Below are positions 1 through 64,000 of a DNA stretch of 64,000 nt, piece by piece; within the stretch, counting starts at the first letter, position 1; each line of letters opens with the position of its first letter. The notes beneath the pieces were generated by a model that was given only the letters and a program-made list of their open reading frames with translations, did not search any database and had not been told where the DNA came from. Both the position numbers and the translations under genes were made by a program. Source of the stretch: Arthrobacter silvisoli (GTDB lineage: Bacteria > Actinomycetota > Actinomycetes > Actinomycetales > Micrococcaceae); contig NZ_QRCU01000003.1 in the NCBI RefSeq assembly GCF_003369445.1, positions 1 to 64,000 of the forward strand. The letters are read 5' to 3'.

Positions 1-120
1 GAGTTCTCAAACAACAGACACACCCGGCACCACCCAAACCAAACATTCAGGATCGCTCCGGAGCAACTTTCCAAACTTACCCGATTCCCTTCGTTCAGGC
101 AAATCAACGTTTCCGTCAAT
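1..120 (-). promoter_or_regulatory. Probable rRNA operon leader and promoter reading out of the left edge
   Basis: Read on the minus strand, positions 11-1 give TTTGAGAACTC, the boxA-like antitermination element found just before 16S rRNA in actinobacteria. About 40-50 bases upstream is a GGAAAGTTGCTCCGGAGCGA block like the transcribed leaders of actinobacterial rrn operons. A possible promoter is -35 TTGCCT (97-102), a 17-base spacer and -10 TAAGTT (74-79); TTGACG at 114-119 could be a second -35. The inference is that a 16S gene lies just left of the window, transcribed leftward. No rRNA body is inside the window. Confidence 0.5.
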
Positions 121-575
121 TTCTGAACAAGAAGGTCCCTTGAAGGCATCAAGGCCAGCCGGAAATCCGGCTATCTTCGGGGGAGTTTGGCCGCCTCCGG
201 GTCCCAGCTCTTCGCTGTCCCCCTCGCGGCGACTCAGAAAACATTACACGGGCCGCTGAGCCTGCGCAAATCAGCCTGACGCCGTGGCAGGAACCCCGGA
301 ATCCCGGGCGAAAACCACCCATGAAGCCCCGCCGGCCGCGCAACGAAGCCTGGACCGGCCACGTGAAGCCGCTCACATCCACCGGACATGTCCAGCCGGG
401 CCGGCGACGAGCGCACATAACAGCACCATGTCCAACCCACGCCCCCACGGAAGAACATGTCCACCGGAGCCGACGATCGGGTTCGCCGGGGCCGGCGCCA
501 GGAAGGTCGGGCATCCAGGAAAGGCGGGCAGCATGGTGGCATGCATTCCCAGCCCCGCAGCCTCCGGAACGCACA
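121..575. other. Gene-free stretch between the leader and the ribosomal-protein terminator
   Basis: No reading frame here looks like a protein; overlapping frames on both strands are GC-rich shadows full of Arg, Pro and Gly. It holds a short hairpin at 157-172 (7-bp arms, 2-base loop) and a repeat with GGACATGTCC-type palindromes at about 381-464, listed separately. Confidence 0.6.
381..464 (+). repeat. GGACATGTCC-family repeat, intergenic copy
   Basis: Three ACATGTCC or CCATGTCC palindrome-like blocks occur at about 384-393, 427-433 and 455-462, with ACATAACAGCACCATGTCC in the middle. The same order of blocks, including ACATAACGCACCATGTCC, recurs on the minus strand inside jetB (19690-19780). 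Spacing and block order are conserved although the bases between have drifted, so this looks like a dispersed palindromic repeat rather than chance. Confidence 0.55.
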
Positions 576-607
576 AAGGGCCGGCAACCAAACGGTTGCC
601 GGCCCTT
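576..607 (-). terminator. Intrinsic terminator after rpsN
   Basis: A perfect 14-bp stem (576-589 with 594-607) closes a 4-base loop. On the minus strand it is followed by a short T-rich stretch, TTTGTG. It lies about 45 bases past the rpsN stop codon and would end the rpmB-rpmG-rpsN transcript. Confidence 0.8.
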
Positions 608-652
608 CTCAAGCTGCTGGAATCAGCGCTCCTGGATTACAGGAAGACGTGA

Positions 653-958
653 TTACCAGGAAGACTTGGTGATGCCCGGGAGTTCGCCCTTGTGGGCCAT
701 GTCGCGGAAGCGGACACGGGAGATGCCGAACTTCTGGAAGGTACCGCGCGGGCGGCCGTCGATGACGTCGCGGTTGCGGACGCGGATCGGGGAGGCGTTG
801 CGGGGCAGCTTCTGCAGGCCGAGGCGGGCCTCTTCGCGTGCTTCGTCAGTCGCGTTGGGGTCAACCAGGGTCTTCTTGAGTTCGAGACGCTTGGCGGCGT
901 AGCGCTCAACGATGACCTTGCGCTGCTCGTTGCGAGCAATCTTGGACTTCTTAGCCAT
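653..958 (-). CDS. rpsN: 30S ribosomal protein S14, zinc-independent form
   Basis: This 101-residue protein has the S14 core (conserved [27 protein letters not shown] and [12 protein letters not shown] blocks). It binds 16S rRNA in the head of the small subunit. It contains no cysteine, so it is the long C-minus form without the zinc ribbon of the short S14. It is the last of three genes (rpmB-rpmG-rpsN), starting 2 bases after the rpmG stop, with an intrinsic terminator downstream. Zinc-free S14, L33 and L28 are often a zinc-starvation set under Zur in actinobacteria, but I see no Zur box upstream. Confidence 0.95.
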
Positions 959-960
959 GT

Positions 961-1131
961 TTAGCGCTCCTCTCGGAATTCGACGTGCTGGCGGATCTTC
1001 GGGTCGTACTTCTTCAGGACCAGGCGGTCCGGGTCGTTACGACGGTTCTTGCGCGTCACGTAGGTGTAGCCGGTGCCCGCGGTGGACTTCAGCTTGATGA
1101 TCGGACGTACGTCCTTGTCCTTCTTTGCCAT
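961..1131 (-). CDS. rpmG: 50S ribosomal protein L33, zinc-independent form
   Basis: This 56-residue basic protein reads [19 protein letters not shown] and ends [16 protein letters not shown], the L33 pattern. The usual paired CxxC motifs are replaced (DPKI rather than CPxC), so it is the C-minus variant. Its ATG shares bases with the TAA stop of rpmB (TAATG), so translation is probably coupled. It is part of the large subunit near the E site. The middle position between rpmB and rpsN fits the alternative ribosomal-protein cluster of actinobacteria. Confidence 0.93.
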
Positions 1132-1367
1132 TAGAGCTTCACCCCACGAGCAAGGATGTCGGCGACGACTGCGTCGATGCCGCGAACGTCGATGGTCTTA
1201 ATGCCCTTGGCCGACACAGTCAGCGTGACATTGCGGCGCAGGGACGGAACCCAGTAGCGCTTCTTCTGGATGTTCGGGTCGAACCGGCGCTTGTTGCGGC
1301 GGTGCGAGTGCGAAATGCTGTGTCCAAAGCCCGGCTCGGCTCCGGTCACCTGGCAGTGTGCTGCCAT
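1131..1367 (-). CDS. rpmB: 50S ribosomal protein L28, zinc-independent form
   Basis: The 78-residue protein starts [20 protein letters not shown] and keeps the L28 blocks [14 protein letters not shown] and [12 protein letters not shown]. Only one cysteine remains of the N-terminal CxxC found in zinc-binding L28. The ATG at 1367 is preferred over a start 15 bases upstream because a strong ribosome-binding site, GAGGAGA, sits just before it. It is the first gene of the rpmB-rpmG-rpsN operon. Confidence 0.93.
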
Positions 1368-1830
1368 GTCGACTCTCCTCAAAGTTTGGAAATAACGGCC
1401 TGCAGAATTCCTGCTTGCCGTGCGGTCAGTGACGTCCGACGCCGGTCCACTATGTTTTCGGTAGTTCCCGCAGCATCACGGACCGGTTGAAGCCAGTACA
1501 GGATTGCCGCTGCGGCGAAGGAGTGGGCCCGGAAACTGGTTCCGGGATACCGGGCGGATGGAGGAACGAAGCAACTTGAGCCCCTAACTACCGGCCGCCG
1601 GATGTTCCGCCGTTTCCGACAGTCACCGCCAACCGGAGCAATTGCACACGCTCCGCGCCACCTAGCGCCTAATAAGTCTAGGTGCTACGTGAAATTAAGA
1701 CCAATCCGGTGTATACGGGCTTGCCTGCGGCGCGGCCGATCACGGGCCCAGGACCGGTCCCGCGCAGGTCATATCCTGTTTCAAGGCCTTTCACAGCGAA
1801 ACGAAAGGCTCCGGCCGGAATCTGGATTGC
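1368..1830. other. Divergent intergenic region between rpmB and the ferric-reductase operon
   Basis: No convincing gene is present. There is an inverted repeat CACCTAG/CTAGGTG at 1659-1665 and 1678-1684 (12-base spacer) upstream of the reductase gene, a possible operator. I looked for an AT-rich Zur-type palindrome in front of rpmB and found none. Promoters for both flanking genes must lie here, but no clear -35/-10 pair stands out. Confidence 0.4.
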
Positions 1831-3306
1831 ATGAAGCAGCAACTCCTTGAAACCCCGCGCCGCCAGTACCCGGCCCCGCCTCCCGCGGCGGGCTCCGCCG
1901 TCGAACACGGCTTGCGCTCCCGGCAGCGGCGCCGCATGGTCCGCACCGATCTGCTCACCGTGCTGCTGTGGTCCTCCCTTTCCGCCGCGGCGGCTTTGTG
2001 GTTGGCCGACGGCGGTGCCTCCTCGCTGGGCACCGCTTCCCGGATCGTCACGGCGGCCGGGATCCTGGCCGGCCTTACCGGCATGGACGTGGTGCTGATG
2101 ATGCTCCTGCTCGCAGCGCGGCTGCCGTTCGTTGATAACACCGTGGGCCATGACCGCGCTTTGGAATTCCACCGCAAGCTCGGCAAACCGGCCCTATACC
2201 TGCTGCTCGGGCACGGGCTGCTCCTGTCCATCGGCTATGGCCTGGCAGAGGGCCTGGATCCGGTCAGCGAGGCGGTGGCACTGTGGACACTGGTCCCCGA
2301 CATGTGGCTCGCGTTCGTTTCGCTGGCCATGTTCATCGCCGTCGTGGTCAGTTCCCTGGTGGCGGTGCGGCGTCGCTTCCCCTACGAGTTCTGGTACGTG
2401 GTGCATTTGCTGACGTACCTGGCCGTCGCCGCGGCCATCCCCCACCAGTTCAGCGTGGGCGGAATGTTCGCCGAGGGGACCTGGCAGCGCTGGTACTGGC
2501 TGTTGCTGTGCCTGGGCACGGGTGGGGCGCTGCTTTGGTACCGGGTGGCGGTGCCCCTCGTGGCGACCTTCCGGCACCAGTTGACCGTGAGCCGTGTGGT
2601 CCCGGTGGCGCCCGGCGTGGTGAGCATCGAAATGCACGGCCTGCGCCTGCACGAGCTCGCGGGCAGCGGTGGCCGGTTCTTCGTCTGGCGCTTCCTCGCC
2701 CCGGGTATGTGGTGGCAGGCTCATCCGTTCAGCCTCTCGGCAGAACCGGCGGCAGCACGGCCGTCGGCCGGCCGGGCCGGGACCGGGGCCGGGGCCGGGG
2801 CCGGGGCCATCCGCATCACGGTGCGCAACCTGGGCGACGGATCGGCCGCACTTACCACGCTCCGGCCGGGCACCAAGGTGGCGATCGAGGGCCCGTACGG
2901 CATCTTCAGCAGCGCGGCCCGAACGAAGAAGCGGGTAGTGCTGATCGGGGCAGGCATCGGAATCACCCCCATCCGGGCGCTCCTCGAATCCACTCCGTTC
3001 GCGTCCGGCGACGCCACGGTCCTGCTCCGCGGCAGCAACCCCGGCGAGCTGTACCTGGGCGAAGAAATCATGGAGCTGTGCCGGCGGCGGGGAGCCACGC
3101 TCTTCCACCTGACCGGCCCGCGGGCACGGAACAGCTGGCTCCCGGCCAGTGAGGTTCCCGGCGGCTTGCGGGACTATGTGCACGACCCGGCCGGGGCCGA
3201 CGTCTACGTCTGCGGTCCCGCGGCCTGGGCGCAGCTGGTCCTCGCGGATGCCCGGAGGGCCGGGGTGCCGGAAGCACAACTCCACTACGAAAGGTTTGAC
3301 TGGTGA
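1831..3306 (+). CDS. Ferric-reductase-like membrane flavoprotein with FAD and NAD(P) domains
   Basis: The 491-residue protein joins a six-helix ferric-reductase-like membrane domain (about residues 40-240) to a ferredoxin-NADP reductase-like module. Candidate haem histidines lie in FHRKLGKPALYLLLGHG and WYVVHLLTYLAVAAAIPHQ. The FAD site HPFSLS is near residue 301, and the nucleotide site GAGIGITPIRALLE follows near 370. It probably passes electrons from NAD(P)H across the membrane. Its last bases overlap the next gene as GTGA, and FMN-binding and ApbE genes follow, so the three form one electron-transfer unit. A (GGGGCC)4 tract encodes an Ala-Gly run within the FAD domain. The final electron acceptor is unknown. 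Confidence 0.88.
   Translation: MKQQLLETPRRQYPAPPPAAGSAVEHGLRSRQRRRMVRTDLLTVLLWSSLSAAAALWLADGGASSLGTASRIVTAAGILAGLTGMDVVLMMLLLAARLPFVDNTVGHDRALEFHRKLGKPALYLLLGHGLLLSIGYGLAEGLDPVSEAVALWTLVPDMWLAFVSLAMFIAVVVSSLVAVRRRFPYEFWYVVHLLTYLAVAAAIPHQFSVGGMFAEGTWQRWYWLLLCLGTGGALLWYRVAVPLVATFRHQLTVSRVVPVAPGVVSIEMHGLRLHELAGSGGRFFVWRFLAPGMWWQAHPFSLSAEPAAARPSAGRAGTGAGAGAGAIRITVRNLGDGSAALTTLRPGTKVAIEGPYGIFSSAARTKKRVVLIGAGIGITPIRALLESTPFASGDATVLLRGSNPGELYLGEEIMELCRRRGATLFHLTGPRARNSWLPASEVPGGLRDYVHDPAGADVYVCGPAAWAQLVLADARRAGVPEAQLHYERFDW
2785..2808 (+). repeat. (GGGGCC)4 hexanucleotide tract
   Basis: Four perfect GGGGCC units lie in frame in the ferric-reductase-like gene and encode a Gly-Ala repeat between the FAD-motif strand and the next beta strand. 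A change in copy number would add or remove two residues per unit without a frameshift. The G-rich strand could form a quadruplex. Confidence 0.85.
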
Positions 3307-3785
3307 GACCCAGGGCAGCATTCGCGGCGGCGATGGCGTCGGCGGGCATCCTCCTGGCCGGATGGCAAGCTGGAGCGCACATCGCCGAATCCAGTGCCTC
3401 GGCAGTTACGACGTCGGACGTGAACGGCGCGGCGGCAGGGACCGGTTCCGACGGCACAGGTTCCAGCGGGGCGGGGGCTTCGGCGAAGGCCGGGGCGGCG
3501 GCCAAGGCCGGCGGCAGCTTCACGGGCACCGCGGTCCAGACCCGCTTCGGAACCGTCCAGGTGCAGGTGACGGTCAAGGGCGGGGTCATCACCGACGTCA
3601 CCGCCTTGCAGCTCACCGACGCCGAGCAGCGCTCCGTGCAGATCAGCAACCGGGCGGCGCCGGTGCTCCGCAGCGAAGTCCTTGACGCGCAATCGGCCAA
3701 TGTACAGACGGTCAGCGGCGCCACCGTCACGAGCGACGCCTACCTGACCTCACTCCAGGGAGCCCTCGATGCCGCGAACTTCTGA
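3303..3785 (+). CDS. Membrane-anchored FMN-binding domain protein
   Basis: The 160-residue protein begins with a hydrophobic signal-anchor (about residues 5-24), then an Ala/Gly/Ser linker, then an FMN_bind domain as in RnfG and NqrC. The attachment motif SGAT is at residues 138-141, and Thr141 is the expected site of covalent FMN attachment. The GTG start overlaps the stop of the reductase gene (GTGA), so expression is coupled. The downstream gene encodes the ApbE transferase that would load the flavin. Most likely it takes electrons from the membrane reductase on the outer face. Confidence 0.85.
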   Translation: MRPRAAFAAAMASAGILLAGWQAGAHIAESSASAVTTSDVNGAAAGTGSDGTGSSGAGASAKAGAAAKAGGSFTGTAVQTRFGTVQVQVTVKGGVITDVTALQLTDAEQRSVQISNRAAPVLRSEVLDAQSANVQTVSGATVTSDAYLTSLQGALDAANF

Positions 3786-4572
3786 CCTTCGTTCCCGGAC
3801 CTTCCGCAGCATGGGCACCGTGGTCAGCCTCACCGTGCCCGCGGCTCACGGACTCACGGGACCTGAAGCGAAGGTATTGGAACTCGAGGCCGCCACCACC
3901 GCCGTCGAGCAGGTTTTCCTCGCGCACGACCGGACCTTCAGCCTCTACCGGCCGGGGTCGGAAGCGAGCGCGATCGCGCGGGGCGAGCTCGCGCTGGCTC
4001 AGGCTTCGGACGACATGCGCCGGACACATGCCGAGGCCCTGCGCTGGCGCCTGGACACCGAGGGCGCCTTCACGCCCGAGCGTCCGGACGGGGTCCTTGA
4101 CCTGGCCGGCATCGTCAAGGCCCAGGCGATCATGGAGGCCGGAACCGTCCTGCTCGCCCTCGGCCTGCAGGATTGGTGCCTCAACGCCGGCGGCGACGTC
4201 CTGGCCCACGGTTCCCCGGAACCGGGCAGGGGGGAACCGTGGCGTGCCGGCGTGGTGGACCCCGCGGACCGTGGCGCCCTGGTCTCCGCTTTCCCCCTTG
4301 GCCCGGCGAACTCACGCAGCGCCCTGGCGACCTCCGGAACCGCGGAACGCGGCGAACACATCTGGGCCGCAGGGCTGGCACGCACGGCCTCCAGCGGGTT
4401 CCGGCAAGTCTCCGTGGCGGCAGCGGACATCGTCACGGCCGACGTCCTGGCCACGGCGATCATGGCCGGCGGCCGGCGCACCCTGGACATCGCCACCGGG
4501 CGGTGGGATGTGGACGTCCTGGCCGTAAGCAACGACGGCGGACTGCTCGCCACCCCGGGTTTCCGGACGTAG
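3769..4572 (+). CDS. apbE: FAD:protein FMN transferase, ApbE family
   Basis: The 267-residue protein matches ApbE: SMGTVVSL at the N-terminus, LDLAGIVKAQAI in place of the usual DxGGxxKG block, NAGGDVLAHG, and the late ADIVTADVLATAIM metal/flavin segment. ApbE moves FMN from FAD onto a Thr or Ser of an SGAT-type motif, which the gene just upstream carries. It overlaps that gene by 17 bases. No clear signal peptide is visible, unlike periplasmic ApbE proteins, so the side of the membrane where it acts is open. Confidence 0.88.
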   Translation: MPRTSDLRSRTFRSMGTVVSLTVPAAHGLTGPEAKVLELEAATTAVEQVFLAHDRTFSLYRPGSEASAIARGELALAQASDDMRRTHAEALRWRLDTEGAFTPERPDGVLDLAGIVKAQAIMEAGTVLLALGLQDWCLNAGGDVLAHGSPEPGRGEPWRAGVVDPADRGALVSAFPLGPANSRSALATSGTAERGEHIWAAGLARTASSGFRQVSVAAADIVTADVLATAIMAGGRRTLDIATGRWDVDVLAVSNDGGLLATPGFRT

Positions 4573-4585
4573 CGGGCCGGTTCCG

Positions 4586-5365
4586 CTACAGGCGGGTCAG
4601 CTCCGGGTACCTCGGGCTCAGCCCGTCCCCCGACGATGTGCCCTTGACCCGGCGGACCACCCACGGAACGGCATGCTCGCGCATCCATTGGGCGTTGTCC
4701 CGGAGGGCGGCGATCCCGCCAACGCGTCCGACGGCGGTGCTCCCGCCGCCTGCCATGCCGTGTTCTTCGGGAGCCAGGCGCTCGTGTTCCAGCACGTCCA
4801 GCACCCGGTTCGCCATGTTGATGTGGCCCGCGACGGACATGTGCATCCGGTCCCGGTCCCACATGCGCCAGTCGTGGTACTCGCCGAAGCGCCAATAGTC
4901 CACCAGGGTGGCCCCGTGCCGGTCCGCGATTTCCCGGACCAGTTCGTTGTAGATCGCGGTCCGCCCGCGCATGGTGCCGAAGACCTTCGAGCTCCGGGCG
5001 TCGAACCCGGTGAACAGCACCACGGCGGCACCGGTGGCACGCAAGGCGGCCAGGCCGGCGTCGTAATCCTCCATCAGGGAATCGATGTCTACCTTCGGGC
5101 GGAAGATGTCGTTCGCCCCGGCGTACATGGTCACCAGTGTCGGTTGGAGCGCGACGGCGGCGTCCACTTGTTCTGCCATGATCTGCCGGAGTTTCCGGCC
5201 GCGGATGGCGAGGTTGGCGTAGCCGAAGGAGTCACTGTTCCGGCCGAGCTGTTCGGCCACACGGTCCGCCCAGCCACGGACGCCGTTGGGGCGGGCGGGG
5301 TCGGGGTCGCCGACACCTTCCGTGAAGGAATCCCCCAGGGCGACATAGCGGGCCGAAAAATCCAT
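4586..5365 (-). CDS. SGNH/GDSL-family hydrolase (copy 1)
   Basis: The 259-residue protein has block I GDSFTEGVGD with the nucleophile Ser13, block III YAGANDI, and block V DRMHMSVAGH with the catalytic Asp-x-x-His. These enzymes hydrolyse esters, including acyl and acetyl groups on lipids and sugars. There is no signal peptide, so it is probably cytoplasmic. Two more paralogues lie at 6822-8542. It is convergent with apbE, with 13 bases between stops. The substrate cannot be told from sequence. Confidence 0.9.
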   Translation of the reverse strand: MDFSARYVALGDSFTEGVGDPDPARPNGVRGWADRVAEQLGRNSDSFGYANLAIRGRKLRQIMAEQVDAAVALQPTLVTMYAGANDIFRPKVDIDSLMEDYDAGLAALRATGAAVVLFTGFDARSSKVFGTMRGRTAIYNELVREIADRHGATLVDYWRFGEYHDWRMWDRDRMHMSVAGHINMANRVLDVLEHERLAPEEHGMAGGGSTAVGRVGGIAALRDNAQWMREHAVPWVVRRVKGTSSGDGLSPRYPELTRL

Positions 5366-5459
5366 GCCGACAGTCTAATCACCAGGTGCGGCGGCCCGGC
5401 GCCCGCGCAGGATCCGCGGACCTGGCTTCAGCGCGCTCAGCGCGCGTTAAGCCCGCGGC

Positions 5460-5939
5460 TCAGCGTTCGCGCAGAATCCAGTGGTCCGGCTTCAGGCGGG
5501 CCACGATCTTCTCGCCGATGCGCGCGAGGTCCGCGACGTCGTCATCGGTCATGGCGTCCAGCATCAGCTCGCGGACCGATTCCACATGCCCCGGGGCGAG
5601 GCCGACGATGGTGTCCATGCCTGCGTCGGTCAGGTGTGCGACGGTGACGCGGGCGTCGCTGGGGTGGCCCTCGCGCTCCACCCAGCCGCGCTTCTGCAGC
5701 TTGGTGACCACGTGCGACAACCGGGACAGGGACGCACTGGTGCGGGCCGCCAACTCGCTCATGGGCAGGAAGCGGCCCTCGGATTCGGAGAGCATCGCGA
5801 GCACGTTGTAGTCGAAGAGGGACAGCTTCCCCGCCGCCTGGAGCTTGGTGTCCAACGCCGCCGGCAGCAGGGTGTTGATGCTCACGAGGGCCAGCCAGGC
5901 GCGGCGTTCCTCGGCATTCAGCCAGCGGGGTTCGGTCAT
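5460..5939 (-). CDS. MarR-family transcriptional regulator
   Basis: The 159-residue protein has a MarR winged helix: FDYNVLAMLSESEGRFLPMS, then ARTSASLSRLSHVVTKLQKR as recognition helix, then the wing REGHPSDARVTVAHLTDAG. It binds DNA as a dimer and usually represses its own gene and a neighbour. The divergent neighbour is the YciI-like gene, 41 bases away, and the gap contains the palindrome CGGGGCCCCG. The effector is unknown. Confidence 0.9.
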   Translation of the reverse strand: MTEPRWLNAEERRAWLALVSINTLLPAALDTKLQAAGKLSLFDYNVLAMLSESEGRFLPMSELAARTSASLSRLSHVVTKLQKRGWVEREGHPSDARVTVAHLTDAGMDTIVGLAPGHVESVRELMLDAMTDDDVADLARIGEKIVARLKPDHWILRER

Positions 5940-5968
5940 GGAACCATCCTAGGCGGGGCCCCGCTGGG

Positions 5969-5980
5969 TAGTCTGGTGGC
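5969..5980 (+). promoter_or_regulatory. -10 element of a likely leaderless promoter for the YciI-like gene
   Basis: TAGTCT (5969-5974) fits the actinobacterial TANNNT -10 box and lies 6 bases before the ATG, so the transcript probably begins at or next to the start codon. No Shine-Dalgarno sequence is present. Confidence 0.45.
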
Positions 5981-6265
5981 ATGTTCATTGTGTCGCTGAC
6001 GTACAAGGTTCCGGACGAGATCGTCGACTACCACCGCCCCGCCCACATGGCCTGGGTGAAGGAGACCTTCGACGCCGGAATCTTCCTTGCGTCCGGCCGC
6101 CGCGTTCCGGCGATCGGCGGTGTGCTGCTGTCCGGCGTCGACCGCGCCACCCTGGACGAAGCCCTGGCCCGCGACCCCTTCTATTCCAACGGCGTGGCCG
6201 ATTTCGAGGTCATCGAATTCTCCGTGACCTCGGCCGCCGAAGGCTACGAGAACCTGCTCGACTAA
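5981..6265 (+). CDS. YciI-family protein
   Basis: The 94-residue protein has the YciI alpha/beta fold pattern: MFIVSLTYKVPDEIVDYHRP at the start with the conserved His of RPAHMAWV, then an SGR segment near residue 38, and ARDPFYSNGVADFEVIEF. YciI proteins are small, dimeric and mostly of unknown function; a few work as muconolactone isomerase-like or dehydrochlorinase-like enzymes. It lies divergent from a MarR regulator, which may control it. Confidence 0.85.
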   Translation: MFIVSLTYKVPDEIVDYHRPAHMAWVKETFDAGIFLASGRRVPAIGGVLLSGVDRATLDEALARDPFYSNGVADFEVIEFSVTSAAEGYENLLD

Positions 6266-6333
6266 GTAGCGGATTTGCGAAACTGTCTGTCAGACCCGTC
6301 TTGCCTGTCAGGCCCTTCTGGAATGCTCTGCGT

Positions 6334-6789
6334 ATGGAGATGACAGTGCAACTGACAATCGATTGCTCCGATCCGCAGAGAATGGTCACTTTCTGGGCCG
6401 AGGCCCTTGGCTACGTACCTGAGCCCCCGCCGGACGGCCACGCCACGTGGCGGGCCTATTGGGCTGCAACGGGAGTGCCCGAGGCAGAATTGCCGGCCGG
6501 CGCCGGGGACATTCCAGAGTCGATCATCGATCCTGCGGGACGTGGGCCGAGGGTGTGGTTCCAGCAGGTGCCGGAGCCGAAGGTCGCCAAGAACCGGTGG
6601 CATTTCGATCTGAAGGTCGGCGGGGGACGTGACGTGTCGCCGGGCATCCGCGTACAACGTGTCACGGCTGCGGTGGAACGGCTGGTCAAAGCCGGTGCCA
6701 CCGTGCTGCGGATCAGGGATGAGCCGGATGCGGGTCTCTATGCCGCCGCCATGCAGGACCCAGAGGGCAACGAATTCGACATCGTCTGA
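6334..6789 (+). CDS. VOC-family (glyoxalase/bleomycin-resistance-like) protein
   Basis: The 151-residue protein has paired beta-alpha-beta modules: VQLTIDCSDPQRMVTFWAEA at the N-terminus and a C-terminal DEPDAGLYAAAMQDPEGNEF block with the typical metal-ligand Glu. A WHFDLKV segment in the middle carries another likely metal ligand. Reaction and substrate are not predictable. The frame stays open to a TTG at 6301, but ATG 6334 fits homologue length better; ATG 6340 is also possible. Confidence 0.85.
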   Translation: MEMTVQLTIDCSDPQRMVTFWAEALGYVPEPPPDGHATWRAYWAATGVPEAELPAGAGDIPESIIDPAGRGPRVWFQQVPEPKVAKNRWHFDLKVGGGRDVSPGIRVQRVTAAVERLVKAGATVLRIRDEPDAGLYAAAMQDPEGNEFDIV

Positions 6790-6821
6790 GATCCGTTGGG
6801 ACAGCACTGGTCCCAGCCGGT

Positions 6822-7673
6822 TCACGCCCTGGCCGCGGACTGGAACTGCGCCTTCGAGGTGCCCAGGCGTTCCGGAAGGACCGCGGGCATCAGGGCCGGC
6901 CAGCGGGCGCCGAGGTGGTCGCCGCTGGAGACACCGCGGAGCCGCCGGGAGAACCAGGGAGCGACGTCGCGCCTCAGCCACGCGGCGTCGTCGGCGATCA
7001 TCTTCGCGCGGCTGCGCTGCAGCGGCGGGGCGAGGACCGGCGGCGGCAGCGAGTGCGGAGCGCCGAGCACCTCGAGGACTTTCACCGCCATGTATTCATG
7101 GCCGGGAGTGGACATGTGCAGCCGGTCCGGCGCCCACATCCGGCGATCCTGGAAGCGCTCGAAGCACCAGTGGTCCACCAGGAGCGCGCCGCAGTCCGCG
7201 GCGATGCGCCTGATGTGCTTGTTGAAGACGGCGGTGCGCAGCTTGAGGGGCTCAAGGACCGGGGACAGCGGCACGTTGTACACGGTGAACAGAACCAGCT
7301 GCGTGCCGCTTCCCGCGATCCTGGCGACGGCGGCCTCGAAGCGACGGATGAGCGCCCCGAGGTCCAGGCGGGCGGCGAGGAGGTCGTTGCCGCCGGCGTG
7401 GAAGCTGACGAGGGTCGGTTCCATCGCGAGCGCGGCGTCCAACTGCTCGTCCACGATGCGGCGGAGCCGGCGACCGCGGACTGCGAGGTTCGCGTAGCGG
7501 GTGGCCGGATCATTCCGGGTCAGCTCTTCGGCCACCCGGTCGGCCCAGCCGCGGCAGTCGTTGGGGAGGCGGAGGTCACGGTCACCCACGCCTTCGGTGA
7601 AGGAATCCCCGACGGCGACGAAACGCAACGGTGCGGGGCTTGGGTTCCGGGGGCTCAGGTTTTCGGGGCTCAT
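6822..7673 (-). CDS. SGNH/GDSL-family hydrolase (copy 2)
   Basis: The 283-residue protein has GDSFTEGVGD (nucleophile Ser24), HAGGNDLL, and DRLHMSTPGH with the catalytic Asp and His. The frame is open far upstream, but ATG 7673 is chosen because it overlaps the stop of the upstream paralogue as ATGA and lies just before the conserved domain. It forms a two-gene operon with copy 3. Shared motifs (RGWADRVAEEL, YANLAVRGRRLRRIVDEQLD) show that copies 1-3 come from gene duplication. Confidence 0.9.
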   Translation of the reverse strand: MSPENLSPRNPSPAPLRFVAVGDSFTEGVGDRDLRLPNDCRGWADRVAEELTRNDPATRYANLAVRGRRLRRIVDEQLDAALAMEPTLVSFHAGGNDLLAARLDLGALIRRFEAAVARIAGSGTQLVLFTVYNVPLSPVLEPLKLRTAVFNKHIRRIAADCGALLVDHWCFERFQDRRMWAPDRLHMSTPGHEYMAVKVLEVLGAPHSLPPPVLAPPLQRSRAKMIADDAAWLRRDVAPWFSRRLRGVSSGDHLGARWPALMPAVLPERLGTSKAQFQSAARA

Positions 7674-8542
7674 GCGGGCTCCTTTGACGCTGCTTGTTCC
7701 GCGAGTTTCCGCAGTCCGCCCTTGCGCGGGACCTTTACGGGTTCGGGCCAGCGGGGACTGAGGGAATCGCCAAGGGTGACGCCGCGCAGCTTGCGCCCGA
7801 ACAGGGGAACCACCCAGTCGTGGATCCAGCGGCGCTGCAGGCGTTCCCATTCGCGCAGCTTCAGGCGCCGGGGCGGGTCCCAGTCCTTTGGGGAGATCTT
7901 GTGCGGCACGCCCAACTGGTCCAGGACCCGGGCGGCGAGGTATTTGTGGCCGGCCTTGGACATGTGGAGCCGGTCGGCTGCCCACATCCGGCGGTCGTGG
8001 TAGGCGTCCATGCACCAGTAGTCCACCAGCACGGCGCCGTACTGCGCGGCCAGTTCGCGGACCCGCTGGTTGTACAGGGCGTTGCGTTTCCTGAAGGGTT
8101 CCAACACGGCGGAGACCCTGACGTCATAGCCCGTGAAGAGGACCAGGGTGGCGCCGGTTCCGGCGAGGCGGTCGACGAGCTGTTCGTACTCGGCCATGAG
8201 CTGGTCCATGTCCGTGCCGAAGTCGAGGATGTCGTTGCCGCCGGCGTAGAGGGTGATCAGGCTCGGCCTGAGTGCGAGGGCGGGTTCGAGCTGGTCGTCG
8301 ACGATCTGCCGGAGCCGTTTGCTGCGGACGGCCAGGTTCGCGTACTCCCAGCCCGGTTCAGCCTTGGCCAGCTTCTCGGCAACACGGTCGGCCCAGCCCC
8401 GGACCCCGTTGGGAAGGTGTTTGTTCCGGTCTCCCACCCCCTCGGTGAAGGAGTCCCCGAGAGCAACGTAGCGCCGCCGCCCCTCCGAAGAAGAAAGAAT
8501 CCCACCCACCCCACGGACCCTACCCACCCCAATCAACCGCAA
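7670..8542 (-). CDS. SGNH/GDSL-family hydrolase (copy 3)
   Basis: A protein of up to 290 residues with GDSFTEGVGD, YAGGNDIL and DRLHMSKAGH, the full SGNH set. It is the upstream member of the pair with copy 2 and overlaps it by 4 bases. The start is uncertain: 8542 and 8536 are TTG, with in-frame GTG codons at 8527 and 8509. The first 20 residues are low in information, so the true start may be up to 11 codons later. No signal peptide is visible. Confidence 0.87.
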   Translation of the reverse strand: MRLIGVGRVRGVGGILSSSEGRRRYVALGDSFTEGVGDRNKHLPNGVRGWADRVAEKLAKAEPGWEYANLAVRSKRLRQIVDDQLEPALALRPSLITLYAGGNDILDFGTDMDQLMAEYEQLVDRLAGTGATLVLFTGYDVRVSAVLEPFRKRNALYNQRVRELAAQYGAVLVDYWCMDAYHDRRMWAADRLHMSKAGHKYLAARVLDQLGVPHKISPKDWDPPRRLKLREWERLQRRWIHDWVVPLFGRKLRGVTLGDSLSPRWPEPVKVPRKGGLRKLAEQAASKEPA

Positions 8543-8914
8543 GGGAACAGGGAGCTTAACGAACGGCGTCGGGCACAGCTAAGCCCGAGCGGCACGAAGG
8601 CGGGCAACGGCTACGGTGACAGGCAATAAGGTGACAAACTCACCAGCCGCAGTCGGTGGTCTGCAGGGAGCGCATCGCCGACCAAAGCGAAGCGCAGGTC
8701 GCCCAGCGACCGAAGCGGAGCGGCGGGAGGAAGAGAGGACCCGAGGGACCCGAACTGAGCTTGCGAAGTTTGGGAAGGGTCTGAACGCTAAGCGACTGCA
8801 AAGTAGCGGCGAAGGCGAAAGCCGAGCGACCGCCGTCGTACGCGTCCAAAGGTGACGTGCCGCGTCCAAAGCCGAGCGGCCGTCGTCGCGTGCTAAGCCG
8901 TAAGGCGCGGGAAA
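8543..8914. other. Gene-free stretch rich in short AGCG/CCGAGCG words
   Basis: No frame looks like a protein. The sequence is built from recurring short words (CCGAGCG, AGCGGAGCG, GCGAAGCG, AAGCCG, CGTCCAAAG twice), giving a purine-rich plus strand unlike the genes around it. I cannot assign a function. It could be decayed repeat DNA or a structured 3' region between the SGNH pair and the siderophore operon. Confidence 0.4.
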
Positions 8915-9979
8915 CTAAAGCTCCGCTTTCCCCTTGCGCCAGTACCCCATGAAGGCCACCTGTTTCCTGTCGATCCCGACGTCCCGCACCAGATACCGCC
9001 GCATTTCCTTGATGACTCCTGCCTCGCCGGCAATCCAGGCGTAGAAGGGCAGCGCGCCAGCCGGAAGGTCGGGGTTGCGGGTGGCTTTGATGGAGGCGGT
9101 GTCCATGCGCTGCGGGGTTTCCCAGAGGATGTCCTGGTCCACGTTGACGTCTTCGGGTTCGGGGCCGGCTGCGGCTTTGGAGGCGATGCCCACCCAGCCG
9201 GGCACGGGCACGGCCCGCCGCACGGCGTCCTGCAGGAGCTGGCCGTGCGGCCGGGAACGGCCGATCGAGGCGCCGCGCGCCAGCCAGGTGATTTCGACGT
9301 CGGCGGCCGTCTGGAGGTCCTGGAAGTCCCCTGCTTCGGGGACCTCGAGGAAGGCGTGGCCGCTGAGCCCGGCGGGCAGGCTTTCGAGGATGGCGCTGAT
9401 GGCGGGGACCGAGGTTTCGTCGCCGGCGAGGAGGACGCGCTGGGCCAGGCCCGGCCGCCATTCGATGCCGGAGTAGATTTCCGCGGTGACGCAGTGCGCG
9501 GCACGGTTGTTGGGGCCGATGACGGTCAGCGAGTCCCCGGGCTTCGCGTTGAGGGCCCAGTTGGCGGCGGGGCCGCCGTTGCCGTCGGCATCGAAGTGCA
9601 TCACGAAGTCGACGTCGATCTCCGGGTAGACGGCGTCGAGGCGTTCGTGGCGCACCGTGTAGGTGCGCATGCTGCCGCGCACGGCGGGGTCCATGGCGAG
9701 CCATTCCTGGTACCAGCCGGTGTTGCCCATTTCGAAGGCGGGCAGCGGGAGGGTACGGCCCTCGGCGTCGAGCGAGGGGATCAGCAGCTTGATGCGCAGG
9801 TCCAGGGTGTTGCCGGAGACCCCGAAGCCGCGCAGGCAGTAGCCGCCGAAGGTGATCCGGCGGAAGTTGGGCCCGATGTCCTGGACGGCGGTGACGGTGA
9901 CGTCGAAGGCCAGGACCATGGGCTCGGTGACTGTGGTTGCTGCGCGGTTCTTGGCCATCGGTGTGGTTTCCGTGCTCAT
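8915..9979 (-). CDS. Siderophore-interacting protein (FAD-dependent ferric-siderophore reductase)
   Basis: The 354-residue protein has the SIP family layout: FAD-binding beta-barrel (RRITFGGYCLRGFG, RTYTVRHERLD), LLAGDETSVPAISAILESL, and the C-terminal WIAGEAGVIKEMRRYLV and FMGYWRKGKAEL. It reduces Fe(III)-siderophores in the cytoplasm using NAD(P)H through FAD, releasing iron. Its ATG overlaps the stop of the ABC ATPase (ATGA), making it the last gene of the uptake operon. A start 7 codons later (MAKNRA) is possible. Expected to be iron-repressed with the operon. Confidence 0.92.
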   Translation of the reverse strand: MSTETTPMAKNRAATTVTEPMVLAFDVTVTAVQDIGPNFRRITFGGYCLRGFGVSGNTLDLRIKLLIPSLDAEGRTLPLPAFEMGNTGWYQEWLAMDPAVRGSMRTYTVRHERLDAVYPEIDVDFVMHFDADGNGGPAANWALNAKPGDSLTVIGPNNRAAHCVTAEIYSGIEWRPGLAQRVLLAGDETSVPAISAILESLPAGLSGHAFLEVPEAGDFQDLQTAADVEITWLARGASIGRSRPHGQLLQDAVRRAVPVPGWVGIASKAAAGPEPEDVNVDQDILWETPQRMDTASIKATRNPDLPAGALPFYAWIAGEAGVIKEMRRYLVRDVGIDRKQVAFMGYWRKGKAEL

Positions 9980-10914
9980 GAGGCAATCTCCAGTGCGGGT
10001 TCGGCGGTGTGGGCAGCGTGCGCGTGCGTTTGGGCAGCGTGGTCTTGGGCAGCGTGCGCGTGGTCTTGGGCAGCGCGGTCTTGGGCAGCGCGGTCGTGGG
10101 CAGCGTGCGCGTGCGGGTAGTGGTGGCGGCCGATCGGCACGACCAGCGGGGTTCCGGAAACGGGGTCCGGGACAACGCGGGATTCGAGGCCGAACACGGT
10201 GCGGACAAGCTCTTCGGTGATGACCTCGCTGCCGGAGCCTTCGGCCACGATGGCACCGTCCTTCATGGCGATGACGTGGTCCGCGTAGCGTGCGGCGAGG
10301 TTGAGGTCGTGGAGCACGATCACCACGGTGGTGCCGCGGCGGCGGTTCAGGTCCGTGACGAGGTCCAGGACTTCCACCTGGTGCGCAAGGTCGAGGTAGG
10401 TGGTGGGCTCGTCGAGCAGCAGGAGCTCGGTTTCCTGGGCCAGGGCCATGGCGATCCAAACCCGCTGCCGCTGGCCGCCGGACAGTTCGTCCACGTTGCG
10501 GCCCGCCAGCTCAGTGGTGGCGGTGACTTCGAGGGCATGCCGCACCGCGAGGTCATGGGGCGAGGAGTCGCCGTGGCTCCAGTTCCGGAAGAAGCCCTGG
10601 TGCGGGTACCGGCCGCGGCCCACGAGATCCCGCACCGTGATGCCGTCCGGGGCGACGGGGTGCTGCGGCAGGAGGCCGAGGGTCCGGGCGAGTTCCTTCG
10701 CCGGGCGGCTGCGGATGTCCTTGCCGTCCAGGGTCACGGCCCCGCCGCTTGGCTTCAGCAGCCGGGACAGGCCGCGCAGCAGGGTGGACTTTCCGCAGCC
10801 GTTGGCGCCCACGATCATGGTCACCTTGCCTTCGGGGATCTCCGTGCGGAGCCCTTCAATGACCCGGCGCTGCTCGTACTGCAGCGTCAGGTCCCGGGCG
10901 CTGAGACGTGCCAT
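9976..10914 (-). CDS. Iron-siderophore ABC transporter ATPase with a His-rich C-terminal tail
   Basis: The 312-residue FecE/FepC-type ATPase has Walker A GANGCGKST, Q-loop LLPQHP, signature LSGGQRQR, Walker B LLLLDEPTTYLDL and H-loop VIVLHD. It powers import through the two FecCD permeases upstream. The last 50 residues are unusual: a low-complexity His/Ala/Gln/Asp tail with about 11 histidines, encoded by an imperfect DNA repeat (10010-10105). Normal FepC proteins end before this. The tail may bind metal, or may simply be repeat expansion. Confidence 0.93.
   Translation of the reverse strand: MARLSARDLTLQYEQRRVIEGLRTEIPEGKVTMIVGANGCGKSTLLRGLSRLLKPSGGAVTLDGKDIRSRPAKELARTLGLLPQHPVAPDGITVRDLVGRGRYPHQGFFRNWSHGDSSPHDLAVRHALEVTATTELAGRNVDELSGGQRQRVWIAMALAQETELLLLDEPTTYLDLAHQVEVLDLVTDLNRRRGTTVVIVLHDLNLAARYADHVIAMKDGAIVAEGSGSEVITEELVRTVFGLESRVVPDPVSGTPLVVPIGRHHYPHAHAAHDRAAQDRAAQDHAHAAQDHAAQTHAHAAHTAEPALEIAS
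10010..10105 (-). repeat. Imperfect short tandem repeat encoding the His/Ala-rich tail
   Basis: Six copies of TGGGCAGCG (plus-strand reading) spaced 14-21 bases apart encode the HAHAAQDHAAQ-type tail of the ATPase. Copy number looks prone to change by slippage. Confidence 0.75.
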
Positions 10915-10915
10915 G

Positions 10916-12046
10916 TCAGGAGTCCTTTCGGTTGGACGTGGCCAGGAGCCAGAGCAGGAAGGGGGAGCCCAGGGCGCCGGTCACGACGCCGGCCGGCAGC
11001 ACCGTGCCGTCCAGCAGCATCGGTGCCACGTTGTAGGCGAAGTAGTCGGCGGCCAGGACGATCGCGGCACCGGTAAGGGCCGACGCCGGAAGGCTGGGTT
11101 TCCCGGTGAAGCGGCGGGCGATGGGCCCGGCAAGGAAGGCGACGAAGGAGACCGGGCCGGCTGCCGCCGTCGCGACCGCCGCGAGGGCAACGGCGGCGAG
11201 CACCAGGCCGAGCCGCACTGCTCCGACGCGGATTCCGAGGCCCGCGGCGGTGTCATCGCCGAGTTCGAGCATCCGCAGCGGCTTGGCCAGGACCGCCGTG
11301 AGCGGCAGCAGGACGCAGAGTGCCAGCAGCAGCACGCCGATCCGTTCCCAGGTGGCCGGGTTGAGGGAGCCGTTGAGCCAGATGAGGGCTTCCGCGGCGG
11401 TGCGGATGTCCGCGCGGGTCATGAGGAAGCTCACCAGGGCCCCGAGCGCGGCGGCGAACCCGACGCCCGCGAGGACCAGGCGGTTGCCGGCGGCGTTTCC
11501 GTTGCGCCCGCTGGCCCCTCGGAGGCTTCCGCCGCGGGAGATCAGGTAGATGAGCAGGGCGACGGCGAGGGCGCCGAACAGGGCCGCGGCGGACACGGCG
11601 GCTCCTGAAGCGCCGAAGACCACGATCGCCAGGACCGCGGACGCGCTGGCGCCGTTGCTGATGCCGATCACGTCCGGGCTGGCGAGCGGGTTGCGGAGCA
11701 TCGTCTGGAACAATGCGCCGGACAGCCCGAACGCGACGCCGATCATCAGGCCCATGATGACCCGCGGCAGTTTGGCCTCCATCACGATGAAGCTGGCGCC
11801 TGGGATCTTCTCGCCGCCCGTGAGGTGGGCCGTGACGATGGTGACGAAGTCCGGAACCGTGACCGTGTAGCTGCCGAGCAGGATGCCCGCCACGAGCAGG
11901 AGCACGACGGCGGCCGCGAGCAGCCAGGTCCGGTTAAGCTTTCGTTTCCCCGCGCGAACTGGCAGGTAATGACCCTTTTCCGCGGTTTTGAGGGCATCAG
12001 CTGCCAGTTCGCGCTCAAGGGTGGCGCGCTCAACAACGCGGCTCAC
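10916..12046 (-). CDS. FecCD-family iron-siderophore permease (second subunit)
   Basis: The 376-residue protein has the FecCD/BtuC fold with about ten helices and typical motifs (LPRVIMGLMIGVAFGLSGA, RNPLASPDVIGISNGAS, FVAFLAGPIARR). It pairs with the permease upstream to form the channel. GTG 12046 overlaps that gene's stop (GTGA); this start is chosen for the overlap. Before the first helix is a cytoplasmic segment of about 35 residues (ERELAADALKTAEKGHYLPV) that is nearly the same as one in the partner permease and is encoded by a palindromic element (11952-12014). Confidence 0.92.
   Translation of the reverse strand: MSRVVERATLERELAADALKTAEKGHYLPVRAGKRKLNRTWLLAAAVVLLLVAGILLGSYTVTVPDFVTIVTAHLTGGEKIPGASFIVMEAKLPRVIMGLMIGVAFGLSGALFQTMLRNPLASPDVIGISNGASASAVLAIVVFGASGAAVSAAALFGALAVALLIYLISRGGSLRGASGRNGNAAGNRLVLAGVGFAAALGALVSFLMTRADIRTAAEALIWLNGSLNPATWERIGVLLLALCVLLPLTAVLAKPLRMLELGDDTAAGLGIRVGAVRLGLVLAAVALAAVATAAAGPVSFVAFLAGPIARRFTGKPSLPASALTGAAIVLAADYFAYNVAPMLLDGTVLPAGVVTGALGSPFLLWLLATSNRKDS
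11952..12014. repeat. Palindromic element inside a permease gene (copy 1)
   Basis: Perfect 14-bp arms GCGCGAACTGGCAG (11952-11965) and its complement (12001-12014) flank a 35-base loop, all in frame near the 5' end of the FecCD gene. A second copy with the same arm and loop lengths is in the partner permease (13052-13114). The encoded residues precede the first membrane helix. Confidence 0.8.
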
Positions 12047-13149
12047 AGGGAAACTCCCTTGCCGCGACGGACGAGCCACACGAACACGGGGGCGCCGAGG
12101 ATCGCGGTCATGATGCCGGCCGGGACCTCGCCGGGGAGGAGTACCACCCGGCCTACGACGTCGGCGGCCAGCAGCAGCGCCGGGGCCAGCACCAGGGAGA
12201 AGGGCAGGATCCAGCGGTAGTCCGGGCCGGTGAAGAAGCGCACGGCATGGGGAATGACCAGCCCGAGGAACCCGATGGGTCCGGCGAGCGCCGTCGCCGA
12301 TCCGCACAGCAGCACGACGCCGAGCGCCACGATTGCGCGGGAGAGGCCCACGCGCTGGCCGAGGCCGCGGGCGAGGTCGTCGCCAAGGGCCAGGCCGTTG
12401 AGGATCCGGCCGCTGAGCAGCACGATCAAAGCACCGACCACCAGGAACGGCAGGCCGGGCAGGATGACGGACCAGTCGCGCCCGGCCACGCCACCCACCT
12501 GCCAGAAGCGGAAGCGGTCCAGGGTGTCCTGGCTGGAAACGAGCACCACGTTCATCAGGGAGTACAGCCCGGCGCTCAGGGCGGCGCCCGCCAGGGCGAG
12601 CTTGACCGGCGTCGCGCCGTCCCTGCCCATCGAGGCGAGCAGGTAGACGACGGCGGCAGCTGCCGCGGCGCCGAGGAAAGCGAACCAGATGTACCCGCCG
12701 AGGCCCGTGATGCCGAAGAGGTAAATGCCGGCGACGACGGCGAGCGCCGCCCCGGCGTTGACGCCCATGATGCCGGGATCGGCCAAGGGGTTGCGGGCAA
12801 CGCCCTGCATTGCGGCACCGGCCAGGCCGAGGGCGCCGCCGGCGAGCAGGCCGAGTCCGGTGCGCGGGATCCGGGCATGGACCACGGCGTGGTTGCCCTC
12901 CGCGGGGTTGAAGTGGAGCAGCGCGTCCCACACCGTGTCGAGCGGGATGGCGCGGGCACCCACCGCCAGGGAGGCGCCGCAGGCGAGGGCGAGCACGACG
13001 ACGACGGCCAGCAGCCAGGCGGGCTGCTTGCCTTTCCGGGCGCGAACCTCCGCACGAACTGGCAGTTGTTGCCCGTTCGGAGCGGTCTTAAGGGCTTTAG
13101 CTGCCAGTTCGCGCTCCACGGAGGAGGCCGCCGTCGTGCTTGCCGTCAT
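12043..13149 (-). CDS. FecCD-family iron-siderophore permease (first subunit)
   Basis: The 368-residue membrane protein has FecCD motifs: RIPRTGLGLLAGGALGLAGA, RNPLADPGIMGVNAGAA and IGFLGLVIPHAVRFFTGPDY. With the next subunit it moves ferric siderophore into the cell. It starts 8 bases after the binding-protein stop and overlaps the next permease by 4 bases. The first 45 residues are cytoplasmic and contain ERELAAKALKTAPNGQQLPV, matching the other permease and coming from the palindromic element at 13052-13114. The rest of the two permeases is much less alike. Confidence 0.92.
   Translation of the reverse strand: MTASTTAASSVERELAAKALKTAPNGQQLPVRAEVRARKGKQPAWLLAVVVVLALACGASLAVGARAIPLDTVWDALLHFNPAEGNHAVVHARIPRTGLGLLAGGALGLAGAAMQGVARNPLADPGIMGVNAGAALAVVAGIYLFGITGLGGYIWFAFLGAAAAAAVVYLLASMGRDGATPVKLALAGAALSAGLYSLMNVVLVSSQDTLDRFRFWQVGGVAGRDWSVILPGLPFLVVGALIVLLSGRILNGLALGDDLARGLGQRVGLSRAIVALGVVLLCGSATALAGPIGFLGLVIPHAVRFFTGPDYRWILPFSLVLAPALLLAADVVGRVVLLPGEVPAGIMTAILGAPVFVWLVRRGKGVSL
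13052..13114. repeat. Palindromic element inside a permease gene (copy 2)
   Basis: Arms at 13052-13065 and 13101-13114 match in 13 of 14 positions around a 35-base loop. Geometry, arm sequence and reading frame equal those of copy 1 (11952-12014), and the loops are also similar. It encodes the N-terminal cytoplasmic segment of the first permease. Confidence 0.8.
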
Positions 13150-13157
13150 GGAGGGGC

Positions 13158-14231
13158 CTACTTGGCGGCGGCGTCAGCGCCCGCGGCGAGCTGCGGCAGG
13201 AACTTGTCCAAGGCCCACGGCAGGCTCAGCGGCGAGGAGGCGGAGATGGCCAGGGTGAGGGTGTTATCCGAATCGGCCACCAGGGCGCCGTTCTTCACCG
13301 CCGGGATCTGGCCCAGCAACGGGTCCTTGACGATCTGCTCCTTGGTCTTGGCATCCGGAACCCAAGACACGAAGACGTCAGAGTCCAGTTCGTTGGCCTT
13401 CTCGGCGGACCAGCCGGTGAAGAACTCCTTGGAGCCCTTTGACTTCTCCTCCACAATCGGGGCAGCCTTCATGCCGATTTCGCTGAGGAAGCGCGGCCGG
13501 TTGTCGGCGGCAAGGTAAACGTTCACGCCGTCGCCCTTGGCCGGCTCCAGGTTGCCGTAGATGAAGGTCTTGCCGGCGATCTGCGGGTACTTGGCAGCCT
13601 CGGCCTTGATGGTGGCCTCGGTGTCGGTGACGAGTTTCTCCGCTTCGGCGGTCTTGCCCAGGGCCTTGCCGATCAGCGTGGTGGCTTCCTGCCACGGGGT
13701 GCCGTAGGCCAGTTCGGGCTGGGCCACCACCGGGGCGATCTCGGACAGCTTCTTGTAGTCCGCCGCTTCGAGGCCGGAGTAGGCGGCCAGGATGACGTCC
13801 GGGTTCAGCTTGGCGATCTCGGTGAAGTTGATGCCGTCGGCCTCGGAGAACTGGACAGGGGCCTTGCCGCTGCCGAAGGAAGCGCCGAGCTTTTCAAGGG
13901 CGGCGTCCTTCCACGGGGTGGAGCCCTTGTCATTGTTGCCCCACTCGTTCTTCGGGACACCCACCGGAACGACGCCGAGGGCCAGGGCGATGTCGTCGTT
14001 GACCCAGGAGACGGTGACGACGCGCTTGGGCTGTTCCTTGATGGTGGTCTCGCCGAAAACGTTCTTGATGGTCACGGGGAACGCTGCGCTGGCGGCCGCA
14101 GTCGAGGCGTTCCGGGCACTGTCGGCCGGGCCGGTGGAGCAGGCAGTGAGGGAAAGCGCGACGGCGGCCAGCGCGGCGGTTGCGCTGCCTGCGGTCTTGA
14201 GCAGCGCACGGCGTGGGAGGAGGGAAGCCAT
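13158..14231 (-). CDS. Iron-siderophore-binding lipoprotein
   Basis: The 357-residue protein starts with a Tat/Sec-like signal and a lipobox LTACS, so it is a lipid-anchored binding protein. The body is a FecB/FepB-type periplasmic-binding fold: PKRVVTVSWVNDDIALALG, LNPDVILAAYSGL and FVSWVPDAKTKEQ. It captures ferric siderophore outside the membrane and delivers it to the FecCD permeases. It is the first gene of a five-gene operon. A DtxR/IdeR-like iron box lies 30-46 bases upstream, so iron repression is expected. Confidence 0.93.
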   Translation of the reverse strand: MASLLPRRALLKTAGSATAALAAVALSLTACSTGPADSARNASTAAASAAFPVTIKNVFGETTIKEQPKRVVTVSWVNDDIALALGVVPVGVPKNEWGNNDKGSTPWKDAALEKLGASFGSGKAPVQFSEADGINFTEIAKLNPDVILAAYSGLEAADYKKLSEIAPVVAQPELAYGTPWQEATTLIGKALGKTAEAEKLVTDTEATIKAEAAKYPQIAGKTFIYGNLEPAKGDGVNVYLAADNRPRFLSEIGMKAAPIVEEKSKGSKEFFTGWSAEKANELDSDVFVSWVPDAKTKEQIVKDPLLGQIPAVKNGALVADSDNTLTLAISASSPLSLPWALDKFLPQLAAGADAAAK

Positions 14232-14260
14232 GTGAATCCTTAGGTAAGCGGTGCAAACCC

Positions 14261-14279
14261 AAGTAAGGCTAGCCTATCC
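14261..14279 (-). promoter_or_regulatory. DtxR/IdeR-like iron box upstream of the siderophore operon
   Basis: GTAAGGCTAGCCTAT (14263-14277) has the inner palindrome AGGCTAGCCT and agrees with the iron-box core GTTAGGCTAACCTAA at 12 of 15 positions. A further half-site-like TTAGGTAAG lies at 14240-14248. The position before the binding-lipoprotein gene fits iron-dependent repression. The regulator itself is not in the window. Confidence 0.6.
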
Positions 14280-14370
14280 TTCTGCTAATTACGAAACACT
14301 TACGTCACCTAATTCCGGATGGCACCAGGCGCGTCCGGTTCATCCTGCGTCAATTCCTTGCGCCTGTCAG

Positions 14371-14434
14371 GCAACGCGGGGTCACTTACGGCCCATGAAT
14401 GCCCCGAACATGGGCCCGGACTGACCCCGCGTTG
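14371..14434. repeat. Palindromic repeat of the AACGCGGGGTCA family, copy 1
   Basis: Outer arms AACGCGGGGTCA and TGACCCCGCGTT enclose inner arms around ACGGCCCAT. It is the most degenerate of four copies (others at 15333, 26070 and 52936). It lies between the siderophore operon and the FBP gene and is followed by short CCCGCGT-containing direct repeats up to about 14500. Confidence 0.8.
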
Positions 14435-14830
14435 TCTCCGTCCCGCGTTGTGTCTCCGTCCCGCGTGGACAGAAGCCCGCGTGGACAGAGGCCCGCGCCG
14501 TTTGGCAGGATGGCGGAACCGGACGATTAGCCGGCACCAAATCATGCATCACAGGATCGAGGGAATGAGCATGCGCGCTGCATCGGCGAACGCTGCCATG
14601 GTGAGCGGGGTGGCCGTTACGGCCTGCTGTGCGCTTCCCCTCGCGTCAGCCATCCCGCAAGGCCGTCAGGCCAACTGACCGGCCGCATCTTTCCCAAGAC
14701 CCCGAGGAATCTTCAAAATCCTCCAACGGGCTTTTCGTGCCATGCCGGATTGGCGGACGCTTCGCGCCCATTCTTCGCCCCCTGCACCTGCATTGCGTAG
14801 GGGTCCATCCGATGCGAAAGAAACTTCACC
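14435..14830. other. Mostly gene-free stretch upstream of the FBP gene
   Basis: Positions 14436-14500 hold short direct repeats (CTCCGTCCCGCGT twice, CCCGCGTGGACAGA twice). After one weak small-ORF candidate (14565-14678) nothing recognisable precedes the FBP gene at 14831. I found no fragment of a jetD gene here. Confidence 0.4.
14565..14678 (+). CDS. Possible 37-residue hydrophobic peptide (weak candidate)
   Basis: ATG 14565 follows a GAGGGA sequence and opens a 37-codon frame with an Ala/Val/Cys-rich stretch resembling a signal peptide (VSGVAVTACCALPLASA). No family is recognised and it may be chance. It is listed because the ribosome-binding site and hydrophobic run occur together in an otherwise empty region. 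Confidence 0.2.
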   Translation: MSMRAASANAAMVSGVAVTACCALPLASAIPQGRQAN

Positions 14831-15325
14831 ATGCAGAGAATCACCGCCCAGCAGATCCGTTCGTCCTTCATCAATGCGAGCCGCTCCGATGCCGCCAAGC
14901 TCAACCTTCCCCGGGATTTCGAGGCCCTCGACTGGGACAATCTTGAATTCCTGGGCTGGCGGGACCCCAAGATGCCCCTGCGCGGCTACCTCGTCATGCC
15001 GGCCGACGGGAAGCTCACCGGCATCATGCTGCGCGCGCCCGAAGGCGGGGCGGGCAAGAACCGGGCCGTGCTGTGCGAGCTGTGCCGGGATGTCTTCTCC
15101 AAGGAAGAGGTCTACCTGTGGGTAGCCCGCCGCGCCGGGCAGTCCGGCCGTGACGGCAACACCCTGGGCACACTGATCTGCGCCGACTTCCTGTGCTGCG
15201 CCAACGTGCGCAAGGAGCCGCCCGCCAACGAGATCAACCCGGACCCGGCCGCCGTCGTGCTTCGCCAAATCGCGGGCCTGCAGGAGCGGACCTCCCGTTT
15301 CCTGTCCCGCGTCCGCGAGGCATAG
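14831..15325 (+). CDS. FBP-domain protein, EF-G-binding (FusB-like) family
   Basis: The 164-residue protein matches the FBP family with a C-terminal treble-clef zinc finger. The likely zinc ligands are Cys82, Cys85 and two of Cys117, Cys121 and Cys122. The N-terminal part (MQRITAQQIRSSFINASRSD) is the helical segment typical of the family. FusB/FusC relatives bind elongation factor G and rescue it from fusidic acid; most actinobacterial members are untested. It converges on jetC with a palindromic repeat between. Confidence 0.8.
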   Translation: MQRITAQQIRSSFINASRSDAAKLNLPRDFEALDWDNLEFLGWRDPKMPLRGYLVMPADGKLTGIMLRAPEGGAGKNRAVLCELCRDVFSKEEVYLWVARRAGQSGRDGNTLGTLICADFLCCANVRKEPPANEINPDPAAVVLRQIAGLQERTSRFLSRVREA

Positions 15326-15332
15326 GCCTGAG

Positions 15333-15395
15333 CAACGCGGGGTCAGCTACGGCCCGTAAATGCCCCGAACATGGACCGTATCTGACCCCGCGTTG
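15333..15395. repeat. Palindromic repeat of the AACGCGGGGTCA family, copy 2
   Basis: CAACGCGGGGTCA pairs with TGACCCCGCGTTG, with inner arms around TACGGCCC. It fills the gap between the convergent FBP and jetC genes, 7 bases after one stop and 17 before the other. It may act as a bidirectional transcription stop, although no T-tract follows on either strand. Confidence 0.85.
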
Positions 15396-15412
15396 CCAAG
15401 GAGAGAAGGGCC

Positions 15413-18400
15413 TCAGCGGAACACGATGTCCACCGGGTTGGCCTCCGAACGCCACTGACCCGGCACGCCGGGGCCGCTGATCACCGGAGCCGTGAGCACG
15501 CCGGACCGGTTGGTGCGCTTGTCCCGCAGGATCTCCGTGACCGAGCCGAGGTGCCGGGAGAGATCGATGACATTTTCCGGGGCGGCGAGCAGCAGTTGGA
15601 AGCCGAACTCGTGCAGCGCCTTGATGCCCGCGCCGGCAAACTCCTCGGAGGCGAGCACGAAGGCCTCGTCCATCATCACGGTGCCGTACGTGGTGAAGCC
15701 CTGCTCCGCGATGCCCAGCTGGTAGCTCAGCGCCGCGGCCATGATGAACGCGGTGAAGCGCTGCCGCTCGCCGCCGGACATGGAGCCGGTGTCCGTGTGC
15801 ATGAAGACTTCCGTCTTCACACCGCCACGCGGGCCCTGCACCTGCCGGTGTTCCTTGCACTGGATGAACAGGTGGCCGCGCACGTCCAGCACCTCGGCCC
15901 GCCAGCGGCGGTCCTCCGGCGCCTGCGAACCGAGCCGCTTGACCAGCGTCTCGAGGGACTTGTAGCGGTTGCCGAGTTCGACGTCGTCCTCCGCCGTGCT
16001 GCCGGCGGCACCGGCAGAACCAGTGCGGCGGCTGTGGCGGGCTTTGAGCGCGTTCTGGATGGCGTCCTTGAACTGCTTGGCGGTGGCGGGCATAGTCTGC
16101 TTGATGTCCAGCTCGAGGTAGCTGCCCTCGTGGAAGTTCACCTCGGACAGGATGCCGTTCAGCGGCAGGATGCGGCTGGTGATGGCCCGCCGTTCCTCGT
16201 CCAGCAGGTGCAGCAGGGTGCTGAAGGATTCGTGTGTGCGCTGGTTGAAGAACTGCCTGAACTCGGCCTCCTGCGCCGGCAGGCCTTCACTGACGATCTG
16301 GTGGTAGCGGGACTCGAACTCGCCGGCCGCCCCGATCGACGTGCCGTGGTCCGCGGAAATCGCCGTGCCCCAGTCGCGCACGAAGCCTTCGAAGATACGG
16401 CTGAGCCGTTCCGCGAGGGCCTGCCCCTTGGACTCGGCCGCGTGCAGCTCGGCGAGCAGCGAGGTGCGGACCCGGTTGGCCAGGTTGTCCAGTTCGTGCA
16501 GTTCGGTGATGTCGCCGAAGCCGGTGAACTGCGGTTCCAGCGCGGCGACGGTGGCGTCCGACGGCGGCGCGTCGGCCAGGCGCTGGCGCGCCGCGTCCAG
16601 CAACGAGTCGGCCATGGTCATCTGCTGGTCCAGGGCCTTGTATTCGCTTTGCAACACGGCGGCCGAACCTGTGGAGGACTGGTGCTTTTCGCGCACGGCC
16701 TCAATGCTGGCGCGCAGCGGTTCGAGGTCCGCCTGCGCAGCCAGGGCGTCCTTGAGGCGCTGCTCGATTCGGGCCAGCTCATCCGCGGCCACCGCGGCGG
16801 ACACCTGTTCCCAGCTGCGTTCGTCCTCGGCCACGCGGCGGAGGGCCTCAAGTTGCCGGGCCATGCCCTGGTGCGAATCTTCGCGGCTCTGGGCGAGCTC
16901 GGCGGCCTTGGCCAGCTCGTTCTCCAGTTCCCCGACCTTCGCGGCGAGCAGCTCCTGCTTGGCGGCGTTGTCGAAGCCCAGCACGTAATCCTGGCGGCCG
17001 GTGAAGCGGTCATCCTTCTCCACGGTGTGCCGGTTCCGCTTGACCACGCCGCCCAGGCTCAGGCCCTTGTCCAGGCCCGCCAGCTTGTCCGGGTCCTCCA
17101 CGCAGGGGTAGGCGAAGTCCAAGGCGATCCGCTCGCGGACCCATTCCCCGGCGTCGGCGTTGATCCCCGAGGTGAGGATGTCCAGCTTCGTCAGGAGATC
17201 GCCGTCGGACACGTCCTCCACGGCCAGCGCACCGCCGGCGAGCGGCTTGGACACGTCCACCGCGCGCAGGGCGCCGCGGATGGTGTTGTCGTTCAGGAAG
17301 CGCGTGACGGCGGCAAAGTGCTCGCCGGGGACCAGCAGCGTGGTGGCGAGGCTGCGCAGGGCCCGCTCGGCGGCGGGCCGCCATTGCTCCTCCCCTTCCA
17401 CGAGGTCGATCAGCTCGCCTGCGAAAGGCAGGCGCTCTTCCGGGACACCCGTTGCCGCCGCGATGGCGGCCCGGTTCTCAATGCTCGACGGCGGCAGCAA
17501 CGACTTGCTGCTCCGCAGCGACGCGAGTTCCTGCTGCGCCGTGGCAAGTTCGCGCTTCTTGCTCGCGTGCCCGTCGAAGGCCTCGAAGCGCAGTTCACGC
17601 AGCGCCTCGGAATCGTCCTGGAGCTCGGCCGAACGCGCCGCCGCCTGCTCGTGGGCCTGGCTCCAGCCCTCGGCCGACCACTCAAGGTCCAGGCCGGCGT
17701 CGGCCAAGGCCTTCCGGGCCGCGGCCTCCACGTCCTGCCGCAGCTTCAGGCCTAGCCGGGCGTTCTCCAGCGACTGCTCGATCGCCGAAATCGCGTTGCC
17801 ACCCTGGTTGTTGTAGTCCGACTCGAGCTGCCGCAGCTCCTTGGCCAGGGCATCACGGACCGACCGTTCAGCGCCGAGCTCCTTGGCCTTCTCCTGGGCG
17901 AGCTCCTTGAAGCGGGCCAGGGTCTTCGTGCGGACCTCGACGGCGAGCTGCTGCTTGTATGAATCGAATTCCTCGCCGCTGAGCTCCCGCAGCCTGTTCG
18001 CCTCCAGCAGCGACTGCGCGTACTCCCGGTTCAGTCCGGGCACCGGCGCCAGCTGGTCGCGCTGCTGCCGCACGTCCTCCAGGCGCTGCCGGATGGACAT
18101 CAGGTTGCTGAATTCCTCCACGACGTCGTCCGCCGCCGCGAGCGTGGCCGGCGGGTCGAGCACCTGGTCCCGGAAGAAGGTGTTGACGCTGCCGCCCAGG
18201 CCCTTGCCCGCCTGGATCACCCGCAGCAGCGGCAGGGCCTGGTCCGAGCTGATCCCGAGCAGGCGGCGGAAACGCTCCGCGAACGCCTTGTGCACGTCGA
18301 AAACCTGCGCCTCGGGGAAGATACCCTCCAGGGCCCCCTTGGTGAAGCGCTTCTCCGCGATGCCCTCGATCGCAGCCAGGTCCAGCGGCTTGTGGTCGAT

Positions 18401-18862
18401 CAGGTAGAAGCGGCCGACGCTGGACTCCGTGCCGTTCTTCGGCAGGTCGAAAAGCGCCGACACCGTCACCCGGGTGCCGGCGGCGTTGTCGAACGTCAGC
18501 GCGACGGCGGACCAGGTGGCGCCCGGCCGCTGGAAGGCACTGGCCGAGCCCTCGCCCACCGCTTTGTCGCCCACCTTGCCGCGCATGTACGTGAACGTGG
18601 TGCGCCTGTCCTCCACGGAACCGCCGGCCCGCTGCGCCGCCGCCTCGTTCGAGCGCGGCCGGGCATCGAAGACCCGCAGCATGGCGTCGAACAGCGTCGA
18701 CTTGCCGACGCCTGAGTTGCCCGTCAGCAAGGTGCCGTTGCGGTCCACGTGCATTGTGTGCGCCCCGTGGAAGGTGCCCCAGTTGACCACCTGCACCAGC
18801 GCCAGCCGCATCTGGCCCGGGTTCACCTGCTCGCCGATCGGAAGCATGCTCGCGATGGTCAC
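15413..18862 (-). CDS. jetC: JetC/MksB-type SMC-like ATPase of a Wadjet-family condensin
   Basis: The 1149-residue protein is an SMC-like ATPase: Walker [10 protein letters not shown] at residues 48-56, long coiled-coil arms (about 280-430 and 640-800), signature SGGERQR at 1029-1035, and Walker B TVMMDE with Asp1065-Glu1066. The N-terminus ([20 protein letters not shown]) is typical of JetC/MksB. With JetA and JetB it forms a loop-extruding complex; in Wadjet systems it hands small circular DNA to the JetD nuclease. GTG 18862 overlaps the jetB stop (GTGA). No jetD follows: the next gene is the convergent FBP gene. Confidence 0.9.
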
Positions 18863-19797
18863 TTTGTGCTCCCGTCAGTTGTGGTTGCGGATGCCTCCGC
18901 GGTGGATGCCGATGCCGCCGAAGAGGCGGGGCCGGCATCGGCATTCTCGCCACCCAAGGTGCCGTTACCAGTTTCGGAAGCCTCGCCGTCGTCGTCCGTT
19001 TCTGCCAGTTCCAGGAGCGGCTCGGTGCCGGTTTCGTCGGCCCCCGCTGCTACCAGGGCTTCGATTTGGGCGGGGATGTCGCCGATGTTTTCGAAGGGGA
19101 GGGCCAGCGGGAGGGCCTGGGAGATGGAGAAGGTGTCGTCAATGCCGGTGGCCAGGAGGAGCTGGCGGGCCAGGAGCTTGGTGATGGTGCGGTTGACCAC
19201 GTCGGCGTCGCGCAGGGCGTCCTGCTGTCCGGAGGGCTGGTAGTGGGCCACGAGTTCGGAGATTTCCTCGCGGGTGATGGTGGGCTCGGTCTGGGCCGAG
19301 GCGTGCCGGTCCAGCAGCAGGCGCAGGCGCAGCAGCACAATCGTTTCCACGCGGCTCAGGGCACGCTGCTGGCGCAGGATGCTGGAGCGGGCACCGCCGC
19401 CGATCACTTCCGGGTCCACCGGGCGGAGCACCGCAATCTTGCGTTCGTGGTCGAGTTGCAGGTTCAGGAACAGCTCGGAGAGGCGGCTGCGGAGGATCTG
19501 CTGGTTGTCGAGCAGGGTGGTCCAGAGCTTTTCGTCCCGGCCGCCGTCGACATATGGCCCCTTCAGCAGCCGCACCAGGGCCTGGCGCAGCTTCATGGGC
19601 AGCACCCCGGTGTCCCCCGGGAAGAGGGCAGCGCCGTCAACGAAGGTATCGCGCGGCGTCACACGGAATGGATCTGCGCTGACATGTTCGAGGTGGACAT
19701 GTCCGTCCCCGGATGCCTCCGCATGGACATGGTGCGTTATGTCCACGCCGTCCTGCGGTGGGTGGACCTGTCCGTCGGTGGTGGGGGCGTCAGTCAT
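18859..19797 (-). CDS. jetB: JetB/MksE-type DUF4194 protein
   Basis: The 312-residue protein has a DUF4194 core at about residues 65-245 ([55 protein letters not shown]). It is the winged-helix partner that links the JetA kleisin to JetC. Both ends carry additions not typical of the family: about 55 His/Asp-rich residues in front ([18 protein letters not shown]) and an acidic, Ala/Ser/Thr-rich tail of about 60. The front extension is encoded by a palindromic repeat (19690-19780). It overlaps jetA by 8 bases and jetC by 4. Confidence 0.88.
19690..19780 (-). repeat. GGACATGTCC-family repeat, copy inside jetB
   Basis: On the minus strand this reads GGACAGGTCCA, then ACATAACGCACCATGTCCA, then GGACATGTCCACC. 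The same blocks occur in the same order in the intergenic copy at 381-464. It lies in frame near the start of jetB and encodes the His-rich N-terminal extension before the DUF4194 core. Confidence 0.55.
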
Positions 19798-21283
19798 CGG
19801 AATCCTTGTCGGAGGTCACAGCAGCGGAGGCCACGTCGGGGACGGTGAGTGTCACGAGCGGCAGGTACGCAGTGCGGGTGCTGCCGTCGATTTGTTCGAA
19901 GTCGATGTTTTCCCAGGCTTCCTGTCCGAACGCCGCGCCGCTGTGCAGGGCGTGCGACAGCAGGGCGCGGACGGTGTTGATGTGCCGTTCGTCGCCGGGC
20001 AGGTTCTCCCAGGCCTCCGCCAAGGTGGAGGCTCCCGCGGCAGCCGCACGGACGACGTCGGGCCTCGCCTTCGCGGACCGCAGGGACCGTACGCGGTCCG
20101 CATCGCTGAAGGCGATCGGCTCTGCGAGTTTGGGCGGCGCCGCGAACTCGTCCGGGTCGAAGAGCTTGACCATGGCGAGCGACTCGAAGGCGGCGTTGTA
20201 GAGCACCGGGGCGCGGACCAGGCCGGGCCGGTCGCGTTCGTACGGCATGGAACGGATGGCCTGCTCCGCCTCCCGCAGGACGTTCCGCAGCCGCACGGAC
20301 TGGCGGATATCGTCACTTTGGATGTAGGCGTTGAGGCTCTCGGAGAGCTTGCCGTAGATCCGCTGGATCTGGCTGTGCTGGGTGCGGAGTTCGGCCACAA
20401 GGTTCCTGAGTGTCTCGCGGTCCTCATGGCTGAGCTCGTCGGCGAACTGCCGGCCCAGCACCTCGCCGATTGCGGAGCGGAAGCGCAGCTGCTGCTGGGG
20501 GTCTTCGAGGAACGCGGTGAAGGAGCGGAAGGTCCTGCCTTCGGGGCTCTGGCGCAGGCGCTTGTCCGCCTCCAGGACCTGGGCCATGGTGGCGCCCTTG
20601 CTGAGGGATTCCTCGATGATCTGGTTGCGCAACTCGCCCACCAGTTCCTCGATGCGGTCGCGCATTTTCTTGTAATCGGCGGGCAGGCTGGCGGCGAGGT
20701 CCAGGATGTTCCCGGCGGCCTCGACAGCTTCCTCGTCGTCCAGCAGGCCGTCGAAATCGCCGGAGCTGATGTCCGCGATCAGTTGCTGGCGCTCCTGGAT
20801 TTCGTCTTCCAGGGCTTCCAGGCGGGCGCTCTGGTCCGGGTTGGTTTCGTTGGCGAGCTTCTCGACGTCGCCCAGCAGCGTCCCCAGGCGGGAACCGTTC
20901 AGGGTGGAGCGTTCGCTGGAAAGGCTGTCCAGGAACGCCAGCACGCGGGCCGCGGCTTCCGTGACTTCGTAGACGATCCGGCCGGACTGGTTCCGGCGGG
21001 TCAGGAACTGCTTGCGGGTCCATTCGTCGCCGAACGACTTGCCGTTCGCCGATCCGCCCAGTCCCGGCTCCTGGCGGCGGAGCTGCTCAAGGAAGGCGTC
21101 GACGTCGGCGTGGAACTCTTCGAGCGGAAGCTGCGGCCGGGCGCGGGTGAAGGATGCCTGCAGCACCGCAATCACCCAGGGCGCCGAGCGCGTCAGGGCC
21201 CAGGCCGGGCCCTTGGTGAGGAGTTCCAGGTCCCGGAGTCGGGCACCGATGGCGTCAGCCGAGGACATCGCTGAGCGTGACAC
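19790..21283 (-). CDS. jetA: JetA/MksF-type DUF3375 kleisin-like protein
   Basis: The 497-residue protein matches DUF3375: [20 protein letters not shown] at the N-terminus, a helical middle ([20 protein letters not shown]) and a C-terminal domain with [19 protein letters not shown]. In Wadjet/MksBEF condensins this subunit bridges the heads of the SMC dimer. It is the first gene of jetABC. GTG 21283 is preferred because AAGGAGAG lies just before it; an in-frame ATG at 21268 lacks such a site. Confidence 0.9.
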
Positions 21284-21615
21284 ACACTCTCCTTCAGCTG
21301 CCGCGGTACGTCGTGGCAGCGGGATTTTCCGGAAACTGCCCGTTCAAGGTTAACGCAGGGCGGCCGGTGCCGTCGGCCCGGCCCGTCCGCCCGGCTTCGG
21401 GGGACCTTCCGCAACCGCGCCGTGACCTTGCTTCCCCGGACGATTTCAATCACGCAACAACTCCGCGCGGCGCGCCCGCGTTGCTGGCCGGAAACCCCGG
21501 GCCGCTCCTAATCTCGAAACACCGGCCTTCCCCGGACTGCACCACACCCTGTTCAAAGCACCACCCTCAGCTCAGGCACACCATTCCTCAGGCACATAAG
21601 TCCAAAGGGGGACCA
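21284..21615. other. Divergent intergenic region upstream of jetA
   Basis: There is no credible gene. Stop-free frames here are rich in Pro and Arg and match nothing. Promoters for jetA (leftward) and the small membrane protein (rightward) must be here, but I see no clear boxes, no large inverted repeat, and no regulator gene of the BrxR type. Confidence 0.4.
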
Positions 21616-21906
21616 ATGAACCTCGATTTCACGGCTCTGGACACGTCCGTCTATGTCTTCATCGGAACGCTGCTGATCGGGCTCGCCCTGGCCGCCTTCC
21701 TGGCCGTGGCTGCACTGGCAACGCTTGCCTTGGCAGGGACCGGGCAGTTCCTCTGGTTCCTGCTGCGGAGCGCCTTGGGCGCGCTGGTCGATGGAATCAA
21801 CTTCGCCTGGGAGCGGGTGGTCCACCAAGCCGGGAATGTTGAGATTCCGGGAGAACTGCAGGCAATGACGGGCTCCCTGGTGCGCCAGCCCAATACGCTT
21901 CACTAG
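21616..21906 (+). CDS. Small membrane protein of unknown function
   Basis: The 96-residue protein has two predicted membrane helices in the first 60 residues (VYVFIGTLLIGLALAAFLAV and FLWFLLRSALGALVDG), then a soluble tail. The frame is open upstream to 21277, but ATG 21616 has a strong AAAGGGGGA site. I do not recognise a family. Its build resembles the N-terminal part of the membrane protein at 25379. It sits between jetA and the PadR gene, with no clear link to either. Confidence 0.7.
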   Translation: MNLDFTALDTSVYVFIGTLLIGLALAAFLAVAALATLALAGTGQFLWFLLRSALGALVDGINFAWERVVHQAGNVEIPGELQAMTGSLVRQPNTLH

Positions 21907-21941
21907 CCGCGGACACCACCACAGCACCGGCGAACGGCCGG

Positions 21942-22538
21942 CTAGTCCGCAAGGATGTGGTACAGCGCCCTCCGGGCTTCATCGATTTTCTCCATGGCGG
22001 CCTTGCGCTGTTGATCGCTCGCCGCGATGCGGAACTGATGGATGACCCGCATGAGCTTCACCACGCTCTCGTGAAACGCGGGCAGGGCGCCCTCGGGGTC
22101 CGCGTCCCAGGCGTTGTTCAGCTCTTCGGCGTGCTCGGCCACGTAGGCCTTGCCCGCCTCCGTGAGCGTGAACTCTGTGCGCCTGCCCTCCCCTACGGGT
22201 TCGATCAGTTCCTCATCCACAAGCTGCTGCAGCGTCGGGTAGATGGACCCCGGGCTGGGACGCCAGGCGCCGGACGTCTTTTCGGCAATGGTCTGGATCA
22301 GCCCGTATCCGTTGGAAGGCTTCTCGGCCAGGAGGGAAAGGATCGCCCAGCGGACGTCACCCCTGCTGGCCCGCCGAAAACCGCCGGGGCCAAAGCCCGG
22401 TCCAAAGCCGGGTCCGAACCCGCCGCGTCCGAACCCGCCTCCACCATGGCCGTGGGGTCCGCGGTGGCTCCTGCCGCGCTCGAAACGACCGTTGCCGGGC
22501 CTGCAGTCTCCGTGCTCGTTGTTGTGAGTGCCTTTCAT
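21942..22538 (-). CDS. PadR-family transcriptional regulator with a Gly/Arg-rich N-terminus
   Basis: The 198-residue protein has a PadR winged helix (RWAILSLLAEKPSNGYGLIQ, SPGSIYPTLQQLVDEELIEP, RTEFTLTEAGKAYV) and a C-terminal dimerisation region with helices. The first 55 residues form a Gly/Phe/Arg/His-rich tail with FGPGFGPGFGPG repeats, common in actinobacterial PadR proteins. An AT-rich palindrome (22586-22605) about 50 bases upstream is a likely autoregulatory operator. No pump gene, the usual PadR target, lies next to it. Confidence 0.9.
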   Translation of the reverse strand: MKGTHNNEHGDCRPGNGRFERGRSHRGPHGHGGGGFGRGGFGPGFGPGFGPGGFRRASRGDVRWAILSLLAEKPSNGYGLIQTIAEKTSGAWRPSPGSIYPTLQQLVDEELIEPVGEGRRTEFTLTEAGKAYVAEHAEELNNAWDADPEGALPAFHESVVKLMRVIHQFRIAASDQQRKAAMEKIDEARRALYHILAD

Positions 22539-22585
22539 GGTGGCACCAGCCTTTCTGCCTGATGAACGCCAACCATCTGGCGATA

Positions 22586-22605
22586 CTTAACGATATATCG
22601 CTGAA
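22586..22605. promoter_or_regulatory. PadR-type operator palindrome
   Basis: CGATATATCG (22591-22600) is a perfect 10-bp palindrome in an AT-rich island, flanked by CTTAA and CTGAA. PadR regulators bind such ATAT-centred palindromes, and it lies just upstream of the padR-type gene. A repressor site for autoregulation is inferred. Confidence 0.6.
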
Positions 22606-22698
22606 TATTGCCAAGCAAGGCCCTTTTCAGGTGACGGATGGCAGCCGGCGGCCCGGAGGAGGCTTCTCCCGGGCCCAACGCGTTCTCTGGCAGAGCTA

Positions 22699-22714
22699 GC
22701 TACCCGCGGGTAGC
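22699..22714. promoter_or_regulatory. 16-bp perfect palindrome upstream of the acyl-CoA dehydrogenase
   Basis: GCTACCCGCGGGTAGC is a perfect palindrome about 80 bases before the acyl-CoA dehydrogenase ATG. Its form fits a TetR-family operator as used for fatty-acid genes in actinobacteria. No TetR gene is nearby, so the regulator is unknown. Confidence 0.5.
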
Positions 22715-22794
22715 ATTGAGGGACAGCTGAAGGGTTCACCACCCGAGGCGAACCCTGGGTCCTATGCCGCAGACGCGGCCGGAGGAGTCCTGCC

Positions 22795-24765
22795 ATGACA
22801 TCGACCACCGAGAACAGCGCGGTTGGGCGCAGCAGTTCCACCGTCACCGCAGCCGAAGCGCGGGCCGTCGCGGAAGCGGCCAGGGAGCAGGAATGGTCCC
22901 GCCCCAGCTTCGCCAAGGGCCTCTACCTCGGTGATTTCGACCTCGGGCTGATCCATCCGTGGCCGCAGGCCCGGGCGGACGACGTCGAACGCGGCGAAGC
23001 GTTCATGACGGCCCTGCGCGAGTACTGCCAAACCATGGACGGGCGCGCCATTGAACGCGACTCCCGCATCCCCGACCGCCACCTTGCCGGGCTGGCGGAG
23101 CTCGGTGTCTTCGGGATGAAGATTCCGCGGGAATACGGCGGCCTCGGCTTGTCCCTCGTCTACTACGGACGGGCCCTGGCGCTGCTGGGTTCGGTCCACC
23201 CCAGCCTGGGCGCCCTGATCTCGGCCCACCAGTCCATCGGCGTCCCCGAGCCGGTCAAGGTCTTCGGCACCGACGAACAGAAGCAGCAGTACCTGCCGCG
23301 CTGTGCCGCCGGCGCCATCACTGCTTTTCTCCTGACCGAGCCCGACGTCGGCAGCGACCCCGCCCGGATGGGCTGCACCGCGATCCCGGCGGACGACGGC
23401 GGTTCGTATGTTTTGGACGGCGTGAAACTGTGGACCACCAACGGGGTGATCGCCGAACTCGTGGTGGTCATGGCCAAGGTCCCGCCCTACACGGCCCCGG
23501 ACGGCACGGAACACAAGGGCGGCATCACCGCCTTCGTCGTGGACATGGACTCCCCCGGCATCACGGTGGAGAACCGCAACGCCTTCATGGGCCTGCACGG
23601 CATCGAAAACGGGGTCACCCGTTTCCACCAGGTCCGGGTTCCGGCCGCGAACCGGCTGGGCAAGGAAGGCCAGGGCCTGAAGATCGCCCTCACCACCCTC
23701 AACACGGGCCGGCTCTCCATTCCCGGCTTGTGCGTGGCTGCCGGCAAGTGGTCCCTCAAGATCGCCCGTGAATGGTCCAACGCCCGCACCCAGTGGGGCC
23801 GTCCTGTCGGCAAGCACGAGGCCGTGGGCAAGAAGATCGCGTTCATCGCAGCCACCACCTTCGCCTTGGAGGCGGTCTTTGAGCTGTGCGCCGAAATGGC
23901 CGACGCGGGGCAGAAAGACATCCGGATCGAAGCGGCCCTGGCCAAGCTCTGGTCCACGGAGCTGAGCTGCCAGATCGCCGATGAGCTGGTGCAGATCCGC
24001 GGCGGCCGCGGCTTCGAAACGGCCGACTCCCTGGAGGCCCGCGGGGAACGTGCCGTCGCCGCCGAACAGCTCTTCCGGGACCTGCGCATCAACCGGATCT
24101 TCGAAGGGTCTTCGGAGATCATGCGCCTGCTGATCGCCCGCGAAGCGGTGGACGCGCACCTCGCGGCAGCGGGCGACCTCGCCTCAGCGGACGCGAGCCT
24201 GCAGGACAAGGCCAGGGCCGCCGTCGGCGCCACCGGCTTCTATGCACGGTGGCTGCCCAAGCTGGTGGCCGGGGCGGGCATGGACCCGCGCTCCTACGGC
24301 GAGTTCGGCCGGCTCGCCCGGCACCTGCGCTACGTGGAGCGGGCCTCCCGGAAGCTGGCCCGGCAGACCTTCTACGGAATGGGCCGCTGGCAGGCCGGGC
24401 TGGAGCACAAGCAGGCGTTCCTGGGCAGGATCGTGGACATCGGCGCGGAGCTGTTCGCCATGGCCGCCAGCTGCTCGCGGGCAGAGGCGCTGCTGCGCAG
24501 CAACCCGGAGCACGGCGCCGCGGCCTTCGAACTCGCCGACGCCTACTGCGAACAGGCCCGGCTGCGGGTGGATGCATCCTTCGAGCAGCTCTGGAAGAAC
24601 ACGGACGACGCCGACCATGCGGTGTCGAGGAAGGTCCTCGCCGGGGATTACGCCTGGCTGGAGGCGGGGATCCTGGATTCCTCGGAAGGCACCGGCCCGT
24701 GGATCGCAGATGCGACGCCCGGACCGTCTGCCCGGGAGAACCTGCACCGCAAGTACCGCGCGTAG
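22795..24765 (+). CDS. Long acyl-CoA dehydrogenase family protein (FadE-type)
   Basis: The 656-residue protein has a standard acyl-CoA dehydrogenase core at residues 70-480 (LAGLAELGVFGMKIPREYGG, AFLLTEPDVGSDPARM, RGGRGFETADSLEARGE) with the expected catalytic Glu near residue 437 in RIFEGSSEIMRLLI. About 175 residues follow the core, as in VLCAD-like and mycobacterial FadE enzymes. It oxidises acyl-CoA to trans-2-enoyl-CoA with FAD and passes electrons to ETF; chain length is not known. It is a single gene with a palindromic operator candidate upstream. Confidence 0.92.
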   Translation: MTSTTENSAVGRSSSTVTAAEARAVAEAAREQEWSRPSFAKGLYLGDFDLGLIHPWPQARADDVERGEAFMTALREYCQTMDGRAIERDSRIPDRHLAGLAELGVFGMKIPREYGGLGLSLVYYGRALALLGSVHPSLGALISAHQSIGVPEPVKVFGTDEQKQQYLPRCAAGAITAFLLTEPDVGSDPARMGCTAIPADDGGSYVLDGVKLWTTNGVIAELVVVMAKVPPYTAPDGTEHKGGITAFVVDMDSPGITVENRNAFMGLHGIENGVTRFHQVRVPAANRLGKEGQGLKIALTTLNTGRLSIPGLCVAAGKWSLKIAREWSNARTQWGRPVGKHEAVGKKIAFIAATTFALEAVFELCAEMADAGQKDIRIEAALAKLWSTELSCQIADELVQIRGGRGFETADSLEARGERAVAAEQLFRDLRINRIFEGSSEIMRLLIAREAVDAHLAAAGDLASADASLQDKARAAVGATGFYARWLPKLVAGAGMDPRSYGEFGRLARHLRYVERASRKLARQTFYGMGRWQAGLEHKQAFLGRIVDIGAELFAMAASCSRAEALLRSNPEHGAAAFELADAYCEQARLRVDASFEQLWKNTDDADHAVSRKVLAGDYAWLEAGILDSSEGTGPWIADATPGPSARENLHRKYRA

Positions 24766-24830
24766 CGCGTTAGCGCGTAAGCCGACCGTCCCAACACCAA
24801 GCTCGCGTCGGTGGCCCTCGGCACGGCGCT

Positions 24831-25235
24831 TTAGCCGACTATCCCGTCGAGGTAGTACCAGCGGCGGTCCACCCGCAGGAAGCGGCTCTTTTCGCGCTGC
24901 ACTCCGCGTTCGCCGTCGTGCGAAAAATGTGCCGCGAACTCGACGGTCCCCTCCGAGTCCAGCGGGCCGCCGCGGGATGTTCCGATGATGTCCAGGCGGC
25001 GCCACTGCGTGTCCGGGTCGAGGTCCAAGGCGGCGGGACGGGTGTCCGGGTGCCAGGTGCGCAGCAGGTAGCCGGGGTCCAGCACCACGAAGGCGCTGTA
25101 CCGGGAGCGCATGAGCTGCTCCGCCGTCGGCGCTTCGGCGTCGCCGCGGTGGAAGACTCCGCAGCACTGCTCGTACTGTTCGCCGGACAGGCACGGGCAT
25201 GCGCCGTTCCGGAGCCTGGAAAGGTCGAGCGGCAT
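24831..25235 (-). CDS. YchJ-family protein with SEC-C metal-binding motif
   Basis: The 134-residue protein begins with a SEC-C motif (CPCLSGEQYEQCC), the zinc-binding CxC-x8-CC, followed by a compact NTF2-like domain (LMRSRYSAFVVLDPGYLLRTW, GTVEFAAHF, RWYYLDG). This is the YchJ/UPF0225 layout and normal length. Function is not established. It is convergent with the acyl-CoA dehydrogenase. Confidence 0.9.
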   Translation of the reverse strand: MPLDLSRLRNGACPCLSGEQYEQCCGVFHRGDAEAPTAEQLMRSRYSAFVVLDPGYLLRTWHPDTRPAALDLDPDTQWRRLDIIGTSRGGPLDSEGTVEFAAHFSHDGERGVQREKSRFLRVDRRWYYLDGIVG

Positions 25236-25378
25236 GGTTCCTCCCGGACGAGATAACAGCTTCGCTACAACCCGGGGCAGCGCGCGGCCGGCCGGGTGAT
25301 TCCGGCCGGATTCAATCGTAGGCTAGGAACCGTGCCCGGCATCCGGCACGGGTCGAAACTTCGGCGCGGGGAGGTTAC

Positions 25379-26059
25379 GTGGAAGATCCGACAACACTCG
25401 CCCTCAACATGACCTTTTTCGGGACCCTTGGTTTGGCCTTCCTGATGTTCCTGGGCCTGGCCCTGTGCATGATGGTCACCCTCGTGCTCGCGGGGCTCGC
25501 GCGGCTCCTGTCGGTCATCATGCTCGCAATGGTGGGGATCTTCCCGAAGAACGACGCCGGCCCGGTGGTCCGTCTCCCGCACGGCCACGCGGACTCCGGG
25601 GAGACCTTGGAACCGACCGCCCCTGCGGAAGCGGCGACGGCGGACGATGACGCCGCATCCGCCGTCGGCGACGCTGAGGCAGCCTCAGGAGCGGCGGCAG
25701 CCGCCGCGCCCGCCGGGTCCGCCGGCCGCAGGATCCCGTGGAAGAAGCTGTTCACGCCGAAGGAATGGCCCACACCGGGCCAGCTCAGGACCAGGATCGC
25801 GGAAGGAACTGCCGCCGCCGTCGAAAACCAGGCGAAGCACCACCCGCTGCTGCTCGCCGTGACGCCCGAACCGCCGGTCCTCAACGCCGAGTGGGCCGCC
25901 GCCGTCGCGGAAGCCGACGCCCGCGAGGAAGCACGCGAAAAGGCCCGGGAGGAAGCACGCGAAAAGGCTCACCTGGAGCCGCGCGAAGAAGCACCTCCGG
26001 GGACCCGCAACGGAGCCCGCACGAAGTCCCCCGAAAAGTCGTCGGCCGGCTCCCGTTAA
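25379..26059 (+). CDS. Membrane protein with a charged coiled-coil tail, unknown function
   Basis: The 226-residue protein has two closely spaced hydrophobic segments in residues 8-58 (TFFGTLGLAFLMFLGLALCM and AGLARLLSVIMLAMVGIF), then an Ala-rich acidic linker and a soluble region. It ends in a Glu/Ala/Arg repeat (AREEAREKAREEAREKA) likely to form a helix. The GTG start has a GGGGAGG site 5 bases away. I do not recognise a family. The two-helix head resembles the protein at 21616. A palindromic repeat follows the stop. Confidence 0.7.
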   Translation: MEDPTTLALNMTFFGTLGLAFLMFLGLALCMMVTLVLAGLARLLSVIMLAMVGIFPKNDAGPVVRLPHGHADSGETLEPTAPAEAATADDDAASAVGDAEAASGAAAAAAPAGSAGRRIPWKKLFTPKEWPTPGQLRTRIAEGTAAAVENQAKHHPLLLAVTPEPPVLNAEWAAAVAEADAREEAREKAREEAREKAHLEPREEAPPGTRNGARTKSPEKSSAGSR

Positions 26060-26069
26060 CGCGTCACGC

Positions 26070-26132
26070 CAACGCGGGGTCACTTACGGCCCATGTTGGC
26101 GCCCAACACCGGCCGTAAGTGACCCCGCGTTG
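26070..26132. repeat. Palindromic repeat of the AACGCGGGGTCA family, copy 3
   Basis: CAACGCGGGGTCACTTACGG pairs almost perfectly with its inverted partner ending at 26132 (CCGTAAGTGACCCCGCGTTG, a full 20-bp arm). It lies between the convergent membrane-protein and flavin-reductase genes. The arms in this copy are the longest and cleanest of the four. Confidence 0.88.
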
Positions 26133-26156
26133 GAAAGCGCGCAGCCTGGGAAGGCG

Positions 26157-26654
26157 TCACGCCGCTTCGGTCAGGCGCCGGAAAGACGCGCCGTGGTAGA
26201 TCAAGGGTCGGGCGTCGTCGTTGATCTCGGTGGCCTTGACTTCGAGCACCACGATCGCGTGGTCACCGGCCGGGGTCTCGGACACGATCTCGCACTCCAG
26301 GGCCAGCACCGCCCCGTCGATGGTGACCGCGCCGCCGTCGCTGGTTGAGGTGGCAACCCCGGCGAAACGCCCGCCCTTGCGGGAGGACAGCTGCAGGCAC
26401 ACGGCTTCCTGGCCCTCGGCAAGCACTGAGACGCCAAGGCGAGGCGCCCTGCGAAGCTTCGGCCAGGTGGTGGAGGAGTTCTGCACGGCGAACATCACCA
26501 ACGGCGGCTCCAGGGAAACACCCACGGTGAAGCTCGAGGCCACCAGCACCTCGGGGGCGAAACCGACCATGGCACTGAACGCGGCCACCCCGGACGGGAA
26601 TTGCGCAAACGCCTGCTTGATCGAAGCTGTTCCGTCCGCTGTCGCCTGGGTCAT
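26157..26654 (-). CDS. Flavin reductase family protein (FMN-binding split barrel)
   Basis: The 165-residue protein matches the HpaC/flavin-reductase family: FAQFPSGVAAFSAMV at the N-terminus, VASSFTVGVSLEPPLVMFAV for flavin binding, then FAGVATSTSDGGAVTIDGAV and AGDHAIVVLEV. It reduces free FMN or FAD with NAD(P)H, often for a partner monooxygenase; no such partner is adjacent. ATG 26654 is preferred for its GAGAGGA site. A TTG start at 26696 would add 14 residues. Confidence 0.9.
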   Translation of the reverse strand: MTQATADGTASIKQAFAQFPSGVAAFSAMVGFAPEVLVASSFTVGVSLEPPLVMFAVQNSSTTWPKLRRAPRLGVSVLAEGQEAVCLQLSSRKGGRFAGVATSTSDGGAVTIDGAVLALECEIVSETPAGDHAIVVLEVKATEINDDARPLIYHGASFRRLTEAA

Positions 26655-26912
26655 GCCGTTCGTCCTCTCTCCGTATTCCTGCGCCTTCCTTTCCAACTAA
26701 TTCACTGGATCCGGCAGAGGGCAATATTTGTGTAATTGCGTGTCCGCGCGCCCATTCACGCTTCGTCATGATGCCGTTTTCGTTACTTCGGAATACGAAA
26801 AGCTAAGAACTCCTACGCTTTTCGGGCGATGTTCCTCGCAAATGAGTAGCCTCGTGTCAATCGATTGTCCACTCCTGGTTCACCGCGACCATCTCCATGA
26901 AGGGAGCCGTAG

Positions 26913-27947
26913 ATGAGCCTCAGCGAGCTTCGAACGCTGGGACGCACAGGCGTCCCGATCAGCGCACTGACCCTGGGCACCCTCAACTTCGGCACGGGAT
27001 CGGCCCCCACCGGGCCGGACGACAGCATCCGGATCATCCGCACCGCCCTCGACGCCGGAATCACCAGCGTGGACACCGCGGACATCTACTCTCAGGGCGA
27101 AGCGGAGGCCATCGTTGGCCGCGCGCTGCTGGGCCGCCGGGACGACGTTTTCCTGTCCACGAAATTCCACGGCCAAATGGGCTCGAACCCGGCACATTCG
27201 GGGAATTCCCGGCGCTGGATCATGAAAGCCGTGGAGGCCAGCCTTAACCGCCTGCAGACGGACAGGATCGACCTCTACCAGGCGCACCGGCCGGACTACA
27301 ACACCGATGTCCTGGAAACCATCACGGCCCTGAACGACCTCATCCGGCAGGGCAAGATCCTCTACTACGGCACCTCCGTCTTCACGCCAGCCCAGCTGGT
27401 GGAGGCGCAGTGGATCGCCAACACCAACCACCTCATCCCGCCCGTGGTGGACCAGGTTCCGTACTCGCTGCTGGTCCGCGCCAACGAGCGCGACGTCTTT
27501 GCCATCACCCAGCAGTACAACCTCGGGGTGCTCAGCTACGGACCGCTCGACGGCGGCTGGCTGTCCGGCCGCTACCGGCTCGGGGCCCGCCAGCCGGCCA
27601 GTTCGCGGGCCGACGCCCTGCCCGGCCGCTTCGACGTCACCGCGCCGTTCAACCAGCACAAGCTCCATGCCGCCGACGCCCTGGCCCGCCTGGCCGAACA
27701 GCACGGGCTCAGCCTCATCCAGTTGGCCGTGGCCTTCGCCCTGAACCACCCCTCGGTGAGCAGCGTGATCATCGGCCCGCGCACCGAGGAGCACCTGACC
27801 GACTACATCAAGGCAGCGGACACGACTCTCAGCGACACCCTGCTGGACGCGATCGACGACATCGTGGCGCCCGGCACCAACTTCCTGGAGCGCGACGCCG
27901 GCACCGTGGTTCCGCACCTGGTGTACGCCGAACTGCGCCGCCGCTAG
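26913..27947 (+). CDS. Aldo/keto reductase
   Basis: The 344-residue TIM-barrel NADPH oxidoreductase has the catalytic tetrad in SVDTADIYSQGEAE (Asp, Tyr), STKFHGQ (Lys) and LYQAHRPD (His), with the phosphate-binding end VIIGPRTEEHLTDYI. It resembles the YdhF/AKR11-12 type. The substrate is unknown. It has a GAAGGGAG site before ATG 26913, stands alone, and is divergent from the flavin reductase across 258 bases that show no clear operator. Confidence 0.9.
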   Translation: MSLSELRTLGRTGVPISALTLGTLNFGTGSAPTGPDDSIRIIRTALDAGITSVDTADIYSQGEAEAIVGRALLGRRDDVFLSTKFHGQMGSNPAHSGNSRRWIMKAVEASLNRLQTDRIDLYQAHRPDYNTDVLETITALNDLIRQGKILYYGTSVFTPAQLVEAQWIANTNHLIPPVVDQVPYSLLVRANERDVFAITQQYNLGVLSYGPLDGGWLSGRYRLGARQPASSRADALPGRFDVTAPFNQHKLHAADALARLAEQHGLSLIQLAVAFALNHPSVSSVIIGPRTEEHLTDYIKAADTTLSDTLLDAIDDIVAPGTNFLERDAGTVVPHLVYAELRRR

Positions 27948-28053
27948 GCCGTGCCGTCCGTTCCGGCAGGCAAACTGGGGCCACGCCGCCAGGGTTCCCT
28001 GGCCGAGCGCAGCGCGGTCAGGGTGGCGGTAGGGGCTAGACTCGTTCGCAGCC

Positions 28054-28431
28054 ATGAACAGCCTGCCGACCTCCTCCACCCGCATCGATGCGTGGCTGTG
28101 GGCGATCCGCGCCTACAAGACCCGCTCGGCGGCCACCGCCGCCTGCCGCGCCGGGCACGTGCGGATCAACGGGAACCCGGTCAAGGCCTCGCAGACGGTG
28201 ATCATCGGGGACACCGTTCGCGTCCGGCAGCCCGGCTTCGAGCGCATCCTGGAAGTGCGGCAGCTGATCGCGAAGCGCGTGGGTGCCGAGGCGGCCTCCC
28301 ACTGCTTCACCGACCACACGCCCGAGCGGCCTGCGCCCGCGGCGCTCGGCCTGCCCCAGCGCGACCGGGGCGCCGGCCGGCCCACCAAGAAGGACCGGCG
28401 CGACATGGAAAAGCTGCGCAGCGGCCGCTAG
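28054..28431 (+). CDS. S4-domain RNA-binding protein, Hsp15-like
   Basis: The 125-residue protein has an S4 domain at residues 9-65 (RIDAWLWAIRAYKTRSAATA, GHVRINGNPVKASQTVIIGD) and a basic C-terminal tail (GRPTKKDRRDMEKLRSGR). This is the HslR/Hsp15 layout; Hsp15 binds stalled 50S subunits carrying nascent chains. A TAGACT -10 box (28037-28042) lies 11 bases before the ATG. The stop overlaps the stop of the convergent gene by three bases in a shared CTAG. Confidence 0.88.
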   Translation: MNSLPTSSTRIDAWLWAIRAYKTRSAATAACRAGHVRINGNPVKASQTVIIGDTVRVRQPGFERILEVRQLIAKRVGAEAASHCFTDHTPERPAPAALGLPQRDRGAGRPTKKDRRDMEKLRSGR

Positions 28432-29411
28432 CCGGACTTCCCCCGCAGGACCACGACGTCGAAGTTCCCCGGTGCCGGGACACCGAACTTGGCGTTCACC
28501 ACGGCGAGCTTCCCGCCGAAGTTGGCGGCCGTCGTCGGGATCTGGAACAGCGGGCTGGTGATGACATCCTTCACGACACCGGACGACAGGTCCGCGGACA
28601 GCTTGACCCTGCTGATCTGGTTGCTGAAGTTCTGCACGGCCCAGAGCGCGTGGCCGCGGACCAGGATGCCGTCCACGTTCGGGACGCTGACGCCCGATAC
28701 CGCCGCACTGGCGCCGGTCTCCGGGTTGACCGTGTACAGGGCCGCGTTGCCCGAGTGCGCCACGATCAGGGTCCGTCCGCCGTCCGCTGCCGCGATTCCG
28801 TTGAGGTTGAACTGGGCGGAGGTGTCCGACGCCGGTCCGCTGAGCGGGAGCGTCCGGACGGCCCCGAGGCTGCCGTCGGCGCCCACCGGGACGAAGTAGA
28901 GCTCGGCGACGTTCGAATTGGTGAACCATGCGCCTTCGCGGGTGAGGACGACGTCGTTGATGAAGGACGGCTGCTTGCCGGTCAGCTGGATCGTGGCCTT
29001 GGCGGTGGCCGTTCTGGTGTCATAGATGTAGGCCGTGCCGGCGGGACCGCCCGCGACGAAGAGCAGGTCGTGGCGGCGGTCGAACTTCATGCCGACAGCC
29101 ACGCGTCCGGCGGGGGCGTCGATGAAGAGTCCGGCTGTGCCTTGGCGGATGTCGCCGCGGAAGATATCCCCGGTGGCGAGGTCGCCGGCGTAGAACACAG
29201 TGCCCTTGCCCGCGGCGATGCCTTCGGCGCCGCCGGCTCCGGGAAGCACGATGGACTTGGCTGCCTGGGTTTTATGCGGGGCCGGCGCTTTTGCCGAAGC
29301 AATGGGGCCGGGAAGGAAAAGGAGGCCTGCTACGGCCAGCAGGGCGACGGCGGCACGACGGAATGCTCTTGACGTTTTGCGGACGTTTCCACGCCGGATG
29401 TTTTCACGCAT
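28428..29411 (-). CDS. Secreted beta-propeller protein (SMP-30/NHL-like)
   Basis: The 327-residue protein has an Arg-rich signal peptide (RRAAVALLAVAGLLFLPGPI) and a body of short repeated strands typical of a six-bladed propeller (GGAEGIAAGKGTVFYAGDLA, FDRRHDLLFVAGGPAGTAYI, FNLNGIAAADGGRTLIVAHS). Relatives are often labelled SMP-30/gluconolactonase-like, but no metal ligands are clear. ATG 29411 follows AGGGAG; the open frame upstream is not signal-like. Its role outside the cell is unknown. Confidence 0.8.
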   Translation of the reverse strand: MRENIRRGNVRKTSRAFRRAAVALLAVAGLLFLPGPIASAKAPAPHKTQAAKSIVLPGAGGAEGIAAGKGTVFYAGDLATGDIFRGDIRQGTAGLFIDAPAGRVAVGMKFDRRHDLLFVAGGPAGTAYIYDTRTATAKATIQLTGKQPSFINDVVLTREGAWFTNSNVAELYFVPVGADGSLGAVRTLPLSGPASDTSAQFNLNGIAAADGGRTLIVAHSGNAALYTVNPETGASAAVSGVSVPNVDGILVRGHALWAVQNFSNQISRVKLSADLSSGVVKDVITSPLFQIPTTAANFGGKLAVVNAKFGVPAPGNFDVVVLRGKSG

Positions 29412-29539
29412 GGGGATGCTCCCTGGGTTATTCCGTGGGACCCCGCCCCCGCTGCGGGTGTTCCGCACGATGGTAACTGCCAGTCTAGGGACCACCGGCT
29501 GGGGCCGCCAGAGTCCGCGTGGGCCGTTGCCGGTTGTCC

Positions 29540-31501
29540 CTAGAAAATTGCCGTCATGTTCTGCCAACCGCCGCCTACCTGGACCCGCGGGAACCAGGTG
29601 CCGTTGCCCTTGCCCGGGTACAGCCAGAGCGCCCCGGACGGGTCCCGGGCCAGGACATCCGCCGCACCGTCACCATTGAAATCACCGGGGCTGAACAACG
29701 CCGTCATGTTCTGCCAACCGCCGCCCACCTGGACCCGCGGGAACCAGGTGCCGTTGCCCTTGCCCGGGTACAGCCAGAGCGCCCCGGACGGGTCCCGGGC
29801 CAGCACATCCGCCGCACCGTCACCATTGAAATCACCCGGGCTGAACAACGCCGTCATGTACTGCCAACCGCCGCCCACCTGAACACGCGGGAACCACAGC
29901 CCCCGCCCGTTGCCCGGGTACAGCCAGAGCGCCCCGGACGGGTCCCGGGCCAACACATCCGCCGCACCGTCACCATTGAAATCACCGGGGCTCAACAACG
30001 CCGTCATGTACTGCCAACCGCCGCCCACCTGGACGCGCGGAAACCAGGTGCCGCTGCCCTTGCCCGGGTACAGCCACAGCGCCCCGCCGGCGTCGCGGGC
30101 CAACACATCGCCCGTGCCGTCACCGTTGAAATCACCCGGGCTCAACAACGCCGTCATGTACTGCCAGCCGCCGCCCACCTGGACCCGCGGAAACCAGGTG
30201 CCGTTGCCCTTGCCCGCATACAGCCACAGCGCACCCGCAGCGTCCCGGGCCAACACATCGCCCGTGCCGTCACCGTTGAAGTCGGTCATGTAGCTCGTGG
30301 CTCCATGGCCGAAGGCGTTCGGGATGGCGCCTGCCTTGAGCTGGAGCACGTTCAGTGCTGCCGCGTTGACCACCGCGTCGAAGGCTGTGCTCGACTGGGC
30401 GCGGCTGAGCACCGCGCGGTACATGGCGGGAATGCTGGCCGGGTTGGCGCACAGCAGCATGGTGCCGCCGGCACTGAAGAAGTTCACGGCGCGTTCGGCC
30501 AGGGACCACGGTGCCAGCTGCGCGGCGTTGCACAGGTCGTCGGAAAGGATCACGCCGTTGAAGCCGAGGCTCGCACGCAGCATGGTCTTCATGATGATGC
30601 CGGAGAACGGGCCGATGTGGGCGGGATCGATCTTGTCGTAGTAGGCGCTGGAAACCATGACGATGCCGGTGCCCGCGTTCACTGCGTCCCGGAAGGGTTG
30701 CAGGTACGGGTCCGTAACCGTGGTGACTGTGTCATGGACGTTGGTGCTGGTGTCCGTGTTGGCCGTGACCCGCCCCAGCCCGGGAAAGTGCTTGACGGCG
30801 GTGACCAGTCCTGCCTGCCTCATCCCTGCGGCAAAGGCCAAGCCGTGGCTGGAGACGGTGGCGGGCGTGTAGCCGTATTCGCGTTCGTAGTAGCCGATGG
30901 GGGCGTTCAATGGGGCAAAAGCTGCACTGGGCACCGTGTCCAGCACGGGGGCCAGGTTCAGGTTCAAGCCGGCAGCGGCAAGTTGTCCGCCCCAGGTCCG
31001 CGCGTAGCCCTGCAGCGTCGCGGGAGCGAGCGTGCCCTGGGACAGGGCCGTGGGGATAGTGGAGAAGCCGGGGCCGCTGAGGACCTGGACGTAGCCGCCT
31101 TCCTGGTCGGTTCCCACGAGCAGCCTGACATTTCCCGTCGTGGCGGCCGAGACGCCTTGTGTCATGCGCCGGACGACGGCGGCGGTTGCCGTGGTGCCTT
31201 CCGCGCTGCGGCCCGAGAGGTAGGCGTTGCCCACATGGTAGGAGGAAAGGTCGGACAGTGTGGCGGACGAGGCGCCTGTGGCGTTGGCGGCGACCATGAA
31301 CAACTGCCCAATCCGCTGTCCCATGGTCATCCGCCGCAATTGGGCCAAAGGGGACGGGGCGGCAACTGTGCTTGCCGCCGTCGTGCTTGCCAGTCCCCTT
31401 GCCGGTTCCGCGGCCGGAGGCGGCGACGCCACTCCAAAGGCCGCAAGCAAGGCAGCGGCGATTGTTGCGCAAAGAGCCAGCTTGGGAGGGGTTCGTCCCA
31501 T
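29540..31501 (-). CDS. Secreted GH3 glycosidase (NagZ/LpqI-like) with five C-terminal FG-GAP/VCBS repeats
   Basis: The 653-residue protein has a signal peptide, then a GH3 N-terminal domain (about 55-390). The actinobacterial NagZ/LpqI motif KHFPGLG is at 237-243, and the likely nucleophile aspartate is in VILSDDL near 321. It probably removes N-acetylglucosamine from muropeptides or other beta-GlcNAc chains outside the cell. From about residue 406 come five 50-residue repeats beginning DFNGDG, the calcium-binding FG-GAP/VCBS type, likely a propeller-like binding module. The repeats are almost identical in DNA, so they are recent duplications or are being homogenised. The last repeat ends the protein. 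Confidence 0.88.
   Translation of the reverse strand: MGRTPPKLALCATIAAALLAAFGVASPPPAAEPARGLASTTAASTVAAPSPLAQLRRMTMGQRIGQLFMVAANATGASSATLSDLSSYHVGNAYLSGRSAEGTTATAAVVRRMTQGVSAATTGNVRLLVGTDQEGGYVQVLSGPGFSTIPTALSQGTLAPATLQGYARTWGGQLAAAGLNLNLAPVLDTVPSAAFAPLNAPIGYYEREYGYTPATVSSHGLAFAAGMRQAGLVTAVKHFPGLGRVTANTDTSTNVHDTVTTVTDPYLQPFRDAVNAGTGIVMVSSAYYDKIDPAHIGPFSGIIMKTMLRASLGFNGVILSDDLCNAAQLAPWSLAERAVNFFSAGGTMLLCANPASIPAMYRAVLSRAQSSTAFDAVVNAAALNVLQLKAGAIPNAFGHGATSYMTDFNGDGTGDVLARDAAGALWLYAGKGNGTWFPRVQVGGGWQYMTALLSPGDFNGDGTGDVLARDAGGALWLYPGKGSGTWFPRVQVGGGWQYMTALLSPGDFNGDGAADVLARDPSGALWLYPGNGRGLWFPRVQVGGGWQYMTALFSPGDFNGDGAADVLARDPSGALWLYPGKGNGTWFPRVQVGGGWQNMTALFSPGDFNGDGAADVLARDPSGALWLYPGKGNGTWFPRVQVGGGWQNMTAIF
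29541..30290 (-). repeat. Five tandem 150-bp coding repeats
   Basis: Units begin near 29551, 29701, 29851, 30001 and 30151, exactly 150 bases apart, marked by CCGTCATGTNCTGCCA. Neighbouring copies differ at few positions, many of them silent. Such an array can gain or lose whole 50-residue units by recombination and may confuse short-read assembly. Confidence 0.95.
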
Positions 31502-31690
31502 GGGTCACGCGGCTTTGGATGGTTCCTGTCCTTGCCGTCCAGCCTACGACGGCGCCGTTGAAGCCGAAAGAGCAGCGCGGAGTCCACGCCCGGCCGTTCG
31601 GAAAATTTATCGGCGACGACACGCGGGTGCGGCGCGTAAAGTGTCAGGAGACGGACGATTTCTGGGGGCTGGGCTGCCGAAGGAGAGAAC

Positions 31691-32308
31691 GTGGACATTG
31701 ACTGGGACAGCAAACGCGCCCTGCTCCGCGAACCGAATATTGCCGCTGTGACGCAACTCTGCGAGGAACTGATGGCCCGGAAACCCGGCTCCCTGGTCCC
31801 CTATATAGACCCCGTGCACGACGAGGACGAGTGCCGGATCGTCAGCCTCCAGGTGAGCCCCGGCCGCGGGACGGTGTCCGGGTTCGTATCGTTCTTCAAC
31901 GACGACGATTCAGCGCGCCGTACCCAGGAAATCTACACCGGGGCGGAGCTCGACCCGCGCTACGTCATGCCGTGGCACAGCTACCCCTGGGTCCGCGACG
32001 CCGGCCTGCCGCCGTCGCTGAGCGCGCAGGAAAAGCTGGACGGGCTCAAGCCGTTCCGGCAGTTCCTGAAGATCAACCGCAGGGTCTCCGCCGTCGTCGC
32101 GCACGGGGCAGAAGCGGCGTCCTTCCTGACGCTGTTCGAGAAGACCTACCACTCAGCGCTCAGGGAGCACGGCATCAAGGTCTACAAGGCCAGCGCACTG
32201 GGCGGGCGGGCGTTTGCCCTGTCCGAGGCCAAGCAGCAGGAACTGCTGGAGAAGACCATCGAGACGTACCGCGACGCGATGCAGCGGGCAGGCATCCAGC
32301 ACCTTTAG
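31691..32308 (+). CDS. Uracil-DNA-glycosylase-superfamily-like protein
   Basis: The 205-residue protein resembles actinobacterial proteins of the uracil-DNA glycosylase superfamily: a strand-loop SLQVSPGRGTVSGFVSFFND in the place of motif A, VMPWHSYPWVRDAGLPPSLS, and VVAHGAEA. The usual motif A (GxDP or GEAPG) is not kept, so base-excision activity is doubtful. The GTG start has an excellent AGGAGAG site. It stands alone. The superfamily call is moderate. Confidence 0.55.
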   Translation: MDIDWDSKRALLREPNIAAVTQLCEELMARKPGSLVPYIDPVHDEDECRIVSLQVSPGRGTVSGFVSFFNDDDSARRTQEIYTGAELDPRYVMPWHSYPWVRDAGLPPSLSAQEKLDGLKPFRQFLKINRRVSAVVAHGAEAASFLTLFEKTYHSALREHGIKVYKASALGGRAFALSEAKQQELLEKTIETYRDAMQRAGIQHL

Positions 32309-32341
32309 GCTCTCCCGGCCTGATCGCTGCTGCCGGTGTGG

Positions 32342-32833
32342 CTAGGCGAACCAGGTGTCCGGCGGGCCCATGAACAGCAGGAAGCTGAACACGGCGGCCA
32401 CGCCGGCGAGGGTGAGCCCGAGCGCCAGCCACGGCCTGCGCAGCACCCAGGCCTGCACCGACTCCAGTGCGCCCTTCGGCGCCTCGCCGCCCTCTGCAAG
32501 CCGCCAACCGCCGTCGAGCAATCCGCTGCGGTCCAAGCGCTTTTCGACCGGAACGGTCGCGTACGGGACCACCGCGGAGGCGATCGCCAGCAGGCCGGTT
32601 CCGGCGCTCCATTTCTGGTTGATCCAGGTGAAGGCGGCAACGGCTGCGTAGCAGAGGAAGACGAAACCGTGGATGCCGCCGCCGATCTGCACGCCCAGTT
32701 CCGTGGTTCCGGTGACGTACTTCAGGACCAGACCGATCAGCAGCAATGTCCAGGTGACGGCCTCGGCGAAGGCAAGGGTTCGGAACAGGGTGCGCGGAGA
32801 CATGGAGGTCCTCGGGTCGGCGTCGGGGGTCAT
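32342..32833 (-). CDS. DUF3817 membrane protein
   Basis: A 163-residue protein with four hydrophobic segments: LFRTLAFAEAVTWTLLLIGL, VQIGGGIHGFVFLCYAAVAA, TGLLAIASAVVPYATVPVEK and LALGLTLAGVAAVFSFLLF. The GGGIHGFVF motif marks the DUF3817 family. Function is unknown. Starts at 32839 (GTG), 32833 (ATG) and 32803 (ATG, with GAGG 6 bases upstream) are all possible, and the last may be the true one. It is convergent with the glycosylase-like gene. Confidence 0.85.
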   Translation of the reverse strand: MTPDADPRTSMSPRTLFRTLAFAEAVTWTLLLIGLVLKYVTGTTELGVQIGGGIHGFVFLCYAAVAAFTWINQKWSAGTGLLAIASAVVPYATVPVEKRLDRSGLLDGGWRLAEGGEAPKGALESVQAWVLRRPWLALGLTLAGVAAVFSFLLFMGPPDTWFA

Positions 32834-32884
32834 CTCCACGGTACCCGGTGGCCCTGGGCGCTGGCTCCAGCCCTGGCTCCAGTC

Positions 32885-33592
32885 CTAGCTCCAGGGCAGG
32901 ATGCGGTCCGCCCGATGGCCGTCGGCCTGGATCAGCCGGGCGTTGGTTTCGTCGCTGCCCTTGGCCCAGGCTTCGGCGGCAGCGGGTTCCTTGCCGAACT
33001 CGACGTGCCGGCGGATCAGGCGGTCAAGTCTGAGGTCCGCCGGGAGTTCGAGGTACCAAACGGCGTCGAGCTGTGCGCGGACCTTCTGCCAGGCGGGATC
33101 CGGGTTCAGGAGGTAGTTGCCTTCGGTGATGACCAGCGGGACCCGGGCCGGGACGGCGATCGACGCGGCGATGGGTTCTTCGATCTCCCGTGTGTAGAGC
33201 GGGGCGTAGACAATGTCCTCGTCGCGCGTCTTGAGCCGCTGCAGCAGGGAGAAGTAGCCGCCGACGTCGAAGGTGTCGATGGCGCCCTTGCGTTGTTTTA
33301 GTTCGGTGCCGGCGATGACCGCCTCGCCCAGGTGGAAGCCGTCCATGGGGACCACGACGCTGGTTTCCGGCCCGAAATGCCGGGCGAGGCACGCGGCAAA
33401 GGTGGATTTCCCGACGCCGGGCGGGCCCGTGATGCCGAGGATGACCCTTGTGTTGGCCTCGAGTTGACGTCGGAGGTCTTTGAGCGCGGCGGCGATCGCG
33501 GGGTGGGCGAAGGCTGCTGCTTCGCTTGTTGCGCTCGCCCCGCTTGTTGCGCTTGCCTCGCTTGTCCCGGGGGCGTTGGTTTCGGTGGGCAT
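32885..33592 (-). CDS. P-loop nucleoside/sugar kinase family protein (uridine-kinase-like)
   Basis: The 235-residue protein has Walker A GPPGVGKST (56-64), the PMDGFHL substrate motif, VPLVITEGNYLL and LRLDRLIRRHVEFGK. This matches the uridine-kinase/pantothenate-kinase-like group that includes fructokinase FrcK. The substrate is not determined. The first 27 residues are a Ser/Ala/Thr-rich tract (EASATSGASATSEA) encoded by a short DNA repeat, absent from most relatives. The ATG at 33592 is preferred over a GTG at 33595. Confidence 0.85.
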   Translation of the reverse strand: MPTETNAPGTSEASATSGASATSEAAAFAHPAIAAALKDLRRQLEANTRVILGITGPPGVGKSTFAACLARHFGPETSVVVPMDGFHLGEAVIAGTELKQRKGAIDTFDVGGYFSLLQRLKTRDEDIVYAPLYTREIEEPIAASIAVPARVPLVITEGNYLLNPDPAWQKVRAQLDAVWYLELPADLRLDRLIRRHVEFGKEPAAAEAWAKGSDETNARLIQADGHRADRILPWS

Positions 33593-33751
33593 CACGGTTC
33601 AGGGTAGCGCTCCTTGGCACGCCACCAGAGTCGCGCCGGATTTCGCGCGATCATTCGCCATATCGGACTGCCGGGGCCAGTCATTCCAGGGCAGGGTGGC
33701 CGCATGCGCCGAATGATGCCGCGGAATCCGCCGCACTGGAGCAGAAAGACC

Positions 33752-34339
33752 TTAACCGCCCCTAGGCCCATCCAGCGCCCACTCGTTCCTGATGCGCGAG
33801 GCCCCGAACTCCAGCACCAACGGCTCGATCTCGATGGGCCTTCGGTACCTGCTCTTCGGCCGGCCCACGGCAACGTGGGGTATCCAGCGCGGAGACCTGT
33901 AGCCCAGCGCCGGGGAGCTGAGGATGAAGTCGTCGATATTGTCCACGGCGAGGCCGTCCAAGAGGCCGTGCAACGCCACCACCAGGGAAAGCTGGAAGTC
34001 CCGCACCGGCTGCGGAACCTCGACTTCCAGGCCGGACACACTGCCTCCGCCCAGAACAACCAGGCGGCGTGCACAGGCCGCGAATCCCTCGAGGACGGGC
34101 AGGCCGCGCAGCCACGCTGCAGTGCGTTCGAGTGCGACGTCTGCGCCCGTAAACCCCTTGGTCCAGGCGGCCACGTCCGCTGCGAGGTCTTCCAGGATTC
34201 CCACGTGCAGCAAGGTCATGTGCAGCCCACGGGGCCGGCGCAGCGCATCAACGTGGCTGCCCAGCCCCTCAAAGTCGGCCGGCCCCTCGCCCAGCTTGAG
34301 CAACGGGACCTCGATGGTGATGCGCGGCGGCGCCTGCAT
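33752..34339 (-). CDS. 2H-phosphoesterase-like protein (2'-5' RNA ligase-like)
   Basis: The 195-residue protein has two His motifs about 110 residues apart, LHMTLLHVG and IPHVAVGRP. They match the HxT/HxV pair of the 2H phosphoesterase superfamily (2'-5' RNA ligase/cyclic phosphodiesterase-like), although the second is HVA rather than HxT. ATG 34339 has a GGGGAGG site. The target, an RNA or nucleotide with a 2',3'-cyclic or 2'-5' phosphate, is only inferred. No RNA-repair partner is adjacent. Confidence 0.55.
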   Translation of the reverse strand: MQAPPRITIEVPLLKLGEGPADFEGLGSHVDALRRPRGLHMTLLHVGILEDLAADVAAWTKGFTGADVALERTAAWLRGLPVLEGFAACARRLVVLGGGSVSGLEVEVPQPVRDFQLSLVVALHGLLDGLAVDNIDDFILSSPALGYRSPRWIPHVAVGRPKSRYRRPIEIEPLVLEFGASRIRNEWALDGPRGG

Positions 34340-34410
34340 CTGGACCTCCCCGCCCGCGGGCCGGCATTTCACCGGCCATCCCATCTCGATTATGCGCCGG
34401 GAACCGGAAC

Positions 34411-34500
34411 ATTCTGCTGGATCACCCGCACACGGCCCACCTGAAAAACAGGACATTCCGGCGGCCTCGCCCTGGAGCAGCCCCGGTGATCCAGCAGAAT
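34411..34500. repeat. Large inverted repeat with perfect 16-bp arms
   Basis: ATTCTGCTGGATCACC (34411-34426) is exactly complementary to 34485-34500 across a 58-base spacer. The spacer has its own small hairpin CCTG-AAAAA-CAGG at about 34440-34452. It lies between divergent genes. The shape fits a mobile palindromic element or a structured site; I see no second copy in the window. Confidence 0.75.
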
Positions 34501-34570
34501 CTCCACCCAGCCGCCCACCAGAACCCCGTCACAACGCCCCAGGCCCGAAACGCCCCCATCACACCTCCAA

Positions 34571-34607
34571 TTGACAGGCCCTTGTGACCCGTGCCATATT
34601 CTTAATC
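34571..34607 (+). promoter_or_regulatory. Leaderless promoter of the GntR regulator
   Basis: -35 TTGACA (34571-34576), an 18-base spacer, and -10 CATATT (34595-34600) place transcription start at about 34607-34608, which is the GTG itself. The upstream in-frame start (34584) would lie inside the promoter, so the GTG at 34608 is the real one and the mRNA is leaderless. Confidence 0.65.
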
Positions 34608-35366
34608 GTGAACCTGTCAGACAGCCGGACAGCAGGACAGGCCGAGGGCGGCCAGTCGCCGTTGCCAATCACCCCGGCGCCGCGTGCCGCCACTCCCCTT
34701 GTCCGCCTCAGCGCGGCCGAGGCAGTCTTCAACGCCATCCGGCAGGACATCGAATCCGGCGCGGTCGAGCTCGGCGCGAAACTCAGCTCCGAAGCCACCC
34801 TCGCAGGCCAGTACGGAGTGAGCCGCTCCGTGATCCGCGAAGCCCTCCGCTCCTGCAACGCACTCGGCCTGACAGTCACGAAGACCGGCAAAGGCACCTT
34901 CGTGGTCGCCGACAAGGTGGCCAACGACCTGACGCTGGGCCCATACTCCGCCCGCGACCTCAACGAGGCCCGCCCGCACATCGAAGTTCCCGCCGCGGGC
35001 CTGGCAGCACAGCGCCGTAGCGATGAGGACCTCAAGCAACTCCGCGGGCTTATGGAAGAGATGCTTGCCGAAAACGATCCCGAGGGATGGGTCAGCCTCG
35101 ACGCCGCGTTCCACTCGATCATTGCCCGGGCCAGCGGCAACAAGGTCTTCGAAAGCGTCGTGGCCGATATCCGCGAGGCCCTCGCCCACCAGTCCGAAAC
35201 CCTGAACATGGTGGCCGACCGCCGGCACGCCTCCGACAACGAACACCTCCGCATCATCGAGGCCATCGACGCCGGCAACGCCAAGGCCGCCGAAGCCGCC
35301 ATGGCAGCCCACCTCGAGGCCGTCAGCCTCGCACTGGACAGCATCCTCAACTCCCACGCGGACTAG
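34608..35366 (+). CDS. GntR-family (FadR/FCD) regulator of the asparagine-aspartate operon
   Basis: The 252-residue protein has a GntR winged helix (AVFNAIRQDIESGAVELGAK, GVSRSVIREALRSCNALGLT, GKGTFVV) and a C-terminal FCD ligand domain with metal-binding histidines (FHSIIARASGN, AAHLEAVSLALDS). It is the first gene before asparaginase, aspartate ammonia-lyase and a permease, so it probably senses asparagine, aspartate or a product and controls the set. Its own promoter indicates a leaderless mRNA. Confidence 0.9.
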   Translation: MNLSDSRTAGQAEGGQSPLPITPAPRAATPLVRLSAAEAVFNAIRQDIESGAVELGAKLSSEATLAGQYGVSRSVIREALRSCNALGLTVTKTGKGTFVVADKVANDLTLGPYSARDLNEARPHIEVPAAGLAAQRRSDEDLKQLRGLMEEMLAENDPEGWVSLDAAFHSIIARASGNKVFESVVADIREALAHQSETLNMVADRRHASDNEHLRIIEAIDAGNAKAAEAAMAAHLEAVSLALDSILNSHAD

Positions 35367-35435
35367 CCCTGCCGCCCGCGGGCCGAACCGCCCGAAGCAG
35401 TACAGACCACTACGAAACAACTACCTAAGGACGCC

Positions 35436-36476
35436 ATGCCGACCCCGCACCACGTCCCCTTGGCCGAGCAGACCCGCGACGGCCTCGTCGAGAGCATCCA
35501 CTACGGTTCGCTCATCGCCCTCGGCCCCGCGAGCGAACGCCCCGCAAGCGCCGGACACCCCGGAACCACGACGGAAACCAAGGTGGCCGCCGGCGATCCC
35601 GACGCGCCCATCTACCCGCGTTCCTCCCTCAAGCCTCTGCAGGCGGTTGCGCTGCTGCGCGCCGGACTCGAGCTTCCGCAGGACCTCCTCGCCCTCACGG
35701 CGGCCAGCCACTCGGGCGCAGCCATGCACCAGGACGGCGCCCGCCGGATCCTTGAAATGCACGGCCTGGACGAAGAGGCCCTGGCCAACAGCACCGATCT
35801 TCCCTACGGCACCCAGGAGCGCGAGGCCTGGCTCCGCGCCGGCAACGGCCCCACGCAGCTGGCCCAGAACTGCTCGGGCAAGCACGCTTCCATGGCCGCG
35901 GTCTGCACCATCAACGGCTGGCCGGTGGAGGGCTACCTGCACCCGGAGCACCCGCTTCAGGTCCTCGTCCGTGACACCATCACCGAGCTCACCGGCGAAG
36001 ACGCGGCCGCAGTCAGCACCGACGGCTGCGGCACCCCGCTCTTCGCACACAGCCTGCGCGGCATGGCCCGCGCCTACGGCCGGCTCGCCGCCGCGGGACC
36101 GGAAACCCAGGAAGGCCAGGTGGGCTACGCCATGCGCGCTTTCCCGGAGATGGTGGCCGGCGAAGGCCGCGACGTCACCGCACTGATGCGCGCGGTGCCG
36201 GGCCTGCTCGCCAAGGACGGCTTCGAAGGACTGCAGCTGATCGGCCTGGCGGACGGGACCGGCGTCGCGATCAAGATTTCCGACGGCGGCGACCGCGCCC
36301 GCCTGCCCGTCACCCTGCGGGTCCTCGCCGAACTGGGAGTATTCAGCGAGCTGGGGGTCGACGCCGATGCCCTGGCTGGGCTGCAGATCCCGCCGGTGCT
36401 GGGCGGAGGCAAAGCAGTCGGTGTCCTCCGCGCCGCCGGTTTCCTTCCCGTCGCCGACCTCCAGTCCGCCCGCTGA
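35436..36476 (+). CDS. L-asparaginase (Asparaginase_II family)
   Basis: The 346-residue protein matches the actinobacterial asparaginase II family: IYPRSSLKPLQAVALLRAGL, ALTAASHSGAAMHQDGARRI, NCSGKHASMAAVC and STDGCGTPLFAHSL. It hydrolyses asparagine to aspartate and ammonia. This is the thermolabile Rhizobium-type fold, not the E. coli AnsA/AnsB type. It lies 69 bases after the GntR gene and before aspartate ammonia-lyase, giving asparagine to aspartate to fumarate. No signal peptide is present. Confidence 0.92.
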   Translation: MPTPHHVPLAEQTRDGLVESIHYGSLIALGPASERPASAGHPGTTTETKVAAGDPDAPIYPRSSLKPLQAVALLRAGLELPQDLLALTAASHSGAAMHQDGARRILEMHGLDEEALANSTDLPYGTQEREAWLRAGNGPTQLAQNCSGKHASMAAVCTINGWPVEGYLHPEHPLQVLVRDTITELTGEDAAAVSTDGCGTPLFAHSLRGMARAYGRLAAAGPETQEGQVGYAMRAFPEMVAGEGRDVTALMRAVPGLLAKDGFEGLQLIGLADGTGVAIKISDGGDRARLPVTLRVLAELGVFSELGVDADALAGLQIPPVLGGGKAVGVLRAAGFLPVADLQSAR

Positions 36477-36527
36477 CGCGGACTCCGGACCCGCAGCCCG
36501 CCCGCTGACGCGGGCGCCGGACCCGCG
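36464..36527 (+). repeat. Imperfect 32-bp tandem duplication at the asparaginase 3' end
   Basis: CCGCCCGCTGACGCGG occurs at 36466-36481 (covering the stop codon) and again at 36498-36513, each followed by a CCGGACCCG block. The duplication places a copy of the gene's last codons in the spacer before aspA. Confidence 0.7.
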
Positions 36528-36597
36528 CCGCTACACAGCGTGGGCGGGCCGGACCCCGGACACAAACCACGTGCCAACACCATTGATAAGGACAGCC

Positions 36598-38022
<1,425 letters not shown>

Positions 38023-38083
38023 CACCTCGCCGCCGCGCCGGGTCCCTACCGGAAGCGTCCGTCACCGGAGCGGCAGCGAGCAC

Positions 38084-38113
38084 GACGACGGCGGCCGGCT
38101 TTCCGCCGTCGTC
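38084..38113 (+). terminator. Hairpin between aspA and the permease gene
   Basis: GACGACGGCGG and its complement CCGCCGTCGTC (38084-38094, 38103-38113) form an 11-bp stem with an 8-base loop. There is no T-run, so it is more likely a partial stop or mRNA-stability element inside the operon than a full terminator. Confidence 0.5.
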
Positions 38114-38155
38114 CCCTAACCGGAACCTCCCCACAGGACACCCCTAAGGATCCCC

Positions 38156-39670
38156 ATGAGCAATCAACCCATCACCGACCACACGGTCCCGCCGCAGGCG
38201 CACGCAACCGAGAAGCTGCTGCACGCCGAGGACAAGGGCTACCACAAGAACCTCAAGCCGCGTCAGATCCAGATGATCGCGATCGGCGGCGCGATCGGCA
38301 CCGGCCTGTTCCTGGGTGCCGGCGGCCGCCTGAACGCCGCGGGCCCGTCCCTGGTGCTCTCCTACGCGATCTGCGGCGCGTTCGTGTTCCTGATCCTGCG
38401 GGCCCTGGGCGAACTCGTCCTGCACCGTCCGTCCTCGGGCTCCTTCGTCTCCTACGCCCGTGAGTTCTTCGGCGAAAAGGCCGCCTTCGCCTCGGGCTGG
38501 TTCTACTGGATCAACTGGGCCATGACCACCATCGTGGACATCACGGCCGCGGCCATCTACATGAACTTCTTCGGCAAATACGTGCCTTGGATCGGCGCCG
38601 TGCCGCAGTGGGCCTGGGCGCTCATCGCACTGGTTGTCGTCCTTAGCCTGAACCTGGTCTCGGTGAAGGTCTTTGGCGAGATGGAATTCTGGTTCGCCCT
38701 GATCAAGGTCGCAGCCCTGGTGGCCTTCCTGATCCTTGGCATCTGGTTCGTCGCGTTCGGCACCCCCACCGGCGCCCCTACCGGTTTCTCGCTCATCACC
38801 GACAACGGCGGCATGTTCCCCAACGGCATCATGCCGATGATCCTGCTCATGCAGGGCGTCGTGTTCGCCTACGCTTCCGTTGAGCTGGTGGGCACGGCCG
38901 CAGGCGAAACCGAGAACCCGGAAAAGATCATGCCGAAGGCCATCAACTCCGTGGTCTTCCGTATCGCGGTGTTCTACGTCGGCTCGGTCATCCTGCTCTC
39001 GCTGCTGCTGCCGTTCACCACGTACCAGAAGGGTGTCAGCCCCTTCGTGACCTTCTTCGGCTCGATCGGCGTGCAGGGCGTGGACACCATCATGAACCTG
39101 GTGGTCCTCACGGCCTCGCTGTCCTCGCTGAACGCCGGCCTGTACTCCACCGGCCGCATCCTGCGCTCCATGTCCGTGGCCGGTTCCGCCCCGAAGTTCG
39201 CCCAGCGCATGAACAAGGCCGGTGTGCCCTATGGCGGCATCGCCATCACCGCCGGTGTCTCCCTGCTGGGTGTTCCGCTGAACTACCTTGTCCCCTCCGA
39301 GGCCTTCGAAATCGTCCTCAACGTCGCCTCGGTGGGCATCATCTCCACCTGGGCCACGATCGTGCTGTGCCAGATCCAGCTCAAGCGCTGGGCCGACAAG
39401 GGCTGGCTCAAGCGTCCGGCCTTCCGGATGCCGGGTGCGCCGTTCACCGGCTACCTGACGCTGCTCTTCCTTGTGGCGGTCCTGGTGATGGTGTTCATCG
39501 ATTCGCCGCTCACCCTCCTGGTCACCCTCATCGCCTGCGCGCTGATGATCGGTGGCTGGTACGCCTGCCGCAAGCGGATCCACGAGATCGCCGAGGCCCG
39601 GGACGGCTACACCGGCCTGTCCCCGGTAGTGGCCAACCGCCCGGCACCGGGCGCGGAAGACTCCATCTAG
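38156..39670 (+). CDS. Amino acid permease (AAT family, AnsP/GabP-like)
   Basis: The 504-residue protein has 12 hydrophobic segments and the amino-acid-permease signature ([60 protein letters not shown]). Proton-coupled uptake of amino acids is expected. Its place after asparaginase and aspartate ammonia-lyase points to asparagine or aspartate as substrate. An intrinsic terminator follows the stop, ending the operon. Confidence 0.92.
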
Positions 39671-39688
39671 CTTCCTTGAACGCGGGTC

Positions 39689-39744
39689 TGGCAGCTCGCG
39701 GCAGTGTTCCTTCTGAAACATTGCCGCGGGCTGCCAACTCTTTT
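39689..39744 (+). terminator. Intrinsic terminator of the asparagine operon
   Basis: Twenty-base arms (39689-39708, 39717-39736) pair at 18 positions around an 8-base loop and are followed by CTCTTTT. It is the strongest intrinsic terminator in the window on the plus strand. The opposing gene ends only about 40 bases later. Confidence 0.85.
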
Positions 39745-39794
39745 AAGGCACCTGCGGCTTTAAGGCACCTGCGGCTTTAAGGCACCTGCGGCCT
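39744..39794. repeat. Three tandem copies of a 17-bp unit at the epoxide hydrolase 3' end
   Basis: TAAGGCACCTGCGGCTT occurs at 39744-39760 and 39761-39777, and with one change at 39778-39794. On the minus strand the innermost copy encodes the final PQVP residues and stop of the epoxide hydrolase. The others repeat that end downstream, each carrying a stop codon. Confidence 0.9.
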
Positions 39795-40946
39795 GCGCAG
39801 CTTGCCGAAGAACTCCCGGATATCGCCGACCAGCAATTCGGGGGCCTCCATGGCGGCGAAGTGGCCGCCGCGGCCGAATTCAGACCAGTGCACGATATTG
39901 TGTTCGGGCTCGAGCGTGCTCCGGATTGACACATCCATGGGGAACACAGCTACCCCTGTCGGCACCATGGAACGCTGGCTCGCGCCCCACGCCCCGGCAT
40001 GCGCCGTCTCGTAATAGCAGTTGGCCGAGGACCCCGCGGTGCCGGTCAGCCAGTACAGCATCACATTGGTGAGCAGCAGGTCCTTGTCCACCGCATCTTC
40101 CGGCAGGTCCGCAGCCGGGTCGGTCCACTCCTTGAACTTCTCCACGATCCAGGCGAGTTGGCCTACCGGGGAGTCGTGCAGCCCATGAGCCAAGGTCTGG
40201 GGGCGGGTGATCTGGATCATCGCGTAACCGGACTGCTCCGTCTTCATGTATTCCAGGCGCTTCAGCCGCAGTTGCTCGGACTCGCTCAGTTCTCCTGTTC
40301 TGTCCGCGGGAGGCTCAGTGAACGCCGCGAGCCCGTTCGCGTGCACGCCAAGCACACGGTCCGGGTTGAGCCGGCCGAGTCCCGGGGAGATGACCGCGCC
40401 GGTGTCGCCGCCCTGCGCGCCGTAGCGCTCATAGCCCAGCCGGTCCATTAGCCCGGCGAACGCCCTGGTCACCCGGTTAGTGTCCCAGCCGGCTTCGCGG
40501 GTCGGCCCGGAGAAGCCGCTTCCGGGGATGGACGGGATCACCACGTGGAAAGCGTCCGCAGGATCGCCGCCGTGTGCCCTCGGGTTGGTCAATGGGCCAA
40601 TGATGCGCAGGAACTCAACGATCGAACCCGGCCACCCGTGGGTCAGGATCAGCGGCAGGGCATCCGGCTCGGGCGAGCGCACGTGCATGAAATGGATGTT
40701 CTGTCCATCGATTTCGGTGGTGAAGTGCGGGTACTTGTTCAGCTCCCGCTCGTATGCGCGCCAGTCGTAGGCATCGCGCCAGTACTCTGCCAGCCCCTTG
40801 AGGTAGGCCACCGGCACGCCCCGGCTCCAGCCGACGTCGGGCAGGTCCGTAGTCCACCTCGTCCTGGCAAGGCGCTCCCGCAGGTCATCCAGCTCGGCCT
40901 GGGGAATGTCGATGGTGAAGGGCTTGACTTCGCTGTTGGTCTTCAT
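39777..40946 (-). CDS. Epoxide hydrolase (EHN-domain alpha/beta hydrolase)
   Basis: A 389-residue protein with an N-terminal EHN domain ([40 protein letters not shown]), then an alpha/beta-hydrolase domain: oxyanion loop HGWPGS, nucleophile Asp in GGDTGAV, and catalytic His in GGHFAAME. It resembles microsomal-type epoxide hydrolases and hydrolyses an epoxide to a diol. ATG 40946 is used; a GTG three codons earlier is possible. It is divergent from a WYL regulator, which probably controls it. The 3' end carries a triplicated 17-bp unit. Confidence 0.92.
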
Positions 40947-41008
40947 AGCCACCACCCTAGGAGCGTGCTAGGTCAGTTCCGGTCCTAGGTCGTGGCAGAC
41001 TTTAGGCC

Positions 41009-41968
41009 ATGTGGCAAACCTCAGCACGCCTGCTGCAGTTGCTCTCACTCCTGCAGACGCGGCGCACGTGGTCCGGGGCCGAACTGGCCGGGCGCCTGGA
41101 GATCACTCCGCGCACCGTCCGCCGCGATATTGAGCGCCTACGAAGCCTCGGCTACCCGGTACTGGCCACAGCCGGCACCGCGGGGTACCAATTGGGTGCC
41201 GGCGCGGACTTACCACCGCTGCTGCTCGACGACGACGAAGCCGTGGCGGTCGCCATGGGGCTGCGCACGGCCGCCGGCGGGTCGATCACCGGAATCGAGG
41301 AAACGTCGGTGCGGGCCTTGGCCAAGCTTGAGACCCTCCTGCCGTCCCGGCTGCGCCACCGTATCAACGCGCTGCAGTCGGTGACGGTGCCGCTGGCCGG
41401 CGGCGGTCCCACGGCAGATCCGGACACCCTCACCGCCATCGCCGCCGCCTGCCGCGACTCGCTGCGCCTGCGCTTCGACTACCGCAAGCACGACGGAACG
41501 AGCAGCATCCGCACTACCGAGCCACACCGGCTCGTGCACACGGGCCGGCGCTGGTACCTGGTCGGCTGGGACGTTGATCGCCAGGACTGGCGCACCTACC
41601 GGGTGGACCGCCTCGATCCGCGCATCCCCACGGGGCCGCGCTTCACCCCGCGCACCCCGCCAGACACCGACATCAGCGGCTACGCCTCGCGGGCGATCTC
41701 CACCTCGGCCTACCGCTACCAGGGCCGGTTCACCCTGCACGTCAGTGCCGAAACGGCCGCGGAGCGTATCGCCCCCACCACCGGTGCGCTGGAAGCGGTC
41801 GACGAGCACAGCTGCATCCTGCGGGCCGGTTCCGACTCACTGGACGAGCTGGCCATCTACATTGCAGGCAAGGGGTTCGACTTCGAGGTCGACGAACCCG
41901 CGGAACTCGTGGAACACATCAGGATGCTGTCGACCCGGCTCGCTGGCGCAGTACGACGGCGACCATGA
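41009..41968 (+). CDS. WYL-domain transcriptional regulator (YafY-type)
   Basis: The 319-residue protein has an N-terminal HTH_11 winged helix (RLLQLLSLLQTRRTWSGAEL, ITPRTVRRDIERLRSLGYPV) and a central WYL ligand domain (RTTEPHRLVHTGRRWYLVGW) with a C-terminal extension. WYL proteins sense nucleic acids or small ligands. It lies 62 bases from the divergent epoxide hydrolase gene, with repeated CTAGGTC and CCTAGG words between that may be its sites. The last 50 bases overlap the convergent MFS gene. Confidence 0.92.
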   Translation: MWQTSARLLQLLSLLQTRRTWSGAELAGRLEITPRTVRRDIERLRSLGYPVLATAGTAGYQLGAGADLPPLLLDDDEAVAVAMGLRTAAGGSITGIEETSVRALAKLETLLPSRLRHRINALQSVTVPLAGGGPTADPDTLTAIAAACRDSLRLRFDYRKHDGTSSIRTTEPHRLVHTGRRWYLVGWDVDRQDWRTYRVDRLDPRIPTGPRFTPRTPPDTDISGYASRAISTSAYRYQGRFTLHVSAETAAERIAPTTGALEAVDEHSCILRAGSDSLDELAIYIAGKGFDFEVDEPAELVEHIRMLSTRLAGAVRRRP

Positions 41969-43508
41969 CTGCCGCGGCCAGCATCAGGACCATGCCGATC
42001 GCCGAGGTCATCCCCACGCCGGAATCAAAGGCGTGCCGGGCGGACTCCAGCAGCGCCCGGGCCTGCTCCGCCGGGAGCAGCTTGGCGGCGTCGATCGCTC
42101 CGCCGAGGGTTTCGGAGGCCTGGCGGGCTGCGTCTCCTGCCAGCGTTGCCGGTACGTCCACGGCGGAGCGGTAGGCGGCGGTGAGGATGCTGCCGAGCAC
42201 GGCCGTGCCCATCACCGAGCCCACCTCGTAGGCGGTCTCGGAGATCGCCGACGCCGCACCTGCCTGCGGGGCCGGGACACTGGACAGGATGAGGTCGTTG
42301 GAGATGGTCTCCGCGGCACCCACGCCCGAGCCCACGACCGCGAAGCCGAGCAGCAGCGCCCACAGTTCCCCGCCCTGGCCGAACAGGAGCACCACGGCAT
42401 AGCCGCTCATGTTCAGCAGCAGCCCGGCAGTGACCACGTGGGCCGGGCGGATCCTGCGCACCACCGGCACCGTCACCAGGCCGGCGACAATGGTCAGCGC
42501 CAGGCCCGGGAGCATAAGCATCCCGGCCTCGAGCGGGGTGCGGCCGGCCACGAGCTGCAGGTGCTGGGACATGAAGTAGATGAAGCCCACCAGCGAGAAG
42601 ATGCTCAGCAGGTTCGCGGCCAGGGACACGCTGAAGGCCTTGTTCCGGAACAGGGTCATGTCCAGCATCGGCGCCCTGCCGGTGCGCTGGCGCCGCAGCT
42701 GCCTGCGGACGAACAGGGCCCCTGCCACGAGCCCGACGGCGAGCGGCAGCAGCGCGGCCGGGCCGCCGTCGTGCGCGAATTCCTTGATGCCGTAGACGAA
42801 CGGAACCATCGCCCCCATGACCAGCAGGATGCTGGCCGGGTCCACCGGCCCGGGCTTCGGGTCCTTGGATTCGGGCACCACGATCGGCGCCAGGATCAGC
42901 AGCGGCAGGAGCATCGGGACGGCCAGCAGGAACACGGCACCCCATTCGAAGTGCTCCAGGAGCAGTCCGCCGGCCAGCGGACCGAGTGCCGCGCCGCCGG
43001 AGAAGCCCGCCGCCCAGACGGCGATCGCGGTGCGGCGTTCGGTGGGGTCGGTGAAGATGTTCCGGATCAGGGACAGCGTCGCGGGCATCAGCATGGCGCC
43101 GAAGACGCCCAGCAGGGCACGGGCGCCGATCAGCTGGCCGGCGTTCGTGGCGAAGGACGCCAGCACGGAGACGAGCGCGAAGCCGGTGGCGCCGATCAGC
43201 AGGAGCTTGCGGCGGCCGATGCGGTCGCCGATGCTGCCCATCGGGACCAGCAGGCCGGCCAGCACCAGGGCGTAGACGTCGATGATCCACAGCAGTTCGG
43301 TGCCGCTGGGCTTAAGGGCCAGGGACAGGGACGGTACCGCGAAGCTGAGCACGGTGTTGTCGACGGCGATCAGCAGCACCGGGAACATCAGGGCGCCGAG
43401 GGCGAGCCAGCGGCGTCCGGCACCGTGCTGCTTGCCGCGGACGGGATCGGGACGGTTGACCGCCTCGCTCTCGGCGAAGCGTTCGCGCTTGGTGACGGAC
43501 GTGGTCAT
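41919..43508 (-). CDS. MFS multidrug efflux transporter (DHA2, 14-helix)
   Basis: The 529-residue protein has the DHA2/EmrB-QacA layout with about 14 helices: motif D1 FPVLLIAVDNTVLSFAVPSL, motif A GSIGDRIGRRKLL, and LLGVFGAMLMPATLSLIRNI. It is a proton-driven exporter of drugs or toxic compounds. A 28-bp palindrome (43551-43578) about 43 bases upstream looks like a TetR-type operator, but no TetR gene is adjacent. The 3' end overlaps the convergent WYL gene by 50 bases. It is unlikely to be the fucose importer. Confidence 0.92.
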   Translation of the reverse strand: MTTSVTKRERFAESEAVNRPDPVRGKQHGAGRRWLALGALMFPVLLIAVDNTVLSFAVPSLSLALKPSGTELLWIIDVYALVLAGLLVPMGSIGDRIGRRKLLLIGATGFALVSVLASFATNAGQLIGARALLGVFGAMLMPATLSLIRNIFTDPTERRTAIAVWAAGFSGGAALGPLAGGLLLEHFEWGAVFLLAVPMLLPLLILAPIVVPESKDPKPGPVDPASILLVMGAMVPFVYGIKEFAHDGGPAALLPLAVGLVAGALFVRRQLRRQRTGRAPMLDMTLFRNKAFSVSLAANLLSIFSLVGFIYFMSQHLQLVAGRTPLEAGMLMLPGLALTIVAGLVTVPVVRRIRPAHVVTAGLLLNMSGYAVVLLFGQGGELWALLLGFAVVGSGVGAAETISNDLILSSVPAPQAGAASAISETAYEVGSVMGTAVLGSILTAAYRSAVDVPATLAGDAARQASETLGGAIDAAKLLPAEQARALLESARHAFDSGVGMTSAIGMVLMLAAAVMVAVVLRQRAGSTAS

Positions 43509-43550
43509 GGTGGCTCGCTCTCTGGAAAAGGGTGGATGTCTGGCAAGAAA

Positions 43551-43578
43551 AAACTATACCGTCCAGACGGTACAGTTT
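43551..43578. promoter_or_regulatory. 28-bp operator palindrome between the MFS and GntR genes
   Basis: The inner ACCGTC-CA-GACGGT (43558-43571) is perfect. Extending outwards (AAACTATACC and GGTACAGTTT) only one pair is mismatched. The form is that of a TetR-family operator controlling an efflux pump. It lies between divergent genes and could serve both. Confidence 0.75.
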
Positions 43579-43641
43579 CAACTTCGCCGCATGGCGCCGC
43601 TGTTCCGCAGACATCGGACCACTCGCCGTTACGATTGAGCC

Positions 43642-44313
43642 ATGGCTGTGACTGACGAGGCGATCGGCAAGATCAAGGACATGTTGATCCGCGGCGAGCT
43701 CAAGGCCGGAGACCGGCTGCCGCCGGAAAAGGAGCTCAGCGAAAGCCTCGGCCTGTCCCGCAGCTCGTTGCGCGAAGCCGTGAAGGCCCTGGAACTCATC
43801 CGGGTGCTGGACGTGCGGCGCGGCGACGGCACCTACGTCACCAGCCTGGATGCGAAGCTGCTCAACGAGGCCGTGGCCTTCGTGGTGGAACTGCACCAGA
43901 ACCGCTCCATCCTGGAGCTCTTCGAGGTACGCCGGATCCTGGAACCGGCCACGGCACACATGGCGGCAAGCCGCATCACGCCGGAGGAAGTGGCCGCCCT
44001 CCGCGCCACCATGGACGGGATCGACGAGGGCACCGACGTCGAGGAACTCGTGGCCCACGACCTCGAATTCCACAGCATCATCGCCGCGGCCGCGGGGAAC
44101 GACTACCTCAGCGGACTGCTCGAGGCCCTCTCCGGGGACACGGTCAGGGCGCGCATCTGGCGCGGGATCACCCAGGAGAAGGCGGTGGCGCACACCTTGG
44201 CCGAGCACAAGGCCATCGCGGACGCCCTGGAACGCGGCGACGCCGAGTTGGTCCGGGCGCTGGTCACGGTGCACATCAGCGGCGTGGAGAACTGGCTGCG
44301 GCAGGCGCTCTAG
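43642..44313 (+). CDS. GntR-family (FadR/FCD) regulator, probably of the fucose cluster
   Basis: The 223-residue protein has a GntR winged helix (EAIGKIKDMLIRGELKAGDR, GLSRSSLREAVKALELIRVL, GDGTYV) and an FCD domain with likely metal ligands (HDLEFHSIIAAAAGND, LVTVHISGVENWL). Sugar-acid ligands are common in this group. It ends exactly where the convergent fuconolactonase gene ends, so the fucose catabolic genes are its natural targets. A TACGAT box (43630-43635) 6 bases before the ATG suggests a leaderless mRNA. Confidence 0.9.
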   Translation: MAVTDEAIGKIKDMLIRGELKAGDRLPPEKELSESLGLSRSSLREAVKALELIRVLDVRRGDGTYVTSLDAKLLNEAVAFVVELHQNRSILELFEVRRILEPATAHMAASRITPEEVAALRATMDGIDEGTDVEELVAHDLEFHSIIAAAAGNDYLSGLLEALSGDTVRARIWRGITQEKAVAHTLAEHKAIADALERGDAELVRALVTVHISGVENWLRQAL

Positions 44314-45156
44314 CTACAGTTCCAGCCCGTACACCCGTACTGCGGTGCCTTCCAGGATCTGCTCCTGTTCGAGGTCGGACAGCTCGCCGAGCAGCTCCAG
44401 CAGCACGCCGATGGTTTCCGCGTAGGGTGCGCCGAGCGTGCTGACCGGCCAGTCGCCGCCGATCATCAGCCGCGCCGGGCCGAACGCTTTCAGGGCCTCC
44501 TCCCACAGCGGCCGCAGGACCGCGGCCGTGTAGGGAACCCCTGCCAGGTGCAGTCCGGACAGCTTCGCCACCGCGTTCGGCAGAGCAGCAAATCCCCGGA
44601 AGTCCGCCCGCCAGCGCGCCATCGGCTCCGAATCCACGCCCGCACCCAAGGGCGGTTTGCCCAGGTGGTCCAGGACGACCGTCAGTTCCGGAAGCTCCCG
44701 GGCGAGCCGCACCGTGGCGCCGAGGTGCCGCGGGAAGGCATCGGGCACGTCGAAGGCCAGGCCCTGCGAGGCGAGCAGCCGGAGCGAATCCCGCACCGGT
44801 GCGAGCTCCAGGAAACCGTCCCGCGGATCATCGTGGACCAGGTGCCTCACGCCGCGGAACCGCGGGTGGGCGGCCAACCGCGCCAGTTGGGCTTCGGCGT
44901 CGGCGGGCCGCTCCACCGGGATCCAGCCGACGACGCCGAGCACCCACGGATTGCCGTCCGCCACCGCGAGCATCGCTTCAGTGTCCGCGAGGGTGTCGTC
45001 TGCCTGGACGAGCACGGCGCCGCGGACGGCGGAGGAAGCCAGCTCGTGGCCGGCCTCCGCAGGCCCGAAGGAGCGGAACAGCGCACCGTGCTGCGGCCCG
45101 AGCCAGCCGTACCCGCCGCCGTCGATGTTCCACAGGTGCAGGTGGGCATCGATCAC
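44314..45156 (-). CDS. Amidohydrolase-family L-fuconolactonase
   Basis: A 280-residue TIM-barrel amidohydrolase starting VIDAHLHLW, with GVRHLVHDD, VVLDHLGKPP and IGGDWPVS motifs of the COG3618 group that includes L-fucono-1,5-lactonase. It opens L-fuconolactone to L-fuconate. GTG 45156 overlaps the dehydrogenase stop (GTGA), which fixes the start better than the longer open frame. It is the last gene of the minus-strand fucose operon and abuts the GntR regulator stop. Confidence 0.88.
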   Translation of the reverse strand: MIDAHLHLWNIDGGGYGWLGPQHGALFRSFGPAEAGHELASSAVRGAVLVQADDTLADTEAMLAVADGNPWVLGVVGWIPVERPADAEAQLARLAAHPRFRGVRHLVHDDPRDGFLELAPVRDSLRLLASQGLAFDVPDAFPRHLGATVRLARELPELTVVLDHLGKPPLGAGVDSEPMARWRADFRGFAALPNAVAKLSGLHLAGVPYTAAVLRPLWEEALKAFGPARLMIGGDWPVSTLGAPYAETIGVLLELLGELSDLEQEQILEGTAVRVYGLEL

Positions 45157-46091
45157 CCGCCAACCTCCGCGAGCGCGGCCCACAGCTCCTCCGGCACGGC
45201 AGTCTCCATGCGCGCCGCATTGGCGGCCATCTGCCCAGGGCTGCGTGCCCCCACCGTCACGTTCACCACCGCCGGGTGCCGCAGCGGGAAGTGCAGGGCC
45301 GCCGTCGGGAGCTCGACGCCGAAGTCCCTGCACAGTGCCGCCAGCTCCCGGGCGCGTTCAAGCAGGGCGCGCGGTGCCTGGCCGTAGTTGTAATGGGCGT
45401 CGTCCGGCACTTCGGGCCGGGCCAGGAGCCCGGAATTGTAGGCACCGACGGCCACGATTCCGATGCCGCGCGCCGTACAGCGGTCCAGCAGCGGGACGAC
45501 GGGCTGCTCCAGCAGCGTGTAGCGGCCCGCGAGCATCACCAGGTCCAGGTCCGCGCCGTCGACGCAGGCGAGCGCTGCCTCCGCGGAGTTCGTGCCGACG
45601 CCGATCGCGTCCACGAGGCCTTCGCCGCGGAGCTTCTCCAGCACGGGCAGCGCCTGCCGGATGCCGGCGTCGAGGTCGTAGGCATCGGGGTCGTGCAGGT
45701 AGGCGATGTCCACCCGGTCCAGTCCCAGCCGTTCGAGGGAGTCCTCGAGGCTCTGCCGAATGCCCTGTTCGCTGAAGTCCCAGCGGCGCATTGCGGTCGC
45801 CGGTACGTCGAAGCCCTCGTCGTCCCGGCGTCCTGCGGGGTCCTGCGGTTCGAGGCGCCGGCCCACCTTGGTGGAGACCAGGAAGCCGGCGCGGGGCTTG
45901 TCCCGCAGGACGGCGCCCAGCCGGCGTTCGGACAGTCCCAGGCCGTAGTGCGGGGCGGTGTCGAAGTAGCGGACGCCGGCGTCCCAGGCGGCCAGGACGG
46001 TGGCGAGGGCTTCGCCGTCGGGGATCGCGGTGTAGAGGTTTCCGATCCCGGCGGCGCCGAAACCGAGCCTGCCGAATCCGAGATCCGTCAT
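45153..46091 (-). CDS. L-fucose (D-threo-aldose) 1-dehydrogenase, aldo/keto reductase family
   Basis: The 312-residue aldo/keto reductase has a catalytic Asp and Tyr in VRYFDTAPHYGLGLSERRLG, Lys in VSTKVGR and His in AYLHDP. It matches the D-threo-aldose 1-dehydrogenase/pyridoxal dehydrogenase group, which oxidises L-fucose to the lactone with NAD(P)+. It is coupled to the mutarotase upstream (ATGA) and the lactonase downstream (GTGA), which supports L-fucose as substrate. Confidence 0.88.
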   Translation of the reverse strand: MTDLGFGRLGFGAAGIGNLYTAIPDGEALATVLAAWDAGVRYFDTAPHYGLGLSERRLGAVLRDKPRAGFLVSTKVGRRLEPQDPAGRRDDEGFDVPATAMRRWDFSEQGIRQSLEDSLERLGLDRVDIAYLHDPDAYDLDAGIRQALPVLEKLRGEGLVDAIGVGTNSAEAALACVDGADLDLVMLAGRYTLLEQPVVPLLDRCTARGIGIVAVGAYNSGLLARPEVPDDAHYNYGQAPRALLERARELAALCRDFGVELPTAALHFPLRHPAVVNVTVGARSPGQMAANAARMETAVPEELWAALAEVGG

Positions 46092-46417
46092 GGCAGCTCC
46101 CAGACCAAGGGGATGCCGGAGTCATTGCCGGAGTAGTCGTCCTGCACCTCGAGCAACTCCGCCATCCGGGCCTGCCACGGCAGGTTCGCCGGGTGGTCGG
46201 CGAGGGCGTGGCGCATGGCCTGGTAGTCGTCCACCTCCACGAGGTGGAACAGCTCGAGGCCGCTGCGCCAGATCCGCCAGTTCCGCACTCCGGCGTCCTT
46301 CAGCGCCGCGACGAGCTCGGCGGGAATCGCAGCGTGCGCATCGGCGTACTCCTGCTCCGCGCCGGACTTGAGCCGGGTGTGCAGGGCGATCGCCTGCGGG
46401 GTTGCCGCGTCAGGCAT
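46088..46417 (-). CDS. L-rhamnose/L-fucose mutarotase (RhaM family)
   Basis: The 109-residue protein matches the RhaM/DUF718 family: ALHTRLKSGAEQEYADAHAA with the catalytic His region, NWRIWRSGLELFHLVEVDDY, and an ending rich in Trp and aromatics. It interconverts the alpha and beta anomers of a 6-deoxy sugar so that the dehydrogenase receives the right form. It overlaps the fucosidase gene by 8 bases and the dehydrogenase by 4, so in this setting L-fucose is the expected substrate. Confidence 0.88.
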   Translation of the reverse strand: MPDAATPQAIALHTRLKSGAEQEYADAHAAIPAELVAALKDAGVRNWRIWRSGLELFHLVEVDDYQAMRHALADHPANLPWQARMAELLEVQDDYSGNDSGIPLVWELP

Positions 46418-47696
46418 CTGCGCCCTCCTTGAGGAACAGTTCCAGCACGGGCACGGCCACCGGAGGCCGCTGGACCGGCAGCTTGATGCTCAGCGTCCCC
46501 GCGGGCCGGGCACCGGGTGTCGTGGCGTAGGCCTCCTGCTCCGGGTCCGGTTCCTGGAGGCGAAGCTCGGAGGCGTCGTTGAGCAGTTGCGCGTACTCCA
46601 CCGTGCCGGCCAGCCCGGGCAGGTGCACGAAGCCGAATGGCCAGGCGAACAGGTGCACGTACAGCCGGTTTCCGCGGCGGGTGTAGCGGGCGTCTGCGGG
46701 CGGAGTGTGCGAGGACGGCCCTGCGCCGTAGATGGAGCGGCCGTGCAGCCGCATCCACTCGCCGATGCCCGCCAGGGACTCCGCGGCGCGCGGGTCCAGG
46801 CTGCCGCGGGCCGTGGGGCCCACGTTGAGCAGGAGGTTGCCACCCTTGGACACCCCGTCCACCAGCATCCGTACCAGCAGGTCCGGACTCTTGTAGTCGA
46901 GGTTGTCCCGGTCGTAGCCCCAGCTGCCGTTGAGGGTCTGGCACGCCTCCCAGGCGAGCGGAACGCCGTCGGACATCATGGGACCGGCCGGCTGGTACTG
47001 CTCCGGGGTGACGAAGTCGCCCGGCAGGTCAAGCCGGTCATTGACCACGATCCCGGGTTGCAGTTCCCGGACCAAGGCCAGCAGATCCTCGGAACCCCAG
47101 TCATCCCGGCCCTTGCCGCCGGCCGGGTGGCCGTCCATGCCGCCCGGGTAGGAGAAGTCGAAGAAGAGGTAGTCGATGGTGCCGTAGTTGCTGAGCAGTT
47201 CGCGGACCTGGCCGTGCAGGTACTCCCGGTAGCGGGACATGTCCCGGCCCTCGTTCAGCGTCCCGACGTCGGCGTTCCGCTGCGGGTGCACCGAGTCCAC
47301 GGTGAAGTCGGGGTGGTGCCAGTCGATCAGCGAATAGTAGAAGCCCACCCTCAGCCCTTCGGCCCGCAGCGCCTCCACGTAGGGGGCGATAAGGTCCCGG
47401 CCGGCCGGCGTGTTGGTGGCTTTGTAGTCCGTGAGGGCCGAGTCCCACAGGCAGAAACCCTCGTGGTGCTTGGTGGTCAGCACCATGTACTTCATGCCGG
47501 CGTTGCGGGCGGCCCGGGCCCATTCGCGGGGATCGTAGAGGTCCGGGTCGAAACGGCGGAAGTACTTCGAGTACTCCTCCACAGTCATCTCCTCGCGGTT
47601 CATCACCCATTCGTGGCGGGCCGCCAGCGAGTACAGCCCCCAATGCACGAACATGCCCAGGCGGGACTCTTCGAACCACGGGGCGTGCTGGATCAC
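46410..47696 (-). CDS. Alpha-L-fucosidase, GH29
   Basis: The 428-residue protein is a GH29 enzyme: APWFEESRLGMFVHWGLYSL at the start, TTKHHEGFCLWDS (about 74-86), and YLFFDFSYPGG with the likely nucleophile Asp180. It releases L-fucose from glycans by a retaining mechanism. GTG 47696 has a perfect AAGGAGGAG site. No signal peptide is present, so it probably acts inside the cell on imported fucosyl-oligosaccharides. It is second in the operon, 10 bases after the dehydratase. Confidence 0.92.
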   Translation of the reverse strand: MIQHAPWFEESRLGMFVHWGLYSLAARHEWVMNREEMTVEEYSKYFRRFDPDLYDPREWARAARNAGMKYMVLTTKHHEGFCLWDSALTDYKATNTPAGRDLIAPYVEALRAEGLRVGFYYSLIDWHHPDFTVDSVHPQRNADVGTLNEGRDMSRYREYLHGQVRELLSNYGTIDYLFFDFSYPGGMDGHPAGGKGRDDWGSEDLLALVRELQPGIVVNDRLDLPGDFVTPEQYQPAGPMMSDGVPLAWEACQTLNGSWGYDRDNLDYKSPDLLVRMLVDGVSKGGNLLLNVGPTARGSLDPRAAESLAGIGEWMRLHGRSIYGAGPSSHTPPADARYTRRGNRLYVHLFAWPFGFVHLPGLAGTVEYAQLLNDASELRLQEPDPEQEAYATTPGARPAGTLSIKLPVQRPPVAVPVLELFLKEGADA

Positions 47697-47706
47697 GGCT
47701 CCTCCT

Positions 47707-49074
47707 TCAGCTCTCGACGGCGGTAGTACTCGCGGCGGCACGTGCAGTTGTGCGGGGCCCGGCGGCGGCGCCCGCCTCTGCGGCCCACACCGGCCCGTCC
47801 GGGTAACGGTAGTCCGCCAGGCTGGCGGGGAGCATTTCATTTCCGGCGCCGGGCGCCGAGGGCGGCCAGTAGGCGCCGCCATGGACATCGACCGGGGTGA
47901 CGAAGTGTTCGTGCAGGTGGTCCACGAATTCGATCATGCGGTCCTCCTTGGTGCCGGAGACCGCCACGAAGTCGACCATGGACAGGTGCTGCACAGCCTC
48001 GCACAGCCCCACCCCGCCGGCGTGCGGGCAGACCCGGACGCCGAACTTCGCGGCCAGCAGGAGGATGGCGATGTTCTCGTTGACGCCGGCCACCCGTGCA
48101 GCATCGAGCTGGAGCACCTGCAGCGAACCGGCCTGCAGCATCTGCTTGAACACCACGCGGTTCTGGACATGTTCTCCCGTGGCCACCGGGATGGGCGCCA
48201 CGCCGCGGGCGATCGCTGCGTGGCCCAGGATGTCGTCCGGACTGGTGGGTTCCTCGATCCAAGCAACGTCATAGGGGGCCAGATGGCGCATCCAGTCGAT
48301 GGCTTCCTCCACGTCCCAGCGCTGGTTGGCGTCGACTGCGATCCGGATGTCCGGGCCCACGGCTTCGCGGGCGGTGCGGATTCGTCGGATGTCATCCTCC
48401 AAGGACGCCCCCACCTTGAGCTTAATCTGGGCAAATCCCTCAGCCACGGCTTCCTTGGCCAGGCGCGAAAGCTTCTCGTCGCTGTATCCCAGCCAGCCCG
48501 GCGTCGTCGTGTATCCCGGGTAGCCTTCGGCGAGCAATTGGGCCCGCCGCGCCGCGCGGCCCGGTTCCGCGGCGCGCAGGATGCCCAGCGCCTCCTCCGG
48601 GGTGAGTGCGTCGCTGAGGTAGCGGAAGTCCACCAGGGAGACGAGTTCCTCCGGGCTCATCCCGGACAGCAGCTCCCAGAGCGGCAATCCGGCGCGCTTG
48701 GCCTTCAGGTCCCAGAGTGCGTTGACGACGGCGCCGATCGCCATGTGCATGACGCCCTTCTCCGGGCCGAGCCAACGCAGCTGGGAATCGTGGGCGAGCA
48801 GCTTCCAGGTGGCGCCCATGTCTTCCAGAAGTTCCTCGGCGTTGCGGCCCAGGAGGTGCTCCCGCAGGGCGGCGATGGCGGCGGTTTCCACGTCGTTACC
48901 GCGGCCGATGGTGAACACGAAGCCGTGGCCTTCGTGACCGTTCTGCGCGTCGGTGCGCAGGATCAAGTACGCGGCCGAATAGTCCGGGTCCGGGTTCATG
49001 GCGTCCGAGCCGTCCAACTCCCGGGACGTGGGGAAGCGGATGTCGAGGGTTTCCATGGCGGTGATGACGCTCAT
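47707..49074 (-). CDS. L-fuconate dehydratase (enolase superfamily)
   Basis: The 455-residue protein matches L-fuconate dehydratase along its length, including the N-terminus [20 protein letters not shown]. Catalytic residues of the mandelate-racemase subgroup are visible: Lys218 and Lys220 (IKLKVG), metal ligands Asp248, Glu274 and Glu301, and a His in CPHAGGVGL. It converts L-fuconate to 2-keto-3-deoxy-L-fuconate. It is the first gene of the minus-strand operon; a 15-bp palindrome 69-83 bases upstream is the likely operator. Confidence 0.93.
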
Positions 49075-49142
49075 CGTGCTCCTAGCTTAGGGCGGTGCAC
49101 CCAGCCGGGAGGCTGTGTGGACCGTTGATCTAGGACGACACT

Positions 49143-49157
49143 AAACATCGGATGTTT
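49143..49157. promoter_or_regulatory. Operator palindrome in the fucose divergon
   Basis: AAACATC-G-GATGTTT is a perfect 15-bp palindrome between the divergent dehydratase and FAH-hydrolase genes. Immediately to the right are TTGTCA (-35) and, 17 bases on, AAGAAT (-10), so a bound repressor would block the rightward promoter. The FCD-type GntR at 43642 is the best candidate regulator. Confidence 0.7.
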
Positions 49158-49244
49158 CCATTGTCAATGGGTCACATTTCCGCAAGAATGGGGGAAACAC
49201 CACACTTGAAGCTCGGAGCAATGACGCTGAGCATGGAGGAAGAC

Positions 49245-50159
49245 ATGAACGTGAAATTCGCCCGGCTGGGAGCAGCCGGAAACGAGCAGCCGGTTGTCCT
49301 CGTCGAAGAGGGCAACGGCGCCGCGAAGTACTTCAGCCTCACCGGCCTGGCCCGGGACATCGACGGCAGTTTCTTCGCCGCCGACGGCGTTGCCCGCACC
49401 CGCAAGGCCCTTGAATCCGGGGAACTCCCGGAGATCCAGGCAGAGGGCCTGCGCATCGGCTCCCCCATCGCCCGCCCGGCTTCCCTGGTTTGCATCGGCC
49501 TGAACTACACCGCGCACGCCGCCGAATCCGGAGCCCTCCCGCCCGAAGTCCCGGTGGTTTTCCTGAAGCCGTCCAACACCGTTGCCGGGCCTTTCGACGC
49601 CGCCCCCATCCCGCCGTCGTCGGCAAAGTACGACTGGGAGGTGGAGCTCGGCGTGGTGATCGGCAAAGAAGCGTCCTACCTTTCTTCGGTTGAGGAAGCC
49701 GCAGGGCACATCGCCGGCTACGTCGTGGCCAATGACCTCTCCGAGCGCGACTACCAGCTGCCCGGCGCCGCGGGCCAGTGGACCAAGGGCAAGTCGCTGC
49801 CGGCGTCGAGCCCGCTGGGGCCGTGGTTCGTGCCCGCCGACCAGGTGGACGCCGCCAACCTCCGGCTGCGCACCTGGGTCAACGGCGAGATCCGCCAGGA
49901 TTCAAACACCTCGGACATGATCTTCGACCCCGCCACCGTGGTGCACCACCTCAGCCAGTACATGGTGCTCGAGGCCGGCGACGTGATCCTCACCGGCACC
50001 CCCGAAGGCGTGGCCCTCTCCGGCCGCTTCCCGTTCCTGCAGCCGGGCGACGTGGTGGAACTCGAAGTCGAGGGACTCGGCCGCCAGCGCCAGGAGTTCT
50101 ACCGGGCCGCCGGCGCCATCACCGCCGCCTCCGCGGGGGATCCCGCGGCGGTGCGGTGA
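49245..50159 (+). CDS. FAH-family hydrolase, probable 2,4-diketo-3-deoxy-L-fuconate hydrolase
   Basis: The 304-residue protein has the fumarylacetoacetate-hydrolase domain: VCIGLNYTAHAAESG, the metal ligands in YDWEVELGVVIGKEA and VVANDLSERDYQ, and GDVILTGTPEGVA. In the L-fucose route this family splits 2,4-diketo-3-deoxy-L-fuconate into pyruvate and L-lactate. ATG 49245 has a GGAGGA site; the open frame further upstream runs through the operator region. It is followed directly by the SDR gene that makes its substrate. Confidence 0.88.
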   Translation: MNVKFARLGAAGNEQPVVLVEEGNGAAKYFSLTGLARDIDGSFFAADGVARTRKALESGELPEIQAEGLRIGSPIARPASLVCIGLNYTAHAAESGALPPEVPVVFLKPSNTVAGPFDAAPIPPSSAKYDWEVELGVVIGKEASYLSSVEEAAGHIAGYVVANDLSERDYQLPGAAGQWTKGKSLPASSPLGPWFVPADQVDAANLRLRTWVNGEIRQDSNTSDMIFDPATVVHHLSQYMVLEAGDVILTGTPEGVALSGRFPFLQPGDVVELEVEGLGRQRQEFYRAAGAITAASAGDPAAVR

Positions 50160-50164
50160 GCCCG

Positions 50165-50926
50165 ATGAACGGCCCGGTGAGCACCGAGTTCGAGGGCCTG
50201 GCCGCCCTCGTGACGGGCGGCGCCTCCGGCATCGGCGCGGCCATCGCCGACCGGCTCGCCGCAGGCGGGGCGAAGGTGGCCGTCCTGGACCTGAACCCGG
50301 CAGGCTCGCCGCACTTCGGCGTCGAGTGCAACGTGGCGGACGACGCCTCGGTGCGGGCCGCCGTCGACGCCGTGGTCCGCGAGTTCGGGCGCCTGGACGT
50401 GGTGGTCAACAACGCCGGCATCGGCGCCCAAGGCGACATCTCCGCCAACTCCGACGAGGAATGGCTGCGGGTCCTGGACATCAACGTGGTGGGCATCGCC
50501 CGGGTCAGCCGCGCTGCCTTGCCGCATCTGCGCCAATCCCCGGCCGCGGCGATCGTGAACACCTGCTCCATCGCCGCGACGGCGGGGCTGCCGCAACGGG
50601 CGCTGTATTCGGCGTCGAAGGGTGCGGTGCTGTCCCTGACGCTCGCCATGGCCGCCGACCACATCCGCGAAGGCATCCGGGTGAACTGCGTGAACCCCGG
50701 CACCGTGGACACACCGTGGGTGGGCCGGCTGCTGGATTCGGCAGCGGACCCCGCCGCCGAACGCGCCGCCCTCAACGCCCGCCAGCCGCACGGCCGGATG
50801 GTGGACCCGGCAGAGGTGGCCGGCGCCGTCGCGTACCTCGCCAGCCCGCTGTCCGGCTCGACGTCGGGCACCTCGCTGGCGATCGACGGCGGCATGCAGG
50901 GGCTGCGGCTCCGCCCGGTGGGGTGA
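50165..50926 (+). CDS. SDR dehydrogenase, probable 2-keto-3-deoxy-L-fuconate dehydrogenase
   Basis: The 253-residue short-chain dehydrogenase has GGASGIGAAI for cofactor binding, NNAG, the catalytic Tyr and Lys in YSASKGAV and a Ser in CSIAAT. A conserved late segment RQPHGRMVDPAEVAGAVAYL is typical of fucose-cluster SDRs. It oxidises the 4-hydroxyl of 2-keto-3-deoxy-L-fuconate. Start choice: ATG 50165, or GTG 50156, which would overlap the hydrolase stop as GTGA and is equally plausible. Confidence 0.88.
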   Translation: MNGPVSTEFEGLAALVTGGASGIGAAIADRLAAGGAKVAVLDLNPAGSPHFGVECNVADDASVRAAVDAVVREFGRLDVVVNNAGIGAQGDISANSDEEWLRVLDINVVGIARVSRAALPHLRQSPAAAIVNTCSIAATAGLPQRALYSASKGAVLSLTLAMAADHIREGIRVNCVNPGTVDTPWVGRLLDSAADPAAERAALNARQPHGRMVDPAEVAGAVAYLASPLSGSTSGTSLAIDGGMQGLRLRPVG

Positions 50927-51025
50927 GGTGGCGCTCACGCTGACCACGCCCTCAGGCTCCCTTGCAGCCGCCGGGCTGGGAACGGCCAGGCCGGAAGGGA
51001 CCCGCGAGCGCGGAGAGCGTTCTTG

Positions 51026-51520
51026 TCAATGCGAAGAGGTCGCCCCTGACGGAAGGTCATCGGCGTAGCGCCGCACCGCTCCGCCATAGAGCGGCAACGT
51101 CTTCGCCAGCGCAGCCAAGGCGACGCGCAGGGCTTCGCCCGGCCGGCCGGCGTCGAAAAGCGCGAGCGCGCGGAAAGCGTCGGGAGCGTCACCAATAATT
51201 CCGTCTCCTGGAAAGCCTTCTAGCAGCCGGATGGCTTCGTCCGGTCTGCCGACATTCCGCAGCGAACTGGCCAGCTGGACCCATGCCTGCGAGCGCCGGG
51301 CGTCATCAAGCCCAAGCTCCAGCGCCCGTTCGTACAGCGGGATCGCCTCGGATTCCCGGCCAAGGAAGTCGTGCCCGGAAGCCCACTCGTACACGGCGGC
51401 GGCATCATCACCCGGCCTCTCCTCGACGAGGCCCCTCATCGCCGCCAGGGTGCCGGCCGCGTCTGCGTCATCGGCATTTGCCCAAAAATCCTTGATCCGT
51501 TCTTCCCAGTTCGCACCCAT
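51026..51520 (-). CDS. Tetratricopeptide-repeat protein
   Basis: The 164-residue protein has at least two TPR-like helix pairs (AAAVYEWASGHDFLGRESEA IPLYERALELG and WVQLASSLRNVGRPDEAIRL). It matches a small actinobacterial TPR family whose members begin WEERIKDFWANAD. TPRs bind protein partners; none is apparent here. ATG 51520 fits this conserved start. It is divergent from the GNAT-AAA+ gene 100 bases away. Confidence 0.8.
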   Translation of the reverse strand: MGANWEERIKDFWANADDADAAGTLAAMRGLVEERPGDDAAAVYEWASGHDFLGRESEAIPLYERALELGLDDARRSQAWVQLASSLRNVGRPDEAIRLLEGFPGDGIIGDAPDAFRALALFDAGRPGEALRVALAALAKTLPLYGGAVRRYADDLPSGATSSH

Positions 51521-51620
51521 CCCCAGATTCTGCCAGCTCCGTAACACCCCGGGCCCGAAACCCCCGCGTCCCCTATGCTCGGTTCCAAGGAATCAACGGA
51601 GATCCACCGAGGAGCAGCAC

Positions 51621-52919
51621 ATGACCACCTGGCGCATCAGGGACTTCCACTCATCCGACCTGGACGGCATCCTGCACCTGTGGGAGAGCCTGAAGGCCGA
51701 CGGTGTCGAGCCGGTCTACGCGCTCTCGGAGGTCCTTGCCTCCTGCCAGAAGGACCATGCCGTGGTGGCGGTGCAGGGCGACCAGCTGGTGGGGGCCGCC
51801 GTCGGGCGTGCTGCGCATGACCAGGGCTGGATCGTCTTCCTATCCACCCTGCCGGAGTTCCGCGGCCGCGGGATCGGCACCTCGCTGCTGGCCGCCGTCG
51901 AGAACCGGATGGCACCACACGGGCTGAACAAGCTTTCCGCGCTGATGCCCGAGTCCGAGACCCGGGTGGAGGCGTTCCTGGGCCGCGGCTTCGTGGTGAA
52001 GAAGAACCTGCGCTACTTCGAACGCACCATCCCCGTGCAGCGCCAGGAACTGGAGCCGCTGGGCCTGCTCGGGGGCCGGGTCCTGGCCCGCGACCTGTGG
52101 GAAAACGTGGCCGGCATGCGCCGGGAGAAGGAACTGCTGGAACGGCGCCTGGTGTTACCGCTGGCCGAGGCCGACCTCGCCGACGAATACGGCGTGGTGC
52201 CCCCGCGCGCGGTGGTGCTGTTCGGCCCGCCCGGCACCGGCAAGACCACCTTCGCCAAAGCCATCGCCTCCCGGCTCGAATGGCCGTTCGTGGAGGTCTT
52301 CCCCTCCCGCCTGGCCTCCGACCCCAAGGGCCTGGCCGGTGCCCTGCGTGAGACATTCCTGGAAATCGCCGAACTCGAGCACGCCGTGGTGTTCATCGAC
52401 GAGGTGGAGGAGATCGCGGCCCAGCGAGCCGGCGATCCGCCCTCGCCGCTGCAAGGCGTCACGAACGAGCTGCTGAAGATCATCCCGGCCTTCCGCGAAC
52501 AGCCCGGCCGCCTCCTGGTCTGCGCCACCAACTTTATCCGCGCCTTGGACTCGGCGTTCCTGCGCCACGGCCGCTTCGACTACGTCATCCCCATCGGACT
52601 GCCCGACGTGCACGCCCGCGAGGCCATGTGGCAGCGCTTCATCCCGGCCGCCGTGGTGGACACCGTGGACGTAGCCCTGCTGGTGGACCGCACCGAGGGC
52701 TTCTCCCCTGCGGACATCGAGTTCGCTGCCCGCAGCGCCTCCCAGCGGGCGCTGGAAAAGGCCGTGTACGACGACGGCGGCACGGCTCCGGGCTCAAACG
52801 GGCGGAAGGGACCCACCACGCAGGACTACCTCGACGCGATCGCCGACACCAAGACCACCGTCAGCAAGGAAGTCCAGCAGGAATTCCTCGAAGACATCGA
52901 CGTCCTCGGCCGCGTCTGA
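51621..52919 (+). CDS. GNAT acetyltransferase domain fused to an AAA+ ATPase
   Basis: The 432-residue protein has an N-terminal GNAT domain (residues 1-135; acetyl-CoA loop RGRGIG at 81-86) and a C-terminal AAA+ ATPase of the FtsH/Cdc48 type. The latter shows Walker A GPPGTGKT at 202-209, Walker B VVFIDE with Asp260-Glu261, sensor/Arg-finger region FLRHGRFDYVIPIGLPD, and a helical lid FSPADIEFAARSASQRALEK. The two domains are linked by a short helical stretch rich in Arg and Glu. ATG 51621 has a GAGGAGCA site. Fused activities suggest ATP-driven remodelling plus acetylation or acyl-CoA sensing; no substrate is known. Confidence 0.85.
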   Translation: MTTWRIRDFHSSDLDGILHLWESLKADGVEPVYALSEVLASCQKDHAVVAVQGDQLVGAAVGRAAHDQGWIVFLSTLPEFRGRGIGTSLLAAVENRMAPHGLNKLSALMPESETRVEAFLGRGFVVKKNLRYFERTIPVQRQELEPLGLLGGRVLARDLWENVAGMRREKELLERRLVLPLAEADLADEYGVVPPRAVVLFGPPGTGKTTFAKAIASRLEWPFVEVFPSRLASDPKGLAGALRETFLEIAELEHAVVFIDEVEEIAAQRAGDPPSPLQGVTNELLKIIPAFREQPGRLLVCATNFIRALDSAFLRHGRFDYVIPIGLPDVHAREAMWQRFIPAAVVDTVDVALLVDRTEGFSPADIEFAARSASQRALEKAVYDDGGTAPGSNGRKGPTTQDYLDAIADTKTTVSKEVQQEFLEDIDVLGRV

Positions 52920-52935
52920 CCGTTCCGGCTCCCCT

Positions 52936-52996
52936 AACGCGGGGTCAGCTACGGCCCATGTCGCGCCCCGGAATGGGCCGTATCTGACCCCGCGTT
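52936..52996. repeat. Palindromic repeat of the AACGCGGGGTCA family, copy 4
   Basis: AACGCGGGGTCA and TGACCCCGCGTT enclose inner arms TACGGCCCAT/ATGGGCCGTA around an 11-base loop. It starts 17 bases after the GNAT-AAA+ stop and ends just before the LtrA promoter. It could insulate the two genes. Confidence 0.88.
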
Positions 52997-53018
52997 GGCG
53001 TGGCGGTACTGTGTGAGC

Positions 53019-54263
53019 ATGTCCAACCCACTCCGCCATGCCCTCTCCCGCATGGGCGGCCGCGATCCCCACGAACAGCACCGCGCCGCCACTCCCCTGG
53101 AACTGTTCTTCGACCTCACCTTCGTGATCGCCTTCAGCGTGGCAGGCGGCCAGTTCGCACATGCGGTAGCGGAAGACCACCCCGGGCTCGGCCTGATCGG
53201 CTTCGCGATCGCAATGTTCGGCGTGCTGTGGGCCTGGATCAATTTCTCCTGGTTTGCCAGTGCCTACGACACCGACGACTGGATCTTCCGGATCGTCACC
53301 ATGGTGCAGATGGTGGGCGTGCTCATCCTGGCCATGGGGATCGAGCCCGTGTTTCATTCGTTGCTGGAAGAGAAGTACGTCCACAACGAAGTGGTAGTGC
53401 TGGGCTACGTGGTGATGCGCGTGGCATTGATTGTCCAGTGGCTGCGCGCGGCACGGCAGGACCCGCAACGGCGTAAGACGTGCCTGACGTATGCGGGCTT
53501 GCTGACCGTGGTCCAGCTGGGCTGGGTGGCGGCCATCTTCGTAAAGACGGACATCCCCACCACCCTGATGGTCTACGCCCCGTTGATCCTGGCGGAAATG
53601 GTGGTACCCGTGATCGCCGAGCGGAAGGTGAAGACCCCGTGGCATGCGCACCACATCGCCGAACGCTACGGACTGCTGGCCATCATCGCCCTCGGCGAAT
53701 GCCTCATCGGCGCCATCGAGACGCTGCGGTCGATCGTCGCGCTCCACGGCTGGACCCTCGACGCCGCACTCGTCGGCCTCGGCGGAACAGGCCTGGCCTT
53801 CACTCTCTGGTGGGTGTATTTCATCCTGCCGGCGGGCCGGGCCCTGCACCTCCGACGCCACCGTGCCTTCATCTTCGGCTACGGGCACATGCTCATCTTC
53901 GCGTCGATCGCAGCCACGGGAGCCGGCCTCCACGTGCTGGCCTACTACATCGACCACGAGGCCACCATCAGTGCAGCCGCCGCCGTGGCCAGCGTCGCCA
54001 TTCCCGTGGCGGTTTTCAAGGTCACCCTGACCTGGATCTACGGGAGCCTGCTCGGCCTGAACCGCGTCAATCTCCTGCTCGCGTTCCTGGTGGTTGCTGC
54101 GGCGGCCGCCGCTGTTGTCCTTGCCGCGGCAGGGGTTCCGGTGACCATCTGCCTGCTGGTGATCCTCCTTGCCCCCGCCGTGGCCATCGTGGAGGACGAA
54201 CTCGCCGGCCACCGGCGCCGGGCACGGGCGCTCGAGAAACTCGACATCGAAGCGGCGGGCTAA
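53019..54263 (+). CDS. Low-temperature-requirement A (LtrA) family membrane protein
   Basis: The 414-residue protein has about 11-12 hydrophobic helices and the LtrA start ATPLELFFDLTFVIAFSVAG, then WINFSWFASAYDTDDWIFRI and HIAERYGLLAIIALGE. Function is not established; the name comes from a Listeria mutant. ATG 53019 is set by TACTGT (53007-53012), a -10 box 6 bases upstream, suggesting a leaderless mRNA. A strong hairpin follows the stop. Confidence 0.9.
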   Translation: MSNPLRHALSRMGGRDPHEQHRAATPLELFFDLTFVIAFSVAGGQFAHAVAEDHPGLGLIGFAIAMFGVLWAWINFSWFASAYDTDDWIFRIVTMVQMVGVLILAMGIEPVFHSLLEEKYVHNEVVVLGYVVMRVALIVQWLRAARQDPQRRKTCLTYAGLLTVVQLGWVAAIFVKTDIPTTLMVYAPLILAEMVVPVIAERKVKTPWHAHHIAERYGLLAIIALGECLIGAIETLRSIVALHGWTLDAALVGLGGTGLAFTLWWVYFILPAGRALHLRRHRAFIFGYGHMLIFASIAATGAGLHVLAYYIDHEATISAAAAVASVAIPVAVFKVTLTWIYGSLLGLNRVNLLLAFLVVAAAAAAVVLAAAGVPVTICLLVILLAPAVAIVEDELAGHRRRARALEKLDIEAAG

Positions 54264-54288
54264 GGGCGAACTCGCGAAATCGCCGGAA

Positions 54289-54328
54289 CGCTGCGGGGTC
54301 GCTGGAACGTTCCGGCGACCCCGCAGCG
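54289..54328. terminator. GC-rich hairpin after ltrA
   Basis: Perfect 14-bp arms CGCTGCGGGGTCGC (54289-54302) and complement (54315-54328) enclose a loop that itself contains the palindrome GGAACGTTCC. No T-tract follows. It lies between ltrA and the NYN gene and may stop transcription or shield the mRNA end. Confidence 0.65.
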
Positions 54329-54405
54329 CTCCGGCGACCCCGGAGACCCAAGCGCCTGCGGGCCAGCCTCTGGTCCGGCGGCCCGCGGAATGCAAAACTG
54401 GGCGG

Positions 54406-55671
54406 ATGATCGTGCCTTCGAGCCAGGTCCACCGCCCGGGCATCAGGGCGGCCATGTTTGTCGACTTCGACAACGTCTACTCCGGCTTGCAGGCGGTGGA
54501 TCCCGCCGCCGCCAGGGTGTTCGCCGAAGATCCCAAACTGTGGACGTCGGCCTTGGCGGACGGCGGCGGGCGGGATGGCGCCCGGCGTTTCCTGATCCGC
54601 AACTGCTACTTGAACCCCGTCATTTACTCGAAGTACCGCGTGTACTGGACCCGGGCCGGCTTCCGGGTGATCGACTGCCCTTCCCTCACCCAACGGGGAA
54701 AGAGCAGCACCGACATCAACCTCGTCCTCGACGCCATGGATGTCCTTGCCGGGCCGGTGGGCATCGACGAGTTCGTGATCGCCTCCGCCGATGCCGATTT
54801 CACCTCGTTGATCGCAAGATTCCGGGCCGCCGACCGCATCACGACCGTGATCGCCGCCGGACCTGTCGCGTTCGCGTACCGGGAGATGGCGGACCACGTG
54901 GTCGAATCCAACGACTTCGCCGCCATCCTCACCGGATCGTCGGCCGACGCCGGCGCCGGGGTCCTGGCCCGCGCCGAGGGACGCGCGCCAGCACCAGCCC
55001 CACGGAAGGGTGCTGCCGCCAAGGAGGTCAGCAGCCTCGTCCGTTCCTCGCCCGGGCCGGTCACCGGTTCCGTCGCCGCGCACCGGGCATTGACCGCGGA
55101 ACCGTCCCTGAAAACGGACTGGGGCGGCCATGGCAAGTTCGGGGCGTGGATCGCGCAGCTCGGGAATGGGATCGAATACTCGCCGACGCCGACCCCCGGC
55201 TGGGTGTGGGACGCCCGGCGCTTCTCCGCCGCGGACCTGCCCCAGGAGGCGGAGGCGCGCTCCGCCGTCGAGGAGCATGTGACACGGGTGACCGACGTAC
55301 CGGCGCTCTCAAGGCTGCAATTCCGCCAGGTGTTCCTGTCCTTGGAGGCGGTTCTCCGCGAGCACCCGCCCAACAGGAACGAACTCACGCGCTCGGTGCG
55401 CGACCACTGCGTCGCCGCTGGCCACCCCGTGTCCCGCGCAGCGGTGAACTTCATCATCCAAGGGCTGAACTACACGGACGCCCTGGGTGAGGAAGCCACT
55501 GCGGTAAGCCTTGCGACCGCCTGGACCCGGAATGTCGAGGAGCTCTGCCGCCTGGCCCTCCTCGAGTTCGACGAGTCGGAAGTCGCGGAGCTGAGGCGCT
55601 GGGCGGGCGGCGGACTCGTGAAGACGCCCTCGAAGCAGAAACCGAAACCCGAGGCTCCGGCCGAGGACTGA
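54406..55671 (+). CDS. NYN-domain (PIN-like RNase) protein with a C-terminal helical domain
   Basis: The 421-residue protein has a NYN domain in residues 10-180: MFVDFDNVYSGL with Asp20 and Asp22, SSTDINLVLDAMDVL, and VIASADADFTSLIARFR carry the acidic metal-binding residues of PIN/NYN ribonucleases. A low-complexity linker follows, and then a helical C-terminal region (about 290-400; LQFRQVFLSLEAVLREHPPN, GHPVSRAAVNFIIQGLNY) that resembles an OST-HTH/LOTUS RNA-binding domain. Cleavage of structured RNA is the likely role. It stands alone upstream of hipBA. Confidence 0.82.
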   Translation: MIVPSSQVHRPGIRAAMFVDFDNVYSGLQAVDPAAARVFAEDPKLWTSALADGGGRDGARRFLIRNCYLNPVIYSKYRVYWTRAGFRVIDCPSLTQRGKSSTDINLVLDAMDVLAGPVGIDEFVIASADADFTSLIARFRAADRITTVIAAGPVAFAYREMADHVVESNDFAAILTGSSADAGAGVLARAEGRAPAPAPRKGAAAKEVSSLVRSSPGPVTGSVAAHRALTAEPSLKTDWGGHGKFGAWIAQLGNGIEYSPTPTPGWVWDARRFSAADLPQEAEARSAVEEHVTRVTDVPALSRLQFRQVFLSLEAVLREHPPNRNELTRSVRDHCVAAGHPVSRAAVNFIIQGLNYTDALGEEATAVSLATAWTRNVEELCRLALLEFDESEVAELRRWAGGGLVKTPSKQKPKPEAPAED

Positions 55672-55700
55672 AAACAGGCCTCGCAACGCACGGCAGGAAA

Positions 55701-55718
55701 TCGGCACGTACGTGCCGA
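55701..55718. promoter_or_regulatory. HipB operator O1
   Basis: TCGGCACGTACGTGCCGA is a perfect 18-bp palindrome upstream of hipB. An almost identical site lies 72 bases downstream (55773-55790). Paired palindromes of this kind are typical of HipB autoregulation. Confidence 0.78.
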
Positions 55719-55772
55719 ATTTTGCCTGAGATCCCTTGCTCAGAGCCAACTTCCGGGGGCATGATGGCCATA

Positions 55773-55790
55773 TCGGCACGTTCGTGCCGC
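55773..55790. promoter_or_regulatory. HipB operator O2 and promoter
   Basis: TCGGCACGTTCGTGCCGC repeats O1 with two changes. A promoter TTGCTC (55737-55742), 18 bases, CATGAT would start transcription next to or inside O2, so HipB binding here would block RNA polymerase. Confidence 0.7.
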
Positions 55791-55810
55791 TGGCCGACGA
55801 AGGAGCTTCC

Positions 55811-56083
55811 ATGGATCCTGCGGATTTCAGCACCGCCCTGGGCAGCGCCGTCCGTTCCCGTCGCGCCGCGCTTTCCCTCAGCCAGGCCGACGTCGCCGGC
55901 CTCGCCGGAGTCTCCGAACGCTTCGTCCGCTTCGTCGAGCAGGGCAAAACCACCGTCCAGCTCGAACAGCTGCTGGCCGTGCTGGGCACCCTGGGCCTGG
56001 AATTGGACGTGTCCACCGCAGACTCCACCGCAGGCACCACCGCCACCACCGCAAACGCCACTGCCACCGGCACAGCGCCATGA
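55811..56083 (+). CDS. hipB: HipB-type antitoxin (XRE-family regulator)
   Basis: The 90-residue protein has a Cro/C1 helix-turn-helix (GSAVRSRRAALSLSQADVAG, LAGVSERFVRFVEQGKTTVQ) and a Thr/Ala-rich tail. It binds the two palindromes upstream and inhibits HipA. ATG 55811 follows a GAAGGAG site. It is coupled to hipA by an ATGA overlap, the normal order antitoxin then toxin. Confidence 0.9.
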   Translation: MDPADFSTALGSAVRSRRAALSLSQADVAGLAGVSERFVRFVEQGKTTVQLEQLLAVLGTLGLELDVSTADSTAGTTATTANATATGTAP

Positions 56084-57288
56084 CCTTCCACAGGATCGCC
56101 GACGTCTACAAGCAAGGCGTCCTGGCCGGGCGGATTGAGCGACATGCAGGCGGTACCGTGTTCAGCTACCTGCCGAAGTATCTCGACGCCGGAGGGCCGC
56201 CCGTCGCGACCACCCTCCCCCTTGCCAGCGAGCCGGTTTTCACGCCGAGCGGCGCGGTGCCGCCCTACTTCACCGGCCTGCTGCCCGAGGGCCGCCGCCT
56301 GAACTCGCTCCGGCGCTCGGTCAAGGCCAGTGCCGACGACGAACTCGCCCTCCTCATGGCCGCAGGGGGCGACGCGGTGGGCGACGTCCAGACCGTCCCG
56401 CACGGCGAGGCGCCCGCGGAAGGCGGCTCCGCCGTCGTCATGGACCCGAAGCTGCCGCTGGACTTCGACGCCCTGCTGGGTGACTCCGGGCTGATCGACC
56501 CGGTGGCGCTGGCGGGTGTGCAGGACAAGTTATCCGCCGGCATGATCTCGCTCCCGGTGGCGCAGTCCGGCAAGCGCTTCATCCTCAAGCTCAACGCCCC
56601 GGAATTTCCTTTCGTAGTGGAGAACGAATTCCTGATGTTCCGCTATGCGCGCCGGCTGCGGATTCCGGTGGCGGGCGTGCAGCTAGTGCACGACGTCGCG
56701 GGGCGGGCCGGGCTGCTCGTGGAACGTTTCGACCGGATCACCACTGCCGACGGCGCCACGCTGCGGCTTGCAGTCGAGGACGGGGCCCAGGTGATGGGGC
56801 TGTATCCGGCGGACAAATACAGCGTGCCGTACGGTGAGGTGTGTACGGCACTGGCCGCCCATTGCGCCGCCCCGCTGCCGGCGCTGCGGAACCTCGCACT
56901 GCAGTTGGCCTTCGCTTGGCTCACGGGCAACGGCGACCTGCACGCGAAAAACGTCTCCATGGTGCAGTCCCGTCCTGCGCAGGCGGCGTCCGGCGAATAC
57001 ACGGTGGCCCCTGTCTACGACATCCCCTCCACAGTGGTCTACGGCGACAAAACGCTGGCCCTGGGCATCGGCGGCAAGAAGAGCGGCATCTCCCGCAAGC
57101 ACTTCCTGGCGTGGGCCGGGCATCTGGGATTGCCGGCGAAGGCGGCGGCGCGGGCTCTGGACATCGCGCTCAAGGCTGCCGGGCCCCTTGCCGAAGACCT
57201 CGACGGCGGTGCCTCGCCTTTCGGCGAGATGCAGACGAGGGACTGGATCAAGGAGCTCCGGCACCGGCGCCGGCTGATGGAGGGCTAG
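56080..57288 (+). CDS. hipA: HipA-type toxin kinase
   Basis: The 402-residue protein has the HipA N-terminal subdomain (GGTVFSYLPKYLDAGGPPVA, YFTGLLPEGRRLNSLRRSVK), the Gly-rich loop GVQDKLS (146-152), Lys170 in FILK for ATP, the catalytic NGDLHAKN with Asp286, and metal-binding Asp in YDIPST. HipA phosphorylates glutamyl-tRNA synthetase and arrests translation. All key residues are present, so it is probably active. A GluQ-RS gene, a paralogue of the classical target, lies nearby (58531). Confidence 0.92.
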   Translation: MTFHRIADVYKQGVLAGRIERHAGGTVFSYLPKYLDAGGPPVATTLPLASEPVFTPSGAVPPYFTGLLPEGRRLNSLRRSVKASADDELALLMAAGGDAVGDVQTVPHGEAPAEGGSAVVMDPKLPLDFDALLGDSGLIDPVALAGVQDKLSAGMISLPVAQSGKRFILKLNAPEFPFVVENEFLMFRYARRLRIPVAGVQLVHDVAGRAGLLVERFDRITTADGATLRLAVEDGAQVMGLYPADKYSVPYGEVCTALAAHCAAPLPALRNLALQLAFAWLTGNGDLHAKNVSMVQSRPAQAASGEYTVAPVYDIPSTVVYGDKTLALGIGGKKSGISRKHFLAWAGHLGLPAKAAARALDIALKAAGPLAEDLDGGASPFGEMQTRDWIKELRHRRRLMEG

Positions 57289-57361
57289 AACTCTCCGCGT
57301 TGTGGGGGTTGTGGGGTCCGCTCCACGCCGTTTGCGCCACCCAAAGCACGCAGAGCTGGCC

Positions 57362-58519
57362 TCACAACGCCAGCTCCGACACCGCCTTCCGCACCGCGGC
57401 GCTCAGCTCGAAGTTCCTGCAGCCGATACCGCCGGGCTCGGCCTGCTGCGGCACGTAGCCGAACGCCAGCCCGTACACCGGATCCGCGTAGCCCAAGGAC
57501 CCGCTGGCGCCGTCGTGCCCGAAAGCCCGGTAGCTGCCGAACGGCATCCGGGCATGGGACTTCATGAAGACCGTGGCGAAGCAGCTGGTGTCCCCGAACA
57601 CCCGGTCGATCCCGAAGACCTGCTCGGCGGAGACCGCGCGGATGGTCTCCTCGCTGAGCAGGGGCGCGACGGCGGGACGTCCCGTGCCGCCGTCGGCACC
57701 TTCCGGGGCCAGCCCGGTCAGGGCGGCGGCATAAACACGGGCCATGCCTTCCGCGTTGGCGACTCCGGCCACCGAGCTGAGCCCGGCGGCACGCACCTCG
57801 CGGATGTTGGGCAGGTCCAGGATTTCCGCGGTCCCGGCGTTGGCGGCGAGGCCGAAGTGGCTGGCGGGGTCGGTCCAAGGCCGCGAAGGATCGTCCGCCC
57901 AGCGCAGGGCGGCGTAACGCGGCTCCTCCGATTCGGGCAGCCCGAGGAAGAAATCGGCGCCGGCCACCGAACGGATCCGCTCTTCGAAGGCTTCCTGCAG
58001 CGTGTTCCCGGTGATCCTGCGGCAGAGTTCCTCCATGAACACGCCGATGGTCAGGGCGTGGTAACCGAAGGCCGCTCCGGGCTTCCAGAGCGGCGGGAGC
58101 GCGGCGAGCCGGGCGGCGGCCAGTTCGGAGTGGTTGCATTCCTCAAGGGTGAGTCCGCCTTCGATGCCCAGCAGCCCGGCTTGGTGCGAGAGGAGCTGGA
58201 CCACAGTGATGCCGGATTTGCCCTGGGCGCCGAACTCGGGCCAGTACTTGACTACCTCGGCGTCGAGGTCAAGCTCGCCGTCCTGCACCAGCAGTGCGAT
58301 GACCAGTCCAGCCATGCCTTTCGAACAGGAGAATACCCCGGTGACGGAATCGGGGCGGATGTGCGGTCCGCCGCTGAGGTCCAGAACCTTGACGCCGCGA
58401 TGGTAGGCGGCCACCTGGGCGGAATACCCGGGGTCCTCGGCAAGGTAGCGGCCGAAGAGTTCGGCAACGGCTTCGAATCCGGGGGCAACAAGTCCAGGGG
58501 CTGTAATCCGTGCATCCAT
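57362..58519 (-). CDS. Serine hydrolase, beta-lactamase/EstB family
   Basis: The 385-residue class-C beta-lactamase-fold protein has the SxxK motif SCSKG, a YxA/YxN element in GYHALTIG, and a late GHDGASG in place of KTG. This pattern fits EstB-like esterases and transesterases rather than true beta-lactamases. No signal peptide is seen, so it is probably an intracellular esterase. It is upstream of and on the same strand as nothing obvious; gluQ lies 11 bases before its start and may form an operon with it. Confidence 0.88.
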   Translation of the reverse strand: MDARITAPGLVAPGFEAVAELFGRYLAEDPGYSAQVAAYHRGVKVLDLSGGPHIRPDSVTGVFSCSKGMAGLVIALLVQDGELDLDAEVVKYWPEFGAQGKSGITVVQLLSHQAGLLGIEGGLTLEECNHSELAAARLAALPPLWKPGAAFGYHALTIGVFMEELCRRITGNTLQEAFEERIRSVAGADFFLGLPESEEPRYAALRWADDPSRPWTDPASHFGLAANAGTAEILDLPNIREVRAAGLSSVAGVANAEGMARVYAAALTGLAPEGADGGTGRPAVAPLLSEETIRAVSAEQVFGIDRVFGDTSCFATVFMKSHARMPFGSYRAFGHDGASGSLGYADPVYGLAFGYVPQQAEPGGIGCRNFELSAAVRKAVSELAL

Positions 58520-58530
58520 AACTGGCTAGC

Positions 58531-59433
58531 CTAATCCCCGGCGTGCAGGCCGGCCATCGCCGCATCCCACACCCACGGCTCCCTCGGCAGCGCGGCCGCG
58601 TCGAACACCGCGAGCGCCTCCTTGAGCTCGCCAGGCAGCCCAAGGGAGGCGAGGATCAGTTCCCGCACCCCGCCCGCGGAAAGCCCGACGGCGGCAAGGT
58701 CCGCAAGCGTCACGGCACCGTCACGCTTGGCCAGGCGGGCGCCGTCGTGGTTCACCACGAGCGGGACGTGCGCGTACTGCGGCACGGGAAGTCCGAGCAG
58801 CGAGGCGAGGTAGGCCTGCCGGGGCGCGGAGGACAGGAGGTCGTCGCCGCGGACCACCTGGTCGATGCCCTGTTCGGCGTCGTCCACCACCACGGCCAGG
58901 TTGTAGGCAGTGACGCCGTCGTTGCGGCGGAGGACGAAATCGTCCACCGTTCCGAGGTAGCGGCCGTGCAGTTCGTCTTCCACAGTCCACTCGCTGACGC
59001 CGGCGCGGAGCCGGATCGCAGCGGGGCGGCTGGCCCGCCGGATGTTCCGTTCCTCCGCCGTCAGCCGCCGGCATGTCCCGGGGTAGGCGCCCTGCGGGGC
59101 ATGCGGTGCAGACGGCGCGTCCTGGATTTCACGTCGGGTGCAGAAGCATTCGTAAGTGAGGCCGGCTTCCTCCAGCCGCCGGATGGCCTCCGTGTAAAGC
59201 GGACCCCGGTCCGTCTGGCGCACGACGGGGCTGTCCCAGTCGACGCCGACCGCCGACAAATCCCGCAACTGCACTTCTTCCGCGCCGGCCCGGGCCCGGT
59301 CCAGGTCCTCCACCCGGAGCAGGAAGCGCCGGCCGGTGGAACGTGCGAACAGCCACGCCAGGACGGCCGTGCGGAGATTGCCGACGTGCAGTTCACCAGA
59401 GGGGCTGGGAGCGAAGCGGCCGGCTGCTGTCAT
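58531..59433 (-). CDS. gluQ: Glutamyl-Q tRNA(Asp) synthetase
   Basis: The 300-residue protein is a truncated GluRS: RFAPSPSGELHVGNLRTAVL holds the HIGH-type motif, RVEDLDRAR follows, zinc-binding Cys residues are in YECFCTRREI, and LAKRDGA replaces KMSKS. It lacks the anticodon-binding domain. It activates glutamate and attaches it to queuosine in the anticodon of tRNA(Asp). ATG 59433 fits the conserved start; the longer open frame does not. It sits next to hipBA, whose toxin acts on the related GluRS, but no functional link is shown. Confidence 0.92.
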   Translation of the reverse strand: MTAAGRFAPSPSGELHVGNLRTAVLAWLFARSTGRRFLLRVEDLDRARAGAEEVQLRDLSAVGVDWDSPVVRQTDRGPLYTEAIRRLEEAGLTYECFCTRREIQDAPSAPHAPQGAYPGTCRRLTAEERNIRRASRPAAIRLRAGVSEWTVEDELHGRYLGTVDDFVLRRNDGVTAYNLAVVVDDAEQGIDQVVRGDDLLSSAPRQAYLASLLGLPVPQYAHVPLVVNHDGARLAKRDGAVTLADLAAVGLSAGGVRELILASLGLPGELKEALAVFDAAALPREPWVWDAAMAGLHAGD

Positions 59434-60070
59434 GGGTCCAGCGTAATCGGCGGCACCGACGGTAATGCGCTGCCTGACGGAAAAGCACGCCACCGACGGA
59501 AAATGCGCGACGGCGTGCCCGCCGTTCCGCCCCTCCCGGGGCAGCACAAGAGCCCCTCAGCTACCGTCAGAAGCGGTGGAACCGTCAGGATCGGTGGCTC
59601 AGGGGCTCTTATGGTGGCGCCGGCGCGGCCGGCAGGGTGGAGACTGACGTTGGTGTGAACAAGAGTCAATCAGCGGCGACGTCCTTGCGGGACGGTGGTG
59701 TCGGATTCCGGGAGGTGTACCGGGGATTCCGTTGCCGTGTGGGATGCGGCGGTGGCCGGTTCCCTGTGCTGCCACTATTCGAGCAGAGACACTACAGTTG
59801 GCGCAACGGATCGAAGCCGTACTGGTCAATCTGTTCAATAAAGCATCAGGCAATAGACACCTGATGGTCATTTTGCCGGGACTGTTCCCGTAGCCGCCCG
59901 CTGCCATCGCTCCGCGCAGTCAAGGGCCAGATGCTGTGGCGGTGTTCCGCAGGAGCTCCTGACCCGCCGTCCGCGGGCTCCGCACGTAACGGCGTTTTGT
60001 ACAGCACAATGGAAACCAGGTGATCAATCTGGCCAGGAAGCACAGCCACCAGCGGCAGGAAGGCAGAACG
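59434..60070. other. Gene-free stretch between gluQ and the Lrp regulator
   Basis: No frame gives a believable protein. It holds a large hairpin (59548-59610), a GC-rich GGCGCCGGCGCGGCCGGC run after it, then from about 59780 a lower-GC stretch that probably carries the promoter of the Lrp gene (TACTGGTCAATCTG region). I found no tRNA or IS end. Confidence 0.45.
59548..59610. repeat. Large stem-loop with 18-base arms
   Basis: Arms 59548-59565 and 59593-59610 (AAGAGCCCCTCAGC and near complement) pair at 16 of 18 positions. The 27-base spacer contains a nested CGGT-ACCG pairing and a second CCGTCAG word. No gene ends here, so an ordinary terminator is unlikely unless an unannotated transcript exists. 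Confidence 0.7.
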
Positions 60071-60529
60071 ATGCAGGAACTGGACGCAACGGACAAGCGG
60101 ATCCTGGCAGCGCTCGACGACGATCCCCGCCTTCCCGTGATGGTGCTCGCCCAGCGCCTGGGGCTGGCCCGGGGCACCGTGCAGTCGCGGCTGGAGCGGA
60201 TGTCCGAGTCCGGCGCGCTGCGGCCGAACAGCAGCCGGGTGCTGCCCGCTGCGCTGGGCCGCGGGGTGGCCGCGGCGGTGAGCGCCGAGCTCGACCAGCA
60301 CCGGCTGAACGAAGCCATCGCCGCGCTGCGGGACATTCCCGAAGTCCTGGAGTGTCACGCTCCCGCGGGCGACACCGACCTCATCATCCGCGTAGTGGCC
60401 ACCAGCCCGGACGACCTCTACCGGGTGTCCGAGGAAATCCGCCTCTGCCCCGGAATCGTGCGCACCTCCACGAGCATGTTCCTGCGCGAGGTCATCCCCT
60501 ACCGCACCACCGGTCTGCTGCGGGAGTGA
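60071..60529 (+). CDS. Lrp/AsnC-family transcriptional regulator
   Basis: The 152-residue protein has an N-terminal AsnC helix-turn-helix (MQELDATDKRILAALDDDPR, LAQRLGLARGTVQSRLERMS) and a C-terminal RAM/ligand domain (VLECHAPAGDTDLIIRVVAT). It binds amino acids and acts as an octamer or dimer. ATG 60071 has an AGGAAGG site. The target is not clear; it may regulate itself. Confidence 0.9.
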   Translation: MQELDATDKRILAALDDDPRLPVMVLAQRLGLARGTVQSRLERMSESGALRPNSSRVLPAALGRGVAAAVSAELDQHRLNEAIAALRDIPEVLECHAPAGDTDLIIRVVATSPDDLYRVSEEIRLCPGIVRTSTSMFLREVIPYRTTGLLRE

Positions 60530-60594
60530 GGGATCGCCGAGTGGCTGCCGGGGCACACAATCCGGGAGCGCCATGCTTCCGGATTGCCGGAGGC

Positions 60595-60783
60595 TCAACC
60601 AGCGAGCAGCGCGTGCAATGCAGTTCGTTCCTGGGGTGTGAACGTGTCCTCGCTCTCGACATTCTTCCCCCGGTACACAGGGCACTTCTCCCCATCGCCG
60701 CCCGGCACGGCGAACCCGTAGGATCGGCAATGCCGGAACGGCCGGCACGATGTGGGGCACAGACATTCGCTCGGGGGAACCAT
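60595..60783 (-). CDS. Possible 62-residue Cys-rich protein (weak candidate)
   Basis: This minus-strand frame encodes CLCPTSCRPFRHCRSYGF then EKCPVYRGKNVESEDTFTPQ. The four or five Cys and His could bind zinc, and the charged second half looks protein-like. After the stop is a hairpin with perfect 8-bp arms (60558-60565, 60579-60586). Against it: third-position G+C is lower than in neighbours, and its ATG overlaps the start of the WXG100 gene on the other strand. Unconfirmed. Confidence 0.25.
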   Translation of the reverse strand: MVPPSECLCPTSCRPFRHCRSYGFAVPGGDGEKCPVYRGKNVESEDTFTPQERTALHALLAG

Positions 60784-62266
60784 GGCCGGAACTTTCTACG
60801 GCGCAGACGTTGCGCAGTTGCGCCAGCTCGCCAAGTCCATGGCGGGCGGGGCACACAAGCTGTCCGCGCTGGGCCAACAGCTGAGCAGCACGCTGGCCGG
60901 GACCGGCTGGCGCGGAGCCGACGGCGAGCGCTTCCGCAGCGAATGGAGTTCCGCCCACCTGCCCGCCCTCAAGAAGGCCGCCAGCCAGATGGAAGCTGCC
61001 GGCAAGGCGCTGCTGAAGAACGCCGATGAGCAGGACAAGGCGAGCACCGGCGGCAGCGGAACAGGCGGGGCGGGCGGCCAAGGCGGCGGGCCCGGCGGGC
61101 AAAACGCCCAGGACCTCACGGACAGGCTCCAGGGCATGACGCCGGCCGAGCGCAAGGCCTACCTGGCCAGCGACGAATTCAAACAATGGGCCCTGGAACA
61201 TCCTGAGGCTGCCAAAGCGGCAATGGACGCAGCTGCCGACTCCGGCTTGATCGGCAAGAACTCCCCGGAGTACGCCGATTTCCTGAGCGACTACTGGAAC
61301 CAGCAGGCGATGCGTGAGATGGGCATCGACCCGGCCGACTGGGACACCTCCAAGGGCACCGAGTACAACTGGGAAACCATCAAGAAGGTCTACGACTACT
61401 ACGGCAAGGCCTATCTGGAGAACCCGGACCTGCAGTGGGCGGGAATGGCCAACATGATCGGGCCGTCCTTTGCCGGCGGGTTCAAGGACATGGCATTGAT
61501 GCGGGATCTCGCGCAGCAGATCACCGACAATCCGGTGTCCGACATTCCGCTGCCGGTCCTGGACCAACTCGAGCAGCTGGCCGGAATGACGGACCAGGAG
61601 ATCAAGTTCTACGAAACGTCCATGCTGGACATGAACAAGGAGATCTTCCTTGACCAGGCCCGCCAGCACGAGGCGTACATGAACGGCGGCATCGAAGAGA
61701 TCAACCGGCTGCGGGATTCGGGCGCCATCGACGCGGGAACGGCACAGGCCTGGGCGCAGATCGATTCCGGGGACCCCGCCGAGATCCAGAAGGGCAACAC
61801 GGCGCTCTTGTACCGGGAACAGAACGAGATCATCGCCGACGACTACGTCGACATGAAGAACCACACCGGCGGCGAAGCAGTCACTTACATGGTCACCCTC
61901 GCCGGCGAACCCTCCATTCCGGGCGCGAAGAGCTTCCCGGAGGTGTTCCCGTACACCTACAGCGTGGAAAGCCCCGGCCCGGAGAAGCTGCCGGTTACCG
62001 GCTGGGACAACCCGCTCCAGTTCCGCACCGACTTCACCACGGGCTTCCCGGACGGGAACATCGCCGACGCCGACTCCCGCTGGGCGCTCATCAGCCAGGA
62101 CACCCTGCCTGCATACCAGAACCTGCTCGCCACCGACCCCGACCGCGCCAGGGACATCATCGCCTCCGACTTCAACGGCCGCGTCGAGGAGCACCGCCCC
62201 CTCAACAACATTCCGGACATCACCGGACGCTTCCTGTCGGGCTTCGACGTCGAGGTCCACCAGTGA
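60782..62266 (+). CDS. WXG100-type protein with a large C-terminal domain, possible type VII substrate
   Basis: The 494-residue protein begins with a helical hairpin of about 95 residues like WXG100/LXG substrates: LRQLAKSMAGGAHKLSALGQ, WRG at the turn in GTGWRGADGERF, then a second helix. A Gly-rich linker (GGSGTGGAGGQGGGPGG) leads to a large uncharacterised domain of about 370 residues (YNWETIKKVYDYYGKAYLEN, FLDQARQHEAYMNGGIEEIN). There is no signal peptide. It is coupled by a GTGA overlap to a lipoprotein gene. It looks like a secreted effector or cell-surface protein; no toxin active site is recognised. Confidence 0.72.
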   Translation: MAGTFYGADVAQLRQLAKSMAGGAHKLSALGQQLSSTLAGTGWRGADGERFRSEWSSAHLPALKKAASQMEAAGKALLKNADEQDKASTGGSGTGGAGGQGGGPGGQNAQDLTDRLQGMTPAERKAYLASDEFKQWALEHPEAAKAAMDAAADSGLIGKNSPEYADFLSDYWNQQAMREMGIDPADWDTSKGTEYNWETIKKVYDYYGKAYLENPDLQWAGMANMIGPSFAGGFKDMALMRDLAQQITDNPVSDIPLPVLDQLEQLAGMTDQEIKFYETSMLDMNKEIFLDQARQHEAYMNGGIEEINRLRDSGAIDAGTAQAWAQIDSGDPAEIQKGNTALLYREQNEIIADDYVDMKNHTGGEAVTYMVTLAGEPSIPGAKSFPEVFPYTYSVESPGPEKLPVTGWDNPLQFRTDFTTGFPDGNIADADSRWALISQDTLPAYQNLLATDPDRARDIIASDFNGRVEEHRPLNNIPDITGRFLSGFDVEVHQ

Positions 62267-62913
62267 GGCCGCCGCTGCTGACGGCGGCGCGCACCGCCGC
62301 CGTGGCGCTGGCCGCCGCTGCGTGCCTCACGCTCGCCGCCTGCCAACTCCCCGGTTCCGCAACACCCGCCCAGACGCCGCACACCTCGCAAGGGAGCACC
62401 GTGAACACCTCCGACTTCTCCACGCTGGACGCCGCCGGCGTCGACAAGATCCGCACCGAACTCCGCGCCCGGCTGGACCTGAGCAGCGGCAAGCTGCTGA
62501 AGTCCGCCGTCGGCGTCTCGGACACCAGCTACGGACCGGAAATCAACACCCAGGAGGAGGGCAAGATCGACCTCACGATCGTGGCACCCGCAGGCGAGAT
62601 CAAGGGCGAAACGGACCGGATCCGCTTCAACACCACCAACATCCAGCCCGACTTCAGCGAGATCACCTACTTCCTCACCGCGGACTCCCCGGAGGAGTTC
62701 TTCGCGCTGATCCGCGACGGCGTCGGGAAGTACGGGATCGACGCCGACTCCGCCGAGGGCTGGATCAGCTCGGCGAGCGCCGATCCGCAGATGAAGAGCG
62801 ACTTTTCCATCACCAGCGGCACCAGCACGGGACTGAACGTCAACTACGACCTGCGATACGACGGCAGCAAGGACGTGCAGGTCATCATCGTCCACGTCAG
62901 GCCGGTCGAATAG
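62263..62913 (+). CDS. Lipoprotein coupled to the WXG100-type gene
   Basis: The 216-residue protein has a signal peptide with lipobox LAAC and a mature beta-rich domain (IDLTIVAPAGEIKGETDRIR, EFFALIRDGVGKYGIDADSA). No family is recognised. Its GTG overlaps the stop of the WXG100 gene, so the two are made together. A partner or immunity role at the membrane is an inference from this coupling alone. It abuts the convergent Lrp gene. Confidence 0.72.
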   Translation: MRPPLLTAARTAAVALAAAACLTLAACQLPGSATPAQTPHTSQGSTVNTSDFSTLDAAGVDKIRTELRARLDLSSGKLLKSAVGVSDTSYGPEINTQEEGKIDLTIVAPAGEIKGETDRIRFNTTNIQPDFSEITYFLTADSPEEFFALIRDGVGKYGIDADSAEGWISSASADPQMKSDFSITSGTSTGLNVNYDLRYDGSKDVQVIIVHVRPVE

Positions 62914-63369
62914 CTAGACCGGCGGGCCGCCGTTGCTCTTGAGGTTCTTCATCACCAGCGTCGAGGTCAAGCGTTCGACGGCGGGAAGCACCGTGAGCTG
63001 TTCGTCGTAGAAGCGCTGGTACGCCGGGAGGTCCGCAGCGATCACGCGGAGCAGGTAGTCGGGCGAACCGAACAGCCGCTGGGCTTCGACGATGTTGGGC
63101 AGGGCCGCCACGCGTTCCTCGAAATCGGACATGATGCTGCGCTCTACCTTGGCCAAGGTAACGAACACGATCGCTTCGAATCCCAGTCCGATCGCGGCCG
63201 GATCAATATCCGCACGGTACCCCCGGATGACCCCGGACGACTCCAGGTCACGCAGCCTGCGGTGGCAGGGTGCAACCGTCAGGCCCACCTTGGCAGCGAG
63301 TGCCGTGGCAGTCATCCGGCCATCCTCTTTGAGGTGGCGCAAAATAGTTCTGTCGATTCCGTCGATCAC
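62914..63369 (-). CDS. Lrp/AsnC-family regulator of the LysE-type exporter
   Basis: The 151-residue protein has an AsnC helix-turn-helix (RTILRHLKEDGRMTATALAA, GLTVAPCHRRLRDLESSGVI) and a ligand domain (AIVFVTLAKVERSIMSDFEE, GSPDYLLRVIAADLPAYQRF). It is divergent from a LysE/RhtB exporter gene 118 bases away, a common pairing in which the Lrp protein activates the exporter when an amino acid accumulates. The gap has an AT-rich stretch (AAAAAGGCG to GGCGTTTTT, 63404-63433) where it may bind. Confidence 0.9.
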   Translation of the reverse strand: MIDGIDRTILRHLKEDGRMTATALAAKVGLTVAPCHRRLRDLESSGVIRGYRADIDPAAIGLGFEAIVFVTLAKVERSIMSDFEERVAALPNIVEAQRLFGSPDYLLRVIAADLPAYQRFYDEQLTVLPAVERLTSTLVMKNLKSNGGPPV

Positions 63370-63487
63370 GCAAATATCTTACCGAGCACACGCCTGATCG
63401 GGATAAAAAGGCGAACACTTATGGGGCGTTTTTCCCTAGGGTTTTCCTTGCCGGAACTACCCCGGCGGATCGACCCCAGGAGCCACC

Positions 63488-64000
63488 GTGAACCCCCAAC
63501 TGTTCCTCGCCTTCACCCTTGTCTCCATCACCCTGGCGTGCACGCCGGGCGTGGACTGGGCGTACTCCATCGCGGCCGGACTGCGCCAGCGCAGCTTCGT
63601 ACCCGCGGTGGCCGGCCTGTGCAGCGGCTACGTGGTGCACACGGTTCTCATGGCACTCGGCCTCGCGGCACTGCTGGCCGGCGTTCCGGGGCTCCTCGCT
63701 TGGCTGACGGTGGCCGGCGCGGCGTACCTGCTGTGGCTGGGCTTCAGCACCCTCCGCTCCTGGCGCGGTGCGCGCTTCAGCGCGGAGGACGCCGTCGGGC
63801 AGTCCCATAACCAGTTCCGCAGCTTCCTGCTGGGCATGGGCACCAGCGGCATCAACCCGAAGGGCCTGTTGTTCTTCCTGGCGCTGGTGCCGCAGTTCGT
63901 GAGCCCGGAAGCGTCGCTGCCGGTTCCGGTGCAGTCGGGTGTGCTGGGCCTGACCTTCGTGCTGCTCGTGGCGATGATCTACACCGGTGTTGCGCTGGCG
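63488..64000 (+). CDS. LysE/RhtB-family amino acid exporter (cut by the window edge)
   Basis: The first 171 codons of a membrane protein: VNPQLFLAFTLVSITLACTP with the conserved TPG near residue 19, then GYVVHTVLMALGLAALLAGV, AAYLLWLGFSTLRSWRG and GINPKGLLFFLALVPQFVSP. These are the LysE-type helices, typically six in about 210 residues, so about 40 residues are missing past the edge. GTG 63488 has GGAG 5 bases upstream. It likely exports an amino acid under control of the divergent Lrp regulator. Confidence 0.88.
   Translation, partial: MNPQLFLAFTLVSITLACTPGVDWAYSIAAGLRQRSFVPAVAGLCSGYVVHTVLMALGLAALLAGVPGLLAWLTVAGAAYLLWLGFSTLRSWRGARFSAEDAVGQSHNQFRSFLLGMGTSGINPKGLLFFLALVPQFVSPEASLPVPVQSGVLGLTFVLLVAMIYTGVALA

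Follow-up and report, generated by a model that had tools for sequence, protein, structure and literature searches.

The jetABC operon and its neighbours

The window, by which we mean the whole 64,000-nucleotide stretch of Arthrobacter silvisoli DNA analysed here, carries three consecutive reverse-strand genes of the Jet/Mks type, followed by a repeat and a convergent gene:

19790 to 21283, minus strand: jetA (DUF3375; kleisin, MukF/MksF-like), 497 aa
18859 to 19797, minus strand: jetB (DUF4194/MksE; KITE subunit), 312 aa
15413 to 18862, minus strand: jetC (SMC/MukB-like ATPase), 1149 aa
15327 to 15401, no strand: palindromic (inverted) repeat separating jetC from the FBP_C gene, outside the jet system
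14831 to 15325, plus strand: FBP_C zinc-finger gene, convergent with jetC (PF16571, 5e-59)

In the list of open reading frames, jetA and jetB overlap by 8 bp and jetB and jetC by 4 bp. JetA matched Pfam DUF3375 (296 bits, 7.5e-88) and PADLOC JetA1 (845 bits, 480 of 484 profile positions covered), and its PDB matches were the JetA chains 8dk1 and 8as8. JetB matched DUF4194 (103 bits, 2.2e-29), MksE above its cut-off (30 bits, 7.8e-07) and PADLOC JetB1 (487 bits); searched against the PDB as a single sequence it matched no chain, and a 12-sequence profile recovered JetB chains. JetC matched Pfam AAA_29 and SbcC_Walker_B, PADLOC JetC1 (1155 bits) and PDB JetC 8as8 (1.2e-59), and it retains Walker A at position 48, the signature SGGERQR at 1029 and Walker B VMMDE at 1062. 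A sequence-only reading had described the three genes as complete and overlapping, with their ATPase motifs kept, and the frames, profile matches and motif positions bear this out. At the level of sequence, jetA, jetB and jetC are confirmed as intact type I Wadjet subunits.

The layout reported in that reading, with jetC followed by a palindrome and a convergent FBP gene and no jetD, also holds. The palindrome is present as described and is not specific to jetC: its half-sites occur as four paired copies in the window (14371/14422, 15332/15383, 26069/26120 and 52934/52985). It is a dispersed repeat, and we found no support for treating it as a scar of jetD or a terminator of jetC. We likewise rejected the FBP_C gene as a replacement for JetD, as it encodes a zinc-finger protein, is a variable neighbour present in 3 of the 8 genus loci read with a wide flank, and does not occur in the stretch of L089, the nearest relative. 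Other genes are more constant across the stretches of these 8 loci, namely fecB (8), a 96-aa gene (8) and an acyl-CoA dehydrogenase gene (7). No gene was constantly beside jetABC among the best 14 neighbour clusters listed, a list filled in large part by spurious frames of GC-rich DNA; the widest cluster, whose distance from the operon varied, covered 6 of 22 taxon labels. On the plasmid copy of ERGS1:01, an annotated RecB-family nuclease/helicase gene lies about 150 bp upstream of jetA, and 4 further loci, belonging to 3 genera, encode a similar protein on the same strand at a greater upstream distance.

Searches for JetD

We searched the window by tblastn with JetD parts trimmed of their overlap with jetC, and found no JetD (best E listed, 0.45). 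The sequence-only reading had allowed for a jetD gene elsewhere in the genome. In the A. silvisoli genome (4.35 Mb, rated 100% complete), profile searches gave no match to JetD_C (PF09983), nor to the full-length JetD profile when hits with E as high as 10 were admitted. PADLOC and Pfam place JetA, JetB and JetC of a type I Wadjet at this locus, and the JetD TOPRIM nuclease was found neither in the window nor in the genome. An assembly error, the other explanation offered earlier, is unlikely, because JetD goes unmatched in 114 of the 206 genus genomes, single-contig ones among them in several cases, and yet JetC is present in 205.

JetD might also have been overlooked in loci scored as JetD-free. 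A tblastn search of 78 such sequences with JetD open reading frames gave matches in 31. Thirty of these lay within jetC DNA, a few running slightly past its end, and we rejected them as hidden JetD since the over-extended JetD frames were reading jetC in another frame. The remaining match was in L089, 7 kb from jetC. A second search used 27 JetD parts from which the jetC overlap had been cut off; its best hit was at this same place (E 0.004), and nothing else scored better than E 0.02.

Distribution, phylogeny and selection

JetC was matched in 205 of 206 genus genomes and in all 195 of high quality, with a best E reported as 0 in 203; it was fragmentary in two genomes (78-79% completeness) and missing from one (68%). 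JetD_C was matched in 92 of 206 genomes (88 of the 195 of high quality), some of these matches being fragments. A patchy distribution, which is a usual trait of defence systems and not a strict definition, is thus not what JetC shows (205/206, versus 92/206 for JetD). The 74 JetD-bearing genomes with a listed place for the core jetC (the other 18 of the 92 were left out) divide into 33 with both on one contig, where JetD comes no nearer than 1.28 Mb, and 41 with JetD only on contigs other than the core's, where contig breaks limit the test.

We fetched 27 loci from 11 family genera, each read for at least 5.5 kb past jetC, and found JetD beside the core in none of them (a 28th, L148, has 216 bp past jetC and was not counted). 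Nor was it found in any of 80 named loci, of which 70 extend 1.5 kb or more beyond jetC; the two sets share some assemblies. The core is not universal in the family, where JetC of any kind was matched in 142 of 245 genomes and 23 of 32 genera; G241, a 99%-complete genome from a genus that bears the core (g7), gave no match. In the family locus L108, some 5 kb separate jetA from jetB. The single operon that had lost jetD, as implied by the sequence-only reading, gives way to a JetD-free state that is the rule in the genus and in the loci fetched from 10 more genera, which argues that this state is old in the lineage.

Could the JetD of a second Wadjet locus serve the core JetABC in trans? The 92 genomes with a JetD match somewhere would allow it. 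However, 114 genomes, A. silvisoli included, have no JetD match and keep JetC, with at most one 68%-complete exception. Moreover, in each of the ten Micrococcaceae JetD loci read (L120-L128 and L147), the jetC that JetD overlaps or directly follows is a different one; its identity to the core, listed for nine of the ten, is 27-30%. We consider service in trans very improbable, and for A. silvisoli itself it is ruled out provided that the assembly is complete.

A JetC tree of 81 rows carried 2 JetD-label changes, against a mean of 17 for shuffled labels, and a tree of 86 rows needed 5. The JetD-bearing loci L180 and L195 are nested inside a JetD-free clade. This nesting and the 5 label changes show that JetD can come or go around such cores. 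In an AU test on 34 chosen rows under a simpler model, which left out L180, L195, L165 and L166, a single clade of JetD-linked JetC was not rejected (p 0.33).

At the 80% level, 16 alignment columns were common to the two JetD-linked groups alone. As a control, all 15 group pairs were counted and gave 7 to 29 such exclusive columns; other pairs gave as many, and we dropped these columns as a mark of JetD contact. The control thus leaves no feature of the proteins that would specifically mark their release from JetD. A conserved stretch of JetB, LF.GDTG, has LW.GDTG as its counterpart in JetD-linked JetB. Passages of PMC10586767 describe the IFDR motif of JetB as a JetD contact; we did not locate it in these JetB proteins, whose PDB alignments do not cover that N-terminus.

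By simple counting in five pairwise comparisons, dN/dS was 0.05-0.12 for jetA and jetC and 0.15-0.34 for jetB. Purifying selection on jetA and jetC is strong. The ATPase motifs were kept in all 58 genus and family JetC proteins (per locus, the frame best matching JetC) and in all 80 named JetC proteins. Among JetD-linked JetC rows, for which the longest frame was taken, 24 of 25 had them, L147 failing the Walker B pattern. The absence of jetD is what a decaying leftover of a Wadjet operon would show, but the intact frames and motifs, the low dN/dS of jetA and jetC and the presence in 11 genera contradict decay, and we give this explanation almost no credence. Intact subunits, kept motifs, purifying selection and wide JetD-free presence instead indicate an old, vertically kept, nuclease-free JetABC and not a damaged Wadjet.

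A proposed nuclease-free condensin and its known relatives

Based on these results, we propose that the locus encodes a type I JetABC that has long been without JetD and is probably a loop-extruding condensin acting on the chromosome. By homology, JetA (kleisin), JetB (KITE) and JetC (SMC) would assemble into an ATP-driven dimer-of-dimers and extrude loops of DNA in the manner of related JetABC and MukBEF complexes. As there would be no nuclease to act once extrusion stops, circles would stay uncut, and the complex may instead organise or segregate the chromosome, or large replicons, serving as a second condensin alongside canonical SMC. The genome does encode a canonical SMC: another gene scores 915 bits against SMC_prok_B. 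Several of the observations above count against this proposal: the incomplete presence of the core in the family, the separated jetA of L108, the lack of a protein mark of release from JetD, the JetD-bearing loci nested in a JetD-free clade, and the stretch that JetB has in common with JetD-linked JetB.

Two other functions have to be weighed. JetABC could still restrict plasmids, either through another nuclease encoded elsewhere or without cutting, by sequestration or mis-segregation. It shares its type I family with the plasmid-restricting JetABCD, C. glutamicum MksBEFG is reported to affect plasmid maintenance (in passages of PMC7083940), and the RecB-family and similar genes described above could be read as partners. 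However, the core is near-universal and syntenic in the genus, unlike patchy JetD, and with no constant neighbour among the clusters listed we identified no nuclease partner; we regard plasmid restriction as a minority possibility. Alternatively, JetABC may serve DNA in some other way, for instance in repair, competence or megaplasmid upkeep. Two Arthrobacter copies do lie on large replicons (1.35 Mb and 0.75 Mb), which shows that the complex occurs there; we think such a role rather unlikely.

If JetABC is indeed a chromosomal condensin, a plasmid-defence SMC has been domesticated: it would be a core second condensin of Arthrobacter and of 10 genera related to it, JetD-free loci being seen separately in several more actinobacterial families, and part of what is counted as actinobacterial Wadjet would be housekeeping. 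We lean slightly towards this broader view. JetABC occurs without JetD in nearly every sampled species of one genus, which suggests that in the Arthrobacter group it is a housekeeping chromosome tool rather than a weapon. About 45% of genus species have a JetD match elsewhere, and where this belongs to a full Wadjet both complexes could be compared in one cell.

Two familiar SMC classes do not fit. No Muk family appeared among the Pfam or NCBIfam matches of the jet proteins at E up to 0.001, and JetC scores 37 bits against the 567-bit SMC_prok_B equivalog cut-off, which sets it apart from SMC-ScpAB. Type I Wadjet is close in its JetA1, JetB1 and JetC1 profiles, its A-B-C order with overlaps and its JetA and JetC homologues in the PDB; it differs in that JetD was found here neither at the locus nor in the genome and that the core is near-universal and syntenic in the genus, not patchy. 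In Paenarthrobacter lasiusi S21, a 'Wadjet' of JetA, JetB and JetC is listed as a defence system beside a separate full type I system (Table 6 of PMC11719660), and the passages on it there carry no comment on a missing JetD. Likened by description and not by sequence, it is probably the same core locus, which suggests that counts of JetABC-only loci as defence may overstate Wadjet.

C. glutamicum MksBEFG is likewise an actinobacterial Mks/Jet trio beside SMC-ScpAB. In contrast to the locus here, it has the nuclease MksG, and according to passages of PMC7083940 and PMC10123090 it acts on plasmids, with no role in chromosome folding. Hence, chromosome action of a Jet/Mks complex is not a given in Actinobacteria. 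P. aeruginosa MksBEF, which according to parts of PMC10586767 likely arose by loss of JetD and acts in chromosome organisation, is the comparison behind the option, already raised in the sequence-only reading, of a role in chromosome structure like MksBEF without MksG; this option fits the evidence best, and we infer the function from it. The closest library profiles here are those of type I JetABC, a comparison with profiles and not with the Pseudomonas proteins themselves. In both cases a kleisin-KITE-SMC trio without a nuclease, here with DUF3375, DUF4194 plus MksE, and SMC ATPase domains and no JetD/MksG-like match, stands beside a canonical SMC.

The jetABC genes and their surroundings

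The three genes first described in the sequence-only reading lie at the positions it gave, head to tail, overlapping by 8 bp (jetA/jetB) and 4 bp (jetB/jetC):

jetA, minus strand, 497 aa: DUF3375 (Pfam); best PADLOC match, type I Wadjet profile
jetB, minus strand, 312 aa: DUF4194/MksE (Pfam); best PADLOC match, type I Wadjet profile
jetC, minus strand, 1149 aa: SMC-type ATPase (Pfam); best PADLOC match, type I Wadjet profile

Window JetA and JetC matched solved chains in the PDB. The single window JetB sequence found no PDB chain, and solved JetB chains were recovered once a 12-sequence JetB profile was used. The Pfam matches and an inverted repeat also bore out the earlier description of the region after jetC, which holds a palindrome and then an FBP_C gene in convergent orientation, but no jetD. 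In the JetD-linked Wadjet loci that we read, jetC is overlapped or directly succeeded by jetD. The palindrome (about 64 nt, with a half-site like GCAACGCGGGGTCA) occurs in four paired copies:

14371-14435
15332-15396
26069-26133
52934-52998

Half-sites are above chance in the window (11 matches with at most two mismatches vs 1.5 expected), and two of the copies flank the FBP_C gene. The nearest relative has a half-site immediately after jetC, and the FBP_C gene was not found in its stretch. Among neighbours in the stretches of eight Arthrobacter loci, fecB occurred in 8/8, acyl-CoA dehydrogenase in 7/8, and FBP_C in 3/8. Genes for iron-siderophore uptake, classed as fecB/fecCD-like from their resemblance to 12043-14231 of the window, lie beyond jetC in Arthrobacter; in another actinobacterial family, f10, such genes lie between jetB and jetC (loci L118 and L133) or upstream of jetC (L129 and L131). 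A 96-aa ORF divergent from jetA (21616-21906) has no Pfam match, and a similar ORF is present in all eight genus loci read.

JetD in the genome, genus and family

A jetD gene elsewhere in the genome, for which the sequence-only reading had proposed a search, was not found in the window assembly (4,349,678 bases, 78 contigs, rated 100% complete) with either the JetD_C profile PF09983 or a full-length JetD profile built from 12 sequences (E cut-off 10). As a control, we applied the full-length profile to 15 genomes. All nine known JetD-positive genomes gave matches of E 4e-53 or better, and no match in the six others was stronger than E 0.09. Six of the nine positive genomes had supplied profile rows; the remaining three (G010, G049, G367) had supplied none, yet JetD was detected in each.

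JetC matches were present in 205/206 Arthrobacter genomes, including all 195 of high quality, with a best E reported as 0 in 203. Matches were fragmentary in two genomes of 78-79% completeness, and the single genome without one is 68% complete. JetD_C matches, some of them fragments, occurred in 92/206, and the jetC-JetD distance could be compared in 74 of these. JetD was on the jetC contig in 33, at a minimum distance of 1.28 Mb, and on other contigs only in 41; in these, breaks in the assembly might mask proximity.

In Micrococcaceae, 142 of the 245 genomes (23 of 32 genera) had any JetC match, and the complex is therefore not found throughout the family; JetD_C was found in 61/245. JetC of at least 40% identity occurred in 11 genera. 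We fetched 28 such loci, all with jetA, jetB and jetC (in L108, jetA and jetB are about 5 kb apart). JetD was absent from all 27 that reach at least 5.5 kb beyond jetC, which cover all 11 genera; L148, with 216 bp beyond jetC only, was left out of this count. An overlapping sample of named relatives, partly from the same assemblies (the best 80 of 213 matches), spans Arthrobacter, Pseudarthrobacter, Paenarthrobacter, Specibacter, Zafaria, Zhihengliuella, Paeniglutamicibacter and Glutamicibacter, among others. Within it, jetA, jetB and jetC were found together in 79/80 loci and JetD in 0/80, 70 of which have at least 1.5 kb beyond jetC.

Two individual loci are recorded here. A contig labelled Sporosarcina beigongshangi, a Firmicute (L213), encodes a JetC of Micrococcaceae type that shares 67% identity with the query, possibly through contamination or transfer. 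On a 754 kb plasmid of Arthrobacter sp. ERGS1:01 (L197), a RecB-family nuclease/helicase gene (2059-5679) lies about 150 bp upstream of JetD-free jetABC; a similar protein is encoded farther upstream in four other loci from three genera.

JetD beyond the family and the JetC tree

JetD was present in 25 and absent from 75 of 100 stretches in a hand-picked, non-random sample. We also compared 104 jetC places across the order with JetD places under a 4-kb limit, in a list that does not include the core loci of the window's own family, and read loci at class level.

JetD beside jetC by actinobacterial family (f)
Order sample, jetC without JetD / with JetD
f10: 20 / 2
f8: 16 / 5
f12: 4 / 1
f16: 4 / 3
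f11: 3 / 2
f13: 2 / 4
f4: 1 / 5
f6: 1 / 16
Class level
f36: JetD missing in 6/7 loci
f19: missing in 6/8
f32: missing in 1/2
f38: missing in 1/1
f29, f30: present, single locus each

One f10 genus (that of G441) had a JetC match in 33/33 genomes at 73-76% identity. We read 13 f10 loci and found no JetD in them; these stretches held jetB in six, jetA in three and a whole JetABC in three. Among 20 further JetD-free order loci, 18 had all three genes, and the other two, L165 and L166, gave no jetB match.

In an 81-row JetC tree, JetD presence required two changes, vs a shuffled mean of 17; in a second tree (the first plus 21 rows, minus 16 near-duplicates), five vs 21. Both trees place window JetC inside a wholly JetD-free Micrococcaceae clade with support of 100. 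Two loci with JetD beside JetABC (L180, L195) are nested among JetD-free relatives, where JetD was possibly regained, or retained while sisters lost it. In two others (L165, L166), JetA and JetC belong to the JetD-linked type, yet the stretch read gave neither a JetD nor a jetB match. Together these four loci indicate that JetD has been gained or lost in places; losses cannot be counted because of long branches and the lack of a fixed root. With these four left out and a simpler model, one clade of all JetD-linked JetC was not rejected among 34 chosen rows (p 0.33).

Integrity and possible role of the complex

Against five relatives, dN/dS by simple counting (dS up to 1.5) was 0.05-0.11 for jetA, 0.06-0.12 for jetC and 0.15-0.34 for jetB. 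The Walker A, signature and Walker B motifs were present in 58/58 genus and family JetC, 80/80 named JetC (best 80 of 213) and 77/77 other JetD-free JetC rows. The analysis gives good support to a known family in an unusual state: JetD-free, near-universal in the genus, and under selection.

A survey excerpt places Wadjet in 42% of Actinobacteria (PMC10482375). Among the literature matches listed (titles and abstract starts, one listing covering 20 of 724 matches, with most subscription papers and all of bioRxiv outside scope), we found no description of JetABC lacking JetD as a core trait of Arthrobacter or related bacteria. For Paenarthrobacter lasiusi, 'Wadjet: JetA, JetB, JetC' is given beside a full type I system, without comment in the passage concerned (PMC11719660).

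PMC10586767 describes JetABC as a dimer-of-dimers motor and assigns the effector role to JetD, which presumably cuts once extrusion on a small circle completes. Without JetD, a loop extruder would be left. Since the window genome also encodes canonical SMC (915 bits), the most likely role is that of a second condensin on the chromosome or large replicons; we infer the step from an intact motor without a nuclease to a chromosome condensin. P. aeruginosa MksBEF, as described in the same source, offers a precedent for such a role. In contrast, C. glutamicum MksBEFG, as reported in PMC7083940, is a counter-precedent: it has the nuclease and left chromosome folding unaffected.
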